Origin: Fluviicola sp.
Lineage (GTDB): Bacteria > Bacteroidota > Bacteroidia > Flavobacteriales_D > Crocinitomicaceae
Assembly (NCBI GenBank): GCA_002734065.2
Contig: NVXU02000025.1
Span: 186,001 to 250,000 of the forward strand
Direction of reading: 5' to 3'
DNA length: 64,000 bases
The notes beneath the pieces were generated by a model, which was not told where the DNA came from, made no database searches, and was given only the letters and a program-made list of their open reading frames with translations. Both the position numbers and the translations under genes were made by a program. Of the stretch, positions 1 through 64,000 are shown piece after piece (position 1 is the first letter of the stretch; every line of letters starts with the position of its first letter).

Positions 1-449
1 AAGTATTAACTTCTGCTAAAAGCCTAGACGTTGAAACGGTTTTTCTATCCAACGAAGAGGTTGCAAAAGGCGATGTGCTCATTTCTCTTTGCGAAGAATT
101 TGAGGTTGACTGGATTGTTCTTGCCGGCTATTTACGATTGATTCCTAAAGAATTAATAGCTGTTTTTGAGAACAAAATCATTAATCTGCATCCTGCATTG
201 TTGCCAAATTACGGAGGCAAAGGAATGTTTGGTAGAAATGTGCATTTGGCTGTTTTGGAGAATAAAGAAGCTGAAACTGGAATTACAATTCACTTTGTGA
301 ACCAAGAATTTGACAAAGGAGAAATAATTGCCCAATTTCGATGTGCGGTTGCAGATGAAGATACAGCAGAGGACGTAGAAACGAAGATTCATTCTTTGGA
401 ACAAGAAAATTTACCCCTTGTTATCGAAAAAACGATATTAAAAACATAA
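1..449 (+). CDS. purN: phosphoribosylglycinamide formyltransferase, 5'-truncated by window edge
   Basis: Transfers the formyl group of 10-formyl-THF to glycinamide ribonucleotide, the third step of de novo purine synthesis in the cytosol. The reading frame is open from base 3 without a stop, so the gene starts outside the window; about 148 codons are visible and roughly 40 N-terminal residues are missing for a family of about 190-210 residues. The catalytic segment INLHPALLP carries the Asn-His pair, and the downstream GITIHFVNQEFDKGEII holds the conserved Asp before Lys-Gly. A GTG at base 75 is an internal Val codon, not the start. The stop lies 4 nt before the MarC gene, so the two may be cotranscribed. 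Confidence 0.93.
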   Translation, partial: VLTSAKSLDVETVFLSNEEVAKGDVLISLCEEFEVDWIVLAGYLRLIPKELIAVFENKIINLHPALLPNYGGKGMFGRNVHLAVLENKEAETGITIHFVNQEFDKGEIIAQFRCAVADEDTAEDVETKIHSLEQENLPLVIEKTILKT

Positions 450-453
450 AATT

Positions 454-1050
454 ATGACAGCCTTTTTTGGAGAATTTGATTGGATAGAACTTTTTCAGGC
501 ATCCATGGTTTTGTTTGCCGTAATAGACATCCTAGGTTCAATTCCATTGATTATTAAGTTGAAAGAATCTGCCGGAGAAATTCACGCATTAAGAACGACC
601 ATCGTTTCTTTTGTGATTATGGTTACCTTTTTAATCGTCGGGAACAGTATTCTTGGGCTTTTTGGAGTGGAGGTAGAAGAATTTGCCGTTGCTGGTTCGC
701 TGATCTTATTCGCCATGTCTTTGGAAATGATTCTAGGCATAAAACTGTTCAACAACGACAATGTTTCTGGAAAAACAGCAAGTATTGTTCCTTTGGCTTT
801 TCCAATCATTGCGGGAGCGGGTTCTATGACTTCCATAATCTCATTGCGTGCAGAATACCATGAATTGAACATCTTTATCGCTATTTTCATCAATATTCTC
901 CTTGTTTACATCGTTTTGAGGCTGACCAAAGTAATAGAACGTGTTTTAGGCGAAGGTGGAATTGCTATTCTTCAAAAAGTTTTCGGAATTATTTTGCTGG
1001 CAATTGCCATTAAGTTGTTTACACAGAATGCGAAGGAGTTGTTTATGTAG
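454..1050 (+). CDS. MarC family integral membrane protein
   Basis: Polytopic inner-membrane protein of the MarC/UPF0056 family, 198 residues, with about six hydrophobic segments. Family hallmarks are an N-terminal segment with DILGSIPLI and the mid-protein PLAFPIIAGAGSMTSII stretch, close to the P-x-A-x-P-x-x-x-GPG region of the family. Length fits the family (about 200 residues). The biochemical role of MarC proteins is unsettled; the old link to multiple antibiotic resistance is not supported for most members. It starts 4 nt after purN, suggesting one transcript. Confidence 0.85.
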   Translation: MTAFFGEFDWIELFQASMVLFAVIDILGSIPLIIKLKESAGEIHALRTTIVSFVIMVTFLIVGNSILGLFGVEVEEFAVAGSLILFAMSLEMILGIKLFNNDNVSGKTASIVPLAFPIIAGAGSMTSIISLRAEYHELNIFIAIFINILLVYIVLRLTKVIERVLGEGGIAILQKVFGIILLAIAIKLFTQNAKELFM

Positions 1051-1053
1051 AAG

Positions 1054-1090
1054 TGGAGCTTTGGATTGTTCGAGCTTTGGAGCTTTGGAA
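1054..1090. repeat. GAGCTTTGGA-type intergenic repeat, copy 1
   Basis: Short degenerate tandem units of the form GGAGCTTTGGA lie just after the MarC stop and before the 3' end of the convergent YwqK-repeat gene. The same word family recurs at 14651-14689 and 32007-32040, always between genes. Function unknown. Confidence 0.5.
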
Positions 1091-1112
1091 GGTTAACGCT
1101 TCGTTATCTTCA

Positions 1113-2828
1113 CTACCTCCCCGGTGTAAAGCTTCCTTGTCCATTTTTCTGTCCCTCGATGATTTGCATGCCGTGCTCAAATTTTTTCTCGCTCAGTACT
1201 TTGCCTCGTTTGTCGTAGATTTTAAAACTGCCGTGTTTTAAGCCGTTTTTGTAGTCTATTTCTGACAGTAATTTTCCTCTGCGACTATATTGTTTCATAG
1301 AACCGTGCAGCTTTCCATTCTTGTAATGAGAAACAACAGCTGGTATTCTGCCTCCAGGGTAATAGGCAATCCATTCGCCGTCTTTTACGCCGTCTTTGTA
1401 ATTTCCTTCCTCCGTTTTTTTGAAATCTTTTGCAGAATAAGATATCGACGGTCCGTGTTGAATGCTCTCCAATACCACACGATCTTTCATGAAACTGTAG
1501 TCCATTTTCGACTTCTTTTTGAAAAGTTTATAGCTCGTAACATCTTTTGGTTTTCCATTGTCGAAAAAATCTTGCCATTCTCCCACTTTCATGTCGCCTT
1601 TGTATTCTCCAATCAATTTTTGCTTGCCGTTTGGATAAAAAGACAGCCATTCTCCTTCTAATTTCCCCGTTTTAAACGTCGCTTTGTTTTTTAACTTCGC
1701 GTTGTTCCAGTAATTATTCCATTCTCCTTGCTCCTTTCCATCGACGTAACTTCCTTGCATGAGCAATGTCTCGTCTTCGTACCACGTTTTCCATTCTCCG
1801 TTTTTCAAATCCTTTGCATAGGTTCCTTCCTTGAATTTTGTTCCTTCTTTGTAGAAATAAGTCCATTCTCCGGAACGAAGACCTTCTTTGTATTCTGCAT
1901 GGTAAGAAAGTTCTCCCGTTGGATGCCAATAGTCCCATTTCCCATGTTGCTCATCATTCTTGAAATTCCCTTGCATATCGAGCGTGCCAGAATTGGTGTA
2001 CCAAGTCCATTCGCCTTGTTTTTTGCCGTTCTTGTATTCTCCGTCAACATTGACTTGACCATTGTCATAGTAATAATTGTAATGTCCGTTAAGCACTCCA
2101 TTCTTATAATGACTTACTTTTTCTTTGTCGCCAGAATAATAACTGTACTCCCATTCTCCATCTTTCTCGGCATTCTTAAAAGAACCTTTCAGCAATGGAT
2201 AGCCGTAAACGCTGAGTTCTTCGAAATCTCCGTGTTTTAATCCTTCTTTGTAATTGTACCACTCTTTTACTGTCCCTGTGGTATAAAAGGTCGTCATTTC
2301 TCCATTTCCTTCGATGATTGTTGCAGTATGCAAAGAATCTGGCAGGTAAAATTCCCAAACGTGACTAACTCCTGCTTTTATTTCTTCAACGGTTTTTAGA
2401 CGCCCGTCTCGGTAGTAATATTTCCAATTCTTAATTGGTGTATCTTTTTTATAATAGCCCTCTGTTTTTAAATGTCCTGTTTCGTACCATTCATTAAAGA
2501 TGCTGTCTTGTCTATTCAATTTAAAGAACCCTTCTTGTTGCTTTTTTCCATTGGGATAGTACTTAATCACCGCACCGTGCAATAGGTCACGGTAGTAGTA
2601 ACGAATCTCTTCAATGGCTCCCGTTTTGTCATAATACAACCATTTTCCGTGCTTATCTGTCGTTTCACCGTAGCGGTCTTTGTAGTTCTTTCCTCTCGAT
2701 TGCACACGACTTTTGTTAACATCCCAATAGGTCTGTTTATTTTTAGAAAGGTTCTCTTTTTTCACTTCCTGCGCATTGGCAAGAGCAAGAAAACTAAAAG
2801 AAAGAAGAAGTATTTTGAATTTCAACAT
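1113..2828 (-). CDS. secreted YwqK/MORN-type repeat protein
   Basis: Unknown function; 571 residues built almost entirely of about twenty 22-24-residue repeats of the pattern GEW-x-x-Y-x-x-x-G-x-x-x-x-x-G-x-Y-x-x-G-x-K-x-G, as in MORN repeats and in the protein family annotated as YwqK antitoxin-like. An N-terminal signal peptide ends near ALANAQ (residue 20), so the protein is exported. There is no sorting tail or lipobox. Bacteroidota encode many such proteins; a surface or envelope role is inference. The label antitoxin derives from Bacillus YwqK and should not be taken as function here. A shorter lipoprotein of the same repeat class begins at 63685. Confidence 0.8.
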   Translation of the reverse strand: MLKFKILLLSFSFLALANAQEVKKENLSKNKQTYWDVNKSRVQSRGKNYKDRYGETTDKHGKWLYYDKTGAIEEIRYYYRDLLHGAVIKYYPNGKKQQEGFFKLNRQDSIFNEWYETGHLKTEGYYKKDTPIKNWKYYYRDGRLKTVEEIKAGVSHVWEFYLPDSLHTATIIEGNGEMTTFYTTGTVKEWYNYKEGLKHGDFEELSVYGYPLLKGSFKNAEKDGEWEYSYYSGDKEKVSHYKNGVLNGHYNYYYDNGQVNVDGEYKNGKKQGEWTWYTNSGTLDMQGNFKNDEQHGKWDYWHPTGELSYHAEYKEGLRSGEWTYFYKEGTKFKEGTYAKDLKNGEWKTWYEDETLLMQGSYVDGKEQGEWNNYWNNAKLKNKATFKTGKLEGEWLSFYPNGKQKLIGEYKGDMKVGEWQDFFDNGKPKDVTSYKLFKKKSKMDYSFMKDRVVLESIQHGPSISYSAKDFKKTEEGNYKDGVKDGEWIAYYPGGRIPAVVSHYKNGKLHGSMKQYSRRGKLLSEIDYKNGLKHGSFKIYDKRGKVLSEKKFEHGMQIIEGQKNGQGSFTPGR

Positions 2829-2865
2829 TTGTAATTTTTTTCTATAACTATTATACGGCAGAAGG

Positions 2866-3516
2866 TTACTTTGTTAAGCCGATAATGCCTTGCGCAATGA
2901 GTACTACTCCAAAAGCGACAAAAACGATACCAACCAATCTATTAAGGCCTTTAAGAACTCTGTCTGTAATTAATGGACGAAGGCTTTTCGCTCCAATTAT
3001 TTTCAGAACATCTATGGAGAAAAAGGTAATGATTATAGACCCCAAAAAAAACAACATGGAAGAACTGTTTCCTCCTTCCGCAGCATCTTTTGCTCCAAGA
3101 GTCATAATTGAGAACCAGTAAAACACCACCATTGGGTTTGCTAAATTAAGAACAAAGCCTTTCAACGCAAGCAATGTGTAATCTTTGATACTATGTCCTG
3201 AAAATCCATCAACATTTGGAACCTGAACGCCTTTGACCTTCTTAATAAAATTATGCGCTCCATAAGCAAGAAATAAAGTGCCTCCAACAATGCGAATCAC
3301 AGAGTTGTCGTCTCCGGCTGACAATTGCTTTACTTGACTGTAAAAGGCAAAAGCAATGCCAATGTATAATATATCGCTTAAGACAACGCCTATATCAAAA
3401 GCAATTGCAGCCTTCACCCCTTTACGAATACTGGTTTCTAGTAAAACAAAAAAAACAGGTCCTACCATTATGCTCAGTAGAAATCCATATACTATTCCTT
3501 TTAAGATTAAATCCAT
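2866..3516 (-). CDS. LysE family amino-acid exporter
   Basis: Inner-membrane exporter of the LysE/RhtB superfamily, 216 residues and about six membrane segments. The diagnostic N-terminal region GFLLSIMVGPVFFVLLETS followed by RKG is present, as is the NLANPMVVFYW segment in the second half, which corresponds to the N-P motif of the family. Substrate cannot be told from sequence; relatives export basic or neutral amino acids. It is transcribed away from the 119-residue gene at 3650, and ends 37 nt before the start of the YwqK-repeat gene on the same strand, so the two could share a transcript. Confidence 0.88.
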   Translation of the reverse strand: MDLILKGIVYGFLLSIMVGPVFFVLLETSIRKGVKAAIAFDIGVVLSDILYIGIAFAFYSQVKQLSAGDDNSVIRIVGGTLFLAYGAHNFIKKVKGVQVPNVDGFSGHSIKDYTLLALKGFVLNLANPMVVFYWFSIMTLGAKDAAEGGNSSSMLFFLGSIIITFFSIDVLKIIGAKSLRPLITDRVLKGLNRLVGIVFVAFGVVLIAQGIIGLTK

Positions 3517-3563
3517 CTGTGATTTTGTAGATTGTTACAAATTTAATTGAATTTTTCGTTGTC

Positions 3564-3597
3564 TTTGCATATTTTCAATTGACTTTGATTACATTTG
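3564..3597 (+). promoter_or_regulatory. Bacteroidota-type promoter for the 119-residue gene
   Basis: TTTG at 3564-3567 and TACATTTG at 3590-3597 fit the -33 TTTG / -7 TAnnTTTG pattern of Bacteroidota, with a slightly long 22-nt spacer. The start codon is about 50 nt downstream. Confidence 0.5.
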
Positions 3598-3649
3598 CAA
3601 ACAAGGATGGTGAAGTAAGTTCACTTTAATTGAAAAATAGATCGTAAGA

Positions 3650-4009
3650 ATGAAACTTGAAGCAGCAAATAAGAAATTAAACAGCATCATTAAAAAGGTA
3701 GAGAAAGATGGTGTTAAAGCTAAGAAATTGGTTGAAGATTTAAAAGAGTTGAGAACTTTTGCTTTGGAAGAACAAGATCCTTTAGTCACTAAAGTTTTAC
3801 GCTTGTCTTACGAATTCTTAACAGAAAACACTGCCTTTAACGTCCAAGCTCAATACGAAGAAGACGAAGAGGAAAACGAATACCCAATCGAAATTGAAGA
3901 CAATGATAACTTGTTGTACCTTCTAAACTTATTGCTTCGCTCTGACCACAAAATCAACAGAGAAGAAATTAAAGACTACCGTTCAGCTTTGAAGTTGGAG
4001 TTGTATTAG
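3650..4009 (+). CDS. small acidic protein of unknown function
   Basis: Not recognised. The 119-residue product is soluble and probably mostly helical: residues 1-60 are Lys/Glu-rich with heptad-like leucines (coiled-coil character), followed by a strongly acidic linker (EEDEEENEYPIEIEDNDN, about residues 66-83) and a C-terminal helical piece with NLLYLLNLLL. No signal peptide, membrane segment or catalytic motif is seen. It stands alone, with its own promoter and a repeat-filled spacer downstream. A small structural or interaction protein is possible but unproven. Confidence 0.7.
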   Translation: MKLEAANKKLNSIIKKVEKDGVKAKKLVEDLKELRTFALEEQDPLVTKVLRLSYEFLTENTAFNVQAQYEEDEEENEYPIEIEDNDNLLYLLNLLLRSDHKINREEIKDYRSALKLELY

Positions 4010-4025
4010 GCGTTCGCGGCGCTTA

Positions 4026-4308
4026 CTTTTAGACCGCTGCGCTTTTAGACTGTTCACTTCGTGAACTTTAGAAACATTCATTCGCAAGCGAATTCATTTT
4101 TAGACACGCCTTCGGCTCTTAGACTTAGTTTTCTTTGAAGAGATTAATTTCTCTTTGATTGTTCGGTTTTGAAAAACTGAGAAATAAAAACCCTTAAGTA
4201 AAACTTTTAACGAGAATCAAGTCTAAGAGCCGAAGGCGTGTCTAAAGCCTAAAAGGCGTATCTAAACGAGAGCGAAGTGAACAGTCTAAAAGCGCAGCGG
4301 TCTAAAAT
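4026..4308. repeat. modular two-arm inverted repeat
   Basis: Two pairs of long perfect arms are nested. A 35-nt arm at 4027-4061 is the reverse complement of 4274-4308, and a 28-nt arm at 4098-4125 is the reverse complement of 4218-4245. Each arm is made of tiny palindromes (CCGCTGCGC, TTCACTTCGTGAA, TTCGCAAGCGAA, GCCTTCGGC) separated by the spacer TTTTAGAC. No gene is visible across 4010-4508. A related TTAGACCGCT...CGCTTTT module occurs at 62979-62997. Confidence 0.85.
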
Positions 4309-4419
4309 TTCGCAGAGCGAAATTTCCCACCCAACCTTTTCCGTTCCGCTTACGTCTTGTAGTTAAATATAGGCTTTCTGGTTTGTTCTATATTTTGGTT
4401 TTATAATATCCTTGCAGGT

Positions 4420-4461
4420 AACTGAAAAGAGTTTGAATTTCGATTTAAGCTCTTTTCGGTT
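4420..4461. terminator. strong hairpin, possibly bidirectional terminator
   Basis: AACTGAAAAGAG at 4420-4431 pairs with CTCTTTTCGGTT at 4450-4461 (12 pairs, one wobble), followed on the plus strand by TTTTACTCCTTTTT. It lies about 50 nt beyond the stop of the esterase gene on the minus strand and could end that transcript or one entering from the left. Confidence 0.5.
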
Positions 4462-4508
4462 TTACTCCTTTTTGTCTACTATACCAAAAAAACAATTCTC
4501 CGAAGAAT

Positions 4509-5903
4509 TTATTTATAAAGCTCTTTATTCTTGGCAAGTTTGTTCATTATTTTTTCCCATCTTTTATCTTCTCGTAATGGCTCGCATAAAGGGTCATCAA
4601 TAAACCCGCCATTACCCCCGAGTTCAAACCTGTTGGCCAATAAATCCAATTGAACAAAAGCCTCTTCTATTTCTCCTGCTTGAGCAAGAACCGGAATTGC
4701 ATCCATCCTTACAAAGTGGGTGGCTTTAATTAAGTCTATTTTAAATGCTTTGATGTATAATTCGCTCGCTTTAATATAGTCACCAGCATCTGCTTTGTCC
4801 TTCGCTTCAGCAGCCAAGGACATAAATTCAACACGAGTCAAACGAGTGTTGATTTCACCTTCTACTTCCTTCTTTTCTAACAAAGGTAGGTCTTCATTTT
4901 CTAGCACTTCTTGAGCAAATTGATACAGCTCTATGGATGCTTTATATTTACGATACATATATAACGTATGTGCATGTTTCATTAGCAGATTAACATTAAG
5001 AACTTGCTCTTCATCCGTAAATAACGACAACTCCTTATAAAAACTCTTCAAATTCTCTTGAACATTGAGCTGAGGGTTTTCTGCTATTCGAATTAATTCT
5101 TCGTCCATCAATATTAATTTTGATGAAAGAGCGAGATATCCCTCGTTATAAGTAGGAATAAATGTGGTCATGTGATTTTCACCCTGAAGTATGTCACATT
5201 TCCAAAACATATTTTGCAAACTTGCACTTGAAGAAATTGAGTCCAACCGCAGCAAGCTTTTCTGAAAGGATAGCTCCATACTGCCTGAAGTTCCTGCAGA
5301 AGCGTATATGAACCGTCTATTATCAGAATTATTACTAAAAAAAGCTTTTGCGTCGTCTATAATTTGCTCGTCATACATCCTTAAATTTGGACTTACCGCA
5401 ATTACAGCGTTAAAAATAGAGTTTTCCTTGATTACCTCGTTAATGACGTATGTGCCGCCAAGTGAGTGCCCAATTCCTATCTTAAACTTTTTTGTTCGAT
5501 AGGCTGAGTCTATTAATGGAATAACTTCTCTTAACAGAAATAGGGATAATTTGTCCGCTCCTTCAGTTGTGCTTGCCTCTTGACTATTAGGTGTCGGCAC
5601 AAATTCGTCCCAACGACTTTCTGAGTGAATGCCAACAATAATCATTGGCTGTCCCTCATCCGTTTGCTCGTAATAACTCATCATAGAACTTACCATTGAA
5701 AAATAGGGCTGAAACTGTCCGTCAAATAAATAGGCTACTACAAAATTACTTGCTGAATCTTTGGTGTATGCCACGGGTATAAACACAGAAACAGTTCGCT
5801 CTTTTTGGTAAACTTCTGAATCAAAGGTGTAATCAATAATTTCTGACTGTGTAAATCCTAAAAAAGAAATAAAAACAAGAATGAGTATGAAGAGTTTTTT
5901 CAT
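4509..5903 (-). CDS. secreted alpha/beta-hydrolase (putative esterase, PF00756-like)
   Basis: Predicted carboxylic-ester hydrolase, 464 residues, exported by a signal peptide (hydrophobic residues 4-17, cleavage near GFTQ). The N-terminal half resembles the esterase D/IroE-type fold: VAYLFDGQFQ near residues 56-65, the PMIIVGIHSESRWDEF strand, and the nucleophile elbow GIGHSLGGTYV with Ser147. GENHMTT supplies a candidate catalytic His. The C-terminal 180 residues are helical, with TPR-like spacing (ALYMYRKYKASIELYQFA...GDYIKASELYIKAF), so a TPR-type tail is inferred. Substrate unknown; siderophore esterases are among relatives but no iron genes are adjacent. No T9SS tail is present. Confidence 0.78.
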   Translation of the reverse strand: MKKLFILILVFISFLGFTQSEIIDYTFDSEVYQKERTVSVFIPVAYTKDSASNFVVAYLFDGQFQPYFSMVSSMMSYYEQTDEGQPMIIVGIHSESRWDEFVPTPNSQEASTTEGADKLSLFLLREVIPLIDSAYRTKKFKIGIGHSLGGTYVINEVIKENSIFNAVIAVSPNLRMYDEQIIDDAKAFFSNNSDNRRFIYASAGTSGSMELSFQKSLLRLDSISSSASLQNMFWKCDILQGENHMTTFIPTYNEGYLALSSKLILMDEELIRIAENPQLNVQENLKSFYKELSLFTDEEQVLNVNLLMKHAHTLYMYRKYKASIELYQFAQEVLENEDLPLLEKKEVEGEINTRLTRVEFMSLAAEAKDKADAGDYIKASELYIKAFKIDLIKATHFVRMDAIPVLAQAGEIEEAFVQLDLLANRFELGGNGGFIDDPLCEPLREDKRWEKIMNKLAKNKELYK

Positions 5904-6036
5904 AAAGAGTGATTTATAATTTGAATAACTTTAGAATGTAAAAATAGTTACAAAAAATGAAAAAAAAGAGGCGTTCAAGCTTAACTCCTACCCATAAGAT
6001 TATTGAGCTTATCGAAATATAACTCCTGACTCCCCC

Positions 6037-8889
6037 CTACCCACAATAATCACAATAAGAAACATGTCTCTCCGTATGCGAAAAAGCGACTTCTTCATCA
6101 TATATTTCTGTCAAAAGCATGCCTAAATAGTTGGGGTAATTTTTTATTGTTTCTTCCAAATCAATTGCTTTTCCTTGTAGTGTAAACGGTTGAAAGTTTC
6201 CTGAAATAAACGAAATGATGCTCGATTCTGGCATCCGGTGGTGCTCGGAATAATACAAATAAGCGTATTGAGCAAGTTGCAATAAATGCTTGCGAGTTGG
6301 ATTGATGAAAGATTCAAAAATTTGCTCTTCTTCCTCATCTTTCTGTCGAAATGAGACATTGTCTTTGTCCACTTTTCCCGATTTGTAGTCAATAATGCGG
6401 ATTTTTTCGCCGACTCTGTCAATTCTGTCAATGATTCCTCTGATTTTTACTCTTTTTTGTTCTCCATTGACCACAATCTCCACGTCTTTTTCATATTTGG
6501 CTTCCAATTGCTCAATAAATACCAAATCCGTTTGTTGGGCTAAAAATTCTTTTTCTGAATTCAAAAACCGTTGGGTTAACTTCAATGCCATTTTGTAAGA
6601 AAGATAATTTCTTCCTTTCTTAAAAGAGGATTCATCACCGTTAAAATGCTTCATGAACAGCTTGTGCATCACAATTTCGTACTCTTTGAGCATTTTTTCA
6701 ATATCATAGGACGTAATGTTGCTCGGTGCAGGTACATTTTCCTTTCCTTTCGCATTAAAACGAGCAAAAGGCGTGTACAAAATTTCAAGCGCGTCGTGAA
6801 TGAAAGTCCCGAAGGTGTTACTCTCCACTTCTTCTTTTACGCTGTCTTCTTCGCCAAATTCCATCACGTATTTGAAGTAAAAATCCAGCGGGCAACTGAT
6901 GTAAGTCTTCAGCATAGAAACGGAGCTTGATTTTTCGAAAAGATCGTCCATTCTCTGCTTAATTTCATGCGTTTTCTCAATTTCTTGCACCGTCGATTGA
7001 TTTTCGCCTTTCAAAGAATAGATACTGTGATTGATGACCACATTGCTGTTGGCTCTGCTCAATTCCATTTCTAATTGCAACAAATAACGACTCGGTTCAT
7101 TGCTCCCAATCGATTCATTTGCACTGGTATAAGTCACGGTCAAATTCTCACAAGCGTGCAAAAGACGGTAAAAATGATGCGCAAACAGTCCTTGCTTTTC
7201 TCGCGGCGTGGGCAGTCCTAAAAACGCACGTAAATCCATTGGAATCATCGTCTGAATCGGATTTGTCGGTGGCAGTTGTCCTTCATTCATGCCGATGCAA
7301 ATGATGCGTTTAAAATCCAAAGTTCGGGTTTCCAACAAGCCCATTATTTGAAGACCTTGCAAAGGATTTCCATGATAGGCAATGCTTTTTGTGCCCCAAT
7401 GTTGGTTAAAAAGATGCTCGAAAGACTTTAAATTCATCTGTGGAACGCCTTCTGAGAGAATATTCTCAAAATCGACCAAAGAACGGTCAAATCCTTCCAA
7501 AACAGCTTTCTCAAAAGAGAAAGATTCCTCCAAGTTTCGATAAATTTCGCGGTTCATCTTGCGGATTAATGTCAGCGCATTTTCCCAATTATTTTCGGAA
7601 GAATTTACCCACGATTCCGTCAGAAATAAAAGCAATGTTTTGGTTTTTGCTCCGATTTTTAAGTTCTCCGGATTGATGAAGACCTTGTTGTATTTAATGA
7701 TGTTCTTCTCCGCAACGATGAGCATTTCTTTCTCTTCCTCATCTATAATTCCGAGTAAAAACGGGTGATTACTAAAGTCAATTAAGTCGCTATAATACAA
7801 TGCGTTAGTACTGAATCTTTTTTTGTTTTCTTGAATCGAAAAAATCAATTCTAACCATGTTTTTAAAGCCGTGTTTCTGATAGGCAATCCCAAAGTAATG
7901 TTGGCTTTGCCTATTGTTTTTGGCAAGTTTTTAAGAACGGAACCTATCAAAGACTCGTCTGCCAAGAGCAATAAAGTTTCATCAATTTCATTGGCAGAAA
8001 GTTCGCTCAAAACCGATGCTGCACTTTTCACTTGCCCTGTTTTTTGAGCACATTCGATGATGTCAACCTGCATGCTTTTGCTCGACAAGTTATCTTGCGA
8101 AAAATCTAACTTTTTCCCGTCTAATTCACTCGAAAGTTCTCTTAAAAACGCTCCCGCCTCATGCGATTTATTCTTCAAATAGAAATCATCGGCATCAATG
8201 AAAATTTCCGACCTTCCCATTGCGTCCAACTGCTTAATAATCGATAATTCTGCTTTGGAAAGCGCATTGAATCCTGCAAAAATGAATCGTTGTTCTTTGT
8301 CTTCTTTGAAAAGTGCGTCAATATTCTCCGCTAAATATCTAAATGCTTTTCCGGGGTAGCAGCTTTTGTTTTCTGTGAGAATTTTGTTCAATTCTTGGTA
8401 ATATCCGGGCAATCTGTCCCAGAATTCCATGAATTTTTTTTGCGTATCGGTCAACTTCGTCTCATCATTGAAACTCCATTGTTCAATCTCTTTAATGTCA
8501 GCCAAATTACGGAAAACTTGTTTTGCATCGAGTAAATAGCGGTCAATTTCGTTGAAATCTGCTAAAAGAATACTGCCCCATTTCAAAAATTCATCAAAAG
8601 TGATAGTGATGGTCTCCGCATCTGGCGAAGCGTTGGTAAACTCCTTTTTTTCGTGAATTCGGTACAAAAGAATCAATGCGCGAGTCGTGTCAATAATTGT
8701 TGCTGGAGAATAGGATTTCACCCATTTGTCCATCGTTGTGATGTTGGGTGCGATAATTGGCCGCCCGTATTGCTGAAATAAAGCAGCGTTGAGGTACTTT
8801 TTTGCTCTTTCAGATGGCAGAACGACAGTCAAGTGACTCAAATCGAGGTCTTGTTCGTGAATGCGGGATGCTATTTTTTGAAGGAACAT
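6037..8889 (-). CDS. AddB-like PD-(D/E)XK nuclease/helicase-family protein
   Basis: Probable DNA-repair protein related to the AddB subunit of AddAB (RecBCD-like) enzymes, 950 residues. The N-terminal half begins with the inactivated helicase fold of this family (LTVVLPSERAKKYLNAAL). A central RIICIGMNEGQLPP matches the conserved UvrD/AddB C-terminal motif, and the RecB-type nuclease lies near residues 670-950: SCPLDFYFKYVMEFGEE, FIHDALEILY, then GIIDRIDR and RIIDYKSGK (about residue 830), which carry the catalytic Asp and Lys. A Cys in SCPLDF plus two at the C-terminus (CDYCG) recall the AddB Fe-S site, but the fourth expected Cys is missing because the protein ends right there. No addA partner is beside it. 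The next gene upstream on the same strand ends 13 nt before its start. Confidence 0.8.
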   Translation of the reverse strand: MFLQKIASRIHEQDLDLSHLTVVLPSERAKKYLNAALFQQYGRPIIAPNITTMDKWVKSYSPATIIDTTRALILLYRIHEKKEFTNASPDAETITITFDEFLKWGSILLADFNEIDRYLLDAKQVFRNLADIKEIEQWSFNDETKLTDTQKKFMEFWDRLPGYYQELNKILTENKSCYPGKAFRYLAENIDALFKEDKEQRFIFAGFNALSKAELSIIKQLDAMGRSEIFIDADDFYLKNKSHEAGAFLRELSSELDGKKLDFSQDNLSSKSMQVDIIECAQKTGQVKSAASVLSELSANEIDETLLLLADESLIGSVLKNLPKTIGKANITLGLPIRNTALKTWLELIFSIQENKKRFSTNALYYSDLIDFSNHPFLLGIIDEEEKEMLIVAEKNIIKYNKVFINPENLKIGAKTKTLLLFLTESWVNSSENNWENALTLIRKMNREIYRNLEESFSFEKAVLEGFDRSLVDFENILSEGVPQMNLKSFEHLFNQHWGTKSIAYHGNPLQGLQIMGLLETRTLDFKRIICIGMNEGQLPPTNPIQTMIPMDLRAFLGLPTPREKQGLFAHHFYRLLHACENLTVTYTSANESIGSNEPSRYLLQLEMELSRANSNVVINHSIYSLKGENQSTVQEIEKTHEIKQRMDDLFEKSSSVSMLKTYISCPLDFYFKYVMEFGEEDSVKEEVESNTFGTFIHDALEILYTPFARFNAKGKENVPAPSNITSYDIEKMLKEYEIVMHKLFMKHFNGDESSFKKGRNYLSYKMALKLTQRFLNSEKEFLAQQTDLVFIEQLEAKYEKDVEIVVNGEQKRVKIRGIIDRIDRVGEKIRIIDYKSGKVDKDNVSFRQKDEEEEQIFESFINPTRKHLLQLAQYAYLYYSEHHRMPESSIISFISGNFQPFTLQGKAIDLEETIKNYPNYLGMLLTEIYDEEVAFSHTERHVSYCDYCG

Positions 8890-8902
8890 TCTACTATTAT
8901 TA

Positions 8903-10048
8903 TCACTTCTTACTCGTTAAAAACGACCAATACGTTGATCTATTAATCGCTCCCATTTTTGCTTCTGGATAGGCATCTGAAAAACTCTTTGGGTACTTCA
9001 TTTTCTTCCTTTTCTCCCAATCGCTTTTGTAGGCAAAAATTCTATTCTCTTTAATTTCAATAAAATCCATTTGTTGATTGGTGTATGTTTTCCAAAAGTA
9101 AAATTCGTTCTTAATTCCCGTCATTCGCATCCATTTTATTCTTTCTGAAATCACATAATTTTGCCACAATTCTTTCATGTCGTTTCGTAAGAATGTTGGA
9201 TTACAATTGCCGATTAACGCATTTCTCACACCGTTATCTGCAAAATAAATCATGGCTCCTTTCTTCATTTCATAGTTGTGACCGTTGTAGAATGGCTTCA
9301 ATTTAATCAGAATAAAAGCATCTTCTAAAAGTTCAATATATCGCTCCACAGTTTCATTGTCCAAACCACTTTTTCGTGAAATTTCATTGTAATTAACAGC
9401 GCTTCCAACGTTGAAGGCTAGCACTTGCAACATGCACATCAATTCATCGCGTTTGTTGATTCTTTCACCGTCTCTCATGTTGGTGAAAATGGCGTCCTCG
9501 ATAACTTCTTTTAGCTTCTTTTCTGCCGTTTCAAGATCTGCCAAAACCTCTGGATAAGAACCGTAAATTAATCGTTCTTCAAGCAGTTTTTCTTCATTGG
9601 GCAAACCAAAAAATTGTGCCGATTCATAGAAGGATGGAGCGAAGAAATTGAGCTCTAATTCTGCCTGTTGAATCGCCGCTAAAAGTTCTGTATTTAGTTG
9701 CGGTTTATAAGAACAACAAATCACAACAGTTGCGTTAATTTTTCCTGTCAAAACAGCCTCTAAAATCGCTTCTAAATTTGTCAAATACTGAGCTTCATAT
9801 AGAACGATAAAAGCATCCTTTATTTCTTTGAAATTTGCGGTAATTTCTAGTTGTTTTTTAGTGCTTTTTTGAGAACAATCGAAGAACGAAAAAGGAGCGT
9901 TTTGTTCGTGAAGAACATTCTCAATCAAGGTTTTTTTTCCAACTTTTCTCGCTCCTTGAATGAGGATCAATTTGTTGGATTTCAACTTTTCTTCAAGGAT
10001 CTTTTTTTGCATTCTTGGTATGAAATGCTGCTTTTTTTGTTCTGACAT
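8903..10048 (-). CDS. AAA-type ATPase with DUF4143-like C-terminus, degenerate nucleotide site
   Basis: Member of the large bacterial/archaeal family of single-gene AAA proteins with a C-terminal DUF4143 region; cellular role unknown. The 381-residue protein has the P-loop segment GARKVGKKTL (residues 32-41), but the Thr/Ser that normally follows Gly-Lys is Lys39. The Walker B region reads FIVLYEAQYL, with Tyr where the metal-binding Asp is expected. The C-terminal half shows the usual winged-helix stretch (NYNEISRKSGLDNETVERYIELLEDAFIL) and the nuclease-like FWKTYTNQQMDFIEIKENRIFAYKSDW. Nucleotide hydrolysis may be lost. It lies 13 nt upstream of the AddB-like gene, and cotranscription is likely. 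Confidence 0.78.
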   Translation of the reverse strand: MSEQKKQHFIPRMQKKILEEKLKSNKLILIQGARKVGKKTLIENVLHEQNAPFSFFDCSQKSTKKQLEITANFKEIKDAFIVLYEAQYLTNLEAILEAVLTGKINATVVICCSYKPQLNTELLAAIQQAELELNFFAPSFYESAQFFGLPNEEKLLEERLIYGSYPEVLADLETAEKKLKEVIEDAIFTNMRDGERINKRDELMCMLQVLAFNVGSAVNYNEISRKSGLDNETVERYIELLEDAFILIKLKPFYNGHNYEMKKGAMIYFADNGVRNALIGNCNPTFLRNDMKELWQNYVISERIKWMRMTGIKNEFYFWKTYTNQQMDFIEIKENRIFAYKSDWEKRKKMKYPKSFSDAYPEAKMGAINRSTYWSFLTSKK

Positions 10049-10078
10049 TGCTGAAGTAATTTTAGCTAAATATAGCTC

Positions 10079-10112
10079 TTTTTCGCAAAATTCAATTGAA
10101 TTTTGCGAAAAA
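10079..10112. repeat. 34-bp perfect palindrome, copy 1 (intergenic)
   Basis: A perfect self-complementary stretch centred on CAATTG, with arms TTTTTCGCAAAATTCAA and its complement. It lies upstream of the DUF4143 gene. A second copy, 30 bp palindromic with about 35 bp shared overall, lies inside the helicase coding sequence at 46284-46313. Confidence 0.85.
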
Positions 10113-10155
10113 TCGCCTGTATTGGCGTTTTTATATAAAATTGATTAGTGATCCC

Positions 10156-10330
10156 TTTACTTTTTTTCATTGATAAAAAAAGTAAACAAAAAAATCTAGC
10201 GCTGATATAACCTTTCCACAAATCTAAACTACATTCCGCAAATTCGAAGAACTCGCCAAAAGGCTCAAACAGCTCCGAATTTTAGCTGCATTTTAGTTTG
10301 ATTCGTTAGAAAAGAACATATAATGCGCGA
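10156..10330 (-). repeat. dispersed ~180-bp 3'-side element, copy 1
   Basis: Read on the minus strand, it begins GCGCATTATATGTTCTTTT, continues through AGCTCCGAATT and TTCGAAGAACT blocks, and ends in a T-run/A-run hairpin (TTTACTTTTTTT...AAAAAAAGTAAA). It begins about 20 nt after the hutI stop. A copy at 27021-27201 has the same orientation relative to its upstream gene aspS. The terminal hairpin could act as a terminator. Confidence 0.8.
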
Positions 10331-10349
10331 CAAAATCGCTCCGAAAAAC

Positions 10350-11582
10350 CTAGAAGAGAATTCTCTCTACTAATTGGTCGCCAAACGAATATGGAATGTA
10401 CGCTAAATTTGGAATTTTTTTCGTGATAATAATCGGTGTTTTTTTGCCCAAAGAAATGGTGCCATGTGTGTCGGATAAATCCATCGCAAAAGAGGCATTT
10501 ATTGTCAGTGCATTGAGTGCTTCTTCGGGGGTCATTTTCATTTTTACGCAAGCCAACGACCAGACAAAACTGAGGTTGCCACTTGGGGTCGAACCGGGGT
10601 TAAAATCACTCGCCAAAGCAAGGGGCAAATCGTTGTCCATTAATTTTCGTGCATCGCCAAAAGGAATGCTTAAAAAGTGAGAACAACTCGGGAGAATTGT
10701 CGGCATGGTAGATGAATTTTTAAGTGCATCAATATCATCGTCGGTTAACTCTTCTAGATGATCGACAGAAAGGGCGTTTAATTCTACCGCTTTTCGCACT
10801 CCTCCAATAGACGTAAATTGATTGACGTGTACTTTTGGTTTCAATCCAATCGCGATTCCGGCTTGCAAAATTTCTTCCATTTCTTCAACAGAAAAGTAAT
10901 TGCGTTCACAAAAAACATCAATGTAATCGGCCAAATTTTCTTCCTTAATTTTCGGGATCATTTCGTTGATGATTAAGTCAATGTAGCCTCTATGATTTTC
11001 TTTAAATTCTGGTGGAAAAGCATGCGCTCCGAGGAAGGTTGCCTTAATTTCTATGCTGCATTCCTGCTTCAATCGCTTGATGACGCGCAACATTTTCAGT
11101 TCTGCGTCAACAGATAAACCGTAGCCTGATTTGATTTCCAAGGCGCCTGTTCCATAAGATTTCAAACGCTCTATCCTCTCAAAAGCATTTGCGAACAACT
11201 CATCTTCCGACATCTCGGCGAGTTTTCTTGCAGAATTGAGAATTCCACCGCCTTTTAGCGCTATTTCTTCGTAAGAAAGTCCATTTATTCTATCCACAAA
11301 CTCCTCTTCTCTTGACTTTGCAAAAACGGTGTGCGTGTGAGAATCGCAAAATGCCGGCAGTACAAATTTGCCTTCCGCATCGATGACTTCGAGGTCTCTC
11401 CAGTCCGTTACGCCTTGCCAATCACTCATTTTTCCATAAGCGACGATGATTCCATCTTCCAATGCTAAAAATGCATCTTCAAGAATGGGCAATTCTTTCA
11501 TTTCAGCACCTTTTCTAATTTTTGGAAGATTTTCTCCGTGTTGAACGAGTCCTTTTATATTTTTGATGAGAATTTTTTGCAT
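10350..11582 (-). CDS. hutI: imidazolonepropionase
   Basis: Hydrolyses 4-imidazolone-5-propionate to N-formimino-L-glutamate, the third step of histidine degradation (cytosol, metal-dependent amidohydrolase). The chosen start, MQKILIKNIKG, gives 410 residues, the normal size. A longer frame to 11684 would add 34 residues, largely hydrophobic, that overlap the upstream spacer and do not fit the family. Metal-ligand motifs are visible: CDSHTHTVFAKSREEEF (two His), GAHAFPPEF, KVHVNQFTSIGG and ALASDFNPGSTPSGNL. The other hut genes are not in this window, so the gene stands alone here. The stop is followed at about 20 nt by the dispersed 3'-side element. Confidence 0.93.
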   Translation of the reverse strand: MQKILIKNIKGLVQHGENLPKIRKGAEMKELPILEDAFLALEDGIIVAYGKMSDWQGVTDWRDLEVIDAEGKFVLPAFCDSHTHTVFAKSREEEFVDRINGLSYEEIALKGGGILNSARKLAEMSEDELFANAFERIERLKSYGTGALEIKSGYGLSVDAELKMLRVIKRLKQECSIEIKATFLGAHAFPPEFKENHRGYIDLIINEMIPKIKEENLADYIDVFCERNYFSVEEMEEILQAGIAIGLKPKVHVNQFTSIGGVRKAVELNALSVDHLEELTDDDIDALKNSSTMPTILPSCSHFLSIPFGDARKLMDNDLPLALASDFNPGSTPSGNLSFVWSLACVKMKMTPEEALNALTINASFAMDLSDTHGTISLGKKTPIIITKKIPNLAYIPYSFGDQLVERILF

Positions 11583-11671
11583 GGTGCAAGGTAAGAAATG
11601 TTTTTTTTGATTTATTACTGAGAATGAAATAATTATCGAAACAAGAAGGCTAGCAAATTCTACCTTTTTAA

Positions 11672-11701
11672 TTTGAATTTTCAATAAAAACCATATCTTT
11701 G
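11672..11701 (+). promoter_or_regulatory. promoter of tRNA-Leu
   Basis: TTTG at 11672-11675 and TATCTTTG at 11694-11701, spacer 18 nt, match the Bacteroidota -33/-7 consensus. The mature tRNA begins 35 nt downstream. Confidence 0.7.
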
Positions 11702-11735
11702 CACCCGTTCTTCATTCTACCAAGAAGAATATGAT

Positions 11736-11817
11736 GCTCGAGTGGCGGAACTGGTAGACGCGCTGGATTCAAAATCCAGTTCTTTCGGGAGTGCGGGTTC
11801 GATTCCCGCCTCGAGTA
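11736..11817 (+). tRNA. tRNA-Leu (anticodon CAA)
   Basis: Cloverleaf read directly: acceptor arm GCTCGAG pairs with CTCGAGT (first pair G-U); the D-arm holds GGCGGAACTGGTAGACGC; the anticodon stem CTGGA/TCCAG encloses the loop TTCAAAA with anticodon CAA; there is a long variable arm; and the T-arm GCGGGTTCGATTCCCGC is canonical. The long variable arm and anticodon agree on a class II leucine tRNA reading UUG. CCA is not encoded. A Rho-independent terminator follows at once. Confidence 0.96.
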
Positions 11818-11823
11818 CAAAAT

Positions 11824-11855
11824 CTTCTTCAAACATCTTGAAGGAGTTTTTTTTT
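11824..11855 (+). terminator. Rho-independent terminator after tRNA-Leu
   Basis: Nine-pair stem (CTTCTTCAA at 11824-11832 with TTGAAGGAG at 11838-11846) and a 5-nt loop, followed by a run of nine T. Confidence 0.85.
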
Positions 11856-11868
11856 GTATCTTACATAC

Positions 11869-12261
11869 ATGAACCCATTATTAAGCCTCTCAAATAGAGA
11901 ATGTAGAGCTTTGATTCCTTCCTCTACGGACTATCTCAAGGTAGAAAAAGAAAAATGTACCATAAAAACCGTTGCAGAGGTCGTTCAATGGGTAACATCT
12001 GGCGAAGACACCTATATTATGTATTCCTTCAATGCAATAAACAACGCCGATGAGGAAGAAAGTCTTTTATTTGCATGGATTACCCCTTACGATGAAAGGC
12101 ATAGGTCGTGGGGCAATCATCGGAGACAATGGTATGATGAGCTACAGCCAGGTTACAAATTTGATGTTCAATATAACCCAAACGAAATAACCAATCACAT
12201 AGTAATACCAACATTCCTGTCATCAATTAACAATGGGATTCTTTTTATAAAGAAAGCTTAA
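11869..12261 (+). CDS. hypothetical protein
   Basis: Not recognised. The start is taken at the ATG of MNPLLSLSNRE (130 residues); the frame extends to a TTG at 11854, but that lies inside the tRNA terminator. The protein is soluble and has no signal peptide. It is rich in aromatic residues (WITPYDERHRSWGNHRRQWYDELQPGYKF) and has a mid-region ISO-like core, VAEVVQWVTSGEDTYIMYSF. No known motif is seen. It faces the feo operon tail to tail. Confidence 0.6.
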   Translation: MNPLLSLSNRECRALIPSSTDYLKVEKEKCTIKTVAEVVQWVTSGEDTYIMYSFNAINNADEEESLLFAWITPYDERHRSWGNHRRQWYDELQPGYKFDVQYNPNEITNHIVIPTFLSSINNGILFIKKA

Positions 12262-12284
12262 GCTATAAGTTGTTGGCTTAGAGT

Positions 12285-12395
12285 TTACCCACATTTATCA
12301 CACCCTTTATCTTTCTTGGAGAATTTTTTATAGAATTTCCATCCTAGATAAACGGCTGCTCCAACAATGATTCCTATGACGATAATTCTTTGCAT
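12285..12395 (-). CDS. FeoB-associated Cys-rich membrane peptide
   Basis: A 36-residue peptide: one N-terminal membrane helix (IIVIGIIVGAAVYLGWKFY, residues 4-22), a Lys-rich stretch, then the C-terminal GCDKCG with two Cys. This is the layout of the FeoB-associated Cys-rich membrane proteins found after feoB in Bacteroidota, which may take the place of FeoC. Its ATG overlaps the feoB stop as TAATG, so translational coupling is likely. The function is not established; the Cys pair could bind iron or sense redox state. It is very short, but position, overlap and composition all agree. Confidence 0.85.
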   Translation of the reverse strand: MQRIIVIGIIVGAAVYLGWKFYKKFSKKDKGCDKCG

Positions 12396-14344
12396 TACGA
12401 CAACAGATTAAATGCAATTAACGCTCCTAAGTAAGCCAAAACTCCCATGTAGCCAACTTGTATCAAAGGCCATTTCCACGTTTTTGTTTCTCTCTTTACA
12501 ACGGCTAAAGTTGCCATGCATTGCATCGCAAAAACGTAAAACACCATCAAACTTACGCCTGCTGCAAGCGTAAATACAGGAGTGCCGTCTGCTCTTTTTT
12601 GCTCGCGCATTTTATCCAGCAAAGGTTTTCGCGTCTCACTGTCATCGCCAACGGCATAAATCGTTGCCATGGAGCCCACAAATACTTCTCTCGCTGCAAA
12701 AGAAGTAATCAATGATATTCCTATTTTCCAATCGTAACCTATTGGTTTGATAACAGGCTCTATGGATTTGCCTAAAATTCCAATGTAAGAGTTTTCTAAT
12801 TTCACAGAGGCAATCTCCTGATTTTTAGTAGATTCTGACCAGTTCTTCTGAATAGCTTCTGCTTCAACTTTTGCAACAACCTCGTCTATTCTGTTGCCCG
12901 GTCCATAACTTGCCAATGCCCAAAGAATGATAGAAATAGAGAGAATTATCTTTCCCGCGTCCCAAACAAAAAGCTTAACCTTCTCCACTACAACCATGAG
13001 AATATTCTGAACGCGCGGTCTTTTAAAAGAAGGCATTTCCAACATTAAGAATCCTTTTTCTTTGCGCTTGATAAATATTTTTAGAAGAATTGCCACGCCC
13101 AAAGCTGAAAACAATCCGAGGGCATACAACCCAAAAAGAACAAGACCTTGCAGGTTCATAAAACCAAAAATGGTTTTGCTTGGAATAACTAGCGCAATAA
13201 GAATTGTATAAACAGGAACTCTCGCACTGCAACTCATTAATGGCGCTACTAAAATGGTGATTAATCGTTCTTTTTTGTCAGAAATCGTTCTGGCAGACAT
13301 GACGCCTGGAATGGCGCAGGCAACACTTGATAAAAGTGGAACAACGCTCTTTCCATTGAGACCAAAAGGGCGTAATAATCGATCCATGATAAAAACAACG
13401 CGCGACAAATAACCCGTCTCTTCTAAAATCGCAATGAAGAAAAACAGCAAGGCGATTTGAGGAATAAAAATGGCAATTCCACCAATGCCCGGAATAATTC
13501 CTTGTGTGAGTAAGTCCGTTAACACACCGTCAGGCATAACGTCTGACATCCATCCACTTAACGAAGCAAAAGCGCCGTCAATAATATCCATTGGAATGGT
13601 GGCAAAGACATAAATAAATTGAAAAATAACCAATAAAATAATGGAGAAAATAAGATAGCCAAAGACAGGATGCACTAAAATTTTGTCCCATTTATTGGCT
13701 GGTCGTTCCTTCTTTTCTACAACTTTTTCTATGCCGCCAATTATTTCTTTTAAGTATGCAAAACGCTTTTCTGTATCCGTTTCTTGCTCTTGAATGTCCA
13801 ACGAAGAGGCAACCGTAATGTCCTTGTGGAAAACATGCCCTTTTCTCTCTTTTAAAGACGAAATAGCATAAAATAACTGTGTTTTTCCTGATTTTACCCG
13901 GGCAATTGACTCCACAACGGAAGCTTCTGGAAAAAGATCTTCCAATGCTTTCACATTTATCTCTTTATTTTGCTTTTTTGCTAAATCCGTCATGTTCAAA
14001 ACCAGAATAATCGGGATTTGTAAGTCATAAACCTGGCTAAAAAACAATAAATTTCGTTCTAAATTAGATGCATCTACAATGACAATGACAGCATCTGGAT
14101 ATTCTGAGTTTTTAGGATCGCACAAGCTATTGTAAACAATTTCTTCATCCTTGGAGCGAGGATATAAACTGTAAGTCCCTGGAAAATCAACTAATTCGTG
14201 CTTTTCATCACCAATTTCAATGTTTCCTGTTTTCTTATCGACAGTAACACCAGGGAAATTGCCTACATGTTGTCGCATACCCGTCAGCATATTAAAAACC
14301 GTGCTTTTGCCTGTGTTTGGATTACCTATAAGGGCGATTCTCAT
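12395..14344 (-). CDS. feoB: ferrous iron transport protein B
   Basis: Inner-membrane Fe(II) transporter with a cytosolic G-protein domain, 649 residues. Residues 1-165 hold the GTPase motifs GNPNTGKST (G1, residues 7-15), DFPGTYSL (G3) and NMTD (G4). A helical insert with Glu/Lys-rich stretches precedes the first membrane segment near residue 225. The membrane part has paired Gate-type segments, including IAIFIPQIALLFFFIAILEETGYLSR and the Cys-containing VACAIPGVMSARTI and PLMSCSARVPVY, typical of FeoB. Length is at the lower end of the family. The order feoA-feoB-Cys-rich peptide is one operon, with a 2-nt gap after feoA and a TAATG overlap after feoB. Confidence 0.96.
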   Translation of the reverse strand: MRIALIGNPNTGKSTVFNMLTGMRQHVGNFPGVTVDKKTGNIEIGDEKHELVDFPGTYSLYPRSKDEEIVYNSLCDPKNSEYPDAVIVIVDASNLERNLLFFSQVYDLQIPIILVLNMTDLAKKQNKEINVKALEDLFPEASVVESIARVKSGKTQLFYAISSLKERKGHVFHKDITVASSLDIQEQETDTEKRFAYLKEIIGGIEKVVEKKERPANKWDKILVHPVFGYLIFSIILLVIFQFIYVFATIPMDIIDGAFASLSGWMSDVMPDGVLTDLLTQGIIPGIGGIAIFIPQIALLFFFIAILEETGYLSRVVFIMDRLLRPFGLNGKSVVPLLSSVACAIPGVMSARTISDKKERLITILVAPLMSCSARVPVYTILIALVIPSKTIFGFMNLQGLVLFGLYALGLFSALGVAILLKIFIKRKEKGFLMLEMPSFKRPRVQNILMVVVEKVKLFVWDAGKIILSISIILWALASYGPGNRIDEVVAKVEAEAIQKNWSESTKNQEIASVKLENSYIGILGKSIEPVIKPIGYDWKIGISLITSFAAREVFVGSMATIYAVGDDSETRKPLLDKMREQKRADGTPVFTLAAGVSLMVFYVFAMQCMATLAVVKRETKTWKWPLIQVGYMGVLAYLGALIAFNLLS

Positions 14345-14346
14345 TA

Positions 14347-14583
14347 TTAAATATCCGTTTGATTCTCAACCAAGACTAAGGTGGCTTCGTCTTTTCTCAA
14401 AGACAATGTGTATCCGTCAACGTCTATTGCTATTGGCCCTCCGAAGGGAGCACGAAATAAAACCTCGATTTTCTTCCCTTTTATCAGACCCATTTCCATC
14501 ATTTTAACCTTGAAGATTGAGTTCTTCAATTCGCGAATAACTACGTGCTCGCCATTTCTGATATTTGATAGTAATTTTTCCAC
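14347..14583 (-). CDS. feoA: ferrous iron transport protein A
   Basis: Small cytosolic SH3-fold partner of FeoB, 78 residues, required for Fe(II) uptake in studied bacteria. The sequence has the FeoA layout: VVIRELKN, then KMMEMGLIKGKKIEVLFRAPFGGPIAIDVDGYTLSLRKDEATLVLV. The start is GTG: an in-frame TAA lies two codons upstream, so no longer start is possible, and no downstream Met precedes the conserved core. An imperfect 17-bp palindrome lies directly upstream. Confidence 0.93.
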   Translation of the reverse strand: MEKLLSNIRNGEHVVIRELKNSIFKVKMMEMGLIKGKKIEVLFRAPFGGPIAIDVDGYTLSLRKDEATLVLVENQTDI

Positions 14584-14585
14584 TA

Positions 14586-14602
14586 TTTAGAATGATTACA
14601 AA
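14586..14602 (-). promoter_or_regulatory. candidate metal-regulator operator before feoA
   Basis: TTTAGAAT-G-ATTACAAA is a 17-bp inverted repeat with 6 of 8 pairs matching, ending 3 nt upstream of the feoA GTG. Its AT-rich form and location fit a Fur- or DtxR-type iron-responsive site, but which regulator is inference. Confidence 0.45.
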
Positions 14603-14650
14603 TATAGGCTTTGTTTGTGGGATGTCAATCACTCTTTTGTGGTATTTATA

Positions 14651-14689
14651 GTTAGAGCGTTGGAGTTTTAGAGCATTGGAGCTTTAGAG
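14651..14689. repeat. GAGCTTTGGA-type intergenic repeat, copy 2
   Basis: GAGCGTTGGAG, TTTTAGAGCATTGGAGC and TTTAGAG units lie between feoA and the aspartokinase gene. They are close to the unit at 32007-32040. Confidence 0.5.
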
Positions 14690-14694
14690 AAAAG

Positions 14695-15963
14695 TTAAGA
14701 CGCGACGATGATTCGTGCTGTTTCTCGTGTTAGTTGCTGGAGAATGATGCTTTTGTTCAATGTTAATCGGTCTATCGTTTCTTGGTTATAGTGGCGAATT
14801 GTGATTAATTCTAGTCCAGAATTGTATTTTACGTGATAGTTTTTCGAGAATAGTGACAAGAATTGCTCTAAGTTCACTTTCTCTTCATCAACGAGAACAG
14901 AAAAGCTCAAAGCAGAATTCTGCATGACGTTAATTTTTAAATCCAAAGAAGAAATTTGCGAAAAAATAGCGCTGAGATTTTGTTCTTCTATGAAGGAAAA
15001 ATCTTTGGGAGAAATGGAAAATAACAACTGATTTTTCTTGAAAATAAACGACGGAATCAAGGTGTCGCTTTTTGTGCAAGAATGAATCGTGGTGCCTTCA
15101 TTATCTGGATTTAAAAACGATTTCACGTAAAGCGGAATACTCTTATTCTGCAAAGGTTTAATCGTTTTTGGATGAATTACCGATGCTCCGTAGTAAGAAA
15201 GCTCTATCGCTTCTCGAAAGGAAATTTTGTCCAGTTTTACCGTGTTGTCAAACAGTTTTGGGTCCGCATTGAGCATCCCCGGAACGTCTTTCCAAATGGT
15301 GACACTTTCTGCGTTGCAACAGTGAGCAACAATCGCCGCGGAGAAATCGGACCCTTCGCGCCCTAGTGTAGTTGTCTGATTATCAGAGTTATGCCCTATA
15401 AATCCTTGTGTAAGCAAAATCCCCGAAGAATCACTGGAGTCCAAAAAGTCTTTTTCAAAAAGTTGCTGAGTTTGCTCCCAATCAACGTTGGCATCCAAAA
15501 ATTTATTCTCTGTTCTCACTAATTTTCTGGCGTCCTTCCAGTGAGAATTAAATCCTTCTTGTCTCAAAAAAGCATTGACAATATTGGTCGAAAGAATTTC
15601 TCCTGTAGAAACTATTTCTGCGTACAAAGCATTTTCGTTTTCTTGAGAATTCCTTTTACAAAAGATTCGCAAAGAATTAAAAATCGATTGAATTTCTTCA
15701 AAAACAGGATGACTAGCGTCCGTTATTAAGTCACTCAAAATGTCAAGGTGAAACTTCTCTCTTTCTGCAATCAATGCCAAATAATTTACCTCATTTTGAG
15801 TGAGGCATTGTTCAACAATTTTCTCAAAAGCATTGGTGTTTTTTCCCATGGCAGAAATAACGATAGCCAATTTTTCTCCCTTGTAAAGAGAAAGTAACTT
15901 CGCAATATTCCGAATAGATGCAGCATCTTTTACCGATGCTCCTCCAAATTTAAAAACCTTCAT
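14695..15963 (-). CDS. lysC: aspartate kinase
   Basis: Phosphorylates L-aspartate, the entry to the lysine, threonine and methionine pathways. The 422-residue length fits a monofunctional enzyme. The N-terminal KFGGASVKDAASI (residues 4-17) is the family signature. Further landmarks are STGEILSTNIV, LTQGFIG, TTTLGREGSDFSAAIVA and the pre-ACT region VTIWKDVPGMLNADPKL. The C-terminal part looks like ACT domains (FSISPKDFSFIEEQNLSAIFSQI and LEQFLSLFSKNYHVKY), implying feedback control, but is divergent. Its ATG overlaps the gpsA stop (TAATG), so translation is probably coupled although the pathways differ. Confidence 0.88.
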   Translation of the reverse strand: MKVFKFGGASVKDAASIRNIAKLLSLYKGEKLAIVISAMGKNTNAFEKIVEQCLTQNEVNYLALIAEREKFHLDILSDLITDASHPVFEEIQSIFNSLRIFCKRNSQENENALYAEIVSTGEILSTNIVNAFLRQEGFNSHWKDARKLVRTENKFLDANVDWEQTQQLFEKDFLDSSDSSGILLTQGFIGHNSDNQTTTLGREGSDFSAAIVAHCCNAESVTIWKDVPGMLNADPKLFDNTVKLDKISFREAIELSYYGASVIHPKTIKPLQNKSIPLYVKSFLNPDNEGTTIHSCTKSDTLIPSFIFKKNQLLFSISPKDFSFIEEQNLSAIFSQISSLDLKINVMQNSALSFSVLVDEEKVNLEQFLSLFSKNYHVKYNSGLELITIRHYNQETIDRLTLNKSIILQQLTRETARIIVAS

Positions 15964-16961
15964 TAACTTAACTTATCTGTCAAAATACGCATCTCAATAA
16001 CGGGAGAAATACGTTCATAAATGATGTTGTAAACAGCTTCAACGATGGGCATTTCTACCTCAAACTTACGTTTTATTTCCATGACGCTTTTGATTGCATA
16101 ATAACCTTCTGCGACCATGTCCATTTCCAATTGCGCTGTTTTTACGGAGTAACCCTTGCCTATCATAAAGCCAAAAGATCTATTTCTAGAGAATTTAGAA
16201 TAGGCCGTTACCAGTAAATCACCCAAATACGCCGAAGATTTTACATCACGGTGAATTGGACTCATTTCATCTATTAAATTTTCAATTTCTTGGATGGCAT
16301 TCGAAATTAATACCGCCTGAAAGTTGTCTCCATAACCTAGGCCAGCGCAAATTCCAGAAGCAATGGCATAAACATTCTTTAAAACTGCTGAAATTTCTGT
16401 TCCGAACAAATCGTCGGAGCAAGTTGTTTTAATGTACCTGCAAGCGAGTAATTCTGCCATTTCTTCGGCAACTTCATCTTCTTGGCAAGCAACCGTTAAA
16501 TACGAAAGGCGCTCTAAGGCAACTTCTTCTGCATGACAAGGGCCACAAATAATACCAATGTTATCGTAAGGTGTTCCAAAAGTCTTGTGAATAAAACGTG
16601 CCGGTATAGCATGATATTCTGGAATAATTCCTTTGACTGCTGAGAATACAAATTTGTCTTTAAATAATTCAACGGGGAAGTTCTCAAATAATTTTACCAA
16701 AAAAGCAGAAGGTGTAGCAATTATGACAATATCTGCAGGCTCAATCATCTCTCGAAGGTTGGTTCCTACATTTATTTTATTCAAGTCAAACTCAACTGAT
16801 TGTAGATAATTTGGATTGTGACGAAACTTTAGAATGTGCTTTACAGCATCATCGTTACGCATGTACCAATTGAGCGAGTCAACATTATTGCAAAGAATTT
16901 TTACAAGAGCCGTTGCCCAACTACCACCACCAATTACCGCTATTTTTTTCTGACTGCTCAT
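15963..16961 (-). CDS. gpsA: NAD(P)H-dependent glycerol-3-phosphate dehydrogenase
   Basis: Reduces dihydroxyacetone phosphate to sn-glycerol-3-phosphate for phospholipid synthesis. The 332-residue protein starts with the Rossmann motif IAVIGGGSWATALVKIL. It has VIIATPSAFLV, FSAVKGI, GICGPCHAEEVALERLSYLTVAC, the catalytic-Lys region EISAVLKNVYAIASGICAGLGYGDNFQA and AYLGDLLVTAYSKFSRNR (the G-D-L-x-x-T signature). Length and all motifs fit. It is first in a two-gene unit with lysC, which it overlaps by one base. Confidence 0.96.
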   Translation of the reverse strand: MSSQKKIAVIGGGSWATALVKILCNNVDSLNWYMRNDDAVKHILKFRHNPNYLQSVEFDLNKINVGTNLREMIEPADIVIIATPSAFLVKLFENFPVELFKDKFVFSAVKGIIPEYHAIPARFIHKTFGTPYDNIGIICGPCHAEEVALERLSYLTVACQEDEVAEEMAELLACRYIKTTCSDDLFGTEISAVLKNVYAIASGICAGLGYGDNFQAVLISNAIQEIENLIDEMSPIHRDVKSSAYLGDLLVTAYSKFSRNRSFGFMIGKGYSVKTAQLEMDMVAEGYYAIKSVMEIKRKFEVEMPIVEAVYNIIYERISPVIEMRILTDKLS

Positions 16962-17016
16962 TTAATAACCTTCAGAACAAAGGTATTATTTTATCTTATA
17001 TGAAAGAGGTATAGCA

Positions 17017-17050
17017 AAAAGGGAGGCAATATTTATCGCCTCCCTTGTTA
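17017..17050 (-). terminator. terminator of the 1551-residue protease gene
   Basis: GGGAGGC at 17021-17027 pairs with GCCTCCC at 17038-17044. On the minus strand the hairpin is followed by TTTTT. It lies 6-30 nt after the protease stop. Confidence 0.88.
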
Positions 17051-17052
17051 TT

Positions 17053-20000
17053 CTATTGTTTTATGATGTCGTGAACCGTTCTCCCAAATTCATTACCAAT
17101 GCGAATGTAATAAACGCCTTTGGCGAAATCAATTAATTGAAGTTGGTAAGATTGTCCTGAGAAGTTTTCTACTCTATGCAAAAGCTTTCCTTTCGTGTCC
17201 ATTATTTCAATATAATCAATTTCTCCTGTCCATTCTACAGTAATTTCACTTGTCGCAGGGTTAGGATAAATGATTACGCTGTTTATGTCATTTTCTTCTA
17301 TACCTGTGAAGTCAACAAGTGTACAAATAGATGTATCAGAACAAGCTCCATCAGTTACGATGACAGAATAATTGCCAACAGTTGCTGTGGGTGTGAACGA
17401 CTGATTCGTTTCCCCTGCTATTGGATTATTTCCATTGTCACAATCTAACCATTGATAGATTCCGCCGTTAAAATTGGCAGTCAAAATTCCTCCACCATCA
17501 GTTACTGAAACATCAACGGTTTGAACCGTTAAGGTTGTTACAATAACACTGTCACAACCATCTACAGAAGTTAATGAACTCGTATATGTCTGCGATGTGT
17601 TTCCAGTTGTACCATCTGCAAAGGTGTAAGAATCTCCTTGACAAATTGAGGCTGAATTTGACGAATTATACACGGGGTTTACGGTCAATGTTGTCACAAT
17701 AATACTATCACAGCCATTACTATTGGTCAACGTACTTGTCTGCACCTGTGCCGTTGTTCCTGCAGAACCATCAGGGAAAGTGTACGTTACTCCTTGACAA
17801 ATAGCAGCTGATTGCGTCATGTTATCAATAGGATTTATCGTTAAAGTTGTCACAATAACACTATCACAACCATTGCCGTTTGTCAACGTACTTGTTTGTA
17901 CCTGTGCAGTTGTTCCTGTAGAACCATCAGGAAAAGTGTAGGTTGCCCCTTGACAAATAGATGCCGTTTGTGTCATATTGTCAATCGGGTTTACCGTTAA
18001 GGTTGTAACAATTACACTGTCACAGCCTCCCGTACTTAGTAAAGTACTCGTTTGCACTTGTGCAGTTGTTCCCGTACTGCCATCTGGGAATGTGTATGTT
18101 ACTCCTTGACAAATTGATGCTGTTTGTGTGGTGTTAATTGTTGACACAACTGATAAAGTCGTTACAATGATACTGTCACAACCATTCCCGTTTGTTAAAG
18201 TACTTGTTTGCACCTGAGAAGTCGTTCCCGTTGACCCATCAGGGAAAGTATAGGTTGTTCCACTACAAATCGATGCTGTTTGGGTTGTATTATCAACTGG
18301 GTTAACAGTTAAAGTTGTAACTATAGTGCTATCGCATCCATTCCCGTTTGTTAAAATACTTGTTTGCACCTGAGAAGTTGTTCCCGTTGAACCATCAGGG
18401 AAGGTATAAGTTGCTCCACTACAAATGGATGCTGTTTGGGTTGTGTTATCAAGAGTATTCACCGTAATGGTAACTGAAGAACAAATCCCTGGTGTCACAC
18501 AGCCACCTTCTCCTCTCACAAAATAAGTTGTTGTGACTGTTGGAGTAACATACAAAGCCGTTCCTGAGCCAACAGACGTTCCTCCACAAGTTCCAGAGTA
18601 CCATTGCCATGCTGTTGCATTATTTAATGTGCCTGCTGTAACCATAAGTTGAGTAGAATCACCTAAACAAACTGCAGTAGCAGGTGAAGTGGTCGCCGCT
18701 GTTGGGTCATTACAAACAACTGGATTTGTACAAAGTTCGAGTGTCCAGCTTTGCAATTCTCCTCCATCTTGATTAACCATATCAGAGATTGTTAATACCC
18801 AGTTTCCTGTGATACTTTCTCCATTTAATGTCGCCAAAGAACCTGCAGGTTGGTACGTTCCACCACCCACCGGAGGACAAGGAAGTGCTCCAGGTGCAGC
18901 TGCATCATCAAAGTTGAGGTCGAAGTTGTCTTCATTATTACAAATTTGACTCCACAAAGAAACAACCGTTCCAGCAGGGCTCGTCAGTGTAACAACCATA
19001 TCATTTATCCAAGTATGTGTTCCTATTAAGTTAAGCACATTCACATCTGTGATTGTTCCACTACCAGGAATGTTAATCGTTGAAGTTATTGTTGGAGTTC
19101 CAGAAGCAGATATTGTAATTGGTACATCTGTTGCATCTGTTGAAAAACAAGCATCAGTTCCAAAACTAAATGTTGATGACCAAGCTGCTGTTCCACAGCC
19201 GGTAACGGATCTAACTCTCCAATAATAAGTTGTATTTGGACCTAAAGCCACAGATGTATAAGATGCTGTTCCTAGCCCAGTTGCTTGATCCACAATAGAA
19301 GCAAAACCTGCGTCGAGTGCTATGTCAATAGCATAACTAACCCCTACTTCCGGTGCTGTTGTCCAAGTAAAAGTTGTTGGTGTAGCAACCGCTGCTGCTC
19401 CATTCGCAGGACTAATTTGAGAAACCGCTGATGGAGTTCCTCCAGCAATTGATAAAGTTACCGAATTAGTTTTGGTGCCAGATGTGCTGTTACCAGTAAT
19501 CGTCAAGGTATAAACACCCTGTGTAGTAAGACCGGTATTGGAAATAACCAAAATACTTGAGCCAACTGGAGTCACTGTTGAGGGAGTAAAGGTTGCTGTT
19601 GCTCCAACTGGAACTCCCGTAACCGATAAATTAACTGGATCTGTATATCCTCCTATCTGTCCAATGGCAATATTATAAGTAGCATCATTTGGTTGACAAA
19701 CACTCACTGAAGGAGGTGTTGTTGCCATTGTATAATCAAATGTTGCCAAAGTAATTTCAAAATTGTTGTCAGAAATATCGAAGAACGTTCCTCCGGAATT
19801 CATGACCATTATTCTTGCCGTTGTTGTGGCAACATTCGGAACAGTAATTAATTCTGACCCATCATTCGCAACATCATTCGCAACTTGTGTTGGAAAAGTT
19901 AAACCACCATCAGTAGAAAGAAAAATATCAACCGTTGCAGCCGAAACTGGTGCGTTTATCGTATTTGCAACGTCCCAAGTAATCGTTTGTGATGTATTGC

Positions 20001-21708
20001 CTCCCCATACAATTCCAGTAGCAGACGGATAAGTTACCACAAAAGGTCCAGACGTAGCATCTGTTGTTATAGTCGCGTTTCCATGATCAAAACAACCACC
20101 AGAACCAGAAGAATTATCTCTTACGGTCACTCTAAAGTTCATTGTTCTCGTGACAGATGGAATAACCTCCCATGTGGTAGCTGCCCCAGAAGATAGGTCC
20201 GCCAAATTTGGAAAATACCTTGTCGGGCTTAATTCAGAAGGGTTACTTCTGAAGTTTGGGCCTGTTGTTGAGGTTGCAACCGGAGCCTGAGTAGAAATTT
20301 CATTGTCCATTTGCTCCCAATTATAAGTCATGATATCACCATCTGCATCAGAAGCAACAGCCGTTAAAGAAAAAGGAGTATTCGCAGGAACTGTAATTCC
20401 TCCATTCATAGAAATAAGTACTGGTGCTGAATTAGCTAAGGCTGTTATAACTTCACAAGTGTGTCCCGCGCTTGTCACCTCATTGCTCATTTCTTGCAAA
20501 CTGATAGCATGAAAATGATCATCACTGTTAGACTGAACATTTGGTGCGCAGATGCCAGCATAGGCCATTATAGTTGACCCACTTCCAGGCTCATAAGCTG
20601 TGGCATTATTTCTATTCCCACCACAAGAATTATTAAAGGTATGACTACCTCCAAATTGATGCCCTATTTCGTGAGCTACATAATCGATATCAAAAGCATC
20701 TCCTATTGGCGCTCCAGAACCAGTTACTCCTCTTGCTTTATTTGCATTGTTACAAACAACTCCTAAGCCTGCTAATCCACCACTATTTGTTCCAAAAACA
20801 TGCCCAATGTCATAGTTCCCGTTTCCAATCACGGCATCTGTATTTGTCTGATTTTGGTTAATCATAGTGCCTGGATTACCATTTGTAAAAGGGTCCGAAC
20901 CGGCATTTGTATAGATGATAAGATTGTTGTTCGCGATTATAACCATCGTAACAGCCATGTCTCTTTCATAGACACCATTTACCCTGTTCATTGTTGTCAC
21001 CTGTGCAGCCTGAGCAGCTGCAACCGTCCCTCCATGAAAAGCAGTATATTCTCCTGTCGCCGATAAAGCCAATCGATAAGTTCTTAACTCACAAGTACCA
21101 TAGGTCTTTACTATTCCAGTAGTCGCTGCTTTTGCATTTGTTAATTCTTCAATGTCACTGTTAAAAGAACAGTCCTTCACTTTATTGGTAATTAAATCAT
21201 TCTTTTCATAAACAATGTAGAGGTTCGTGTTACCTCTTACAATAGGGTCAATGAAAATCGTTTTTTGACCAGGAGTCATAATCATTGCATGAAAACCGCG
21301 AGGTGTGATATCCAGTTTTACAAAACTTGCATCATCAACACCATGAGCATCATAGGTTTTTATTTCTGGAAATAGCGCTCCAAGGGTTGGGTGCATAGTA
21401 CTGTTCTCCTTTACATTATACTTGTGAAATGTTCCGTCTGGATGTGGTAAAGAAATCTGAGCAATAAATCCACTGTTGGAAAACTCTCTGTGCATAACAC
21501 CTGCAAGACTGTTTTGTAGTTCTTGCACATTCATAGTGAAGTATTTCGCGTTAGAAGCCTGAATTTCAGGAACTCCAGCAAAATGAGCAGCGCTTTTCGT
21601 AGTTTCTACTACCGTAAAGCTTGCTTTTTTAAAGTTTTGAGAATATCCAAGATTTATGGATAAAGAAAACAGGACTGCAAGTCCTATTAAGGTGAGAGTT
21701 TTTTTCAT
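17053..21708 (-). CDS. reprolysin-like metalloprotease with P-domain, six tandem repeats and T9SS sorting tail
   Basis: Large secreted zinc protease, 1551 residues. In order: a signal peptide (residues 1-23, ending GYSQ); a propeptide region; a reprolysin/M12B-like catalytic domain with AHEIGHQFGGSHTF near residues 345-358 (HExxHxxGxxH zinc site) and a Met-turn candidate TIMAYAGIC; Ig-like domains; a fibronectin III-like domain around 760-850; a proprotein-convertase P-domain around 875-1000 (HTWINDMVVTLTSPAG, LNGESITGNWVLTISD); six 52-residue repeats; and a C-terminal type A sorting domain (VIIYPNPATSEITVEW to the end). It is expected at the cell surface or in the medium via the type IX system. 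The substrate is probably protein polymers. The terminator hairpin follows directly. Confidence 0.88.
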   Translation of the reverse strand: MKKTLTLIGLAVLFSLSINLGYSQNFKKASFTVVETTKSAAHFAGVPEIQASNAKYFTMNVQELQNSLAGVMHREFSNSGFIAQISLPHPDGTFHKYNVKENSTMHPTLGALFPEIKTYDAHGVDDASFVKLDITPRGFHAMIMTPGQKTIFIDPIVRGNTNLYIVYEKNDLITNKVKDCSFNSDIEELTNAKAATTGIVKTYGTCELRTYRLALSATGEYTAFHGGTVAAAQAAQVTTMNRVNGVYERDMAVTMVIIANNNLIIYTNAGSDPFTNGNPGTMINQNQTNTDAVIGNGNYDIGHVFGTNSGGLAGLGVVCNNANKARGVTGSGAPIGDAFDIDYVAHEIGHQFGGSHTFNNSCGGNRNNATAYEPGSGSTIMAYAGICAPNVQSNSDDHFHAISLQEMSNEVTSAGHTCEVITALANSAPVLISMNGGITVPANTPFSLTAVASDADGDIMTYNWEQMDNEISTQAPVATSTTGPNFRSNPSELSPTRYFPNLADLSSGAATTWEVIPSVTRTMNFRVTVRDNSSGSGGCFDHGNATITTDATSGPFVVTYPSATGIVWGGNTSQTITWDVANTINAPVSAATVDIFLSTDGGLTFPTQVANDVANDGSELITVPNVATTTARIMVMNSGGTFFDISDNNFEITLATFDYTMATTPPSVSVCQPNDATYNIAIGQIGGYTDPVNLSVTGVPVGATATFTPSTVTPVGSSILVISNTGLTTQGVYTLTITGNSTSGTKTNSVTLSIAGGTPSAVSQISPANGAAAVATPTTFTWTTAPEVGVSYAIDIALDAGFASIVDQATGLGTASYTSVALGPNTTYYWRVRSVTGCGTAAWSSTFSFGTDACFSTDATDVPITISASGTPTITSTINIPGSGTITDVNVLNLIGTHTWINDMVVTLTSPAGTVVSLWSQICNNEDNFDLNFDDAAAPGALPCPPVGGGTYQPAGSLATLNGESITGNWVLTISDMVNQDGGELQSWTLELCTNPVVCNDPTAATTSPATAVCLGDSTQLMVTAGTLNNATAWQWYSGTCGGTSVGSGTALYVTPTVTTTYFVRGEGGCVTPGICSSVTITVNTLDNTTQTASICSGATYTFPDGSTGTTSQVQTSILTNGNGCDSTIVTTLTVNPVDNTTQTASICSGTTYTFPDGSTGTTSQVQTSTLTNGNGCDSIIVTTLSVVSTINTTQTASICQGVTYTFPDGSTGTTAQVQTSTLLSTGGCDSVIVTTLTVNPIDNMTQTASICQGATYTFPDGSTGTTAQVQTSTLTNGNGCDSVIVTTLTINPIDNMTQSAAICQGVTYTFPDGSAGTTAQVQTSTLTNSNGCDSIIVTTLTVNPVYNSSNSASICQGDSYTFADGTTGNTSQTYTSSLTSVDGCDSVIVTTLTVQTVDVSVTDGGGILTANFNGGIYQWLDCDNGNNPIAGETNQSFTPTATVGNYSVIVTDGACSDTSICTLVDFTGIEENDINSVIIYPNPATSEITVEWTGEIDYIEIMDTKGKLLHRVENFSGQSYQLQLIDFAKGVYYIRIGNEFGRTVHDIIKQ
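17515..18455 (-). repeat. six in-frame ~156-bp coding repeats
   Basis: Six copies of a 52-residue unit of the form TQTASICQG-x-TYTFPDGSTGTT, then QVQTSTL-x-NGNGCDS and VIVTTLTVNPIDN, encoded in tandem inside the protease gene. Each unit has two Cys (SIC and GCDS). The DNA copies are similar enough to permit recombination, so copy number may vary among strains. Confidence 0.9.
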
Positions 21709-21841
21709 AATTTATAGTTTTAGCATTGTAAATATATACAAAAAAAAGTAGTGTCGCAAGTGTACAGTCACGAGTTAAACGATTTAGTCGGGTTTTTCGA
21801 TTCTCCCTTTAGCAATTTTCACATTTTTAATCGCATAGTCA

Positions 21842-21869
21842 TTTGGTGTTCAGAATAAAATTATCTTTG
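21842..21869 (+). promoter_or_regulatory. promoter of the acyl-CoA carboxylase gene
   Basis: TTTG at 21842-21845 and TATCTTTG at 21862-21869 (spacer 16 nt) lie 38 nt before the ATG. Confidence 0.6.
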
Positions 21870-21906
21870 TCATCAGTAATTATTTTGATGCTTAAAATCA
21901 ATTGTA

Positions 21907-23448
21907 ATGGACAAAAATCAGGACTTATTAGACAGACGCGAAGCCTCTAAGTTAGGAGGTGGAGAAAAGCGAATTGAACGTCAACATTCTCAAGGAAAAT
22001 TAACAGCCAGAGAAAGAGTGACATTGTTAATGGACGAAGGTTCGTTTAATGAAATTGGTCAATTTGTGGAGCATCGTTCCACTTCTTTTGGGTTAGAAAA
22101 GAATAAAATTCCAGGGGATGGTGTTGTAACGGGCTACGGAACTGTTCACGGGCGATTGATTTATGTCTTTTCACAAGATTTTACTGTTCTTGGAGGCTCT
22201 CTTTCTGAAACACACGCCGCAAAAATTTGCCGCGTAATGGATTTAGCCATGCAAAATGGAGCTCCATTAATTGGACTGAATGATTCAGGAGGAGCAAGAA
22301 TTCAAGAAGGTGTTGTTTCTTTGGCAGGTTATGCAGATATTTTCTACAGAAACACAAGAGCATCGGGAGTGATTCCACAATTGAGTGTGATTATGGGTCC
22401 TTGTGCAGGTGGAGCTGTTTATTCTCCAGCACTAACTGATTTTACCATCATGGTAGAAGATACATCTTATATGTTTGTTACTGGACCAAATGTTGTAAAA
22501 ACGGTAACACACGAAGAGGTTACTTCAGAAGAGTTAGGTGGAGCAAAAACACATGCTGAGAAATCAGGAGTGAACCACTTTACCGCTGGAAATGACATAG
22601 AAGCATTGAAAAAAGTGCGTGATTTAGTAACTTTTATGCCGCAAAACTGCAATGAACTGGCTCCTGCACCAACAATGTGGAACTTTAAAGAGTCTAAATT
22701 AGAAGGAATAAAGAACATTCTCCCAGAGAACAATCAAATGCCTTATGACATTCGCAAGGTGATTGAAGCAAGCATCGATGACAATTCTTTCAGAGAAGTT
22801 CACGAAGATTTTGCAAAAAACATTGTTGTTGGTTTTGCAAGAGTAGAAGGTCGTTCTGTGGGAATTGTTGCCAACCAACCTGCCTCAATGGCGGGAGTAC
22901 TTGACATTGATTCTTCGAGAAAAGGAGCTCGCTTTGTTCGTTTTTGCGATGCGTTTAACATTCCACTATTGGTTTTTGAAGATGTTCCAGGATTTTTGCC
23001 CGGCACTGACCAAGAATGGCGAGGAATTATTACCAACGGAGCCAAATTGTTATACGCTTTTGCCGAAGCAACCGTTCCGAGAATCACTGTGATCACTCGA
23101 AAAGCCTATGGCGGTGCTTTTGATGTAATGAATTCTAAAAGCATTGGTTCTGACTTGAATTTTGCTTGGCCAACGGCAGAAATTGCAGTAATGGGAGCAA
23201 AAGGGGCTGCAGAAATCATCTTTAAACGAGAAATTAAGGAGGCTGAGAATCCAGAAGCAAAATGGTTAGAGAAGGAACAAGAGTACGCAGAAATGTTTGC
23301 AAATCCTTACAGAGCAGCAGAGCGTGGAATCATAGACGATGTTATTCTCCCTGAAGAAACCAGGGCAAAAATAATTGCAGGGTTTAAGATGTTGGAAAAT
23401 AAAGCGGAAACTTTGCCGAAGAAGAAGCACGGAAATATTCCTTTATAG
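21907..23448 (+). CDS. acyl-CoA carboxylase, carboxyltransferase (beta) subunit
   Basis: Carboxyltransferase half of a biotin-dependent acyl-CoA carboxylase, most like propionyl-CoA carboxylase beta or methylmalonyl-CoA decarboxylase alpha, 513 residues. Visible landmarks: [18 protein letters not shown] near residue 30; [13 protein letters not shown]; the first oxyanion region [33 protein letters not shown]; and the second-half [52 protein letters not shown]. Substrate choice between acetyl- and propionyl-CoA cannot be settled by eye. The biotin carboxylase and biotin carrier partners are not adjacent. Its last 6 bases overlap the 3' end of the convergent ABC permease gene. Confidence 0.92.
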
Positions 23449-24225
23449 GTCTCTTTTTTTTAGAATTACCCTCGACAGAATTATAAATATAATGATGTAA
23501 CCTATAGCAACTGCTGTTCGGATGGGTTGTGAAATAATCAAAGCAAATCCCTCTGCCTGCGGTCCTTCTAACATAGCTATTTGCTCTTGTAAAATTGGAA
23601 ACGGAGTTAAATCTGCAAAGATATTCATCGGGATAAATTGAGACCCTATTGCCCCAAGAACAAAATAAAATATAAACTTGAAGACAAAAAGTATCGCATA
23701 AATAACGATTGACAAAGCCGGTTTTTTAAGTAAAATAGCCAACAAAAAAGCTAATGTAAAGTACCCCAATGTCTGAATAAAGTATATGCCTACAAAGTAG
23801 AAATTTTCAAAAACAGATACTATTTCGTCTGAATAAAGGAACCCAAAAAACAAGGCCATTAAAATAGTATAAAGAGCAACAACCAACGCTAATACAAATA
23901 CTATTAAGAACTTTGCTGTTATTACTTGCCCTCGACTTAAACCATCTATGATATTCTGCTTAAATGTTCTAAAATTAAAGTCATTCGTAACAATTAAAAC
24001 CACCAAGATTCCCAGAAGCATGTTGAAAATACTCGCTACATAAGTCACAAAATTCCATGTGTGCGGGAAATGTAATTTGTCTGAACCATTAAGCAAAGGC
24101 GGACGTTCCAACTGAGCGAATCCGAAAATTGCCAACGGCACCATTACCGCATAGATAATTAGCATCACCCAAAACGTAGAGTAATGACGCAATTTGCTGT
24201 ATTCTATTTTTAATAAGTGTATCAT
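23443..24225 (-). CDS. ABC-2 type transporter permease
   Basis: Membrane partner of the adjacent ATPase, 260 residues with six hydrophobic segments (first [18 protein letters not shown], last [17 protein letters not shown]). The segment [31 protein letters not shown] is typical of ABC-2 permeases of the bacitracin/gliding type. Its ATG overlaps the ATPase stop (TAATG), so the pair is coupled. The substrate is unknown. In Bacteroidota such two-gene exporters include GldA/GldF-like systems, but nothing here proves that link. Confidence 0.85.
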
Positions 24226-25121
24226 TACTTTACGATTTCTAAAAATTGCGTTTCTAAACTCTGCGTGTGCACTTTTAATTGTGACAAAACAATTCCTTTA
24301 TCAAAAAAGAACTGATTTAAACTTTCTGGTGTAGTTTCTTTACTAACTTTAAGAATGATTTCCTTTTCTGAGGACTTAAAAACACCCATTTCCGCATTTT
24401 CGTCAATCAACTGAGTTAATTTCGACATGTCTGTTGAGGCGACAATGATATAGTTCTCTGTTCCGATTATCTCTTCAATTGTTCCTTGCTTAATCAGTTT
24501 TCCAAATTTTAAAATCGCAACATCTGTGCAGACTTTTTCTATTTCATCCAAAATATGCGAAGCAATGATGATCGTCTTATTATTTTTTGAAATTTTAAGA
24601 ATCAACTCTCGTATCTCTGCAATTCCTTGTGGGTCTAGTCCATTTGTTGGTTCATCCAAGACCAACACATCAGGATCTCCCAACAATGCACTTGCAATGG
24701 CCAGTCGTTGTTTCATTCCCAGTGAAAATGTTTTGAATTTAGAGTCTTTTCTGTCGAATAAATTCACTTCTTTCAGAACCTCTTCTATTTGAGGTGTTGG
24801 AGCTTCGATGTTTTTAATTTTCGCTACAATTTTCAAGTTTCTAACAGCAGAAAGATAAGGATAGAAATTAGGAGTCTCCAAAAGAGAACCTATATTTTTT
24901 CGGTTTTCCGTCTTGTCGCCATTCTCAAACCAAGAATAATTTCCTGATTTTTGGCGAATGACCCCGAGAAGAATTCCCAAAGTGGTGGTTTTTCCACTGC
25001 CATTTGGTCCTAATAAACCAAAAACAGTTCCTTGCTTGACCTGCAGGTTTAAATCGCTCAATGCGTTTACATCCTTATAGGATTTAGATAAACCGTTGAC
25101 TTGAAGAATGATATTGCTCAA
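24225..25121 (-). CDS. ABC transporter ATP-binding protein
   Basis: Cytosolic ATPase of a two-gene ABC-2 exporter, 298 residues. Walker A is LLGPNGSGKTTTLGILLG (about residues 35-52), the signature is FSLGMKQRLAIASALLG, and Walker B is VLVLDEPTNGLDPQGIAEIR with the switch His in IIIASHILDEIEKVC. The C-terminal 80 residues after the ABC core (VASTDMSKLTQLIDE...) are the usual extension of the CcmA/drug-exporter class. It is coupled by TAATG to the permease. Confidence 0.92.
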   Translation of the reverse strand: MSNIILQVNGLSKSYKDVNALSDLNLQVKQGTVFGLLGPNGSGKTTTLGILLGVIRQKSGNYSWFENGDKTENRKNIGSLLETPNFYPYLSAVRNLKIVAKIKNIEAPTPQIEEVLKEVNLFDRKDSKFKTFSLGMKQRLAIASALLGDPDVLVLDEPTNGLDPQGIAEIRELILKISKNNKTIIIASHILDEIEKVCTDVAILKFGKLIKQGTIEEIIGTENYIIVASTDMSKLTQLIDENAEMGVFKSSEKEIILKVSKETTPESLNQFFFDKGIVLSQLKVHTQSLETQFLEIVK

Positions 25122-25225
25122 GGTGAATGTTGTTTTAAACGACTAAAATAGTTTAAAATTTAAGACCAAGCTCTTGTAACGAATAATTCTTCATTCTTAA
25201 CTCTTCATTCTTCATTAATTACAAT

Positions 25226-25233
25226 TATCTTTG
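25226..25233 (+). promoter_or_regulatory. -7 element of aspS
   Basis: TATCTTTG 18 nt before the ATG fits the Bacteroidota -7 consensus; no clear -33 TTTG is seen. The upstream spacer holds TTCATTCTT-type short repeats (about 25189-25216). Confidence 0.5.
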
Positions 25234-25250
25234 TCCACTAATTTATTTAC

Positions 25251-26996
25251 ATGTATAGATCTCACACTTGCGGCGAATTACGCCCTTCTCATATAGGACA
25301 AACAGTTACACTTTCTGGATGGTTGCAAAAATCACGCGACCTCGGTGGAATGACTTTTATCGATTTGCGCGATAGATACGGAATTACACAGCTCGCATTC
25401 AACATGGAAGAGAATGCTGCAATTTGTCAAGAAGCAAGAAAATTAGGTCGAGAATTCGTTCTTAAAATTGAAGGAGAAGTCATTGAGCGTTCTAGCAAGA
25501 ATAAAAACATTCCTACTGGAGAAATTGAAATTAAAGTTGCAAAAATTACCGTTCTAAATGGTTCTAAAACTCCTCCTTTCACCATAGAAGATGAAACGGA
25601 TGGTGGAGAAGAAATTCGTGCACAATACCGTTATTTAGATTTACGAAGAACGACAATCAGAGAAAAATTATTGCTCAGAAATAAGGTTGCCTTAGAAACA
25701 CGAAAGTATTTAGATTCGCAAGAATTCATCGATGTCGAAACGCCTGTTTTAATTAAATCAACTCCGGAAGGAGCAAGAGACTTTGTGGTTCCAAGCAGAA
25801 TGAACGAAGGACAGTTTTACGCTTTACCGCAATCTCCGCAAACATTCAAGCAGCTGTTAATGGTTTCAGGTTTTGATAGATACTACCAAATCGTAAAATG
25901 CTTCAGAGATGAAGATTTACGTGCAGATAGACAGCCAGAATTCACTCAAATTGATTGCGAAATGGCATTCGTGGAACAAGAAGATATCCTAAACACCTTT
26001 GAAGGGATGATTCAGCATCTTTTTAGAGAAGTTAGAGGAGTAGAATTAGATGCGAAATTTCCAAGAATGACTTACGCCGAAGCAATGGAAAAATATGGTT
26101 CTGATAAACCAGACATTCGTTTTGCCTTGGAATTTGTGAATATGAACGATGTTACCAAAGGTAAAAACTTCGGAATTTTTGACGATGCGGAATTGGTTCT
26201 TGCCATCAACGCACACGACTGCGCAGGTTATACAAGAAAACAATTGGATAAATTAACAGACTGGGTTCGCCGACCTCAAATTGGCGCAAAAGGATTGATT
26301 TATTTGAAATGCAACGAAGACGGAACCTTCAAATCGTCGGTTGATAAATTCTATTCTCAAGAAGATTTGGCAGAATGGGCAAAAACAGCCAATGCCAAAG
26401 CAGGAGATTTATTATTGCTTCTGAGCGGTGACACAGATAAAGTTCGCAAGCAAATGAACGAGTTGCGTTTACACATGGGGGATGAATTAGGATTGCGAAA
26501 TCCAAACGTATTCAAACCTTTATGGGTCATTGATTTTCCATTGTTAGAATGGGACGAAGACAGCAACCGTTATCATGCAATGCACCATCCATTTACTTCT
26601 CCAAAACCAGAAGACATGGATTTAATTGATACAGACCCTGGAAAAGTAAGAGCAAATGCTTACGATTTAGCAATGAATGGCGTTGAATTAGGTGGTGGTT
26701 CTATCAGAATTCACGACAGAGACGTTCAATCGCGCATGTTTGACCTTCTCGGATTCTCTAAAGAAGAAGCAGAAGCACAATTCGGATTTTTACTATCAGC
26801 TTTTGAATATGGAGCACCTCCTCACGGTGGATTAGCTTTCGGATTAGACAGGTTGGTTGCAACAATGGGCGGTTCAGATTCTATCCGTGATTACATCGCC
26901 TTCCCGAAGAATAACAGTGGTCGTGATGTGATGATAGATGCACCTTCTCCGTTGAATGATGAACAAATGGATGAATTAGGGTTGAGGTTGAGGTAA
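25251..26996 (+). CDS. aspS: aspartate--tRNA ligase
   Basis: Class II aminoacyl-tRNA synthetase that charges tRNA-Asp, 581 residues, standard bacterial length. The N-terminal OB fold is visible ([26 protein letters not shown]). Motif 2 is [18 protein letters not shown], the bacterial GAD insertion lies in the middle, and motif 3 is [27 protein letters not shown] near the C-terminus. The C-terminal tail [14 protein letters not shown] is typical. Whether the enzyme discriminates Asp/Asn cannot be read with certainty. It is followed 25 nt after the stop by the dispersed 3'-side element. Confidence 0.97.
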
Positions 26997-27020
26997 AGTA
27001 GGTCATTTGTTTCGAAGCTT

Positions 27021-27201
27021 TGCGCATTATATGTTCTTTTCGCACAAATCAAACTTAAATGAAGCAAAAATTCGGAGCTGTTTGATCCGTCTTTTTTGAC
27101 GGAGAGTTCTTCGAATTTGCGGAATGGAGTTTAGATGCGTGAAAAGGTTATATCAGCGCTAGACTTTTTTGTTACTTTTTTTGGCAATGAAAAAAAGTAA
27201 A
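27021..27201 (+). repeat. dispersed ~180-bp 3'-side element, copy 2
   Basis: Begins TGCGCATTATATGTTCTTTT 25 nt after the aspS stop and ends in TTACTTTTTTTGGCAATGAAAAAAAGTAA, a hairpin. It is reverse-complementary to 10156-10330 in window orientation but parallel with respect to the upstream gene. This copy has an extra internal hairpin, CCGTC-TTTTTT-GACGG. Confidence 0.85.
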
Positions 27202-27264
27202 AGCCAATAATTAAGTACCTTAGTCAATTCATTATCGAATAGAGACAAAATTTTAGCACAAAAA

Positions 27265-28731
27265 ATGAGCACATACAAAGCAAACTTAGCAATCTACAAC
27301 TCCCTCACAGGACAAAAAGAAAAATTCACACCATTGCACGATGGTTTTGTTGGACTTTACGTTTGTGGACCGACTGTTTACAGTAATGTTCATTTAGGCA
27401 ACTGCCGAACCTTCATTTCTTTCGATGTCATCTATCGTTACCTTACTTATTTAGGTTATAAAGTGCGCTATGTGCGAAATATCACAGATGTTGGTCACCT
27501 CGTTGACGATGCCGATCAAGGTGAAGATAAAATTGCCAAAAAAGCACGATTAGAGAAGCTAGAACCTATGGAAATTGTGCAATCTTACACAGTTGATTTT
27601 CACAAAGTGCTCAATCAATTCAACAACATTCCACCCAACATTGAACCAACCGCAACAGGACACATCATTGAACAAATAGAAATGGTAAAAGCGATTTTAG
27701 ACAAAGGTTTTGCCTACGAATCAAACGGTTCTGTTTATTTTGACGTGGAAAAATACAATGAGTCGCATCCGTACGGAGAATTGTCGGGAAGAAAGATTGA
27801 AGATTTGCTTTCCAACACGCGCGACCTCGACGGACAAAATGAAAAACGAGCACCTCTCGATTTTGCCTTGTGGAAGAACGCATCAGATGAACATTTAATG
27901 AAATGGCCATCTCCTTGGGGAATTGGTTTTCCAGGGTGGCATCTAGAATGTTCTGCAATGAGTACCAAATATTTAGGCAAGCAATTCGATATTCACGGCG
28001 GAGGAATGGACCTAAAATTTCCGCATCACGAATGTGAAATAGCACAAGGAACCTCTGCCAACGGAGAATCACCGGTGCGTTATTGGATGCATGGCAACAT
28101 GTTGACGCTCAACGGAAAAAAGATGAGTAAATCGACAGGAAATTCTATTTTGCCCGAAGAATTATTCTCTGGTGACAATGATTTCATGGAAAAAGCATTC
28201 GACCCGATGGTGGTGCGTTTCTTTATGATGCAAGCGCATTATCGTAGCACCTTAGACTTTACTTCTGAAGCATTGCTCGCCGCAGAAAAAGGATACAACA
28301 AGTTAATGGAGGCTCTTGCAACACTAGAAAAATTAGAAGCAAAAGAAAGTTCTTCGGTTGATGTTTCTTCTTTAGTCAACTCTTTCTACGAAGCAATGAG
28401 TGATGATTTCAATGCTCCCATTTTAGTGGCTAACTTATTCGAGGCGGTGAAGTTTATCAATTCTGTAAAAGACAACAAAGCAACAATTTCTAAGAATGAT
28501 TTAGCATTGCTTCAAAAAGAAATGAATGGTTTTGTGACCTCCGTTTTAGGAATTTCTGCTCAACAGGAATCAAGCAACGACAAACTTTCTCCAGTAATGG
28601 ATTTAGTTCTCGATTTGCGCCAAGAAGCACGAATAAATAAAGATTGGGGAACCTCTGACAAAATCCGTGATGGTCTTGCCGCTGCAGGAATCGTTGTGAA
28701 AGATGGAAAAGACGGAAGTAGTTGGAAGTAG
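27265..28731 (+). CDS. cysS: cysteine--tRNA ligase
   Basis: Class I synthetase that charges tRNA-Cys, 488 residues. The zinc-binding and HIGH-like region [21 protein letters not shown] lies near residue 30. [10 protein letters not shown] and HHECEIAQ supply the other zinc ligands, and the KMSKSTGN loop is present. The C-terminal anticodon-binding helices end with the tail [25 protein letters not shown], typical of CysRS. It is a single gene between the aspS-linked element and the antitoxin-like gene. Confidence 0.97.
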
Positions 28732-28783
28732 GGGTTAGCTTAAAATTGAAAATTTTGAACTTGCGTAAACAAACACTTTTTCG

Positions 28784-28791
28784 TATCTTTG
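28784..28791 (+). promoter_or_regulatory. -7 promoter element overlapping the antitoxin-like gene start
   Basis: TATCTTTG ends only 3 nt before the ATG at 28795. If used, the transcript would start at or very near the start codon, that is, it would be leaderless or nearly so. Confidence 0.45.
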
Positions 28792-28794
28792 AGT

Positions 28795-29031
28795 ATGGGC
28801 ACAGCAGAATTAAAAACACATCTCCACCAACTAATAGACGGAATCACCGACAACTCTGTTCTTAAAGAGGTATATACTCTTTTGTCTAAATCAGTGGTTT
28901 CAGATGAAGATTGGTGGAACGACTTATCAAAAAAATCTATTGAAAAAGGGTTAAACCAAGCCAATAAAGGAGAATTTACCTCACACGAGAAAGTTATGTC
29001 TGAAGTTAAAGGAACTCTTCATCGATACTAA
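28795..29031 (+). CDS. orphan antitoxin-like small protein
   Basis: 78 residues from the ATG; the frame could begin at a TTG two codons earlier, but that TTG is part of the promoter box. The protein resembles small Bacteroidota addiction-module antitoxins: an N-terminal helix (MGTAELKTHLHQLIDGITDNSVLKEVYTLL) followed by WWNDLSKKSIEKGLNQANKGEFTSHEKVMSEV, the latter like the toxin-binding tail that often precedes a RelE/ParE toxin. No toxin frame follows; the next 160 bases are non-coding and lead into polA. It may be a solitary antitoxin or the remnant of a lost pair. Confidence 0.65.
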   Translation: MGTAELKTHLHQLIDGITDNSVLKEVYTLLSKSVVSDEDWWNDLSKKSIEKGLNQANKGEFTSHEKVMSEVKGTLHRY

Positions 29032-29156
29032 GAGGTGTTGCTACCTTCATTTTTTTGATTGATTTTGACTAAACCTTCGCTTTTTATTCCAAATTCCCTA
29101 TCATTATACTAAATTTAGCAAAACAATCATATTTAACCTATCTACTGACAAAGGTA

Positions 29157-29188
29157 GATCATAAAAATCAGCGTCATCAGCGTTCTAA
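29157..29188 (+). repeat. 5'-side AATCAT...CAGCGTTC repeat, copy upstream of polA
   Basis: The unit begins ATCATAAAAATCAGCG and ends TCATCAGCGTTC, 9 nt before the polA ATG and in the same direction. It belongs to the family seen at 32071, 32161, 38424 (inverted), 38561, 38661, 39130 and 41551. Confidence 0.85.
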
Positions 29189-29193
29189 AAAAC

Positions 29194-31998
29194 ATGATTT
29201 CAAAAGACACTCCCAAAAAACTCTTCCTCATCGATGCCTTTGCACTCATTTTTCGTGCATATTTTGCCTTTGCGAAGAACCCTAGAATAAACTCTAAAGG
29301 ACAAAACACATCGGCAGCATTTGGTTTTACCAATTCACTCATTGAGATTCTCAAGAATGAAAAACCAACACACATTGCCGTAGTTTTTGATCCTCCGGGA
29401 GGTTCGTTAACGAGAAAAGAAGATTTTCCAGAGTACAAAGCGCATCGTGATGAGACGCCAGAGGGAATTCTGTCGATGATTCAACCGATAAAAGACATCA
29501 TTTCTGCTTTCAACATTCCGATTATTCAAGTGAACGGTTATGAAGCAGACGATGTAATTGGTTGTCTTGCAAAGAAAGCTGAGAAAGAAGGATTCACAAC
29601 CTACATGATGACGCCCGATAAAGATTTTGGGCAATTGGTTTCAGAGAATATTTTCATGTATCGTCCCGGTCGTGGTGGAAAACCTGCGGAAGTTTGGGGC
29701 ATTCCAGAGATTTTAGAGAAGTTTGATGTAGAGAACGTTCTGCAAGTAATCGATGTACTTGGTTTGCAAGGAGATGCTGCCGATAATATTCCGGGAATCC
29801 CAGGAATTGGAGCAAAAACAGCGTCTAAATTATTGAAAGACTTCGGTTCTGTCGAAGGTATCATTGAAAACAGTGACCAGCTGAAAGGAAAGCAAAAAGA
29901 AAACGTTGAGAATTTCGCAGAGCAAGGTTTAATGTCGAAGAAGTTGGCAACAATCATCTTAGACATCGATGTTGAATTAAACGAAGATGAACTCATCAAA
30001 GAGGACTCTGACCCCGAGAAAATCAAAGAAGTTTTCACAGAATTGGAGTTTAGAAACCTCGCAAGAAGAGTTTTGGGAGAAGATATCGTTGTCAATACGC
30101 CTGCGGTTTCTGCTTCGGGACAAATGGATTTATTTGGAACGCAAAGTTTGGTAGAAGAACAAGAGCCAACGGAAACAGCAGAGTTTAAAACCATTGCCAC
30201 CGAAAAACCGAGTTACCATTTAATTACGCAACCCGAAGAACGCAAAGAATTACTCGACATTCTCTTGAAGCAAAAAGCAGTGTGTTTTGACACAGAAACA
30301 GATCGTCTTGACGCTTTGCATGCGAACTTAACGGGTATTTCTTTCTCTTACAAGAAAAGAGAGGCATTCTACGTTGCAACACCCAATAATTTTGAGGATG
30401 CAAAGAAAATAGTGGAAGAATTTCGTCCGTTTTTTGAATCAGAAACCATTGAAAAGATTGCGCACAACATCAAATACGATATCAAAGTCATCAATCGATA
30501 TGGTGTCAATGTAAATGCACCTCTTTTTGACACAATGATTGCTCATTATCTCATCAATCCAGATTCTAAACACGGAATGGATGTTCTTGCCGAACGTTTT
30601 TTGACTTATAAACCCGTTTCTATCGTAGAATTGATTGGCAAGAAAGGCAAAAACCAAAAAAGCATGGCAGATTTGCCACCGGAAGAAGTTTCTGATTATG
30701 CGTGCGAAGATGCCGACATCACTTTGCAACTCAAAGAAATTTTCGAACCTCAAATCAACAAAGAGCATCTCAAAGATTTATTCTACAACATGGAAATGCC
30801 TCTAGTTGATGTTCTTAAATCTATGGAGCAAGAAGGAATCACCATAGATGCTGAGGGATTGAGAAAGTATTCGGTAGAACTGGGCAATTTACTCGTGGAT
30901 TTAGAAAAGAACATCAAAGAAGAGGCTGGTGTTGATTTTAACATTGATTCTCCCAAGCAATTGGGGCAAGTTCTCTTCGAGCAAATGGAAATTTCTTCCA
31001 AAGCAAAGAAAACAAAGACGGGACAATATGCAACGGGAGAAGATGTTCTCCAGAAATTGAAACATTCGCATCCTATTATTCCGATGATTTTGGATTACCG
31101 CCAATTGCGCAAATTAAAAAACACCTACGTTGATCCTCTTCCAGAATTAATGGATGAGGTGGACGGAAGAATTCATACAAATTTCATGCAAACAGTCGCT
31201 GCAACTGGTCGTTTGAGTTCTAATAATCCAAACTTGCAGAACATTCCCATTCGTTCTGACAAAGGGAAAGAGATTAGAAAGTCCTTTATTTCTCGTGGCA
31301 ATGGTTACCAGCTGATGGCTGCCGATTATTCTCAAATAGAATTGCGAATTATTGCGGCGTTGAGTGGCGACACCAATATGATTGCGGCATTTAAAGACGG
31401 ACAGGACATTCACAAAGCAACTGCTGCAAAAGTTTTTAATGTTCCTTTAGAAGAGGTTACCCGCGACCAAAGAAGTTCTGCAAAAGCCGTCAATTTTGGT
31501 ATCATTTACGGTCAGTCTGCATTTGGTTTGGCACAAAATCTTGGTATTTCCCGAAAAGAAGCGAAGCAAATCATCGACAGTTACTTTGAGCAATATCCGA
31601 CCATTAAAAACTACATGGATGGAATGGTAAAAAGTGCACGAGAAAATGGATACGTCGAAACCATCATGAAGCGAAGAAGATACTTGAAAGACATCAATTC
31701 TGCCAATGCCGTAGTGCGTGGTTTTGCTGAAAGAAACGCCGTCAATGCTCCGATTCAAGGTTCTGCAGCAGATGTTATTAAATTGGCAATGATTGGCGTT
31801 CACGGCGCTATGAAAGAACAAGGTTTAAAATCAAAGATGTTACTTCAAGTACACGATGAATTGGTCTTCGATGTGCACGAAAGTGAAATTGAAATTCTAC
31901 AAAAACTCGTCAAACACGAAATGGAATCCGCGGTGGAATTAGCCGTTCCGTTAGATGTAGAAATGGCGGTTGCTGATAATTGGTTGGCGGCACATTGA
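29194..31998 (+). CDS. polA: DNA polymerase I
   Basis: Repair and Okazaki-fragment polymerase, 934 residues. The 5'-nuclease domain (residues 1-290) shows LIDAFALIFRAYFAF, the acidic EADDVIGCLAKKAE and DKDFGQLV, and PGIPGIGAKTASKLL (helix-hairpin-helix). The 3'-5' exonuclease domain appears intact: CFDTETDRL and HNIKYDIKV, with YACEDADITLQL. The polymerase domain has TGRLSSNNPNLQNIP, motif A MAADYSQIELRIIA (Asp near residue 710), RSSAKAVNFGIIYG and motif C LQVHDELVFDV. Length and domain order are standard. Its start lies 9 nt after a 5'-side repeat. Confidence 0.97.
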   Translation: MISKDTPKKLFLIDAFALIFRAYFAFAKNPRINSKGQNTSAAFGFTNSLIEILKNEKPTHIAVVFDPPGGSLTRKEDFPEYKAHRDETPEGILSMIQPIKDIISAFNIPIIQVNGYEADDVIGCLAKKAEKEGFTTYMMTPDKDFGQLVSENIFMYRPGRGGKPAEVWGIPEILEKFDVENVLQVIDVLGLQGDAADNIPGIPGIGAKTASKLLKDFGSVEGIIENSDQLKGKQKENVENFAEQGLMSKKLATIILDIDVELNEDELIKEDSDPEKIKEVFTELEFRNLARRVLGEDIVVNTPAVSASGQMDLFGTQSLVEEQEPTETAEFKTIATEKPSYHLITQPEERKELLDILLKQKAVCFDTETDRLDALHANLTGISFSYKKREAFYVATPNNFEDAKKIVEEFRPFFESETIEKIAHNIKYDIKVINRYGVNVNAPLFDTMIAHYLINPDSKHGMDVLAERFLTYKPVSIVELIGKKGKNQKSMADLPPEEVSDYACEDADITLQLKEIFEPQINKEHLKDLFYNMEMPLVDVLKSMEQEGITIDAEGLRKYSVELGNLLVDLEKNIKEEAGVDFNIDSPKQLGQVLFEQMEISSKAKKTKTGQYATGEDVLQKLKHSHPIIPMILDYRQLRKLKNTYVDPLPELMDEVDGRIHTNFMQTVAATGRLSSNNPNLQNIPIRSDKGKEIRKSFISRGNGYQLMAADYSQIELRIIAALSGDTNMIAAFKDGQDIHKATAAKVFNVPLEEVTRDQRSSAKAVNFGIIYGQSAFGLAQNLGISRKEAKQIIDSYFEQYPTIKNYMDGMVKSARENGYVETIMKRRRYLKDINSANAVVRGFAERNAVNAPIQGSAADVIKLAMIGVHGAMKEQGLKSKMLLQVHDELVFDVHESEIEILQKLVKHEMESAVELAVPLDVEMAVADNWLAAH

Positions 31999-32006
31999 TT
32001 TTAAAA

Positions 32007-32040
32007 GAGTGCTGGAGCATTGGAGCTTTAGATTATTGGA
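32007..32040. repeat. GAGCTTTGGA-type intergenic repeat, copy 3
   Basis: GAGTGCTGGAGCATTGGAGC followed by TTTAGATTATTGG, just after polA. Same family as 1054-1090 and 14651-14689. Confidence 0.5.
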
Positions 32041-32070
32041 TTACTTTGGGGAAAACCATATCCACATTTT

Positions 32071-32100
32071 CAATCATAATAATCAGCGTCATCAGCGTTC
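32071..32100 (+). repeat. 5'-side AATCAT...CAGCGTTC repeat, solitary copy
   Basis: CAATCATAATAATCAG then CGTCATCAGCGTTC, nearly identical to the polA-upstream copy but about 375 nt from the next gene. Confidence 0.8.
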
Positions 32101-32160
32101 TATTTTAGAGCAATACACAACCTATAAATCATATTGCGTATCTACGTCAATTTGTCTGCG

Positions 32161-32192
32161 TAAATCATAAAAATCTGCGCAATCAGCGTGCT
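32161..32192 (+). repeat. 5'-side AATCAT...CAGCG repeat, diverged copy
   Basis: TAAATCATAAAAATCTGCG followed by CAATCAGCGTGCT. It is a diverged member preceded by a CATATTGCGTATCTACG stretch. Confidence 0.65.
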
Positions 32193-32324
32193 ATCAAAAT
32201 AACACCTACCACCCAATAACTCCAAAATAATAATCATCAACAAGCATTAAACCGTTATACCACAGAAAATCAGCCCTATCCTTTCTTTTTACATCTTTTT
32301 TTTACTACATTTAGCTAGTTGTTA

Positions 32325-32340
32325 AGGTTAACTCTAACCT
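32325..32340 (+). promoter_or_regulatory. candidate operator palindrome in the pyrimidine-cluster leader
   Basis: AGGTTA-ACTC-TAACCT is a perfect 6+6 inverted repeat, 12 nt downstream of a TACATTTA box and 136 nt before the first gene of the cluster. The position fits a repressor site or an RNA hairpin. There is no regulator gene nearby to assign it to. Confidence 0.35.
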
Positions 32341-32475
32341 ACAACTGGTGATTATCCTAAATTACGGCTGTATATAGTCAAGTAAGAAACCGCCTTAATG
32401 AAGTAACATATTATCAATACAACACTTGTATTTCTTGACCTTGTTGTCTCGTGATACGAATTAAAAAGTAAAAAA

Positions 32476-33942
32476 ATGGAAACATTAAGTAAACAACCAG
32501 AAGTACAAAATTTCATCGACGGAAAGTTTGAAAGAAATGGACAAAAATCAATGAATATTGAGAGCCCACTAGATGGTAGTATTATTTCAACCTTACCAAT
32601 GTCAACTTATGATGATGTCGATAAGGCCGTGAAAGCTGCGCAAAAAGCATATAAATCGTGGTCGGAAACAACCTTTAAAGAACGTGCTCAAATTTTCTTT
32701 CGATACCGCGCTTTGTTAGAGAAAAACATGGACGAACTTTCTCGTTTGGTCCAATTAGAGAATGGAAAAAATTACGGAGAATCAAAAGCAGAGGTTGAGA
32801 AAAGTATGGAGCTTTGCGAGTTTGCAACCTCTATTCCACAAATAATCAGCAATGAGGTCCAAGAAGTTTCTAAGGGCGTTGAATGCCGAACAGAAAGAAA
32901 ACCTTTGGGCGTTGTTGCATCAATTGCACCGTTCAATTTTCCAAACATGGTTCCTCACTGGACAATGCCAAACGCATTAATGTTAGGAAATACAATGATT
33001 ATGAAACCTTCAGAGTTAGTGCCATTAAGTGTTGTGAGAATGGCAGAATTATTAAAAGAAGCGGGGCTTCCTGATGGTGTTTTTAACATCGTTAACGGTG
33101 GAAAAGATGTCGTGGAGGCAATTTGCGATCACCCGGGAATCGAGGCTGTTTCTTTTGTAGGATCGACTGCGGTTGCAAAAATCGTTTACAAACGAGCCAC
33201 GTCTAATTTGAAAAGATGTGTAGCATTGGGTGGAGCAAAAAATCACTTGATTGTTCTTCCAGATGCCAACCTTGAAATGACCGCTTCGAATGTGGTTGCC
33301 TCAATGGCAGGTTGTGCAGGACAAAGATGTATGGCGGCTTCTGTGATGGTGGGAGTTGATAAGGTTCAACATATCATTGATAGAATGGTCGAAGAAGCAA
33401 AAGCAATTGTTCCTGGAAAGAATTTAGGATCTGTAATTTCTGCGGCTGCTAAAGAAAGAATTGAAGGTTATATCACTGCTGCAGAAGAAGACGGCGCAAC
33501 AATATTAGTGGATGGTCGCGGAGCAACTGTTCCCGGAAAAGATGGAGGTTACTATGTTGGACCGACAATCATTGACCATGTTACAACAGATATGAGTGTT
33601 GCAACGGAAGAAATTTTTGGACCTGTGATTTCTATCATCAGAGCAAAAGATTTAGACGAAGCAATTGAAATTGAAAATTCTTCAAATTACGGAAACGCTG
33701 CAGCAGTCTTTACACAAAGTGGAGGGTTAGCGAAACAAGTAATGGATAGAGCAAGCGCTGGAATGATAGGTGTAAATATTGGGGTTCCTGTTCCAAGAGA
33801 ACCTTTCTCTTTTGGTGGTTGGAATGAATCAAAATTTGGTGTTGGTGATGTTACGGGTAGAAGTTCTATCGAATTCTGGACGCAAAACAAAAAGACAACA
33901 ATCAAATGGAATAAAGAAGCGCAAACTAACTGGATGAGCTAA
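32476..33942 (+). CDS. mmsA: CoA-acylating (methyl)malonate-semialdehyde dehydrogenase
   Basis: Oxidises malonate or methylmalonate semialdehyde with CoA and NAD to acetyl- or propionyl-CoA plus CO2; 488 residues. It is an aldehyde dehydrogenase with catalytic Cys285 in AGQRCMAAS. The position where other ALDHs have the general-base Glu reads LGGAKNHLIV, the pattern typical of the CoA-acylating MMSDH subgroup. SIAPFNFPNMVPHWTMPNAL and NIGVPVPREPFSFGGWNESKFG also match it. As first gene of the pyrimidine cluster it would consume malonate semialdehyde made from beta-alanine by the next gene, 23 nt downstream. A role in valine or inositol catabolism is possible, but the context favours beta-alanine. 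Confidence 0.92.
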   Translation: METLSKQPEVQNFIDGKFERNGQKSMNIESPLDGSIISTLPMSTYDDVDKAVKAAQKAYKSWSETTFKERAQIFFRYRALLEKNMDELSRLVQLENGKNYGESKAEVEKSMELCEFATSIPQIISNEVQEVSKGVECRTERKPLGVVASIAPFNFPNMVPHWTMPNALMLGNTMIMKPSELVPLSVVRMAELLKEAGLPDGVFNIVNGGKDVVEAICDHPGIEAVSFVGSTAVAKIVYKRATSNLKRCVALGGAKNHLIVLPDANLEMTASNVVASMAGCAGQRCMAASVMVGVDKVQHIIDRMVEEAKAIVPGKNLGSVISAAAKERIEGYITAAEEDGATILVDGRGATVPGKDGGYYVGPTIIDHVTTDMSVATEEIFGPVISIIRAKDLDEAIEIENSSNYGNAAAVFTQSGGLAKQVMDRASAGMIGVNIGVPVPREPFSFGGWNESKFGVGDVTGRSSIEFWTQNKKTTIKWNKEAQTNWMS

Positions 33943-33965
33943 TTTCTTGTAAATTTAAACTACTT

Positions 33966-35312
33966 ATGAGTTCTACTTCAAAGACAGATGAGGTTGTAGC
34001 AAACAACCTCGATTATACTTTATTCTCTTGGTCTAAACAAGCAGGATTGAACCCTATCCATGCTGAAAGAGCAGAAGGAGTGTATGTTTATGATTCAAAC
34101 GGAAAGAAAATTATTGACTTTTCTTCTCAGTTAATGAATGTAAATATTGGTCACGGAAATCAACGAATTACGGAAGCGGTTTCTAGGCAAATGAAGAAGT
34201 TTACCTTTGTTTATCCTGGAATGGCAACTGATGTGCGTGGTGAATTAGGAAAAAAAATAGCTGAAATTACTCCTGGGAATTTAACAAAAACCTTATTTAC
34301 TCTTGGAGGAGCTGAAGCCATTGAAAACGCAATTAAGTTGGCTAGAATATACACGGGGCGGCATAAAATCATATCACATTACCGTTCTTATCACGGCGCA
34401 ACAACAGGAGCACTATCAGTAAGTGGAGACCCAAGAAGGTTTGCCATGGATAGCCAAGCGGCGCCGAATTATGTACACGTTGAAAACCCGTATGCTTACA
34501 GGTGTCCTTGGGGAACAGATTCTATCGAAGAGTGTGGAAGAATGGCTTTGGAACATTTAGAACGTATCATCAATTTTGAAAACCCTGATGCTGTTGCAGC
34601 TATTCTTTTTGAAGGAGAATCAGGTTCTTCAGGATGCATAAAATATCCTCCTTTCTACTGGAAAAAATTGAGGGAAATGGCTGATAAATACGGCATTCTC
34701 TTAATTGATGATGAGGTAATGAGTGGTTTTGGCAGAACAGGAAAGATGTTTGGAATCGATCACCACGATACTACACCAGATATTATGTGTTTGGCAAAAG
34801 GACTAACTTCTGGTTATCTGCCCTTGGGAGCAATGGTTGTGTCGGATAAAATTGCCAAACATTTCGACGATATTCCAATGGTTTTAGGTTTAACTTACTC
34901 TGCGCATTCTGTTTCTTGTGCGGCAGCTTTAGAGAATATAAAAATCATTCAAGAAAATAATTTAGTGGAGAATTCTGCCAAAATGGGGCTCTATATGGAG
35001 AAGAAGATTGCAGAATTGGCAAAAAAACATCCTTCAATCGGTGATTTTAGAAATACAGGCCTTTTAGGTTGTATCGAACTCGTAAAAAATAGAGAAACAA
35101 AAGAACCAGTCACTCCGTGGAATGCAAAACCTTCAGAAATGGAGGCAACCTCAAGAATGGCTGCTAAAATGAAGGAACTCGGCATGTTTACTTTCGTTCG
35201 GTGGAATTGGATTTTCATTGCCCCGCCATTGATTATTACTGAAAGTGAAATTGATGAAGGAATTGAAATTCTTTCTCAAGTTATTGCCATTGCTGACGAA
35301 TATTGTAATTAA
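33966..35312 (+). CDS. class III omega-aminotransferase (probable beta-alanine transaminase)
   Basis: PLP enzyme, 448 residues, predicted to move the amino group of beta-alanine (or 3-aminoisobutyrate) to pyruvate or 2-oxoglutarate, giving malonate semialdehyde. Class III signatures: LFTLGGAEAIENAIKLAR, HYRSYHGATTGALSVSGDPRR, ILLIDDEVMSGFGRTGKMFG and the Schiff-base Lys278 in CLAKGLTSGYLPLGAM. Substrate is inferred from its place between a malonate-semialdehyde dehydrogenase and the ring-opening genes. The stop overlaps the transporter start (TAATG), pointing to translational coupling. Confidence 0.9.
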   Translation: MSSTSKTDEVVANNLDYTLFSWSKQAGLNPIHAERAEGVYVYDSNGKKIIDFSSQLMNVNIGHGNQRITEAVSRQMKKFTFVYPGMATDVRGELGKKIAEITPGNLTKTLFTLGGAEAIENAIKLARIYTGRHKIISHYRSYHGATTGALSVSGDPRRFAMDSQAAPNYVHVENPYAYRCPWGTDSIEECGRMALEHLERIINFENPDAVAAILFEGESGSSGCIKYPPFYWKKLREMADKYGILLIDDEVMSGFGRTGKMFGIDHHDTTPDIMCLAKGLTSGYLPLGAMVVSDKIAKHFDDIPMVLGLTYSAHSVSCAAALENIKIIQENNLVENSAKMGLYMEKKIAELAKKHPSIGDFRNTGLLGCIELVKNRETKEPVTPWNAKPSEMEATSRMAAKMKELGMFTFVRWNWIFIAPPLIITESEIDEGIEILSQVIAIADEYCN

Positions 35313-37036
35313 TGAACGAAGAAATAGTTGAACTAACAGAAGACCTATCAAGCTCCTCGCTTTACAGTGAAGACTTGGCGCCTGTCCCGAAGGAAAAAAG
35401 GACATGGACCAAGTGGAGTCTTGCTGCCCTGTGGGTAGGTATGGCTGTCTGTATTCCAACCTACTTGCTTGCATCTTACATGATGAAAGAAGGAATGGGT
35501 TGGTTAGAATCAATTATTATTATCGGAATTGCCAACATTATTATCACCATTCCAATGGTGTTAAATGGTCACGCTGGGGTGAAATATGGCATCCCTTTTC
35601 CTGTTATTGGGCGTTCTTCTTTCGGAACAAAAGGCATTCATTTAGCATCAATTACAAGAGGAATTGTTGCTTGCGGTTGGTTCGGAATTCAAACGTGGAT
35701 TGGTGGAATGGCAATTTATGAAATCATTCATGCATTTAGCAGCGAACCTGCTTCCATGGACTTAAATTGGTTAATGTTTGTCTGTTTTGGCATCTTTTGG
35801 ATCATGAATATGTACTTCATCTGGAAAGGAACCGATAGCATCAAGTGGCTGGAAGAATATTCTGCTCCAATTCTTATCTTAATGGGCTTCATGTTGATTG
35901 GTTGGGGAGCATACAATGCTGGTGGATTTGGTGTTGTTTTAGATCAAAGTCATCAGTTGCAAAAACCTGTTTATTCTGTAGTGGAGAATGGAGATTCTTT
36001 CGAGGTTAATATTCATCCAATTACGAATCAATCAGGAGAAATAAAAGCCACTTCCATTCAACATCGAGTGATTATCGACAAAGACACAGCGCTTCTTTCT
36101 TCTCCAATTAGCAAAGAATCAATGATTTCTGTTGAAAAACAATCAATAGAGAATCAAACACACAGTTTTCAGTTAATTTCTGATAGAAATGGACATGTTT
36201 ATACTTCTTCATGGGTGAATGTTGACTTTGACACATCGCCAAAAGAACAACCCAACAAATTGTGGCAATACATTAAATGGCTCACAGTGATGCTCGGTTT
36301 TTGGGCAACGATGTCCTTGAGTATTGCCGATATCACACGCTATGCACCTACGCAAAAATCACAACGACAAGGTCAATTTATTGGTCTTCCCGGAACGATG
36401 ATGCTCTATTCTTTCGTTGCCATTTTTGTAACCTGCGCTGCAGTGATTAACTTCGAGGATGTCCTAATTGCATCTGATGCTCCGTGGGATCCAACGGCAT
36501 TGTTGGGTAAATTTGAAAATCCTTGGGTCGTAGTCATCGCACAAATATTTATGATTATCGCTACTTTAAGTACAAATATTGCTGCAAATGTCATTGCTCC
36601 ATCAAATGCGTTCTCTAACATGATGCCTAAGAAAATAAGCTTTAGAACAGGGGGGATTATCACAGGAATCATTGGAATAATTATTTGCCCTTGGTGGTTG
36701 ATGAGTAGCATCGCTGGAATTTTAATTTTAGTCAGTGGTTTCTTGGGGCCTGTTCTCGGAATCATGCTTTGTGACTATTTTATCATTCGGAAAAAGAATT
36801 TAAAATTGGCAGAATTATACAAAGAGAATGGGGAATACTCCTACTCAAATGGATTTAATAGAAACGCTATGATTAGCTTGATTCTCGGAATTGGAGCAGC
36901 ATTGATTTGGCATTTAGTCCCAAGTCTTGCCTTTCTTTCTGATTTAGCATGGTTTTCAGGCTTTTTCATCGCGTTTATCGCTTACTATTTCTTAATGAAG
37001 AAAAGCAAACATTACATAACTAAAACAACACTTTAA
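35312..37036 (+). CDS. NCS1-family nucleobase:cation symporter with a ~110-residue insertion
   Basis: Inner-membrane permease for a nucleobase or related compound (uracil, cytosine, hydantoin or allantoin class), 574 residues. NCS1 hallmarks: HAGVKYGIPFPVIGRSSFG (residues 87-105), GIVACGWFGIQTWIGG in TM3, and FWATMSLSIADITRYAPTQKSQ (residues 330-351). Between TM5 (ending AGGFG near 207) and TM6 (starting near 319), where typical members have about 20 residues, lies a polar stretch of about 110 residues with alternating beta-like pattern (YSVVENGDSFEVNI, HSFQLISDRNGHVYTSSWVNVDF). It looks like a small soluble domain. The normal family length is about 480-500. The gene sits 3 nt before dihydropyrimidinase. 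Confidence 0.9.
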   Translation: MNEEIVELTEDLSSSSLYSEDLAPVPKEKRTWTKWSLAALWVGMAVCIPTYLLASYMMKEGMGWLESIIIIGIANIIITIPMVLNGHAGVKYGIPFPVIGRSSFGTKGIHLASITRGIVACGWFGIQTWIGGMAIYEIIHAFSSEPASMDLNWLMFVCFGIFWIMNMYFIWKGTDSIKWLEEYSAPILILMGFMLIGWGAYNAGGFGVVLDQSHQLQKPVYSVVENGDSFEVNIHPITNQSGEIKATSIQHRVIIDKDTALLSSPISKESMISVEKQSIENQTHSFQLISDRNGHVYTSSWVNVDFDTSPKEQPNKLWQYIKWLTVMLGFWATMSLSIADITRYAPTQKSQRQGQFIGLPGTMMLYSFVAIFVTCAAVINFEDVLIASDAPWDPTALLGKFENPWVVVIAQIFMIIATLSTNIAANVIAPSNAFSNMMPKKISFRTGGIITGIIGIIICPWWLMSSIAGILILVSGFLGPVLGIMLCDYFIIRKKNLKLAELYKENGEYSYSNGFNRNAMISLILGIGAALIWHLVPSLAFLSDLAWFSGFFIAFIAYYFLMKKSKHYITKTTL

Positions 37037-37039
37037 AAA

Positions 37040-38419
37040 ATGTCAGTACTGATAAAAAACGGACGAATAGTAACCGCTGCAGAGGATTTTATTGCGGATA
37101 TTTATGTTGAAGGTGAAAAAATCGTTGCTATCGGCAAAGACCTTACTTATTCTGCTGAAAAAGTCATTGATGCTACCGATAAATTGGTTTTCCCTGGCGG
37201 AATTGACCCTCACGTTCACTTAGATATGCCGTTTATGGGTACTTATTCCAGTGATGATTACGAGACAGGAACAAGAGCTGCTTTGCATGGAGGAACAACT
37301 TCTGTGATCGAATTTATTCTCCAAAAACAAGGAGATACATTGCATAACGCACTGAAAGAATGGCAAGATAAGTCGTTGCACAAAGCCGTTGGTGATTTTT
37401 CGTACCACATGGCGGTAACTGACTTCAATGATGAGGTTGCTAAAGAGGTTGTTCAAATGATAGAAGAAGAAGGAATCACCTCTTTCAAAACGTTCATGGC
37501 GTACAAAGGAGCATTGATGATTGATGATGGGCAGATGGTTCAACTGATGAAGGTTGTTAAAAAACACGGTGGACTTGTAACCGTACACGCAACCAACGGA
37601 GACATGATTGATTCTCTCATTGAGAAAAACCTCTCAGAAGGGAATACAAAACCAATCTATCATTATTTATCTCAACCGGAAGTGACAGAATCAGAAGCGT
37701 CAGGAAGATTTGTAGATATGCTTCATTACACAGGTTGCCCAGGTTATATTGTTCACATGACCTGCGAAGGAGCGCTAAATGCAGTTCGAAAAGCAACCAT
37801 GAGAAATCAAAAAGTCTTCGTTGAAACTTGCTCGCAATATTTAATGATTGACGCGTCACTATATGAAAGAGAAGACGGTGCAAAATGGGTGATGAGTCCT
37901 CCCCTGAGAGAAAAGAAAGACCAAGAAGCATTGTGGTCGGGAATCAATCAAGGATTAGTTCAAGTTGTAGGGACAGACCATTGTCCTTTTACCCTAGAAC
38001 AAAAAGCTATGGGAAAAGATAATTTTGCAAAGATACCAAACGGACATCCTGCCATCGAACACAGAGTGGAGTTTATGTTCTCGGAAGGGGTCAATAAAGG
38101 CAAAATATCACTGAACAAATTTGTTGAAGTATGTTCTACCAACGCAGCCAAAATATTTGGAATGTATCCGCGAAAAGGAACCATTGCGATTGGTTCGGAT
38201 GCTGACATTGTGATTTTTGACCCAAAAAAAGAGCATACAATTTCTGTTGACACGCATCACATGAATTGTGACTATTCTGGATATGAAGGTTGGAAAGTAA
38301 CAGGAAAAACAGAAACTGTTCTTTTAAGAGGTAGAATAGCAATTGAAAACGAAGAATGTCTTCTTAAAGCAGGAGATGGAAAATACATTAAAAGAGGAAA
38401 AACATCGATGATAATATAA
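37040..38419 (+). CDS. hydA: dihydropyrimidinase
   Basis: Zn-dependent amidohydrolase that opens 5,6-dihydrouracil to N-carbamoyl-beta-alanine; 459 residues. Metal-site residues: His58 and His60 in GGIDPHVHLDMPF, the Lys expected to be carboxylated (Lys150 in SFKTFMAYKG), VTVHATNG and VHMTCEG for the next His ligands, and VGTDHCPF for the catalytic Asp. The Tyr in AYKGALMID fits the substrate loop of true dihydropyrimidinases. D-hydantoinase activity often accompanies this family. It follows the NCS1 gene by 3 nt; an inverted copy of the 5'-side repeat begins 4 nt after the stop. Confidence 0.95.
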   Translation: MSVLIKNGRIVTAAEDFIADIYVEGEKIVAIGKDLTYSAEKVIDATDKLVFPGGIDPHVHLDMPFMGTYSSDDYETGTRAALHGGTTSVIEFILQKQGDTLHNALKEWQDKSLHKAVGDFSYHMAVTDFNDEVAKEVVQMIEEEGITSFKTFMAYKGALMIDDGQMVQLMKVVKKHGGLVTVHATNGDMIDSLIEKNLSEGNTKPIYHYLSQPEVTESEASGRFVDMLHYTGCPGYIVHMTCEGALNAVRKATMRNQKVFVETCSQYLMIDASLYEREDGAKWVMSPPLREKKDQEALWSGINQGLVQVVGTDHCPFTLEQKAMGKDNFAKIPNGHPAIEHRVEFMFSEGVNKGKISLNKFVEVCSTNAAKIFGMYPRKGTIAIGSDADIVIFDPKKEHTISVDTHHMNCDYSGYEGWKVTGKTETVLLRGRIAIENEECLLKAGDGKYIKRGKTSMII

Positions 38420-38423
38420 TGGA

Positions 38424-38453
38424 ACACTGATGACGCTGATTTTTATGATTAAA
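38424..38453 (-). repeat. inverted copy of the AATCAT...CAGCGTTC repeat
   Basis: The plus strand reads ACACTGATGACGCTGAT then TTTTATGATTAAATATG, the reverse complement of the family core. It is right after the dihydropyrimidinase stop and can pair with the direct copies at 38549-38590 or 38649-38690. Confidence 0.85.
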
Positions 38454-38510
38454 TATGATTTACTTTTTTGTAACTTCATAAAAAACTTAAATGAATAACA
38501 CTAATAATCA

Positions 38511-38700
38511 AATCATAAAAACCGAAGGTTTAGATCATCATTAACCCAACATCATACTTAATCATAAAAATCAGCGTCATCAGCGTTCAAAAAATAAAAA
38601 ATAACTAATAATTCATAAAAACCGTAGGTTCAAATCATAACTAACTCAACATCATATTTAATCATAAAAATCTGCGTCATCAGCGTTCAAAAAATAAAAA
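38511..38700 (+). repeat. two tandem 100-bp units of the 5'-side repeat
   Basis: Unit 1 (from 38511) and unit 2 (from 38611) have an exact 100-bp period. Each holds ATAAAAACCG-AGGTT, then AATCATAAAAATC(A/T)GCG, then TCATCAGCGTTCAAAAAATA. Unit 2 ends directly at the ATG of the GxxExxY gene. A third unit follows that gene (39088-39204). Confidence 0.9.
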
Positions 38701-39120
38701 ATGAACAACAACTACAAACATAGCGAGCTTACAGAGCAAATCATTAACGCCTTCTACCATGTGTATAATACTTTGGGTTACGGGTTTCTTGAGAAAGTAT
38801 ATGAAAACGCAATGTCAATTGAGTTAGAAAAAAGGGCGTTGTCCGTTGAGCTACAAAAAGCAATTACAGTCTATTACGATGATAAAAAGGTAGGACAATA
38901 TTTTGCAGACATGTTTATAAACAAAACTATAATTGTAGAATTAAAAGCGTCCGAATCATTAAAAAAAGAACATGAATATCAACTAATAAATTATTTAAAA
39001 GCAACAGAATCAGAAATAGGCCTTTTATTAAATTTTGGAACCACTCCCCAAGTAAAAAGAAGAGTGTTTTCAAATAGCAAGAAACGAATCAGAAGAACCG
39101 AAGGCTCAAATCATAACTAA
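38701..39120 (+). CDS. GxxExxY family protein
   Basis: Family of unknown function named for its motif, here GFLEKVY with Gly28, Glu31 and Tyr34; 139 residues. The centre has FADMFINKTIIVELKASESL, an Asp followed by Glu-x-Lys arranged like a PD-(D/E)XK nuclease core. A nuclease function is an inference made for the family, not proven. The last 11 residues (RTEGSNHN and preceding) are encoded by the start of the third repeat unit. The gene interrupts the pyrimidine cluster, between dihydropyrimidinase and beta-ureidopropionase, and has nothing evident to do with that pathway. It is flanked by direct repeats on both sides. Confidence 0.88.
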   Translation: MNNNYKHSELTEQIINAFYHVYNTLGYGFLEKVYENAMSIELEKRALSVELQKAITVYYDDKKVGQYFADMFINKTIIVELKASESLKKEHEYQLINYLKATESEIGLLLNFGTTPQVKRRVFSNSKKRIRRTEGSNHN

Positions 39121-39204
39121 CATAATTCATCATATTAAATCATAAAAATCAGTAAACTTGTGCTGAGCTTGTCGAAGCATCAGCGTTCAAAAAAAATAAA
39201 AACT
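39088..39204 (+). repeat. third repeat unit, split by an inserted short sequence
   Basis: It carries ACCGAAGGCTCAAATCATAA, AATCATAAAAATCAG and CATCAGCGTTCAAAAAAA, but the core is interrupted by about 27 nt reading AAACTTGTGCTGAGC then TTGTCGAAGCA. That insert resembles ATTGAGCTTATCGAAAT at 5997-6013. It overlaps the 3' end of the GxxExxY gene and ends just before the beta-ureidopropionase ATG. Confidence 0.85.
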
Positions 39205-40071
39205 ATGGCAAGAAAAGTAAAATCAGCACTTATCCAAATGAGCCTTCCAATGACGGAGGGAGAAGGAACTATTCAAGAAATTTGCAATGCAATGTATGAA
39301 AAGCACATTCCATACATCGAAGAAGCAGGCAAACAAGGGGTTCAAATCTTATGTTTACAAGAAATTTTTAACACTCCTTATTTCTGTCCAGGGCAAGATA
39401 ACAAGTGGTACGCATCTGCAGAAGCTGTCCCCGGACCAACAACGGCAAAACTGCAAGAAATAGCAAAGAAATACCAAATGGTAATCATTGCTCCATTGTA
39501 TGAAAGAGAACAAGCGGGTGTTTTATACAATACCGCTGCAGTGATTGACGCAGATGGCGAATATTTAGGCAAATACCGCAAGAATCACATCCCACACACA
39601 AACGGTTTTTGGGAAAAGTACTTCTTCAAACCAGGGAATTTAGGCTATCCTGTTTTCCAAACGAAATATGCGAAAATTGGTGTTTACATCTGTTACGACA
39701 GACACTTCCCAGATGGAGCAAGAGCGTTAGGACTCAACGGAGCCGAAATCGTTTACAATCCTTCAGCAACCGTTGCAGGTTTAAGCGAATACCTTTGGAA
39801 ATTAGAGCAACCTGCACACGCAGCAGCGAATGGATACTTCATGGGTTGCATCAACCGTGTTGGGGAAGAAAAACCTTGGGATTTAGGCAAGTTCTATGGT
39901 CAATCCTATTTTGTTGACCCTAGAGGACAAATTTTTGCGGAAGCTTCTCGTGATAACGATGAACTTTTAGTAGCAGAATTCGACCTTGACCTCATCGAAG
40001 AAGTTCGATCAACTTGGCAATTCTTCAGAGACAGAAGACCAGAAACGTATGGCGATTTGACGAAACTCTAA
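39205..40071 (+). CDS. beta-ureidopropionase (N-carbamoyl-beta-alanine amidohydrolase)
   Basis: Nitrilase-superfamily enzyme that hydrolyses N-carbamoyl-beta-alanine to beta-alanine, CO2 and ammonia; 288 residues from the ATG of MARKVKSALIQ. A frame extending to 39160 would translate repeat sequence and was rejected. The catalytic triad is visible: Glu53 (LCLQEIFN), Lys126 (KYRKNHIPH) and Cys163 (VYICYDRHFPDGAR). Further matches are PYFCPGQDNKWY and GYFMGCINRVGEEKPW. N-carbamoylputrescine amidase has a similar fold, but the neighbours (dihydropyrimidinase upstream, PreTA downstream) support the pyrimidine role. Confidence 0.93.
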   Translation: MARKVKSALIQMSLPMTEGEGTIQEICNAMYEKHIPYIEEAGKQGVQILCLQEIFNTPYFCPGQDNKWYASAEAVPGPTTAKLQEIAKKYQMVIIAPLYEREQAGVLYNTAAVIDADGEYLGKYRKNHIPHTNGFWEKYFFKPGNLGYPVFQTKYAKIGVYICYDRHFPDGARALGLNGAEIVYNPSATVAGLSEYLWKLEQPAHAAANGYFMGCINRVGEEKPWDLGKFYGQSYFVDPRGQIFAEASRDNDELLVAEFDLDLIEEVRSTWQFFRDRRPETYGDLTKL

Positions 40072-40099
40072 GCAAAATTTATTAATTAGAAATTACACT

Positions 40100-41425
40100 A
40101 TGGCAGAATATAAAAGACCTGTAAACGAGCAGGAATTCAATGAAAACTTCAAGCAGAAGAAGCCCTTGATGAATGACACCCAAGCATTCTACGAAAGCTC
40201 AAGATGCTTGTTTTGTTACGATGCTCCTTGCATGGAGGCATGTCCAACAGGGATAGATATCCCTTTATTTATAAAGCAAATTAATACGGGCAACACCGAA
40301 GGAGCGGCAAAGACAATTTACGACGCAAATTGGATGGGAAATGCCTGTGGAACAATTTGTCCGACAGGTGTTTTGTGTGAAGGGGCTTGCGTTTATAACA
40401 ACCAAGACGTTGCTCCTCTCTTAATCGGAAGATTGCAAAACTTTGCGACCAAATCAGTTATTGATGCAAACACCAAAATGTTTGCTGCCGGAGAAGATAA
40501 TGGAAAGAAAGTAGCAATAATAGGTGCAGGCCCAGCTGGAATTTCTTGCGCATGTGAGTTAAGAACACTCGGTTATGAGGTTGATATTTTTGAAGCAAAA
40601 GCCAATCCTTCGGGGTTGACAGTTCACGGAATCGCACCCTATAAAATTAGCAATGAAGAAGTTCTTGCTGAAATGAAATTCTTGCAATCACAGTTAGGAT
40701 ATAACATTAAATACAACACTTCTATTACTTCTAAAGAGCAACTGCAAGAAATAGAATCCAATTACGATGCTGTGTTTATCGGTGTCGGATTGGGCGCTAC
40801 AGCAAAACTAAACATGACTGGTGAAAACCTTGAAGGCGTTGTCGGTGCGGTAGAATTTATAGAAGAACTAAGAATGAAACACGCCGATGTATCCATTGCT
40901 AAGAATGTCGTTGTTATCGGTGGTGGAAACACTGCGATGGACGCTGCGTCAGGTTCAGCAAGGCTTGGAGCGGATGCTGTTACTTTGGCTTATCGAAGAT
41001 CCAAGGAGGACATGGGAGCTTATGATTTTGAATATAATCTCGCAGTTGGCGCAGGTGTAAACGGATTATTTAATGCTTCTCCTCTTGAAATCGTTGGTAA
41101 CGGAAAAGTAGAAGGCGTTAAATTTATCAAGACAGAATCAATCAACGGGAAACTTTCTACGATTGAAGGCAGTGAATTTACTGTTCCTTGTGAAATGGTT
41201 ATAAAAGCAACTGGACAAGCAAAACAAGGTTCGTTTTTTGAACTAATTGATGGACTCGAAATTGACAACAAAACGCGTGTAAAAGTGAACAAAAACACGA
41301 ACCAAACTACAAATCCAAAATATTTCGCAGGTGGAGATGCTATTAATGGTGGCGCCGAAGTTGTAAACGGTGCTTACGATGGTAAGCTAGCAGCAAACGG
41401 AATTCATGAATGGTTGATGAAGTAA
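40100..41425 (+). CDS. preT: NAD-dependent dihydropyrimidine dehydrogenase, PreT subunit
   Basis: Electron-input subunit of bacterial dihydropyrimidine dehydrogenase, 441 residues, homologous to the N-terminal part of mammalian DPD. The N-terminal Fe-S segment has Cys36, Cys39, Cys44 and Cys48 (CLFCYDAPCMEACPTG) and a second set (ACGTICPTGVLCEGACV, residues 82-97). Next come an FAD Rossmann motif, IIGAGPAGIS (about 140-149), and a second nucleotide motif, VVVIGGGNTAMDAA, for NAD(P)H. KYFAGGDAINGGAEVVNGAYDGK closes the FAD site. It acts with PreA, 176 nt downstream. Confidence 0.95.
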   Translation: MAEYKRPVNEQEFNENFKQKKPLMNDTQAFYESSRCLFCYDAPCMEACPTGIDIPLFIKQINTGNTEGAAKTIYDANWMGNACGTICPTGVLCEGACVYNNQDVAPLLIGRLQNFATKSVIDANTKMFAAGEDNGKKVAIIGAGPAGISCACELRTLGYEVDIFEAKANPSGLTVHGIAPYKISNEEVLAEMKFLQSQLGYNIKYNTSITSKEQLQEIESNYDAVFIGVGLGATAKLNMTGENLEGVVGAVEFIEELRMKHADVSIAKNVVVIGGGNTAMDAASGSARLGADAVTLAYRRSKEDMGAYDFEYNLAVGAGVNGLFNASPLEIVGNGKVEGVKFIKTESINGKLSTIEGSEFTVPCEMVIKATGQAKQGSFFELIDGLEIDNKTRVKVNKNTNQTTNPKYFAGGDAINGGAEVVNGAYDGKLAANGIHEWLMK

Positions 41426-41460
41426 TGAGTAATGAGCAAGAGTAATGAGCAAGAGAATGA
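41423..41460. repeat. GAGCAAGAG-type short repeat
   Basis: Units TAATGAGCAAGAG and TAATGAGCAAGAGAATGA directly after the preT stop. The same word occurs at 47991-48025 and, inverted, at 48474-48530. Confidence 0.55.
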
Positions 41461-41489
41461 ATAAGGAGACATTAGAAAATAGAAAAAAC

Positions 41490-41518
41490 GGAATAGTAAA
41501 AGTGAACTTCACTATTCC
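41490..41518 (+). terminator. hairpin between preT and preA
   Basis: GGAATAGT (41490-41497) pairs with ACTATTCC (41511-41518), with a GTGAA/TTCAC helix possible within the loop, followed by a broken T-rich stretch. It could be an attenuator or a processing site between two subunit genes; efficient termination is doubtful. Confidence 0.45.
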
Positions 41519-41550
41519 TTATCAATTATTTTCTTTGCCCCTTTTTAAAA

Positions 41551-41590
41551 ATCATATTTAATCATAAAAATCAGCGTTATCAGCGTTCAA
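41551..41590 (+). repeat. 5'-side AATCAT...CAGCGTTC repeat upstream of preA
   Basis: ATCATATTTAATCATAAA then AATCAGCGTTATCAGCGTTC, ending 11 nt before the preA ATG and in the same direction as the gene. Confidence 0.85.
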
Positions 41591-41601
41591 ATAAAAAAAT
41601 T

Positions 41602-42960
41602 ATGGCAGATTTATCAATAAATTTCGCGGGAATTAAAGCTCCAAATCCATTTTGGTTGGCTTCGGCTCCTCCAACAAATTCTGGGTACCAAATCATGAAA
41701 GCATACGATGCTGGATGGGGCGGTGCCGTCTGGAAAACCTTAGGAATGCCCACAATCAACGTTTCAAGTAGATATGGAGCTACCAACTATGGCAGCAGAA
41801 GAATGGCGGGGTTTAGTAACATAGAATTAATCAGCGACAGACCTTTGGAGGACAACCTTCGTGAAATGAGAGAAGTAACAAAACGCTTCCCAAATCACGC
41901 AACGATTGCTTCTTTGATGGTGGATACCCAAGCAGAATGGAACGACATCATTAAGCAAGTAGAAGATGCCGGAGCAAAGGGAATTGAATTGAATTTTGGC
42001 TGTCCTCACGGGATGTGCGAAAGAGGAATGGGTTCTGCCGTTGGGCAAGATCCAGTTGCCTTAAAAGCGATTGTAGAATGGGTAATGGATGCTGCAAATA
42101 TTCCAGTAATCACAAAACTTTCTCCGAATATTTCTCACATCACCGATCCAGGATTGGCAGCTGTAGAAGCAAAAACAGATGCAATTTCGTTGATTAATAC
42201 GGTAAAAAGCATCGTCGGAATCGATTTAGACACCTACGCACCATATCCCGTTGTTGATGGCAAAGGAACAAACGGTGGTTATTGCGGTCCTGCGGTGAAA
42301 CCAATTGCGTTGCACATGTTGAAAGATTTGGCGCAACATCAACTAATTAAAGGAACTCCAATTAGCGGCATAGGAGGTATTGAAACTTGGCGCGATGTCG
42401 TTGAGTTTATTCTGCTAGGCGCAACTTCTATCCAAGTTTGTACAGCAGTTATGCACTACGGTTTTGGAATTGTGCGGGAAATGGAAGAAGGTCTGCACAA
42501 ATTCATGGATGATAAAGGCTATAAAACCATCTATGATTTCACAGGAAAAGCATTGCCAAATGTCACAGAATGGAAACATTTGAACCTGAAAAGCGACATG
42601 AAAGCAAAAATCAATGAGGATAAATGCATCGGTTGTGATGTCTGCTATATCGCTTGTGACGATGCTGCTCACCAAGCTATAAAATTACCAACAGAAGGGA
42701 GAATTCCTTCGATAATTGAAGAAAATTGCGTCGGTTGCAACCTTTGCTCATTGGTTTGCCCTGTTGAGAATTGCATCACAATGGAACGAGTTGATGACGG
42801 TTCAGAACACGTTACTTGGGACGAATTAACGCTCGCAGATAAAATTCCTGACACGTGGAACGATGACAGAGCTGGAGGAAAAGGGCATTTTGTTCCTGAA
42901 CCAATGGAAGCAATGGCAAACAAACGAAAAGACCGTTCTGGAGAAAGAAATAAGCAGTAA
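41602..42960 (+). CDS. preA: NAD-dependent dihydropyrimidine dehydrogenase, PreA subunit
   Basis: Catalytic FMN subunit that reduces uracil or thymine to the 5,6-dihydro form; 452 residues. The TIM barrel begins FAGIKAPNPFWLASAPPTNSG. The active-site Cys139 lies in GCPHGMCERGMG, as in DPD, and the FMN phosphate region is SGIGGIETWRDVVEFILLGA. Residues near 340-400 hold two [4Fe-4S] ferredoxin motifs, CIGCDVCYIACDD and CVGCNLCSLVCPVENC. Together with PreT this gives the same domain set as animal DPD, split in two. The start is 11 nt after a repeat copy, and the cytosine deaminase gene follows after 2 nt. Confidence 0.96.
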   Translation: MADLSINFAGIKAPNPFWLASAPPTNSGYQIMKAYDAGWGGAVWKTLGMPTINVSSRYGATNYGSRRMAGFSNIELISDRPLEDNLREMREVTKRFPNHATIASLMVDTQAEWNDIIKQVEDAGAKGIELNFGCPHGMCERGMGSAVGQDPVALKAIVEWVMDAANIPVITKLSPNISHITDPGLAAVEAKTDAISLINTVKSIVGIDLDTYAPYPVVDGKGTNGGYCGPAVKPIALHMLKDLAQHQLIKGTPISGIGGIETWRDVVEFILLGATSIQVCTAVMHYGFGIVREMEEGLHKFMDDKGYKTIYDFTGKALPNVTEWKHLNLKSDMKAKINEDKCIGCDVCYIACDDAAHQAIKLPTEGRIPSIIEENCVGCNLCSLVCPVENCITMERVDDGSEHVTWDELTLADKIPDTWNDDRAGGKGHFVPEPMEAMANKRKDRSGERNKQ

Positions 42961-42962
42961 CA

Positions 42963-43394
42963 ATGAATAAATTCTTACAAATAGCCATTGATGAAGCAAA
43001 AAAAGGACTTCAAGAGGGCGGAATTCCAATCGGTTCTGCCCTTGTAAGAAATGGAGAATTAATCGCTTCTGGCAGAAATAAGCGTGTGCAAGAACAAAAT
43101 CCTATTCTTCATGGAGAAATGGATTGCCTCAATAACGCTGGGAGAATTGGTTCCTATAAAGACACTGTGATTTATTCTACATTAATGCCTTGCTACATGT
43201 GCGCAGGAACAATTGTGCAATTTAAAATTCCAAAAGTGATTGTAGGAGAATCGAAAACCTTCCCAGGAGCAAAAGAATTCATGGAAAGCCACGGCGTGGA
43301 AGTAATCGATTTAGAAAATGAAGAATGCATCCAAATGATGGAAGATTTTATTGAGAATAACGCTGAACTTTGGAATGAAGATATTGGAGAGTGA
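42963..43394 (+). CDS. cytosine deaminase, yeast Fcy1-like
   Basis: Zn-dependent deaminase of the cytidine/deoxycytidylate deaminase fold, 143 residues, predicted to convert cytosine to uracil. The zinc site is His50-Ala/Glu52 (LHGEMDCLNNAGR) with Cys77 and Cys80 (MPCYMCAGTI). It resembles fungal cytosine deaminase rather than tRNA- or guanine-deaminases in GGIPIGSAL, LHGEMDCLNNAGRI, YKDTVIYSTLMPC, the VGESKTFPGAKEFM segment and, strikingly, the C-terminal ending WNEDIGE, close to the yeast WFEDIGE tail (from memory of that protein). It starts 2 nt after preA and would feed uracil straight into the pathway. Confidence 0.9.
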   Translation: MNKFLQIAIDEAKKGLQEGGIPIGSALVRNGELIASGRNKRVQEQNPILHGEMDCLNNAGRIGSYKDTVIYSTLMPCYMCAGTIVQFKIPKVIVGESKTFPGAKEFMESHGVEVIDLENEECIQMMEDFIENNAELWNEDIGE

Positions 43395-43421
43395 TTATAT
43401 TAGAGGTTTATAATTAGAAAA

Positions 43422-43976
43422 ATGAAAAGAAAGTTATGTTTTGTCTTTGTGTTGATTAGCGTGTTTTCCATGTCACAGAATGATGACACTTTGTTCGTTA
43501 GATATGACACTCACAATTTCGAATACATTGATTACACTACCGATACTTTAATACGAAAATCTTCCTTTGGTCCACATTTCTTATTTGAGACTGAATGGAT
43601 AACAAACACGACAAACCAATTAGCGGCACTATCATACGGACTGCACCCTTTAAAGGTTGAGTCAAAATGTCAAATAAAAGGAATTGAAAGTGGAGAAAAC
43701 AAGTTAGTTTCAGTTTATCAAACAGATTCATTAATAACTGTTGAATACAATATTGCAACAAATTGCTGTTATGTCTTTTTGTGCGATTTCGAAATCGAGG
43801 ATTCACTAACAATTAACTTAAAATATATTGATTATGGAACCTTGTGTGGTTGCGCTTGTTATCATAGTCTTCAATTTTCTATCAAAAAAGATTTTTTAAA
43901 TGAAGAAGAAAAGCAAAACTTCAATAACTTAAAGTTCATCACATTAAACAATGAATTAAAAATGAAACTTGAATAA
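43422..43976 (+). CDS. exported protein of unknown function
   Basis: Not recognised; 184 residues. A signal peptide (KLCFVFVLISVFSMSQ, cleavage near residue 19) sends it out of the cytosol. The mature part is beta-rich and has clustered Cys (NCCYVFLC and GTLCGCACYH) that could form disulfides or bind metal. It starts 28 nt after the cytosine deaminase on the same strand, so read-through is possible, but its composition gives no link to pyrimidines. It converges with the following lipoprotein gene. Confidence 0.65.
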   Translation: MKRKLCFVFVLISVFSMSQNDDTLFVRYDTHNFEYIDYTTDTLIRKSSFGPHFLFETEWITNTTNQLAALSYGLHPLKVESKCQIKGIESGENKLVSVYQTDSLITVEYNIATNCCYVFLCDFEIEDSLTINLKYIDYGTLCGCACYHSLQFSIKKDFLNEEEKQNFNNLKFITLNNELKMKLE

Positions 43977-43980
43977 CCCC

Positions 43981-44547
43981 CTACTTATCCTTATTATTCT
44001 TCACAAAAATCCATTTTTCGCTTTTCAACAAGCCATCAAACAGACCTTCAAATGCTTTTAAACTAGAAGGGTATTTATAGCGTTTTCTCACACTCTTTCT
44101 CTTCCCTCCCATAACCAATGATGTAGTGGTTTCTGGCAAATCAGTCACATGCTCATTGTCATATTCATCTTGCATTTCGAAGTAAGAAATATCCGTAGCC
44201 ACATCAATAAAAGCTTTCATTTTTTCATAACTCAACATTGTAACGTATTCTCCTTTGAGGTCAACAGAATGCGTTCCTGTATATTCTACATGACCGCTAT
44301 TATAAATTTTCATTTCATAAACGGGGCAAGTTCCAAAGCAATAACCTCTTTTTATAGATGCAAACAAAGAATCTCCTTTGGCAATGTCCTCAAACAATAT
44401 CTGATGTTCTGCTCCTGGTTTTGGTGGTTGACCATGCGTTGCTGGAGTTCCATTTTCTGAACTCATATTCTCCGCTACTTCTTTCGTGTTGTTACACGCT
44501 ACTAAAAGGATAGACAGACTTACAATTGCTAAAAAATACTTCATCAT
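43981..44547 (-). CDS. lipoprotein with DUF6438-like domain
   Basis: 188 residues. It has a lipoprotein signal with lipobox LLVAC and lipidated Cys18, followed by a low-complexity linker (NGTPATHGQPPKPGAE). The folded part begins IKRGYCFGTCPVYEMKIYNSGHVEYTG, the recognisable start of the DUF6438 family, with two Cys, and ends in a Lys/Arg-rich region. Function unknown; envelope location is inferred from the lipobox. It converges with the preceding gene, with 4 nt between stops. Confidence 0.78.
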   Translation of the reverse strand: MMKYFLAIVSLSILLVACNNTKEVAENMSSENGTPATHGQPPKPGAEHQILFEDIAKGDSLFASIKRGYCFGTCPVYEMKIYNSGHVEYTGTHSVDLKGEYVTMLSYEKMKAFIDVATDISYFEMQDEYDNEHVTDLPETTTSLVMGGKRKSVRKRYKYPSSLKAFEGLFDGLLKSEKWIFVKNNKDK

Positions 44548-44610
44548 TCTTAATTTTGGTTCAAAGATATAGTTATTCTACTACTACAGAAGCAAAGATA
44601 TTGCCAAAGT

Positions 44611-47600
44611 TTACGAATAATAAGTTTCCCAAGCTCTCTGCTCCAGAACATTTTGCAAAGTAACCAACTCTTCCGCCATTGATAATTGCGTACTAATATC
44701 AGAAAAAGTAATGGTGTTGTCCTTAATTTTAGGCTGCAAATCAAAGGGGAAAAGCATTGTTTCGCCTTCTTGCTTACTTTCACTAAACAACACCCATTTC
44801 TTCAATAAATTAATGGATTCATTGTCGCTGATTTTAAATTCTGCGGCTTTTACAGAACAGAAAAAATGCAATTCTTTTCTCGCTCGGGTCAATAAAACAT
44901 TGAGTCTTTTTCTTCCGTTCAAGGTGTTCATCGGCCCGAAACGCATGTGAAATTCTCCGTCGCTATTCTTTGCATAACCGAAACTGATGATCAAAATATC
45001 GCACTCGTCTCCCTGCACATTTTCCAGCGACTTGAAGAATGCTAAATTATTCTCTGTCTTCTCCACCAGAAGTTGTTGATTGCCGGCAGAAAGTTGAGAC
45101 CAAATACAGTTCAATTGTTCCTCAGAGAAAGCAACAACCCCGAAAAAATTAGATGCAAGCAGTTGTTTTTCGATGAGTTTTGCGACTTCAATTGCTTCTT
45201 GCTCATTCTTTCTCTCAATAAAAAGAGCATTTTCACAGAAGTGGTGATGCAGTGCTTTTTGAGAATTATTCGCCGGGAAAGCTTTCAATTCATCCTTGTA
45301 AAAATGCTTGTTGGAGAAAGCAATTAAGTCGGGGTGAAGGCTGCGATAATGGTGTTTTAAATCAACCTTCTCCCAATAATAATTGGCTTGGTGCAAGAGG
45401 TCCAACTGCTCAGAATTTCCTGTAGAAAAGTAAGAACTTGGACCCATTTGATGTTCGTCACCCGCGACAACAATTCGCTGCGATCGTTGAATCGTTCCCA
45501 ACGCGTTTTGCAACGGAATTTGACTTGCTTCATCAAAAATAGCGACATCAAAAAGTGCTTTTTCCATCGGGAAACATTTGCCAACTTGCGTCGGATTACT
45601 CAACCAAATTGGTTTTAATAATTGTATCCATTCTCGTGCTTCAGAATTTTGCAACTCTCGCAAAGAAGGGTGGCTTCTCGTCTTCGAAAACTCTTTAATG
45701 AGCAATGATTTTCCCTTCCTTAAACGCACCTTTTTTGCCTTCAATTCTTCGCTTAACTTACGCGCAGGAATGGTCAATAATTCGTTGTATTCTACAAAGG
45801 TTTTATAGATGCTGTTTTCAATCGATTTTGCAAAGAGTTTAGACTCTGTTTTTTGCGCATTAATTACGTCGTTTATTTTATCTTTTAGTTGCTCAATACT
45901 AAACTCAGAAAATGCTGGAAAACGGACTTTAAATTGCGTCCAATTAGACGACAACATTTGTCCTTTAAATAGTGCTAAATTATCGTTCGCTAAGAAGGAA
46001 GAAAAAACATTTTTATCGAGTGGTTTTAAGGATTCTTTTATCGGAAGAATTTCTCCTAAATCTTGCTTAATTTTTTTCAAAAAGTCAACAATTCTATCTT
46101 CCGAAAGAAAGTTGAAATGCGATTTTAACTCATGTTGCAAATTGCTCAGTTGTGCATGAGAATTTGTAAGCAGTGATTTTTTTTCTTCGGGAAATTGGGC
46201 AATTGTTTTCCACTCACTGTCAGAATATGCATAGAGCGTTTGCGCAATTAATGGAACGTCCAATTCTGGGTTTTCGAGGCTAATTTCGCAAAATTCAATT
46301 GAATTTTGCGAAAAATCGTTAATTATGGCAATTTCTCGTTCTCGCTGTTCTAACTCTTTTTGTGCTTCAGAATAGGGCAAAGTCGAAATTTCTTTCCATC
46401 TTTTTTTCGTTTTTACTCTTCCGAAAAAAGCTTTGCTCTTTATTTGTCGAAGCAAAGATTTTGTTTCCGATTCAGAAATAGTGACCTTCCATTGCGAGGT
46501 GTTGTTCTGAATTTTTTCTAATTCTAACTTTAATTTTGCGTGTTTTTTTCTCAGCAATAAAAATCGTTTTTGAGCCTTCGAATCTTTCTTAAAAATAGGG
46601 GCGTATTTCTTGTATAAATCATTCTCAAAAACTTGACAAATTGCCGCTTCTTTTTTGAGTGAATTGAAGTCCTCCCACGTAGAGAAATTGAATGCTTTTT
46701 CAAGAGCCAAAATAGAAGAAATCCAATCGTTTATTTTTTGATCCAATTGATTGAAATCATCGCTCAAAACAGTGCTCTTTTTTAGTCGCCCAACAGAAGC
46801 AAAAAGTCCTTTTTTATAGACCTCATTAATCGTGTTTTCATTCGCTAAAAAATGACCGATTTCTGGGGCATTGCTTGAGAATGAAAAAGACGCTAAATCA
46901 ATCCCTTCTGACAACTTTTTAAAATGAGAAAATGACACGCCTCCAATCAGTTCTTTTTGCGAAAGAAGATCCAAAGTCATTTGCAAATGGTCGAGGTATT
47001 GCTCGGACAATCGAAGGTTATTTACATGTTCAAAAGCAAAGGTGTCGAGGTAATCCCACGTTGATTTTAATTCTTGCAAAAAGGTGTGACTTAAATTATC
47101 CGAACTTGCAATGAAACAGTATTTATCAAGCCCAAAAGCGCTCAATTTATTCACCAAAACTTCCAAGGCAACTCTTTTTTCTGAGACCACAATACTCGTG
47201 TTCTTTGCTGCTAAATTTTTTGCAATCAAGTTGGTGAGCACTTGCGATTTTCCTGTTCCCGGAGGACCTTGAATCACCGTGTTTACATTTTGCACTTTCT
47301 CAAAAACTTTTTCATGATCGGTGTCCGCAGAAAGCAAAATATCTTTGGGCAGAGAGCATTGATTCGTCTCTTTTTCTCCCTCTCCAAACAAAGCGCTCAA
47401 ATTATTCGAAAAACTTTCTGCTTGCAGTAATTCTTCCAACTCTTTAACGATTTGAAATCGGTGATGATGAAAATTCCCTATGACTTTTGGATGCGATTCG
47501 TCTATTTTTAATCCTAATTCTGTCAGTCGATTTAAAGTCTGTTCTTTCTCTTGCGGATTTAGAATTTCCTCTTCAATTCCTAAATTATTCTTAAGGTGTT

Positions 47601-48009
47601 GCACCAAAAAAGGATTGAGAAACGCCTCTTCTTCATTAAAAGTGAAACTAATTACTTGCCGAACTTTATCAATCGCATAACTCAGAGAATGTAAAAAAAT
47701 TGGCGTGTTTACGTGCGTTTCTTTTATCTTAACTTCAACCAAATCACTCGCCAAACAAAGCGAATTAACGCCTGCTTCTTTGTGTGTTTTCTTGGCTTCT
47801 GTGAGAATTCTTTTGGGAAAATCCGCAATGCCAAATGACAATTCATCCGAAAAAAACAATTTCTTATTCTCCGTTTGAGCATTCACCAACACATCATTTG
47901 CATTAAAATGACTGCTCTCTTCCAATAATCTTTGGATGCTATTTTTTAATTCTTCTGACAAGGGAATAAAGGTAAGAAAAAGTGAGGAGGGAGCAAGAGG
48001 ATTGAGCAA
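44611..48009 (-). CDS. SF1 (UPF1-like) AAA-domain helicase
   Basis: Large DNA/RNA helicase-like protein, up to 1132 residues. The N-terminal 200 residues are DUF4011-like. Motif I is TVIQGPPGTGKSQVLTNL (about residue 245). A long coiled-coil-rich insert follows (residues 400-780), then motif II VAIFDEASQIP (about 825), motif III VVAGDEHQMGPSS, HHYRSLHPDLIAFSN (motif IV) and NVLLTRARKELHFFC (motif VI). The C-terminal Vsr-like nuclease present in some relatives is absent. The start is uncertain: the first codon of the open frame is TTG inside a GAGCAAGAG repeat; a TTG at 47961 (giving MSEELKNSIQRLL) is at least as likely. Role unknown; some relatives act in phage defence, but no partner genes are here. 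Confidence 0.82.
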   Translation of the reverse strand: MLNPLAPSSLFLTFIPLSEELKNSIQRLLEESSHFNANDVLVNAQTENKKLFFSDELSFGIADFPKRILTEAKKTHKEAGVNSLCLASDLVEVKIKETHVNTPIFLHSLSYAIDKVRQVISFTFNEEEAFLNPFLVQHLKNNLGIEEEILNPQEKEQTLNRLTELGLKIDESHPKVIGNFHHHRFQIVKELEELLQAESFSNNLSALFGEGEKETNQCSLPKDILLSADTDHEKVFEKVQNVNTVIQGPPGTGKSQVLTNLIAKNLAAKNTSIVVSEKRVALEVLVNKLSAFGLDKYCFIASSDNLSHTFLQELKSTWDYLDTFAFEHVNNLRLSEQYLDHLQMTLDLLSQKELIGGVSFSHFKKLSEGIDLASFSFSSNAPEIGHFLANENTINEVYKKGLFASVGRLKKSTVLSDDFNQLDQKINDWISSILALEKAFNFSTWEDFNSLKKEAAICQVFENDLYKKYAPIFKKDSKAQKRFLLLRKKHAKLKLELEKIQNNTSQWKVTISESETKSLLRQIKSKAFFGRVKTKKRWKEISTLPYSEAQKELEQREREIAIINDFSQNSIEFCEISLENPELDVPLIAQTLYAYSDSEWKTIAQFPEEKKSLLTNSHAQLSNLQHELKSHFNFLSEDRIVDFLKKIKQDLGEILPIKESLKPLDKNVFSSFLANDNLALFKGQMLSSNWTQFKVRFPAFSEFSIEQLKDKINDVINAQKTESKLFAKSIENSIYKTFVEYNELLTIPARKLSEELKAKKVRLRKGKSLLIKEFSKTRSHPSLRELQNSEAREWIQLLKPIWLSNPTQVGKCFPMEKALFDVAIFDEASQIPLQNALGTIQRSQRIVVAGDEHQMGPSSYFSTGNSEQLDLLHQANYYWEKVDLKHHYRSLHPDLIAFSNKHFYKDELKAFPANNSQKALHHHFCENALFIERKNEQEAIEVAKLIEKQLLASNFFGVVAFSEEQLNCIWSQLSAGNQQLLVEKTENNLAFFKSLENVQGDECDILIISFGYAKNSDGEFHMRFGPMNTLNGRKRLNVLLTRARKELHFFCSVKAAEFKISDNESINLLKKWVLFSESKQEGETMLFPFDLQPKIKDNTITFSDISTQLSMAEELVTLQNVLEQRAWETYYS
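46284..46313. repeat. palindromic repeat, copy 2, inside the helicase coding sequence
   Basis: A 30-bp perfect palindrome centred on CAATTG, sharing about 35 bp with the intergenic copy at 10079-10112. In the helicase frame it encodes FSQNSIEFCEI without breaking the frame. Confidence 0.85.
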
Positions 48010-48025
48010 GAGGGTTGAGCAAGAG
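47991..48025. repeat. GAGCAAGAG-type repeat at the helicase 5' end
   Basis: Three GAGCAAGAG words spaced by GATT/GGTT. An inverted set lies at 48474-48530, so the two sets bracket the frameshifted four-helix-bundle gene. Confidence 0.65.
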
Positions 48026-48117
48026 TTTGGAGTCGGGAAAATAATTTTTAGATAGAGGTTTTAATCGAAAAGAATTTACTAGCTTAAATAAGAGATAAAC
48101 TTAAACCACCCATTATT

Positions 48118-48460
48118 ATGTTTGATTTTGAAAAATTACTAGTCTATGATAAATCTAAAAAATACAATCTTGAAGTTTTCTCATTGATGAAAAACCCAAG
48201 CGTTGATTCTGTTGCAAAAGACCAACTAAGAAGAGCCTCATTCAGTATTATGTTAAATATTGCTGAAGGCTCTGGAAGGAGAACAAATCCTGACAAAAGA
48301 AAATTTCTAGTAATTGCGAGGCTCAACTTTTGAATGTGTTGCGATTTTAGACTATTTAAAAGATACTAACGCATTAGGTTCGAGCTCCTTCCGCCAATTC
48401 TATTCTCGGCTAGAGGAAATCTCAAAAATGCTCTTCGCAATGATAAAAAAGTTGAGTTAA
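48118..48460 (+). pseudogene. four helix bundle protein (23S rRNA intervening-sequence type), frameshifted
   Basis: Reads as a four-helix-bundle protein: FEKLLVYDKSKKYNLEVF, then QLRRASFSIMLNIAEGSGRRT and NPDKRKFLVIAR. At about 48316 the frame breaks and meets TGA. The rest of the family pattern continues in another frame: GSTFECVAILDYLKDTN, then a helix ending LFAMIKKLS and TAA at 48458-48460. Loss of two bases or gain of one near GCGAGGCTC explains it. The joined product would be about 113 residues, normal for the family. In many bacteria these proteins occur within or near 23S rRNA genes, but no rRNA gene is here. A sequencing error is the main alternative to real decay. Confidence 0.85.
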
Positions 48461-48473
48461 ATAAATCTACTCG

Positions 48474-48530
48474 CCCCTTCTCAAGACTCTTGCTCTAGAC
48501 TCAAAACTCTTGCTCCAGACTCCAACTCCT
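48474..48530. repeat. inverted GAGCAAGAG-type repeat
   Basis: The plus strand reads CTCAAGACTCTTGCTCTAGA, then CTCAAAACTCTTGCTCCAGA and CTCCAACTCC; the reverse strand gives GAGCAAGAG words. It mirrors the set at 47991-48025 across the pseudogene. Confidence 0.65.
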
Positions 48531-48565
48531 TTTTTCTTACTACATTTGCTTAACACAATTAATTG

Positions 48566-49720
48566 ATGCAACAATCAAAGATGAAATTCGGAACAAAGGC
48601 AATACATGCAGGAGTTCACCCAGACGAATCTACCGGCGCGATTATGACGCCGATATATCAAACATCGACCTATGTTCAAGATGGAATTGGTAATCACAAA
48701 GGGTATGAATATTCAAGAACGCAAAATCCTACGCGTCATGCATTGGAGAAAAACATTGCGGCCATTGAAAACGGTCAACACGGAGCGTGTTTTGGTTCTG
48801 GTTTAGCAGCTATTGATTGCGTGATTAAAATGTTGAATCCGGGAGACGAGGTCGTCTCAACCAATGACCTTTACGGAGGTACTTTTAGGATTTTCAAGAC
48901 GATTTTTGAGAAATACGGAATTAAATTTCACTTTGTTGGAATGACAGACACTTCTGCCGTTGAAGCAGCGGTAAATGAGAACACGAAATTAATTTGGGTG
49001 GAAACGCCGACCAATCCGATGATGAATATCATTGACATTGAAGCAATGGCGACTGTTGCAAAAAAAGCAAATGCCCTTTTGGCCGTTGATAATACCTTTG
49101 CTACTCCTTATTTGCAGAATCCTTTGGATTTAGGAGCAGATATTGTCATGCATTCTGTCACGAAATATTTAGGCGGTCACTCCGATGTCGTTATGGGCGC
49201 TTTGGTTTGCAATGATGATGCGATTGCAGAAGAAATGTATAGAATTCAAAATTCTTCGGGTGCCGTTACTGCACCAATGGACTCGTTTTTGGTTCTTCGT
49301 GGAATAAAAACACTGCATTTGCGCATGCAACGACATTGTGAGAATGGAGAGAAAGTGGCGAAATTCTTAGTCAACCATCCGAAAGTAGATAAAGTTTATT
49401 GGCCAGGGCTTGAGTCGCATCCAAATCACGAGGTTGCGAAAAGACAAATGAGAGGCTTTGGAGGAATGATTTCTTTCGACCTAAAAGGAAATAAAATAGA
49501 GGATGCGCATGCTGTTGTAAAGAAAGTAGAAGTTTTTGCTTTGGCAGAATCATTGGGGGGAGTTGAATCGCTGATTGGACACCCAGCAACAATGACACAT
49601 GCATCCATACCAAAAGAAGAACGAGAAAAAACAGGCGTGAGTGATTCTTTGATAAGATTAAGCGTTGGCGTTGAAGATGCCGAAGACATTATCGAAGATT
49701 TACGTCAAGCATTGAATTAA
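48566..49720 (+). CDS. cystathionine gamma-synthase/lyase family PLP enzyme
   Basis: Transsulfuration enzyme of the Cys/Met metabolism PLP family, 384 residues from the ATG at 48566 (a TTG one codon earlier is not needed; MKFGTKAIH at 48581 is also possible). The PLP Lys is Lys200 in HSVTKYLGGHSDVV. Other marks are TPIYQTSTYVQDG, YEYSRTQNPTR, VVSTNDLYGGTFRIF, WVETPTNPMMNIID and SLGGVESLIGHPATMTHASIP. The sequence does not settle synthase (methionine synthesis) versus lyase (cysteine synthesis). A TACATTTG box lies at 48541-48548. The next gene begins 16 nt later. Confidence 0.92.
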   Translation: MQQSKMKFGTKAIHAGVHPDESTGAIMTPIYQTSTYVQDGIGNHKGYEYSRTQNPTRHALEKNIAAIENGQHGACFGSGLAAIDCVIKMLNPGDEVVSTNDLYGGTFRIFKTIFEKYGIKFHFVGMTDTSAVEAAVNENTKLIWVETPTNPMMNIIDIEAMATVAKKANALLAVDNTFATPYLQNPLDLGADIVMHSVTKYLGGHSDVVMGALVCNDDAIAEEMYRIQNSSGAVTAPMDSFLVLRGIKTLHLRMQRHCENGEKVAKFLVNHPKVDKVYWPGLESHPNHEVAKRQMRGFGGMISFDLKGNKIEDAHAVVKKVEVFALAESLGGVESLIGHPATMTHASIPKEEREKTGVSDSLIRLSVGVEDAEDIIEDLRQALN

Positions 49721-49736
49721 TAAATAGACAGAAATT

Positions 49737-50438
49737 ATGAATTACAGCAAATTTGCCGTTATTGGAGTTGGAAAGTACGGAGCATCAATTGCCCGTCGAT
49801 TAGCAGATAAAGGAGCACAAGTTTTTGCTTTCGACCCGAACGAAGAGAAAATTGAGCACATCAAAGACGATGTAGCCTTTGCAGTGACCTTAGATGCAAC
49901 GGATTTTCGCGCATTAAAGTCGCAAAATCTTGCCGAAATGGATGCGGCAGTTGTCGCTATTGGGGAGAATTTTGAAGCAACAATTCTTACCTGTGTTCAT
50001 TTAGTCGATTTAGGAGTAAAAAGAATCATTGCTCGCGCCAGTGGGGACCACCAGCGTTTAATTTTGGAGAAAATTGGGATTACCGAGATTCTTACACCAG
50101 AAAAAGAGGTCGCAGATGCGGTAAGAGAAAAATTATTGAATCCAAATATTATTTCTTTCTTTTCATTGCCTGATGACCATGAAATTGCAGAAATTCGCGC
50201 ACCAAAAGGTTGCGTTGGCAGAACTATTGATTCTGTTGGCTTTAGAAACAAATACGAAATGACCTTAATTACGATTAAACGTGTATTTGAAATCAAAAAG
50301 AACGGCGAAGAATGCACCGAGCAACACATTATTGGTGTTCCAAAAAGTGACACAAAAATTAAAGAAAAAGACACTTTAGTTGTCTTTGGTGCGGCCAAAA
50401 GTGTAGAACGATTCATAGAAATCAACGAATCTCTTTAA
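49737..50438 (+). CDS. KtrA/TrkA-type potassium-uptake regulatory subunit
   Basis: Cytosolic RCK-domain protein that binds nucleotide and gates a K+ channel subunit (TrkH/KtrB); 233 residues. An N-terminal Rossmann motif, FAVIGVGKYGASIARRL, followed by FDPNEEKIEHIKDDVAF, leads into VDLGVKRIIARA and a C-terminal TrkA-C part (AEIRAPKGCVGRTIDS...DTLVVFGAAKSVERF). A single RCK unit and the length fit KtrA better than the doubled TrkA. No membrane partner is adjacent. Its stop overlaps the next start (TAATG). Confidence 0.9.
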   Translation: MNYSKFAVIGVGKYGASIARRLADKGAQVFAFDPNEEKIEHIKDDVAFAVTLDATDFRALKSQNLAEMDAAVVAIGENFEATILTCVHLVDLGVKRIIARASGDHQRLILEKIGITEILTPEKEVADAVREKLLNPNIISFFSLPDDHEIAEIRAPKGCVGRTIDSVGFRNKYEMTLITIKRVFEIKKNGEECTEQHIIGVPKSDTKIKEKDTLVVFGAAKSVERFIEINESL

Positions 50439-51133
50439 TGTATATCGTAACGGGTGTCTCAAAAGGCTTGGGCAAAGCGGTTGTTGAATTACTTTTAGAG
50501 AAAGGAGAGACCGTTCTTGGCATCGGAAGAAATTCTGTCATTGAGCACAAAAATTATTCCTTTCAAAGGTGCGATTTAAGCAATTCTGAGCAAGTTGAGA
50601 ATTTAAAGCTCTCTATTCCGAATGAACTCGTCACTTTAATAAACAATGCGGGGATTATAGGTGAAATAAAACGTCTTTCTGACCAAAAACACCCTGATTT
50701 GGCGACTGTTCTGCAAATAAACACTGTTGCTCCCATGCTTTTGATGCAGAAAATTTATCAAGCAGTAGAAAAAAAAGACTCTTTCACCCTAGTCAACATC
50801 AGTTCCGGAGCTGCCAACAAAGCAATTCCTTCTTGGGCAGGTTATTGTGCTTCAAAAGCAGCGCTAAATATGTTAACGGAGGCTTTTTATCTAGAAGAAC
50901 TCGAAAAAGGAAATTCTCCAAAAGTTTTTGCCATTTCACCGGGTGTTATTGACACTGAAATGCAAGTACAAATTAGACGTGCCAGTGAAAATGATTTTTC
51001 TGCGGTAGAAAATTTCAAGAAAATGAAAGAAGACGATCAGTTATTTAGTCCAAAAGAAGCTGCAAAACGCTTGCTAAATCTTTTAAGTAGTCCTAATTAC
51101 ACGGGTGTTTTTCATGATTTAAGAAACTCTTAA
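50438..51133 (+). CDS. SDR-family oxidoreductase
   Basis: Short-chain dehydrogenase/reductase, 231 residues. The cofactor motif is VTGVSKGLGKAVVELLLEKG (residues 4-23). LINNAGIIGEIK, the Ser in VNISSGAANK and the catalytic pair in YCASKAALNML (Tyr, Lys) are all present, followed by the AISPGVIDTEMQ segment. Many relatives reduce benzil or sepiapterin-like carbonyls; the substrate is unknown here. It is translated in overlap with the KtrA-like gene. Confidence 0.9.
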   Translation: MYIVTGVSKGLGKAVVELLLEKGETVLGIGRNSVIEHKNYSFQRCDLSNSEQVENLKLSIPNELVTLINNAGIIGEIKRLSDQKHPDLATVLQINTVAPMLLMQKIYQAVEKKDSFTLVNISSGAANKAIPSWAGYCASKAALNMLTEAFYLEELEKGNSPKVFAISPGVIDTEMQVQIRRASENDFSAVENFKKMKEDDQLFSPKEAAKRLLNLLSSPNYTGVFHDLRNS

Positions 51134-51256
51134 ACCACAAAATCAATCAAAACTACAGTTAATCAAGGAATGCCACCGTTTAAAATTTTTGATTTGTCTA
51201 TCTCATTGATTTATCATATCTTCACATCCACAACAATTAAAAATAAATTGAAAACT

Positions 51257-53392
51257 ATGAAAAAATTTCTACTCTCCATTCTGAGTCTTGTAATAATATC
51301 AAGCTCAGGTTTTTCTCAAAAAAGAACTTTAGACCCTTTAAACACGCGTCCTGGCGAAAATTTTGAGTTTTGCAGACAACATAAAATGCTAAATGAACTA
51401 AAAAAGAATCCTTTGGCTGCTCAACGATTAGCTGCGGATGAAATTATACGTCAACAAGAATTAGCAAATCCTCAGCCGAAAGCCGCTGGAACGATTTATT
51501 ACATTCCTGTTGTTTTTCACATTCTTCATATGAATGGTTCAGAGAACGTCAGTGATGATGAAATTTACGATGCTCTTAGAATTTTAAATGAAGACTTTTC
51601 TGGTTCAAATCCAGAAATAGGTTCTGTAGATTCTGAATTTGTAGATTTTATAGATACGGCTCATATCCAATTTAGACTAGCAACTATCGCTCCTGACGGA
51701 ACTTGTTTCAAGGGGATAACAAGAACACAAACAGCTCTTACTTTTGATGGCTCAAACGGAACCGCTCAATTAAATGCTGTTGTTAGTGGTAATGATGTTT
51801 ACAATGGTCAATGGCCTGGAAATGAATATATGAACGTATTTGTTGCGGATGATATTGGTGGAGCAGGAGGTTATACTTATACTCCTAATAATTGGATTGG
51901 AACCGCGATGAATAATGGTATTTGGATACTAGAAAACCTAGTTGTTGGTCACACAATGGCGCATGAAGTTGGACATTGGGTTAATCTTTCTCATACTTGG
52001 GGGGGCTCTAACACACCTGGAGTTTCGGGTAACTGTAACGATGATGATGGAGTTCAGGACACGCCTGTTTGTGTTGGAACAAGTGGTTGCAATATTAATA
52101 ACAACTCTTGCACAGGGGATAATGCTTACTGGGGTTACAATAAAAAGGACAACGTCGAAAACTTTATGGAGTATTCATTTTGTTTCAAAATGTTTACAAA
52201 AGGACAAGGTACAAGAATGAGAAATGCATTGAACTCTAGTGTAGGAGGAAGAAACAATGTATGGACAACTTCCAATTTAGCGACTACAGGCGCCGATGGA
52301 AACATCTATTTATGTACTGCACAATTCTCTTCTGATAAAACTTCTGTTTGTGTTGGAGATCAAGTGCAATTCACTGACGAATCTTTTAATGTCGTTAACG
52401 GTTGGACGTGGTCCTTTCCAGGAGCCGACGTTACAAGCTCTACTGCTCAGAATCCAACAGCAACTTATTCTGCACCTGGATTGTATCAGGTAAGTTTAAC
52501 TGCAACGGATGGTACAAATAATGATTCAGAAGTGAAAGTAAATTATATTCGTGTTCTTCCTTTAGGAGCTACATTACCTGTTGTAGAAGGTTTTGAGTCT
52601 TACTCAACTTTCACGGGAATTGATGAGTGGGAAGTAATAAACACTGCCGGAAACGGATTCGTTTTGGCAACAAACGCAGGTCTTGGAAGTTTAAAATGTG
52701 CTAAACTGGCAAACTTTGCGCAACCTAGTGGAAATGTTGATGAACTAGTAAGTGCTCCTGTAGATTTATCAGGTGTTGCATCAGTAGGTTCAATGACTTT
52801 GAGTTTTAGACACGCGTTTAAAAGACGAGCTACTACGAACGATGACAGATTGAAAATACAAATTACGGCAGATTGTGGAGACACATGGATAACGCGTAAA
52901 ACTATTCCAAGTCAAATTCTTTCATCGGACATTTATCCGTCTGTTTTTACTCCGAACGATTCTTCGGATTGGACAACTGTTCATGTTACGAATATTTTGA
53001 GTACGTACTGGGTAGATAATTTACGCTACAGGTTTGAGTTTACTGCTGGTGGTGGAAACAATCTTTTTATTGATAACATTAACCTCTATACAGGAGCTCC
53101 TTCTGAAGAATTGGTTGTTGGACTTGAAGAGAATTTGTCAATTAACAACCTTTCTGTCTATCCAAACCCTGCAGATAACGAGTTAAATGTTCGTTTTTCT
53201 ATCGACAATGCACAAGAAACAGTTATCGCAATTCAAGATGTTACTGGTAAAATGATCCAATCTAACTTGATTAAGGCTAATTCTGGTCAGAATTTAGTAA
53301 TGATGGATACAGCTGCTCTTTCTTCAGGAATGTACTTTATGAGTATCTCTACTGCTGCTGGACAAAAAACAATTCAGTTTATCATTAAATAA
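51257..53392 (+). CDS. M43-type zinc metalloprotease with PKD domain and T9SS tail (paralogue 1)
   Basis: Secreted pappalysin-like protease, 711 residues from the ATG of MKKFLLSILSLV. A frame reaching 51170 would add residues before the signal peptide and was rejected. The signal peptide ends near GFSQ. The zinc site is HEVGHWVNLSH at residues 236-246, with Asn where most M43 enzymes have Gly, and the Met-turn is near ENFMEYSFC. A PKD-like domain follows (GDQVQFTDESFNVVNGWTW), then a jelly-roll-like region and a type A sorting domain (LSVYPNPADNELNVRF...MYFMSIST). Exported by the type IX system. It is followed by a hairpin terminator and then a close paralogue. Confidence 0.9.
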   Translation: MKKFLLSILSLVIISSSGFSQKRTLDPLNTRPGENFEFCRQHKMLNELKKNPLAAQRLAADEIIRQQELANPQPKAAGTIYYIPVVFHILHMNGSENVSDDEIYDALRILNEDFSGSNPEIGSVDSEFVDFIDTAHIQFRLATIAPDGTCFKGITRTQTALTFDGSNGTAQLNAVVSGNDVYNGQWPGNEYMNVFVADDIGGAGGYTYTPNNWIGTAMNNGIWILENLVVGHTMAHEVGHWVNLSHTWGGSNTPGVSGNCNDDDGVQDTPVCVGTSGCNINNNSCTGDNAYWGYNKKDNVENFMEYSFCFKMFTKGQGTRMRNALNSSVGGRNNVWTTSNLATTGADGNIYLCTAQFSSDKTSVCVGDQVQFTDESFNVVNGWTWSFPGADVTSSTAQNPTATYSAPGLYQVSLTATDGTNNDSEVKVNYIRVLPLGATLPVVEGFESYSTFTGIDEWEVINTAGNGFVLATNAGLGSLKCAKLANFAQPSGNVDELVSAPVDLSGVASVGSMTLSFRHAFKRRATTNDDRLKIQITADCGDTWITRKTIPSQILSSDIYPSVFTPNDSSDWTTVHVTNILSTYWVDNLRYRFEFTAGGGNNLFIDNINLYTGAPSEELVVGLEENLSINNLSVYPNPADNELNVRFSIDNAQETVIAIQDVTGKMIQSNLIKANSGQNLVMMDTAALSSGMYFMSISTAAGQKTIQFIIK

Positions 53393-53409
53393 ATTAAATT
53401 TTCTTTAAA

Positions 53410-53441
53410 AGTCTCTTCTATCTAGAGGGGACTTTTTTTTA
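53410..53441 (+). terminator. terminator between the two protease paralogues
   Basis: AGTCTCTTCT pairs with AGAGGGGACT (10 pairs with two G-T), 4-nt loop, then eight T. Confidence 0.85.
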
Positions 53442-53451
53442 CTCTCTTTCT

Positions 53452-55575
53452 ATGAAACATTTATTCCTTTCTGTATTGTTAATTTGCTTGTCGCAAGTGG
53501 TTTTGAGTCAAAGTCAACCTATTGAAAACTGGTGTAGGACTTCTCATAAAATGAATGAACTCCTCAATAATCCGGCAGCTGTTCAAGAGTTTGCCAACGA
53601 TGAGTTAGTCAGACAAGCGGAAGCTCTCAATGCTGCTAATCAACCGGAGTCAAATGACACCATAGTTTATGTCGTTCCTGTAGTTGTACATGTATTGCAT
53701 AATGGAGGGGTAGAGAATGTAAGTGAGGCACAAATTTTCAATGCTATTGAGGTAATGACACGAGATTATCGACTTAGAAATGCTGATACCGCTGAAATTG
53801 TTGCAGAATTTAAGCCTTTGGCGGCTGATGTAAGAATGGAGTTTGTTCTAGCTACTAAAGCTCCCGACGGTAGTTGTTTTAGAGGTTATACTAGAACGAT
53901 TTCTCCATTGTCTTATCAAGGAGATGACGGTTATGCTCAAGTGGAAGCGATTAGAAATGGAAACGATGTTTACCAAGGAAATTGGCCAAGTAATGAGTAC
54001 TTAAATGTATTTGTCATTGGAAATGCTGGAGGGGCTGGAGGATATACTAATTATCCAAACAATTTTGGGGGGAATGACATGACGAATGGTATTTGGATTC
54101 TCTATACACAATTTAGTGAAATTGGAACCTCTAGCCTCAGTGCCGGAAGATCTATGACACATGAGTTAGGTCACTGGTTCAATTTGCCTCATACATGGGG
54201 AAGTTCAAACACGCCTGGACTTGCTTCTAACTGTAGTTTGGATGACGGAGTTGCTGATACTCCTAATACGCAAGGCTCTACAGGTGGGTGTAATCTAAAC
54301 TTAGCGGCCTGCGCTCCAGGTTCTATTACCAATGTGCAAAATTATATGGATTATGCTCTTTCTTGTCAATCAATGTACACTCAAGGTCAACGTGATGTCC
54401 AAAGAATAGCGATCCAATCGTCTGTTGGTGGTAGAAATAATTTATGGACTGCGCAAAACATTATTGATACCGGTGCCGATGGAAACCTATATTTATGTAC
54501 CGCTGCTTTTTCTGCGGACAAAACAACTATTTGCGCAGGAACTCAAATTCAATTTACAGACGAATCGTTTAATGTCGTTAATGGGTGGACTTGGTCGTTT
54601 ACTGGAGGAAGTATTTCTTCTTCTAACATACAAAACCCTGTTGTTACTTATTCAACACCTGGACTGTATGAAGTTACACTTAGTGCTACTGATGGAACTG
54701 CCTCAGACATCGAAGTTAAAACGAATTATATACGTGTCCTTCCTGCTTCAAATGTCCTTCCTTTCGTAGAAGGTTTTGAATCATTCTCAACGCTTTCTAA
54801 CATTGACGAGTGGGAAATAATTAACAACGAAGGGGCTGGTTTTGAACTTTCTCCCACGGTTGGTCAAGCGAGTAATCAATCGGCACGAATTCTTAATTTT
54901 GGAGAACAAGATGGGTCAATTGATGAATTAATTGGCGCTCCCGTTGATTTAACCTCTGTTTCAGGTGTTGGTTCTATGACTTTGAGCTTCCGATATGCTT
55001 ACAAAAGAAGATCTTCGTCAGATGCGGATTGGTTGAAGGTCAAAGTAACCAACAATTGTGGAGATACATGGGTGACTCGTAAATCAATGTACGGGCTTAT
55101 TCTTTCTTCTGAAGAGGCAACGTCTCCGTTTACACCAAGTTCTCCTGCAGATTGGGCAACTGTTCACATGACAAACGTTACAAGCACTTATTGGGTAGAT
55201 AATTTCAGGTATAAGTTCGAATTCACGGCAGGAGGTGGTAACAATTTCTACCTCGATAATATTAATTTATACACAGGCTCACCATCAGACAACCTCGTTG
55301 TTGGAATCAATGAGCAGAATGAATTTTCGCAATTAACAATGTTCCCCAACCCTGTAGAAAAAGAACTAAACATTCGTTTTGATGTGCAAGCAAATGCAAA
55401 AACAATTATCGCCATCACAGATATTTCTGGAAAAGCAATTCAGTCTCATCTAATTAATGCAATCACAGGTTCCAACCTTGTTTCTATTGATACGCAAAGT
55501 ATGAGAGCTGGTATTTACTTTATGACCATTAAAATGAATGGTGCTTCTAAAACGAAGAAGTTTATTGTGAAGTAG
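53452..55575 (+). CDS. M43-type zinc metalloprotease with PKD domain and T9SS tail (paralogue 2)
   Basis: 707 residues, the same architecture as the gene before it: a signal peptide (LFLSVLLICLSQVVLSQ), zinc site HELGHWFNLPH at 237-247 (again Asn for Gly), Met-turn VQNYMDYALSC, a PKD-like domain (GTQIQFTDESFNVVNGWTW), the shared GADGNLYLCTAAFSADK and ELIGAPVDLTSV blocks, and a type A sorting domain (LTMFPNPVEKELNIRF to the end). It starts 59 nt after its paralogue, separated by a terminator, so the two are probably transcribed independently. The N-terminal propeptide is the most diverged part. Confidence 0.9.
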   Translation: MKHLFLSVLLICLSQVVLSQSQPIENWCRTSHKMNELLNNPAAVQEFANDELVRQAEALNAANQPESNDTIVYVVPVVVHVLHNGGVENVSEAQIFNAIEVMTRDYRLRNADTAEIVAEFKPLAADVRMEFVLATKAPDGSCFRGYTRTISPLSYQGDDGYAQVEAIRNGNDVYQGNWPSNEYLNVFVIGNAGGAGGYTNYPNNFGGNDMTNGIWILYTQFSEIGTSSLSAGRSMTHELGHWFNLPHTWGSSNTPGLASNCSLDDGVADTPNTQGSTGGCNLNLAACAPGSITNVQNYMDYALSCQSMYTQGQRDVQRIAIQSSVGGRNNLWTAQNIIDTGADGNLYLCTAAFSADKTTICAGTQIQFTDESFNVVNGWTWSFTGGSISSSNIQNPVVTYSTPGLYEVTLSATDGTASDIEVKTNYIRVLPASNVLPFVEGFESFSTLSNIDEWEIINNEGAGFELSPTVGQASNQSARILNFGEQDGSIDELIGAPVDLTSVSGVGSMTLSFRYAYKRRSSSDADWLKVKVTNNCGDTWVTRKSMYGLILSSEEATSPFTPSSPADWATVHMTNVTSTYWVDNFRYKFEFTAGGGNNFYLDNINLYTGSPSDNLVVGINEQNEFSQLTMFPNPVEKELNIRFDVQANAKTIIAITDISGKAIQSHLINAITGSNLVSIDTQSMRAGIYFMTIKMNGASKTKKFIVK

Positions 55576-55597
55576 AAAAAGCATCTTTATTAAACAA

Positions 55598-55630
55598 AAA
55601 AGCCCTGCTAGATTTAGCAGAACTTTTTTA
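55598..55630 (+). terminator. terminator after protease paralogue 2
   Basis: CTGCTA-GATT-TAGCAG stem within AAAAAAG...CTTTTTT outer pairing, followed by a T-run; it could work in both directions. Confidence 0.8.
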
Positions 55631-55755
55631 TTCTCGTATTATCCTAAAAACGAGAATCACAGGCGGCTCTGAAACCAATTTCAGTATTGAGTTGTGTCCA
55701 TTTGCAAAGAAAAAATCATCTCTAATGCTGAACTAGTATTATGTAAAAAAGCGTA

Positions 55756-56223
55756 CTAACTAAATGTAAGATTTAATGCTATAATTGTCGATATAACGGA
55801 AGCGCTAGAGATAAGTCTTTTGTTAATTCCAATTCTACTGATGACGTCTTCTCTTACCAACATCCAACCCAACAATAAATAACCAGCACCAACGATTAAC
55901 TGAGTAACTGAAGAAAAAGATGGGAGAATCATGTGTGTAACATAATCGTTAACTTCGACAAAAGAGGTTAGAGTCATTAAACCAGAAGCAAATAAGGTTA
56001 CCCCTGAATAAGTGGAAAAAACAACAAGTAATAGTATCCCTACTTTATAATCTTTCCAAAAGAAAAAACTCCCTAAAAGTAATAAGAGAAGAGGAATGAT
56101 GAAATATAATGTGTTGACATCCCAACCTCCACGAAAAAGAGCTTGAATTAGATCAAATTGAATAATCACAAAAAGAAAAACAACGCCAAAATAAATTCTC
56201 TTTAAATTATTTATACTCGGCAT
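55756..56223 (-). CDS. small integral membrane protein
   Basis: Not recognised; 155 residues with four to five membrane segments: FGVVFLFVIIQFDLIQ, LYFIIPLLLLLLGSFFFW, VGILLLVVFSTYSGVTLF, a helix near LIVGAGYLLLGWML and a short C-terminal one. No charged catalytic residues lie in the membrane. It is transcribed with the same strand sense as, and downstream of, the aldehyde dehydrogenase (70 nt away), but no functional tie is visible. Confidence 0.65.
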   Translation of the reverse strand: MPSINNLKRIYFGVVFLFVIIQFDLIQALFRGGWDVNTLYFIIPLLLLLLGSFFFWKDYKVGILLLVVFSTYSGVTLFASGLMTLTSFVEVNDYVTHMILPSFSSVTQLIVGAGYLLLGWMLVREDVISRIGINKRLISSASVISTIIALNLTFS

Positions 56224-56293
56224 TCTGATTTATTTTTTGATGTTTAGTAAGTGACTATAACACATTCCTGCGTTATAGTCACTTTACATTCTC

Positions 56294-57850
56294 TTACAAC
56301 TCAAACTTAATCCCTTGAGCCAACGGCAAGCTATCCGTATAATTAACCGTGTTTGTTTGTCGTCTCATGTAGATTTTCCAAGCATCAGATCCAGATTCTC
56401 TTCCTCCACCTGTTTCTTTTTCTCCACCAAAAGCTCCACCGATTTCTGCTCCAGAAGTTCCAATGTTTACATTGGCAATTCCACAATCAGAACCTGTTTC
56501 AGAAACAAACAACTCTGCTTCTCTCATGTTATTGGTCATTATTGCTGAAGATAAACCTTGAGGCACTCCGTTTTGAAGAGCAATTGCATTCTGAACATCT
56601 CCCGAATAACGCATGATGTATAAAATAGGTGCAAATGTTTCGTGTTGAACAATTTGATATTCATTTTTTGCCTCTACAATCGCAGGTTTTACATAGCAAC
56701 CAGACTCGTATCCTTCGCCAGTTAAAACGCCGCCTTCAACAATGATGTTTCCGCCTTCTGCTTTTGCTCTCTCCAATGCATCTAAATACATTGCTACTGC
56801 ATCAGTATCGATAACCGGTCCAACGTGGTTGCTTTCATCCAAAGGATTTCCAATTTTCAATTGACCGTAAGCTTTTACCAAAACGTCTTTCACTTTGTCG
56901 TAAATGTCATCGTGAATAATCAATCTTCTTGTAGAAGTACATCTTTGACCTGCAGTTCCAACGGCTCCAAAAACAGCTCCTGGAAGTACGATGTTTAAAT
57001 CTGCAGTTGGTGTAATAATGATGGCATTATTTCCTCCTAATTCGAGTAATGATTTTCCTAATCTTCTTCCGACAGCCTCACCAACAGATTTACCCATTCG
57101 TGTAGAACCTGTAGCAGATACTAAAGGAATTCTGGTGTCGTTTGCCATTAATTTTCCAATTTCTGCACCGCCGATAATCAATCCTGAAACTCCTTCAGGA
57201 ACTCCGTTGGCATCAAAAACTTCTTTGGTAATTTGTTGACAAGCAATACTTGTGATTGGAGCTTTTTCTGAAGGTTTCCAAATGCAAACGTCTCCACAAA
57301 TCCAAGCAAGCGCCGTGTTCCAGTTCCAAACAGCAACAGGAAAGTTAAATGCAGAGATAATTCCAACGATTCCAAGCGGATGGTATTGCTCCATCATTCT
57401 ATGCCCTGGACGTTCCGACTTGATTGTTAAACCATACAATTGTCTTGAAAGACCGACTGCAAAATCGCAAATGTCTATCATTTCTTGCACCTCGCCCAGA
57501 CCTTCTTGATAAGATTTCCCCATCTCGTAAGAAACAAGCTTTCCTAAAGGTTCTTTGTATTCTCTCAATTTTTCAGCCAATTGACGAACAACCTCTCCTC
57601 TTTTTGGAGCTGGCCAAGTTTTCCATTCTTTAAATGCTTCTTGCCCTTTTAAAACGACTGCTTCGTAATCTGCTTCTGATGCAGAATTAATTGATGCAAT
57701 CACTGTTCCGTCCACTGGAGAAATTGAGTCAATTTTTTCACCTCTTGTGTTGAACCAATGTCCACCTGTTGATGCGCCATTGTTTACTGCCTCAATTCCG
57801 AACTGATCCAAAATCGCTTTAATTCCCAAGTCTGTTGTTTGTTCAATCAT
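56294..57850 (-). CDS. ALDH7-type aldehyde dehydrogenase (probable L-aminoadipate-semialdehyde dehydrogenase)
   Basis: NAD-dependent aldehyde dehydrogenase of the antiquitin/ALDH7A1 class, 518 residues, predicted to oxidise alpha-aminoadipic semialdehyde/piperideine-6-carboxylate in lysine degradation. Class marks: EYKEPLGKLVSYEMGKSYQEGLGEVQEMIDICDFAVGLSR is shared by ALDH7 proteins (given here as landmarks around residues 95-135), with ISAFNFPVAVWNWN, WKPSEKAPI, the general-base Glu in LELGGNNAI and the catalytic Cys near residue 303 in GQRCTSTRR. The C-terminal GGAFGGEKETGGGRESGSDAWKIYMRRQTN is also typical. Neighbours do not include other lysine-degradation genes. Confidence 0.9.
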   Translation of the reverse strand: MIEQTTDLGIKAILDQFGIEAVNNGASTGGHWFNTRGEKIDSISPVDGTVIASINSASEADYEAVVLKGQEAFKEWKTWPAPKRGEVVRQLAEKLREYKEPLGKLVSYEMGKSYQEGLGEVQEMIDICDFAVGLSRQLYGLTIKSERPGHRMMEQYHPLGIVGIISAFNFPVAVWNWNTALAWICGDVCIWKPSEKAPITSIACQQITKEVFDANGVPEGVSGLIIGGAEIGKLMANDTRIPLVSATGSTRMGKSVGEAVGRRLGKSLLELGGNNAIIITPTADLNIVLPGAVFGAVGTAGQRCTSTRRLIIHDDIYDKVKDVLVKAYGQLKIGNPLDESNHVGPVIDTDAVAMYLDALERAKAEGGNIIVEGGVLTGEGYESGCYVKPAIVEAKNEYQIVQHETFAPILYIMRYSGDVQNAIALQNGVPQGLSSAIMTNNMREAELFVSETGSDCGIANVNIGTSGAEIGGAFGGEKETGGGRESGSDAWKIYMRRQTNTVNYTDSLPLAQGIKFEL

Positions 57851-57933
57851 TATATATTCTATTAATGTTATTTACTTTTTCTTTTGCAAAATTACGCTAA
57901 AAATTAGAAGCATCCTCAATTTAGCACACTTTT

Positions 57934-58782
57934 TTACTCATTGATTTGCAGCCAATAAGAACCTCCATGCCGCTCAACATTTGCTAAGTTTTCATGTTCC
58001 CAGAAAGGCAATAAAACCTTTTTCAATTCTTCGTCTTCTGAAATAAAATAATTTGGCAAAATCGTTTTGTATTTCTTCGGGTTTGCTAATAAGAACATCG
58101 CTAAACCGTACTGTTCTGTGTAGAAACGATCGCACATAAATTGCGGATAGTCATAAGGCAAATAAATGTCGTGGATGTGCACAATCACTCCTTTTTTCAG
58201 TTGAGGCAAAATTTCCATGAAGAAAACCATTGCGTCAGAATTGGGGAGAATTCTGTGAGAATTATCGATAAAAAGGATGTCGTTCTCTTCTAAACCGAGA
58301 ATAAGGTCATAATCTACGTCTTCAAAGGGCTTTCTTATCACAGTATCGGCCAAATGGTCAATTTCCGCTCTTGGATTCGGGTCAATGGAGATGATTTCTG
58401 TTGCTAAATTATTCTCTTTCTTGGCTTTGTAGGCAACCTTTGTAGAATTGCCAGACCCAACCTCCACATATTTGCTTGGTTTCTTGAGCGCCAACATTGC
58501 ATAGATGGCAACAATATCTAATCCTGGTAAAAAACCATTGTTCCAAACAGGATTGTTGACCTCTTTTTCGTCATTCGCTTTCTTTATTTGTTGCAAATTC
58601 TCTTTACAAGCAAGAGCGTCTGTTAGAAATTGAGAATAGTCCGCTCGGTGAGCGTTAATTATTTTGTACAACTCCGAATGAGGAGGTTTCCCATGTCCAT
58701 AACGAGGTTTCAAATCGACCTTGTAATCCAAGGACATCGTTTGAAACTTAGGAGAAAGAAAATGATAGATTTTTTTTAGCAT
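57934..58782 (-). CDS. class I SAM-dependent methyltransferase-like protein
   Basis: 282 residues with a Rossmann-type methyltransferase core: KYVEVGSGNSTKVAYKAKK (motif I, near residue 105), TEIISIDPNPRAEIDHLAD (motif II acid) and DILFIDNSHRILPNSDAMVFFMEILPQLKKGVIVHIHDIYLPYD. It resembles the Methyltransf_24 group, often linked to sugar or surface modification. The substrate is unknown and neighbours give no hint. No signal peptide. Confidence 0.78.
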   Translation of the reverse strand: MLKKIYHFLSPKFQTMSLDYKVDLKPRYGHGKPPHSELYKIINAHRADYSQFLTDALACKENLQQIKKANDEKEVNNPVWNNGFLPGLDIVAIYAMLALKKPSKYVEVGSGNSTKVAYKAKKENNLATEIISIDPNPRAEIDHLADTVIRKPFEDVDYDLILGLEENDILFIDNSHRILPNSDAMVFFMEILPQLKKGVIVHIHDIYLPYDYPQFMCDRFYTEQYGLAMFLLANPKKYKTILPNYFISEDEELKKVLLPFWEHENLANVERHGGSYWLQINE

Positions 58783-58851
58783 TGGTCTTTGTAATCAGGC
58801 GATAAATTTAAGGAAATAATTAGACGTGATAAGACAGATGCATTTAATTTA

Positions 58852-59898
58852 TCAACCTTGTGTTTGCGGGTAATACTTCCGCTTTAACCAAAACGAGACA
58901 CGAACTAAGAAAATTAGCGCTGGAACTTCCACCAAAGGCCCAATGACTCCTGCAAATGCTTGTCCAGAATTTATACCAAAAACAGCAATCGCAACGGCAA
59001 TGGCCAGCTCAAAATTATTGCCTGCCGCGGTAAAGGCAACGGCTGCTGTTCTATCATATTTTTCTCCCGCAGCTCGCGTAAAAAAGAACCCAATAATAAA
59101 CATGATGCAAAAATAAATTAAGAGAGGAATCGCTATCAATAAAACATCAAATGGAATTTGAACAATTAAATTTCCTTTTAGGGAGAACATTATTAAAATC
59201 GTAAATAACAACGCAATCAGTGTTAGTGGGGAAATAAACGGAATGAATTTCTTGTTGTACCAATCTGCACCTTTCATTTTCACTAAAAAATAACGGCTTA
59301 AAATCCCCAGAAGAAATGGAAGCCCAAGATAAATAGCAACGCTTTCAGCAATTACAGTAATTGAAATGTCGACAATTGCACCTTCAAAACCAAAATAAGG
59401 AGGTAACACTGTAATAAATAGCCAAGCGTAGAAACTGTATGCAAAAACTTGAAAAATACTATTCAAAGCGACAAGTCCCGCCCCATATTCACTACTTCCC
59501 TCTGCTAAATCATTCCAAACTAACACCATCGCAATGCATCTTGCCAGCCCAATAAGAATTAATCCTACCATATATTCGGGATAGTCTCCTAAGAAAATGA
59601 TGGCTAAAAAAAACATCAAAATAGGTCCGATTACCCAATTTAGGATCAGAGAAATTGACAACACCTTTGTGTTCTTAAAAACTTTAGGTAATAGTTTAAA
59701 ATCTACTTTTGCCAAAGGTGGATACATCATTAATATCAAACCGATTGCAATTGGGACATTAGTTGTTCCGCTGCTAAACGAATTTATGATGGTTGGGAAT
59801 GTTGGCACAAAATACCCTAGTCCAACTCCGATTGCCATTGCAATAAATATCCAAAGAGTTAGATTTTTGTCAAGAAAGCTTAATTTTTTTGTCTTCAT
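58852..59898 (-). CDS. acr3: ACR3-family arsenite efflux transporter
   Basis: Inner-membrane As(III) exporter, 348 residues and ten predicted helices. Family marks: [10 protein letters not shown] near residue 57, [54 protein letters not shown] with the conserved Cys essential in ACR3, and [44 protein letters not shown]. It is last in the operon arsR-arsM-arsC-acr3; the gap from arsC is 11 nt. Confidence 0.95.
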
Positions 59899-59909
59899 TT
59901 TTTATGCGT

Positions 59910-60329
59910 TTATTTGAGATAAGCGGAAACAAATTCTTTACAATAAAGTTTAACCATGTCTCTCACGCGGTCAAATTCTGCGTTTACCTCCTCCTCATTT
60001 CCCGTTGCTTTTGCTGGATCCGGGAAGTTTTTGTGAAAAAGAACGGCATTTGACGGAAAATAAGGACATCTTTCTTTTGCGTTGTCGCAAACCGTAATAA
60101 TGTAGTCGAAATCAACATTTGCGAATTCATCTACATTGTTAGAAGTGTTTTCAGAGATGTCAACCCCGTCTTTTTGCATCGTTGCAATTGCTTTTGGGTT
60201 GACGCCGTGTGTTTCAATGCCTGCACTGTAAATTGTTGTGCCTTTTGGGGAGAATTCTTTCAAATATCCATGCGCAATTTGACTTCTGCAACTGTTTCCT
60301 GTGCAAAGAACTAAAATGTTTTTAGACAT
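59910..60329 (-). CDS. arsC: arsenate reductase, low-molecular-weight phosphatase type
   Basis: Reduces As(V) to As(III) so that Acr3 can export it; 139 residues. It has the LMW-PTPase fold with the CX5R loop CTGNSCRSQIAHGYL at residues 8-22. The redox Cys pair expected in the thioredoxin-coupled class is in TVCDNAKERCPYFP. DPAKATGNEEEV supplies the conserved Asp-Pro. Third gene of the ars operon, 12 nt after arsM. Confidence 0.95.
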   Translation of the reverse strand: MSKNILVLCTGNSCRSQIAHGYLKEFSPKGTTIYSAGIETHGVNPKAIATMQKDGVDISENTSNNVDEFANVDFDYIITVCDNAKERCPYFPSNAVLFHKNFPDPAKATGNEEEVNAEFDRVRDMVKLYCKEFVSAYLK

Positions 60330-60341
60330 GTCTTTTAAATT

Positions 60342-61172
60342 TTAGCAGCAACAATCAGGTCCGCATTCTGGTTTTTTGCCAAAGACCGTTATGCTGAATA
60401 TTCCAAATTCTCCTTGTTTGTAGCCGTTTATTTCTTCTTCTGACAAATAATTCTTTAGAATTTCATCTGGAAGAACAATTGGCTTCTCTTTTTGAATAAC
60501 GACCTCTTCAAAACCCGTTTCATGAATAATATTCATGTAGTCTTCTTTTTGAATGGCTCCAGAAACACAACCTGCATACATTTCTGCGTCGTTTTTCAAT
60601 CCTGCTGGCAATTCTCCTTTCAAAACAACGTCCGATACACTAAAATGTCCGCCTGCTTTGAGCACGCGAAAGGTTTCGCTAAACGCTTTTGTTTTGTTTG
60701 GAACCAGGTTCAACACGCAATTGCTTACCACAACGTCTATTGATTCTCCGCCGATTGGCATTTGCTCAATGTCTCCTTGACGAAATTCTACATTGTTGAA
60801 TCCTAACTTGTCTGCATTTTCTCGTGCCTTGTTGATCATCACGTCTGTGAAGTCTAAGCCAAGAACCTTCCCTTTTTCTCCCGTTAATGCTCTTGCCACA
60901 AAGCAATCGTTTCCAGCGCCAGAACCTAAGTCAAGAACGGTGTCGCCTTTCTTTATTTGTGCAAATTCTGTTGGAATCCCGCATCCTAAACTCAAATCAG
61001 CATCTTCACTGTATCCTTCTAATTTGCTGTAATCTTCCGAGAAGATTGTGTAATCTACAGTCGAGCAACCGTCAACTCCACAACAGGATGTTGCATTTTC
61101 TTCTTTGCTTTGCAGGGCAATTTCTGCGTATTTTTCTTTGACTGTGTTTTTTAATTCTTCAGGTGTATTCAT
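60342..61172 (-). CDS. arsM: arsenite S-adenosylmethionine methyltransferase
   Basis: Methylates As(III), 276 residues from the ATG of MNTPEELKNTV; the frame extends to 61193 but that overlaps the arsR stop. The SAM motif is VLDLGSGAGNDCFVAR. Arsenic-binding Cys candidates are many: TSCCGVDGC near the N-terminus, NCVLNL, YAGCVSGA and the C-terminal CGPDCCC. The N-terminal Cys-rich segment and SDVVLKGELP match ArsM. The Cys-rich tail is unusual and may bind As(III). 11 nt lie between arsR and arsM. Confidence 0.92.
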   Translation of the reverse strand: MNTPEELKNTVKEKYAEIALQSKEENATSCCGVDGCSTVDYTIFSEDYSKLEGYSEDADLSLGCGIPTEFAQIKKGDTVLDLGSGAGNDCFVARALTGEKGKVLGLDFTDVMINKARENADKLGFNNVEFRQGDIEQMPIGGESIDVVVSNCVLNLVPNKTKAFSETFRVLKAGGHFSVSDVVLKGELPAGLKNDAEMYAGCVSGAIQKEDYMNIIHETGFEEVVIQKEKPIVLPDEILKNYLSEEEINGYKQGEFGIFSITVFGKKPECGPDCCC

Positions 61173-61183
61173 CTTTATTTGTT

Positions 61184-61516
61184 TTAACAGCAACCGTCAT
61201 CTGAACAGTTTGCCGAGTTTAATAATTCATTAATTTGAGCCGATAATTGTTCCCAATTTTCTGTATTTATACAATAACACATGCTTGTTCCTTCAATTGT
61301 GCCTTGAATTAAGCCAATCGATTTTAATTCTTTCAAATGTTGCGAAATAGTCGATTGCGCCAAGCCGATTTCTGTCACCAAATTACCGCAAACACAAGCA
61401 TCGGTTTTTATAATTGACTGCAGAATGGCAATTCTTGCGGGATGTCCAAGAACTTTCATCATTTGCGACAATTCTATTTGCTCTTTGGTGTAATTTTCTG
61501 TTTTTGTTAAACCCAT
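61184..61516 (-). CDS. arsR: ArsR-family transcriptional repressor
   Basis: Winged-helix repressor of the ars operon, 110 residues. The DNA-binding core is MMKVLGHPARIAILQSIIKTDACVCGNLVTEIGLAQSTISQHLKELKSIGLIQG. The As(III) sensor appears as CVCGNLV (a Cys-x-Cys pair in the recognition region) and a second Cys cluster at the C-terminus (ANCSDDGCC). First gene of the operon; an operator palindrome lies 12 nt upstream. It should be released by As(III). Confidence 0.93.
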   Translation of the reverse strand: MGLTKTENYTKEQIELSQMMKVLGHPARIAILQSIIKTDACVCGNLVTEIGLAQSTISQHLKELKSIGLIQGTIEGTSMCYCINTENWEQLSAQINELLNSANCSDDGCC

Positions 61517-61528
61517 TGTTATTTATAT

Positions 61529-61544
61529 ATCGCAATATTACGAT
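61529..61544 (-). promoter_or_regulatory. ArsR operator palindrome
   Basis: ATCGCAATATTACGAT is a 16-bp inverted repeat with 7 of 8 pairs, 12 nt before the arsR start. Position and symmetry fit an autoregulatory ArsR site. The facing antiporter promoter is 70 nt away. Confidence 0.7.
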
Positions 61545-61613
61545 TAATGTTTAAATTCTGCAAATTTTTCCGAAAATATTCTAAAAATAGCCTCGCTGAG
61601 AATCAACTTTGTG

Positions 61614-61621
61614 TATATTTG
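61614..61621 (+). promoter_or_regulatory. -7 promoter element of the antiporter gene
   Basis: TATATTTG 19 nt before the ATG, Bacteroidota consensus. Confidence 0.55.
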
Positions 61622-61640
61622 GTTGAATTAAAAACAAAGA

Positions 61641-62954
61641 ATGAATCCTTACTTACTCATTATTGGCATTGCGAGCATTATTATTTTAAGCTTCTTTTTC
61701 AATATTTTATCCAAGAAAACGAACATCCCCTCTGTGTTAATGCTCATCGCATTGGGCATGGGGTTGAAAGCGTGGATGCACGCGCAAGGAATTATTGACG
61801 ATGATTTAAAACTCGATTCCATCCTTGAAATAATCGGAAATGTTGGGCTTGTGATGATTGTATTAGAAGCCGCTTTGGACTTAAAATTAGAGAAAGAAAA
61901 AGCGGGGTTGATTCTAAAGTCATTCATTGTTGCCAATCTCGGAATTGCAGGTTCGATGTTTGCTTTGGCTGGTTTTTTCATGTATATTTTTCCAAGCACC
62001 ACGCTTTACACGGCAATTGTATATGCCATTCCACTGAGCATTATGAGTAGTGCCATTATTATTCCAAGTGTTGGTCGTTTGACGGGTAAAAAGAAGGAAT
62101 TCATGGTCTATGAGAGCACATTCTCCGATATTATTGGCATTATGGTGTTTTATTTTATGATTGGAGCCGATGGTGGCGCAGGACAAGGTTCTCTTTTTTG
62201 GGAAATTTTCTTGAACATCGCTGGTACAATTGTCTTATCTGTTATTGTCGCTTATGTGATGGTTTACCTATTCCAACATTTGCAAATGCAGGTAAAACTC
62301 TTTTTAATTATTGGTGTTTTGTTGTTATTGTTTGCCGTTGGAAAGGTCTTCCACTTATCTTCTTTGTTATTGATTCTTGCTTTCGGTTTGGTGCTCAACA
62401 ACACCGAAGTATTCTTCCAAGGGAGGTTGGCAAAAATATTTGACGCCGAAAAAGTAAAGCCCATTCTACACGATTTCCATACCTTGACTTTAGAATCTGC
62501 TTTCTTAATCAGAACTTTCTTCTTCGTTATTTTTGGATTGAGCATTTCAGTTGCCTCGCTGTATAATTTAGAGGTTGCCATCAACAGTGTCGTCATTGTT
62601 GCCATCTTGTATGTGATTCGTTACATTCTCTTGAAAATATTTGCCAAAGAATTTTTATTCCCAGAAGTATTTATTGCTCCAAGAGGCTTGATTACCGTTC
62701 TGCTATTCTTTGTATTAATTAAGAATGACTCCTTCACGATTGACAATTTTGACACCGGACTTCTGCTCTACCCTATTTTGATTTCAAGCATGGTCATGAT
62801 GGTTGCGCTGATTTCTTACAAAGGAGAGAAGGTTGGAGAGGTTCTTTTTCATAAAGTTCCACTGATTAAACACAACGAGGACAAAGAAACAAAGGAAAAC
62901 TTTGAGCGAAGAATGACGGAGAATACGGAGGGACAGGATTTTGATGGATTTTAG
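61641..62954 (+). CDS. cation:proton antiporter (NhaP/CPA1-like)
   Basis: Polytopic inner-membrane antiporter of the Na+/H+ exchanger fold, 437 residues and about 12 helices. Landmarks: TNIPSVLMLIALGMGLKAW near the N-terminus, GLVMIVLEAALDLKL, IPLSIMSSAIIIPSVGRL (the discontinuous-helix region), FMVYESTFSDIIGIMVFYF with the Glu and Asp of the ion site, and FIAPRGLITVLLFFVLI near 360. The ion (Na+ or K+) cannot be told. It is divergent from the ars operon. Confidence 0.88.
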   Translation: MNPYLLIIGIASIIILSFFFNILSKKTNIPSVLMLIALGMGLKAWMHAQGIIDDDLKLDSILEIIGNVGLVMIVLEAALDLKLEKEKAGLILKSFIVANLGIAGSMFALAGFFMYIFPSTTLYTAIVYAIPLSIMSSAIIIPSVGRLTGKKKEFMVYESTFSDIIGIMVFYFMIGADGGAGQGSLFWEIFLNIAGTIVLSVIVAYVMVYLFQHLQMQVKLFLIIGVLLLLFAVGKVFHLSSLLLILAFGLVLNNTEVFFQGRLAKIFDAEKVKPILHDFHTLTLESAFLIRTFFFVIFGLSISVASLYNLEVAINSVVIVAILYVIRYILLKIFAKEFLFPEVFIAPRGLITVLLFFVLIKNDSFTIDNFDTGLLLYPILISSMVMMVALISYKGEKVGEVLFHKVPLIKHNEDKETKENFERRMTENTEGQDFDGF

Positions 62955-62960
62955 TTTGGA

Positions 62961-63056
62961 CCACTCGTGCCTCGCTTGTTAGACCGCTAACGCTTTTCGA
63001 TACACTCGCTCATTTCGGCATCGCTCAATGACCTCCTCGCTCTTTGAGTGTTCGAC
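62961..63056. repeat. modular GC-richer intergenic repeat
   Basis: Short words such as CACTCGTGCCTCGC, TTAGACCGCTAACGCTTTT, CACTCGCTCATTTCGG, CATCGCTCAATGACC and CTCGCTCTTTGAGTG fill the spacer. The TTAGACCGCT...CGCTTTT word matches a module of the inverted repeat at 4026-4308. No gene is present in 62955-63223. Confidence 0.6.
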
Positions 63057-63149
63057 TTAAGTAGATTGAATCACTGCTCAAATTAGCTTAGTTTTATCAG
63101 ACGATTTTAGTGAAAAAGGGCTCTTTTTCGCAAAGGTATGCTGTTTGAA

Positions 63150-63210
63150 GATTTAATAATTTATTATATTTACATATTGGGGACATGTCAAGCATGTCGG
63201 GTTGTTCTGT
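63150..63210 (+). promoter_or_regulatory. shared promoter-leader, copy 1
   Basis: GATTTAATAATTTATTATATT then TACATATTGGGGACATGTC and GCATGTCGGG. It aligns with a leader at 63596-63650 before the next gene (TTAATAATTTGCTATATTTG, TTGGGTATGTGTGC, CACATGTCGAA). A TAnnTTT box is included in both. Confidence 0.55.
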
Positions 63211-63223
63211 ATCTAGTACAAAA

Positions 63224-63580
63224 ATGGAGAAATTAATAAATAAATACATCGAACTTGCTGTGAGCCACGCTGAATGCACCATGGAAGGGAACAGCACTAA
63301 AGGGAATAAGGTTCACTCTAAAATGATGAAAATCATCCGTCTAATTAAACTAGAATCTGACGAAATTCGCAACTTATTTTACGGGACATTAGAACATGAG
63401 AATGATTCTGTTAAAATTTGGACAGCAATAATATTGCTAAGGACAAAGGAATCTGAATCATTATCGGTCTTAAATAAAATAGCAGAAACAAATGAAACAA
63501 TTCACGGATTGACAGCAGAATCTATAATTGATTGCTGGAAAGCAGGGATGTTAACTGATATTTTAAATTGGAATGAATAA
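63224..63580 (+). CDS. DUF2019-like HEAT-type small protein
   Basis: 118 residues from the ATG of MEKLINKYIELAV. A longer frame from 63185 would translate part of the leader that recurs as non-coding sequence before the next gene. It resembles DUF2019 proteins: an N-terminal helix, GNKVHSKMMKIIRLIKL, then EHENDSVKIWTAIILLRTKESESLSVLNKIAE in HEAT-like helices. Function unknown; such proteins often act as immunity or accessory proteins in toxin loci, which is only a hint here. No toxin gene is visible beside it. Confidence 0.68.
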   Translation: MEKLINKYIELAVSHAECTMEGNSTKGNKVHSKMMKIIRLIKLESDEIRNLFYGTLEHENDSVKIWTAIILLRTKESESLSVLNKIAETNETIHGLTAESIIDCWKAGMLTDILNWNE

Positions 63581-63595
63581 AAAAGATCCTAATAG

Positions 63596-63650
63596 AGGAT
63601 TAATAATTTGCTATATTTGGGTGTTGGGTATGTGTGCTGTTGCACATGTC
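63596..63650 (+). promoter_or_regulatory. shared promoter-leader, copy 2
   Basis: TATATTTG at 63612-63619 is a good -7 box. A hairpin follows (ATGTGTGC-TGTT-GCACATGT). It is the equivalent of the leader at 63150-63210. Confidence 0.55.
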
Positions 63651-63684
63651 GAATCGTTAAGACAATCAATTGCACAACACTATT

Positions 63685-64000
63685 ATGAATAAAACCATCC
63701 TTTCTGTATTTCTCAGCATGATTGTGTTAAGCCAACTGACTTCATGCGAGACTCACTATAAAGAGGTTGGACTAGATAAGTTAGAATTAAGGGACAGCTT
63801 ATGGTATGAAAATAAGTCCAATGAGCTATTCACGGGTAGGTATCTCGAAAATTACGAAACCGGAGAACTAAAAAGTATGGTCACAATAGAAAACGGGAAA
63901 GTGAACGGAAAGGCAGAATCATATTATAAGAATGGTGCAAAAGCAGCCGAAATTAACTATAGGAATGGTGTTTTCCATGGCAAATCGGATGAATGGTTTG
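63685..64000 (+). CDS. YwqK/MORN-type repeat lipoprotein, 3'-truncated by window edge
   Basis: About 105 codons are visible. A lipoprotein signal (SVFLSMIVLSQLTSC, Cys21) is followed by YwqK-type repeats: FTGRYLENYETGELKS, then ENGKVNGKAESYYKNGAKAAE and YRNGVFHGKSDEWF running into the edge. Same repeat class as the protein at 1113-2828, but lipid-anchored. Function unknown. Confidence 0.8.
   Translation, partial: MNKTILSVFLSMIVLSQLTSCETHYKEVGLDKLELRDSLWYENKSNELFTGRYLENYETGELKSMVTIENGKVNGKAESYYKNGAKAAEINYRNGVFHGKSDEWF

Follow-up and report, generated by a model that had tools for sequence, protein, structure and literature searches.

A GxxExxY gene and its flanking inverted repeats as a candidate REPIN/RAYT-like element in Fluviicola sp.

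In REPIN/RAYT systems, REP doublets are paired with Y1 tyrosine transposases of their own, and a single Pseudomonas genome can carry three RAYTs, each adjoining its own REPIN flavour (PMC3116915). In the intervening sequences of 23S rRNA, for example those of Coxiella, an S23 ORF preceded by short tandem units lies between stem-forming terminal inverted repeats, and the whole has been called a selfish element (PMC4990558). The BrickBuilt MITEs of Bacteroidota are intergenic and combine inverted-repeat ends with internal tandem units (PMC4596501). We describe here a locus in which a GxxExxY gene, a type annotated across many bacterial phyla without an assigned function, and the repeats around it form a single genetic unit, about 0.5-0.8 kb long. 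We think it somewhat probable that this unit is a REPIN/RAYT-like element working with a nuclease, not a tyrosine transposase, and that the repeats are the substrate of the nuclease. In the open-access literature that we searched, the GxxExxY name appears only in passing, in two papers (one of which notes confusion with cas4), no paper deals with PDDEXK_3 or with the repeat words, and a description of the GxxExxY-repeat element is absent.

The gene and its repeats between hydA and bup

The window, that is, the whole 64,000-nucleotide stretch of DNA that we analysed, carries the gene in an operon for pyrimidine breakdown. Its relevant parts are:

29157..29184, - strand: gene-free repeat copy directly upstream of polA
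32072..32099, - strand: gene-free repeat copy downstream of polA
32163..32190, - strand: gene-free repeat copy downstream of polA
37040..38419, + strand: hydA, dihydropyrimidinase, left neighbour, syntenic in seven genomes
38422..38459, + strand: left inverted repeat arm, GAACACTGATGACGCTGATTTTTATGATTAAATATGAT, 95% complementary to units 38551-38588 and 38651-38688
38497..38596, + strand: tandem repeat unit 1, 100 nt, repeat family D1
38597..38696, + strand: tandem repeat unit 2, 100 nt, 85% identical to unit 1, ending 4 nt before the gene
38701..39120, + strand: GxxExxY gene, 139 aa, TIGR04256 and PF13366 / PDDEXK_3, PD-(D/E)XK fold
39072..39201, + strand: third unit, interrupted, serving as right inverted repeat, repeat families D2-D4
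39205..40071, + strand: bup, beta-ureidopropionase, right neighbour, syntenic in seven genomes
41560..41587, - strand: gene-free repeat copy at the preT-preA junction, same repeat as around the GxxExxY gene

The preliminary description had a GxxExxY gene splitting dihydropyrimidinase from beta-ureidopropionase, with one inverted copy and two tandem 100-nt units before it and a third unit after it, and we confirmed this layout. The inverted arm stands directly after the hydA stop, and the third unit overlaps the end of the GxxExxY gene and reaches the bup start. The first part of the third unit also encodes the C-terminal tail of the protein (the last dozen or so residues), as had been claimed, with the correction that a foreign insert of about 25 nt (at about 39153-39177) interrupts the unit; the tail lies outside the family profile (the TIGR04256 match ends at 119) and is a low-confidence part of the structure model. 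A foreign 25-nt word (like AAACTTGTGCTGAGCTTGTCGAAG) sits at the same point in three separate copies of this repeat, here called type A (window ~39153-39177 and, near 1500-1560, both L016 and L020). The gene-free type A copies on both sides of polA (window 29157-32190) share one orientation relative to transcription. At two places (window 38690-38703 and 41588-41604) the repeat end supplies an A-rich stretch right before a start codon, and repeat insertion may create a translation start.

The operon is syntenic in seven genomes, the window's own among them, as far as the contigs extend, and the GxxExxY gene has been gained or lost at its hydA-bup junction. The proposed repeat-bounded insertion into the operon was borne out by four relatives in which the junction is uninterrupted and only 27-61 nt long (G003, G013, G022 and G032); G000 (785 nt), G014 (about 640 nt) and G007 (516 nt) have a filled junction. 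The locus shares terminal inverted repeats and empty sites in relatives (four empty and three filled junctions) with insertion sequences and MITEs. The form in G007 is minimal, with one inverted-repeat pair (after the hydA stop come AACGCTGATGATGCAGATCTATATGATG, the gene, TAAATCATAAAAATCAGCGTG and then bup), so the 100-nt units that the window has in addition probably arose later by local duplication. The gene occupies this junction in three species and is therefore not a brand-new arrival. The operon proteins group G007 more closely with the empty G003 than with G000, which requires that the gene was gained twice at the same junction, or gained once and lost twice. Between G000 and G007 the GxxExxY protein (60% identical) has changed faster than the proteins beside it (74-95%), and the dN/dS of the gene (0.11, G000 versus G014) indicates purifying selection. 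Elsewhere in the same operon, the preT-preA junction measures 176 nt here, with its gene-free copy, versus 24-28 nt in relatives. No target-site duplication was visible at the hydA-bup site, where the junctions of the relatives are strongly diverged. An excision product was not found and movement was not observed, which counts against reading the locus as an element. We dismissed a candidate excision scar at the empty G003 junction (AAATCATAATAAAGAACG) as too short to count.

Fold and active site of the GxxExxY protein

The window protein matched TIGR04256 with 135 bits (cut-off 35) and PF13366 with 141 bits (cut-off 22). Its AF2 structure model has a PD-(D/E)XK core (pLDDT 89) with a helix-strand order that fits the superfamily, in agreement with the nuclease-like fold that had been suggested from the sequence. 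The best PDB match of the model was Cas4 SSO0001 (E 3.7e-4), and RecB/lambda-exonuclease-type enzymes were also among the best solved relatives. Across 69 proteins, E80 and K82 are invariant and H22, D70, Q94 and Y98 near-invariant; with both the fold and the active-site D...E-x-K (D70, E80-x-K82) in place, the protein is a predicted member of the PD-(D/E)XK nuclease superfamily. The residues H22, D70, E80-x-K82 and Q94-x3-Y98 also follow the motif order H, D, E-x-K, Q-x3-Y of the RecB/Cas4 group. The natural reading is a predicted nuclease that processes DNA ends. Lone PD-(D/E)XK proteins of such size are not known as transposases, which counts against the element that we propose.

Assignment to Cas4 itself was rejected: PF01930 scored 17.0 bits against a cut-off of 22.7, the Cas4-type matches from PADLOC were weak, and the gene lies inside a pyrimidine-breakdown operon, not in a cas locus. 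Plasmid or phage cargo was rejected too: the family turned up in 8 of the 72,556 plasmid records searched and in none of the 50,697 phage records.

Repeats beside GxxExxY genes and without them

The preliminary description had predicted that other GxxExxY genes would be flanked by the same unit. This failed for the second such gene of the home genome (C53), which is boxed on both sides by inverted copies of a CACAGAG-type repeat, TTACGCAGAG..CACAGAG.. (type B). The general form of the prediction held and is the stronger one, each GxxExxY gene having inverted repeats of its own whose type follows the protein clade; overall, the earlier reading of the locus is partly supported. We scored flank pairing (upstream against the reverse complement of downstream) for 86 GxxExxY genes from relatives and named genome contigs, and the median was 29, compared to 20 for 100 other ORFs at the same loci; scores of at least 34 were reached by 38% of the former and 3% of the latter (p 6e-10). 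The units take the form C-R-C-N-(GAG, AAG or GAT) and are spaced 9-11 nt, with a peak at 10 for GAG and AAG and at 9 for GAT. Their density in the flanks of 126 GxxExxY genes is seven-fold that beside other ORFs (5.6 versus 0.8 units per 300 nt, p 1e-32). Fewer than two units lie near 12% of the GxxExxY genes, and this counts against the unit reading. At one locus (L225, G031:C59) the GxxExxY gene is broken and inverted type B repeats still stand on both sides; the repeats outlive the gene.

On a tree of 98 proteins, repeat type changes 21 times versus 45.9 times when shuffled (0/200 shuffles), and GAT units are found at 28/31 window-type loci versus 3/95 other loci. The tie between the window clade and GAT was first suggested by the tree and then tested on newly fetched loci: across the phylum, those of the window clade had 5.3 GAT units per locus versus 0.43 shuffled. 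GAT units also accompany the one Fusobacteriota plasmid protein of the window clade, and GAG units are the more numerous beside a Bacteroides plasmid protein of the other clade. Gene and repeats descend together. Such co-divergence alone would not prove that the protein recognizes the repeat, as joint inheritance would also produce it.

Both repeat types are dispersed as well, in part as gene-free hairpin copies. Using pattern and BLAST searches, we located the type A core word ATCATAAAAATCTGCGTCATCAGCGTTC (up to 3 mismatches) at 23 places in the 3.49-Mb home genome, with 0 for the backwards control, and the type B repeat at 24 places genome-wide (control 0). Inverted pairs that lack a gene, such as C60:6216-6350 and C12:134555-134704, match the dispersal of REPIN/RAYT systems; a gene-free pair is a near-perfect hairpin (z -9), and the RNA of the element also folds strongly (z -6). 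Within the genus, four or more type A occurrences were seen only in the three genomes where the window-clade gene was found. Among 395 Bacteroidota genomes, at least two GAT pairs were present in 34 of 58 with a window-clade gene and in 31 of 337 without one. The enrichment held within four families (OR 7.6, p 1e-5), the co-occurrence p values being generous because gene-flanking copies were counted, a score threshold served to assign the clade, and kinship makes the genomes non-independent. One genome (G260) carries 36 GAT pairs without a window-clade gene, and some others likewise have many. A local array of eight consecutive CACAGATNACACAGAT words, with a 69-nt spacing between some of them (G044:C46:166438-166976), also stands without a window-clade gene.

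We searched the home genome for enzymes that might otherwise move such repeats and found no RVT_1 reverse transcriptase and one weak Y1_Tnp (RAYT-like) match (23.6 bits, C59), with none of these units in its flanks; an RVT_1-driven retroelement and RAYT-driven REPINs were rejected on these grounds. In the same genome, S23 genes (L284-L290; window 48142-48454) had inverted-flank scores of at least 31 at 7/8 places. Each is flanked by inverted arrays of its own short word (AAAAGACGAAAGAC, GAGTGATGAGTG, TTTTAATGTTCTAATG, AGAAGTTAAG, TAGCTTTTGGCTG and others). The S23 copy in the window (48142-48454) matches its profile in two separate pieces and may be frameshifted.

A possible mechanism, its rivals and known systems

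In the element that we propose, degenerate units of 9-11 bp form an inverted array on either side of a RecB/Cas4-like PD-(D/E)XK nuclease gene, with one nuclease gene for each repeat flavour. The nuclease would bind the array, whose units recur about once per helical turn, and would cut or trim the hairpin or DNA end formed by the inverted arrays; host repair could then, more speculatively, copy the cut end into new, mostly intergenic places. Three things lead us to infer the action on the array (binding, cutting): the pattern of one gene to one flavour, the spacing by helical turns, and the fold. That the nuclease also spreads the repeats is suggested by their co-occurrence and by the search of the genome, which turned up neither a reverse transcriptase nor a RAYT linked to the repeats.

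The GxxExxY gene could instead be a passenger captured between two copies of repeats that another agent spreads, such as a different transposase, or replication slippage together with template switching at palindromes. The many copies in genomes such as G260, which lack a window-clade gene, favor this possibility, and so do the S23 genes of the home genome, which belong to a different family and are boxed by inverted arrays built from other words, so that this nuclease is not needed for the arrangement. We nevertheless regard a passenger as rather unlikely, because the association holds in several phyla with repeat type tied to protein clade, the co-occurrence persists within families, and the home genome yielded no RVT_1 and only a weak Y1_Tnp gene with no units beside it. 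Considerably less probable is a regulatory role, in which the repeats would be hairpins that gather between operon genes as terminators, mRNA stabilisers or translation starts, and the GxxExxY gene an ordinary accessory user of them. The copies are indeed intergenic, several have an A-rich end immediately ahead of a start codon (38701, 41602), and the strong RNA folding of the element would suit such a role, yet regulation accounts neither for a family that is boxed by inverted copies across many phyla nor for a repeat type that is tied to clade. A defence or selfish nuclease, with the repeats as target or self-mark, might also be suggested by the fold, which resembles that of Cas4, and by the weak matches to Cas4 profiles. 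This we consider highly improbable, given the weakness of those matches, which had led us to reject a defence system, the near absence of the family from plasmids and phages, and the lack of a recurring partner gene at the few sites that we examined closely.

Through its tie to a specific repeat and a repeat-type/protein-clade code, GxxExxY function becomes directly testable, and scattered repeats like CTCTGTG..CCTCTGTG and ATCTGCGT..ATCTGCG would have a cause. The boxed S23 genes further hint at a wider class of elements. We put forward tentatively, as possible but less than probable, a widespread bacterial class of small non-transposase proteins that are boxed by, and spread, inverted arrays of ~7-11-bp degenerate units without a known transposase or reverse transcriptase; it would include the GxxExxY nucleases (C-R-C-N-GAG/AAG/GAT) and possibly S23 proteins (other words).

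Compared to described systems, the GxxExxY protein has the fold of Cas4 and RecB-type PD-(D/E)XK nucleases in common with them, but is smaller, does not lie in a cas operon at this site and has no conserved cysteines among its (nearly) invariant columns and thus no sign of an Fe-S cluster. The locus is not an S23 intervening sequence: those lie inside rRNA, are removed by RNase III and encode a four-helix protein, whereas the ORF here is GxxExxY, with a nuclease fold, and its elements lie between protein genes. BrickBuilt MITEs differ in their 23-nt units, their lack of a nuclease gene and their description from a single species (PMC4596501). The nearest system is REPIN/RAYT (PMC3116915), in which, likewise, each repeat flavour has a single-copy gene of nuclease type next to it, inverted pairs without a gene are scattered over intergenic DNA, and one genome holds several genes with matching flavours. 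The enzyme of REPIN/RAYT is an HUH/Y1 transposase, in contrast to the PD-(D/E)XK fold found here, and its repeats are single palindromes, in contrast to inverted arrays of ~10-bp degenerate units that box the gene on both sides. Because the defining transposase is absent, the GxxExxY element is not a member of REPIN/RAYT, though it would work alike; if its nuclease does spread the repeats, it would make a second REPIN/RAYT-like system, independent of the first and based on a different enzyme fold.
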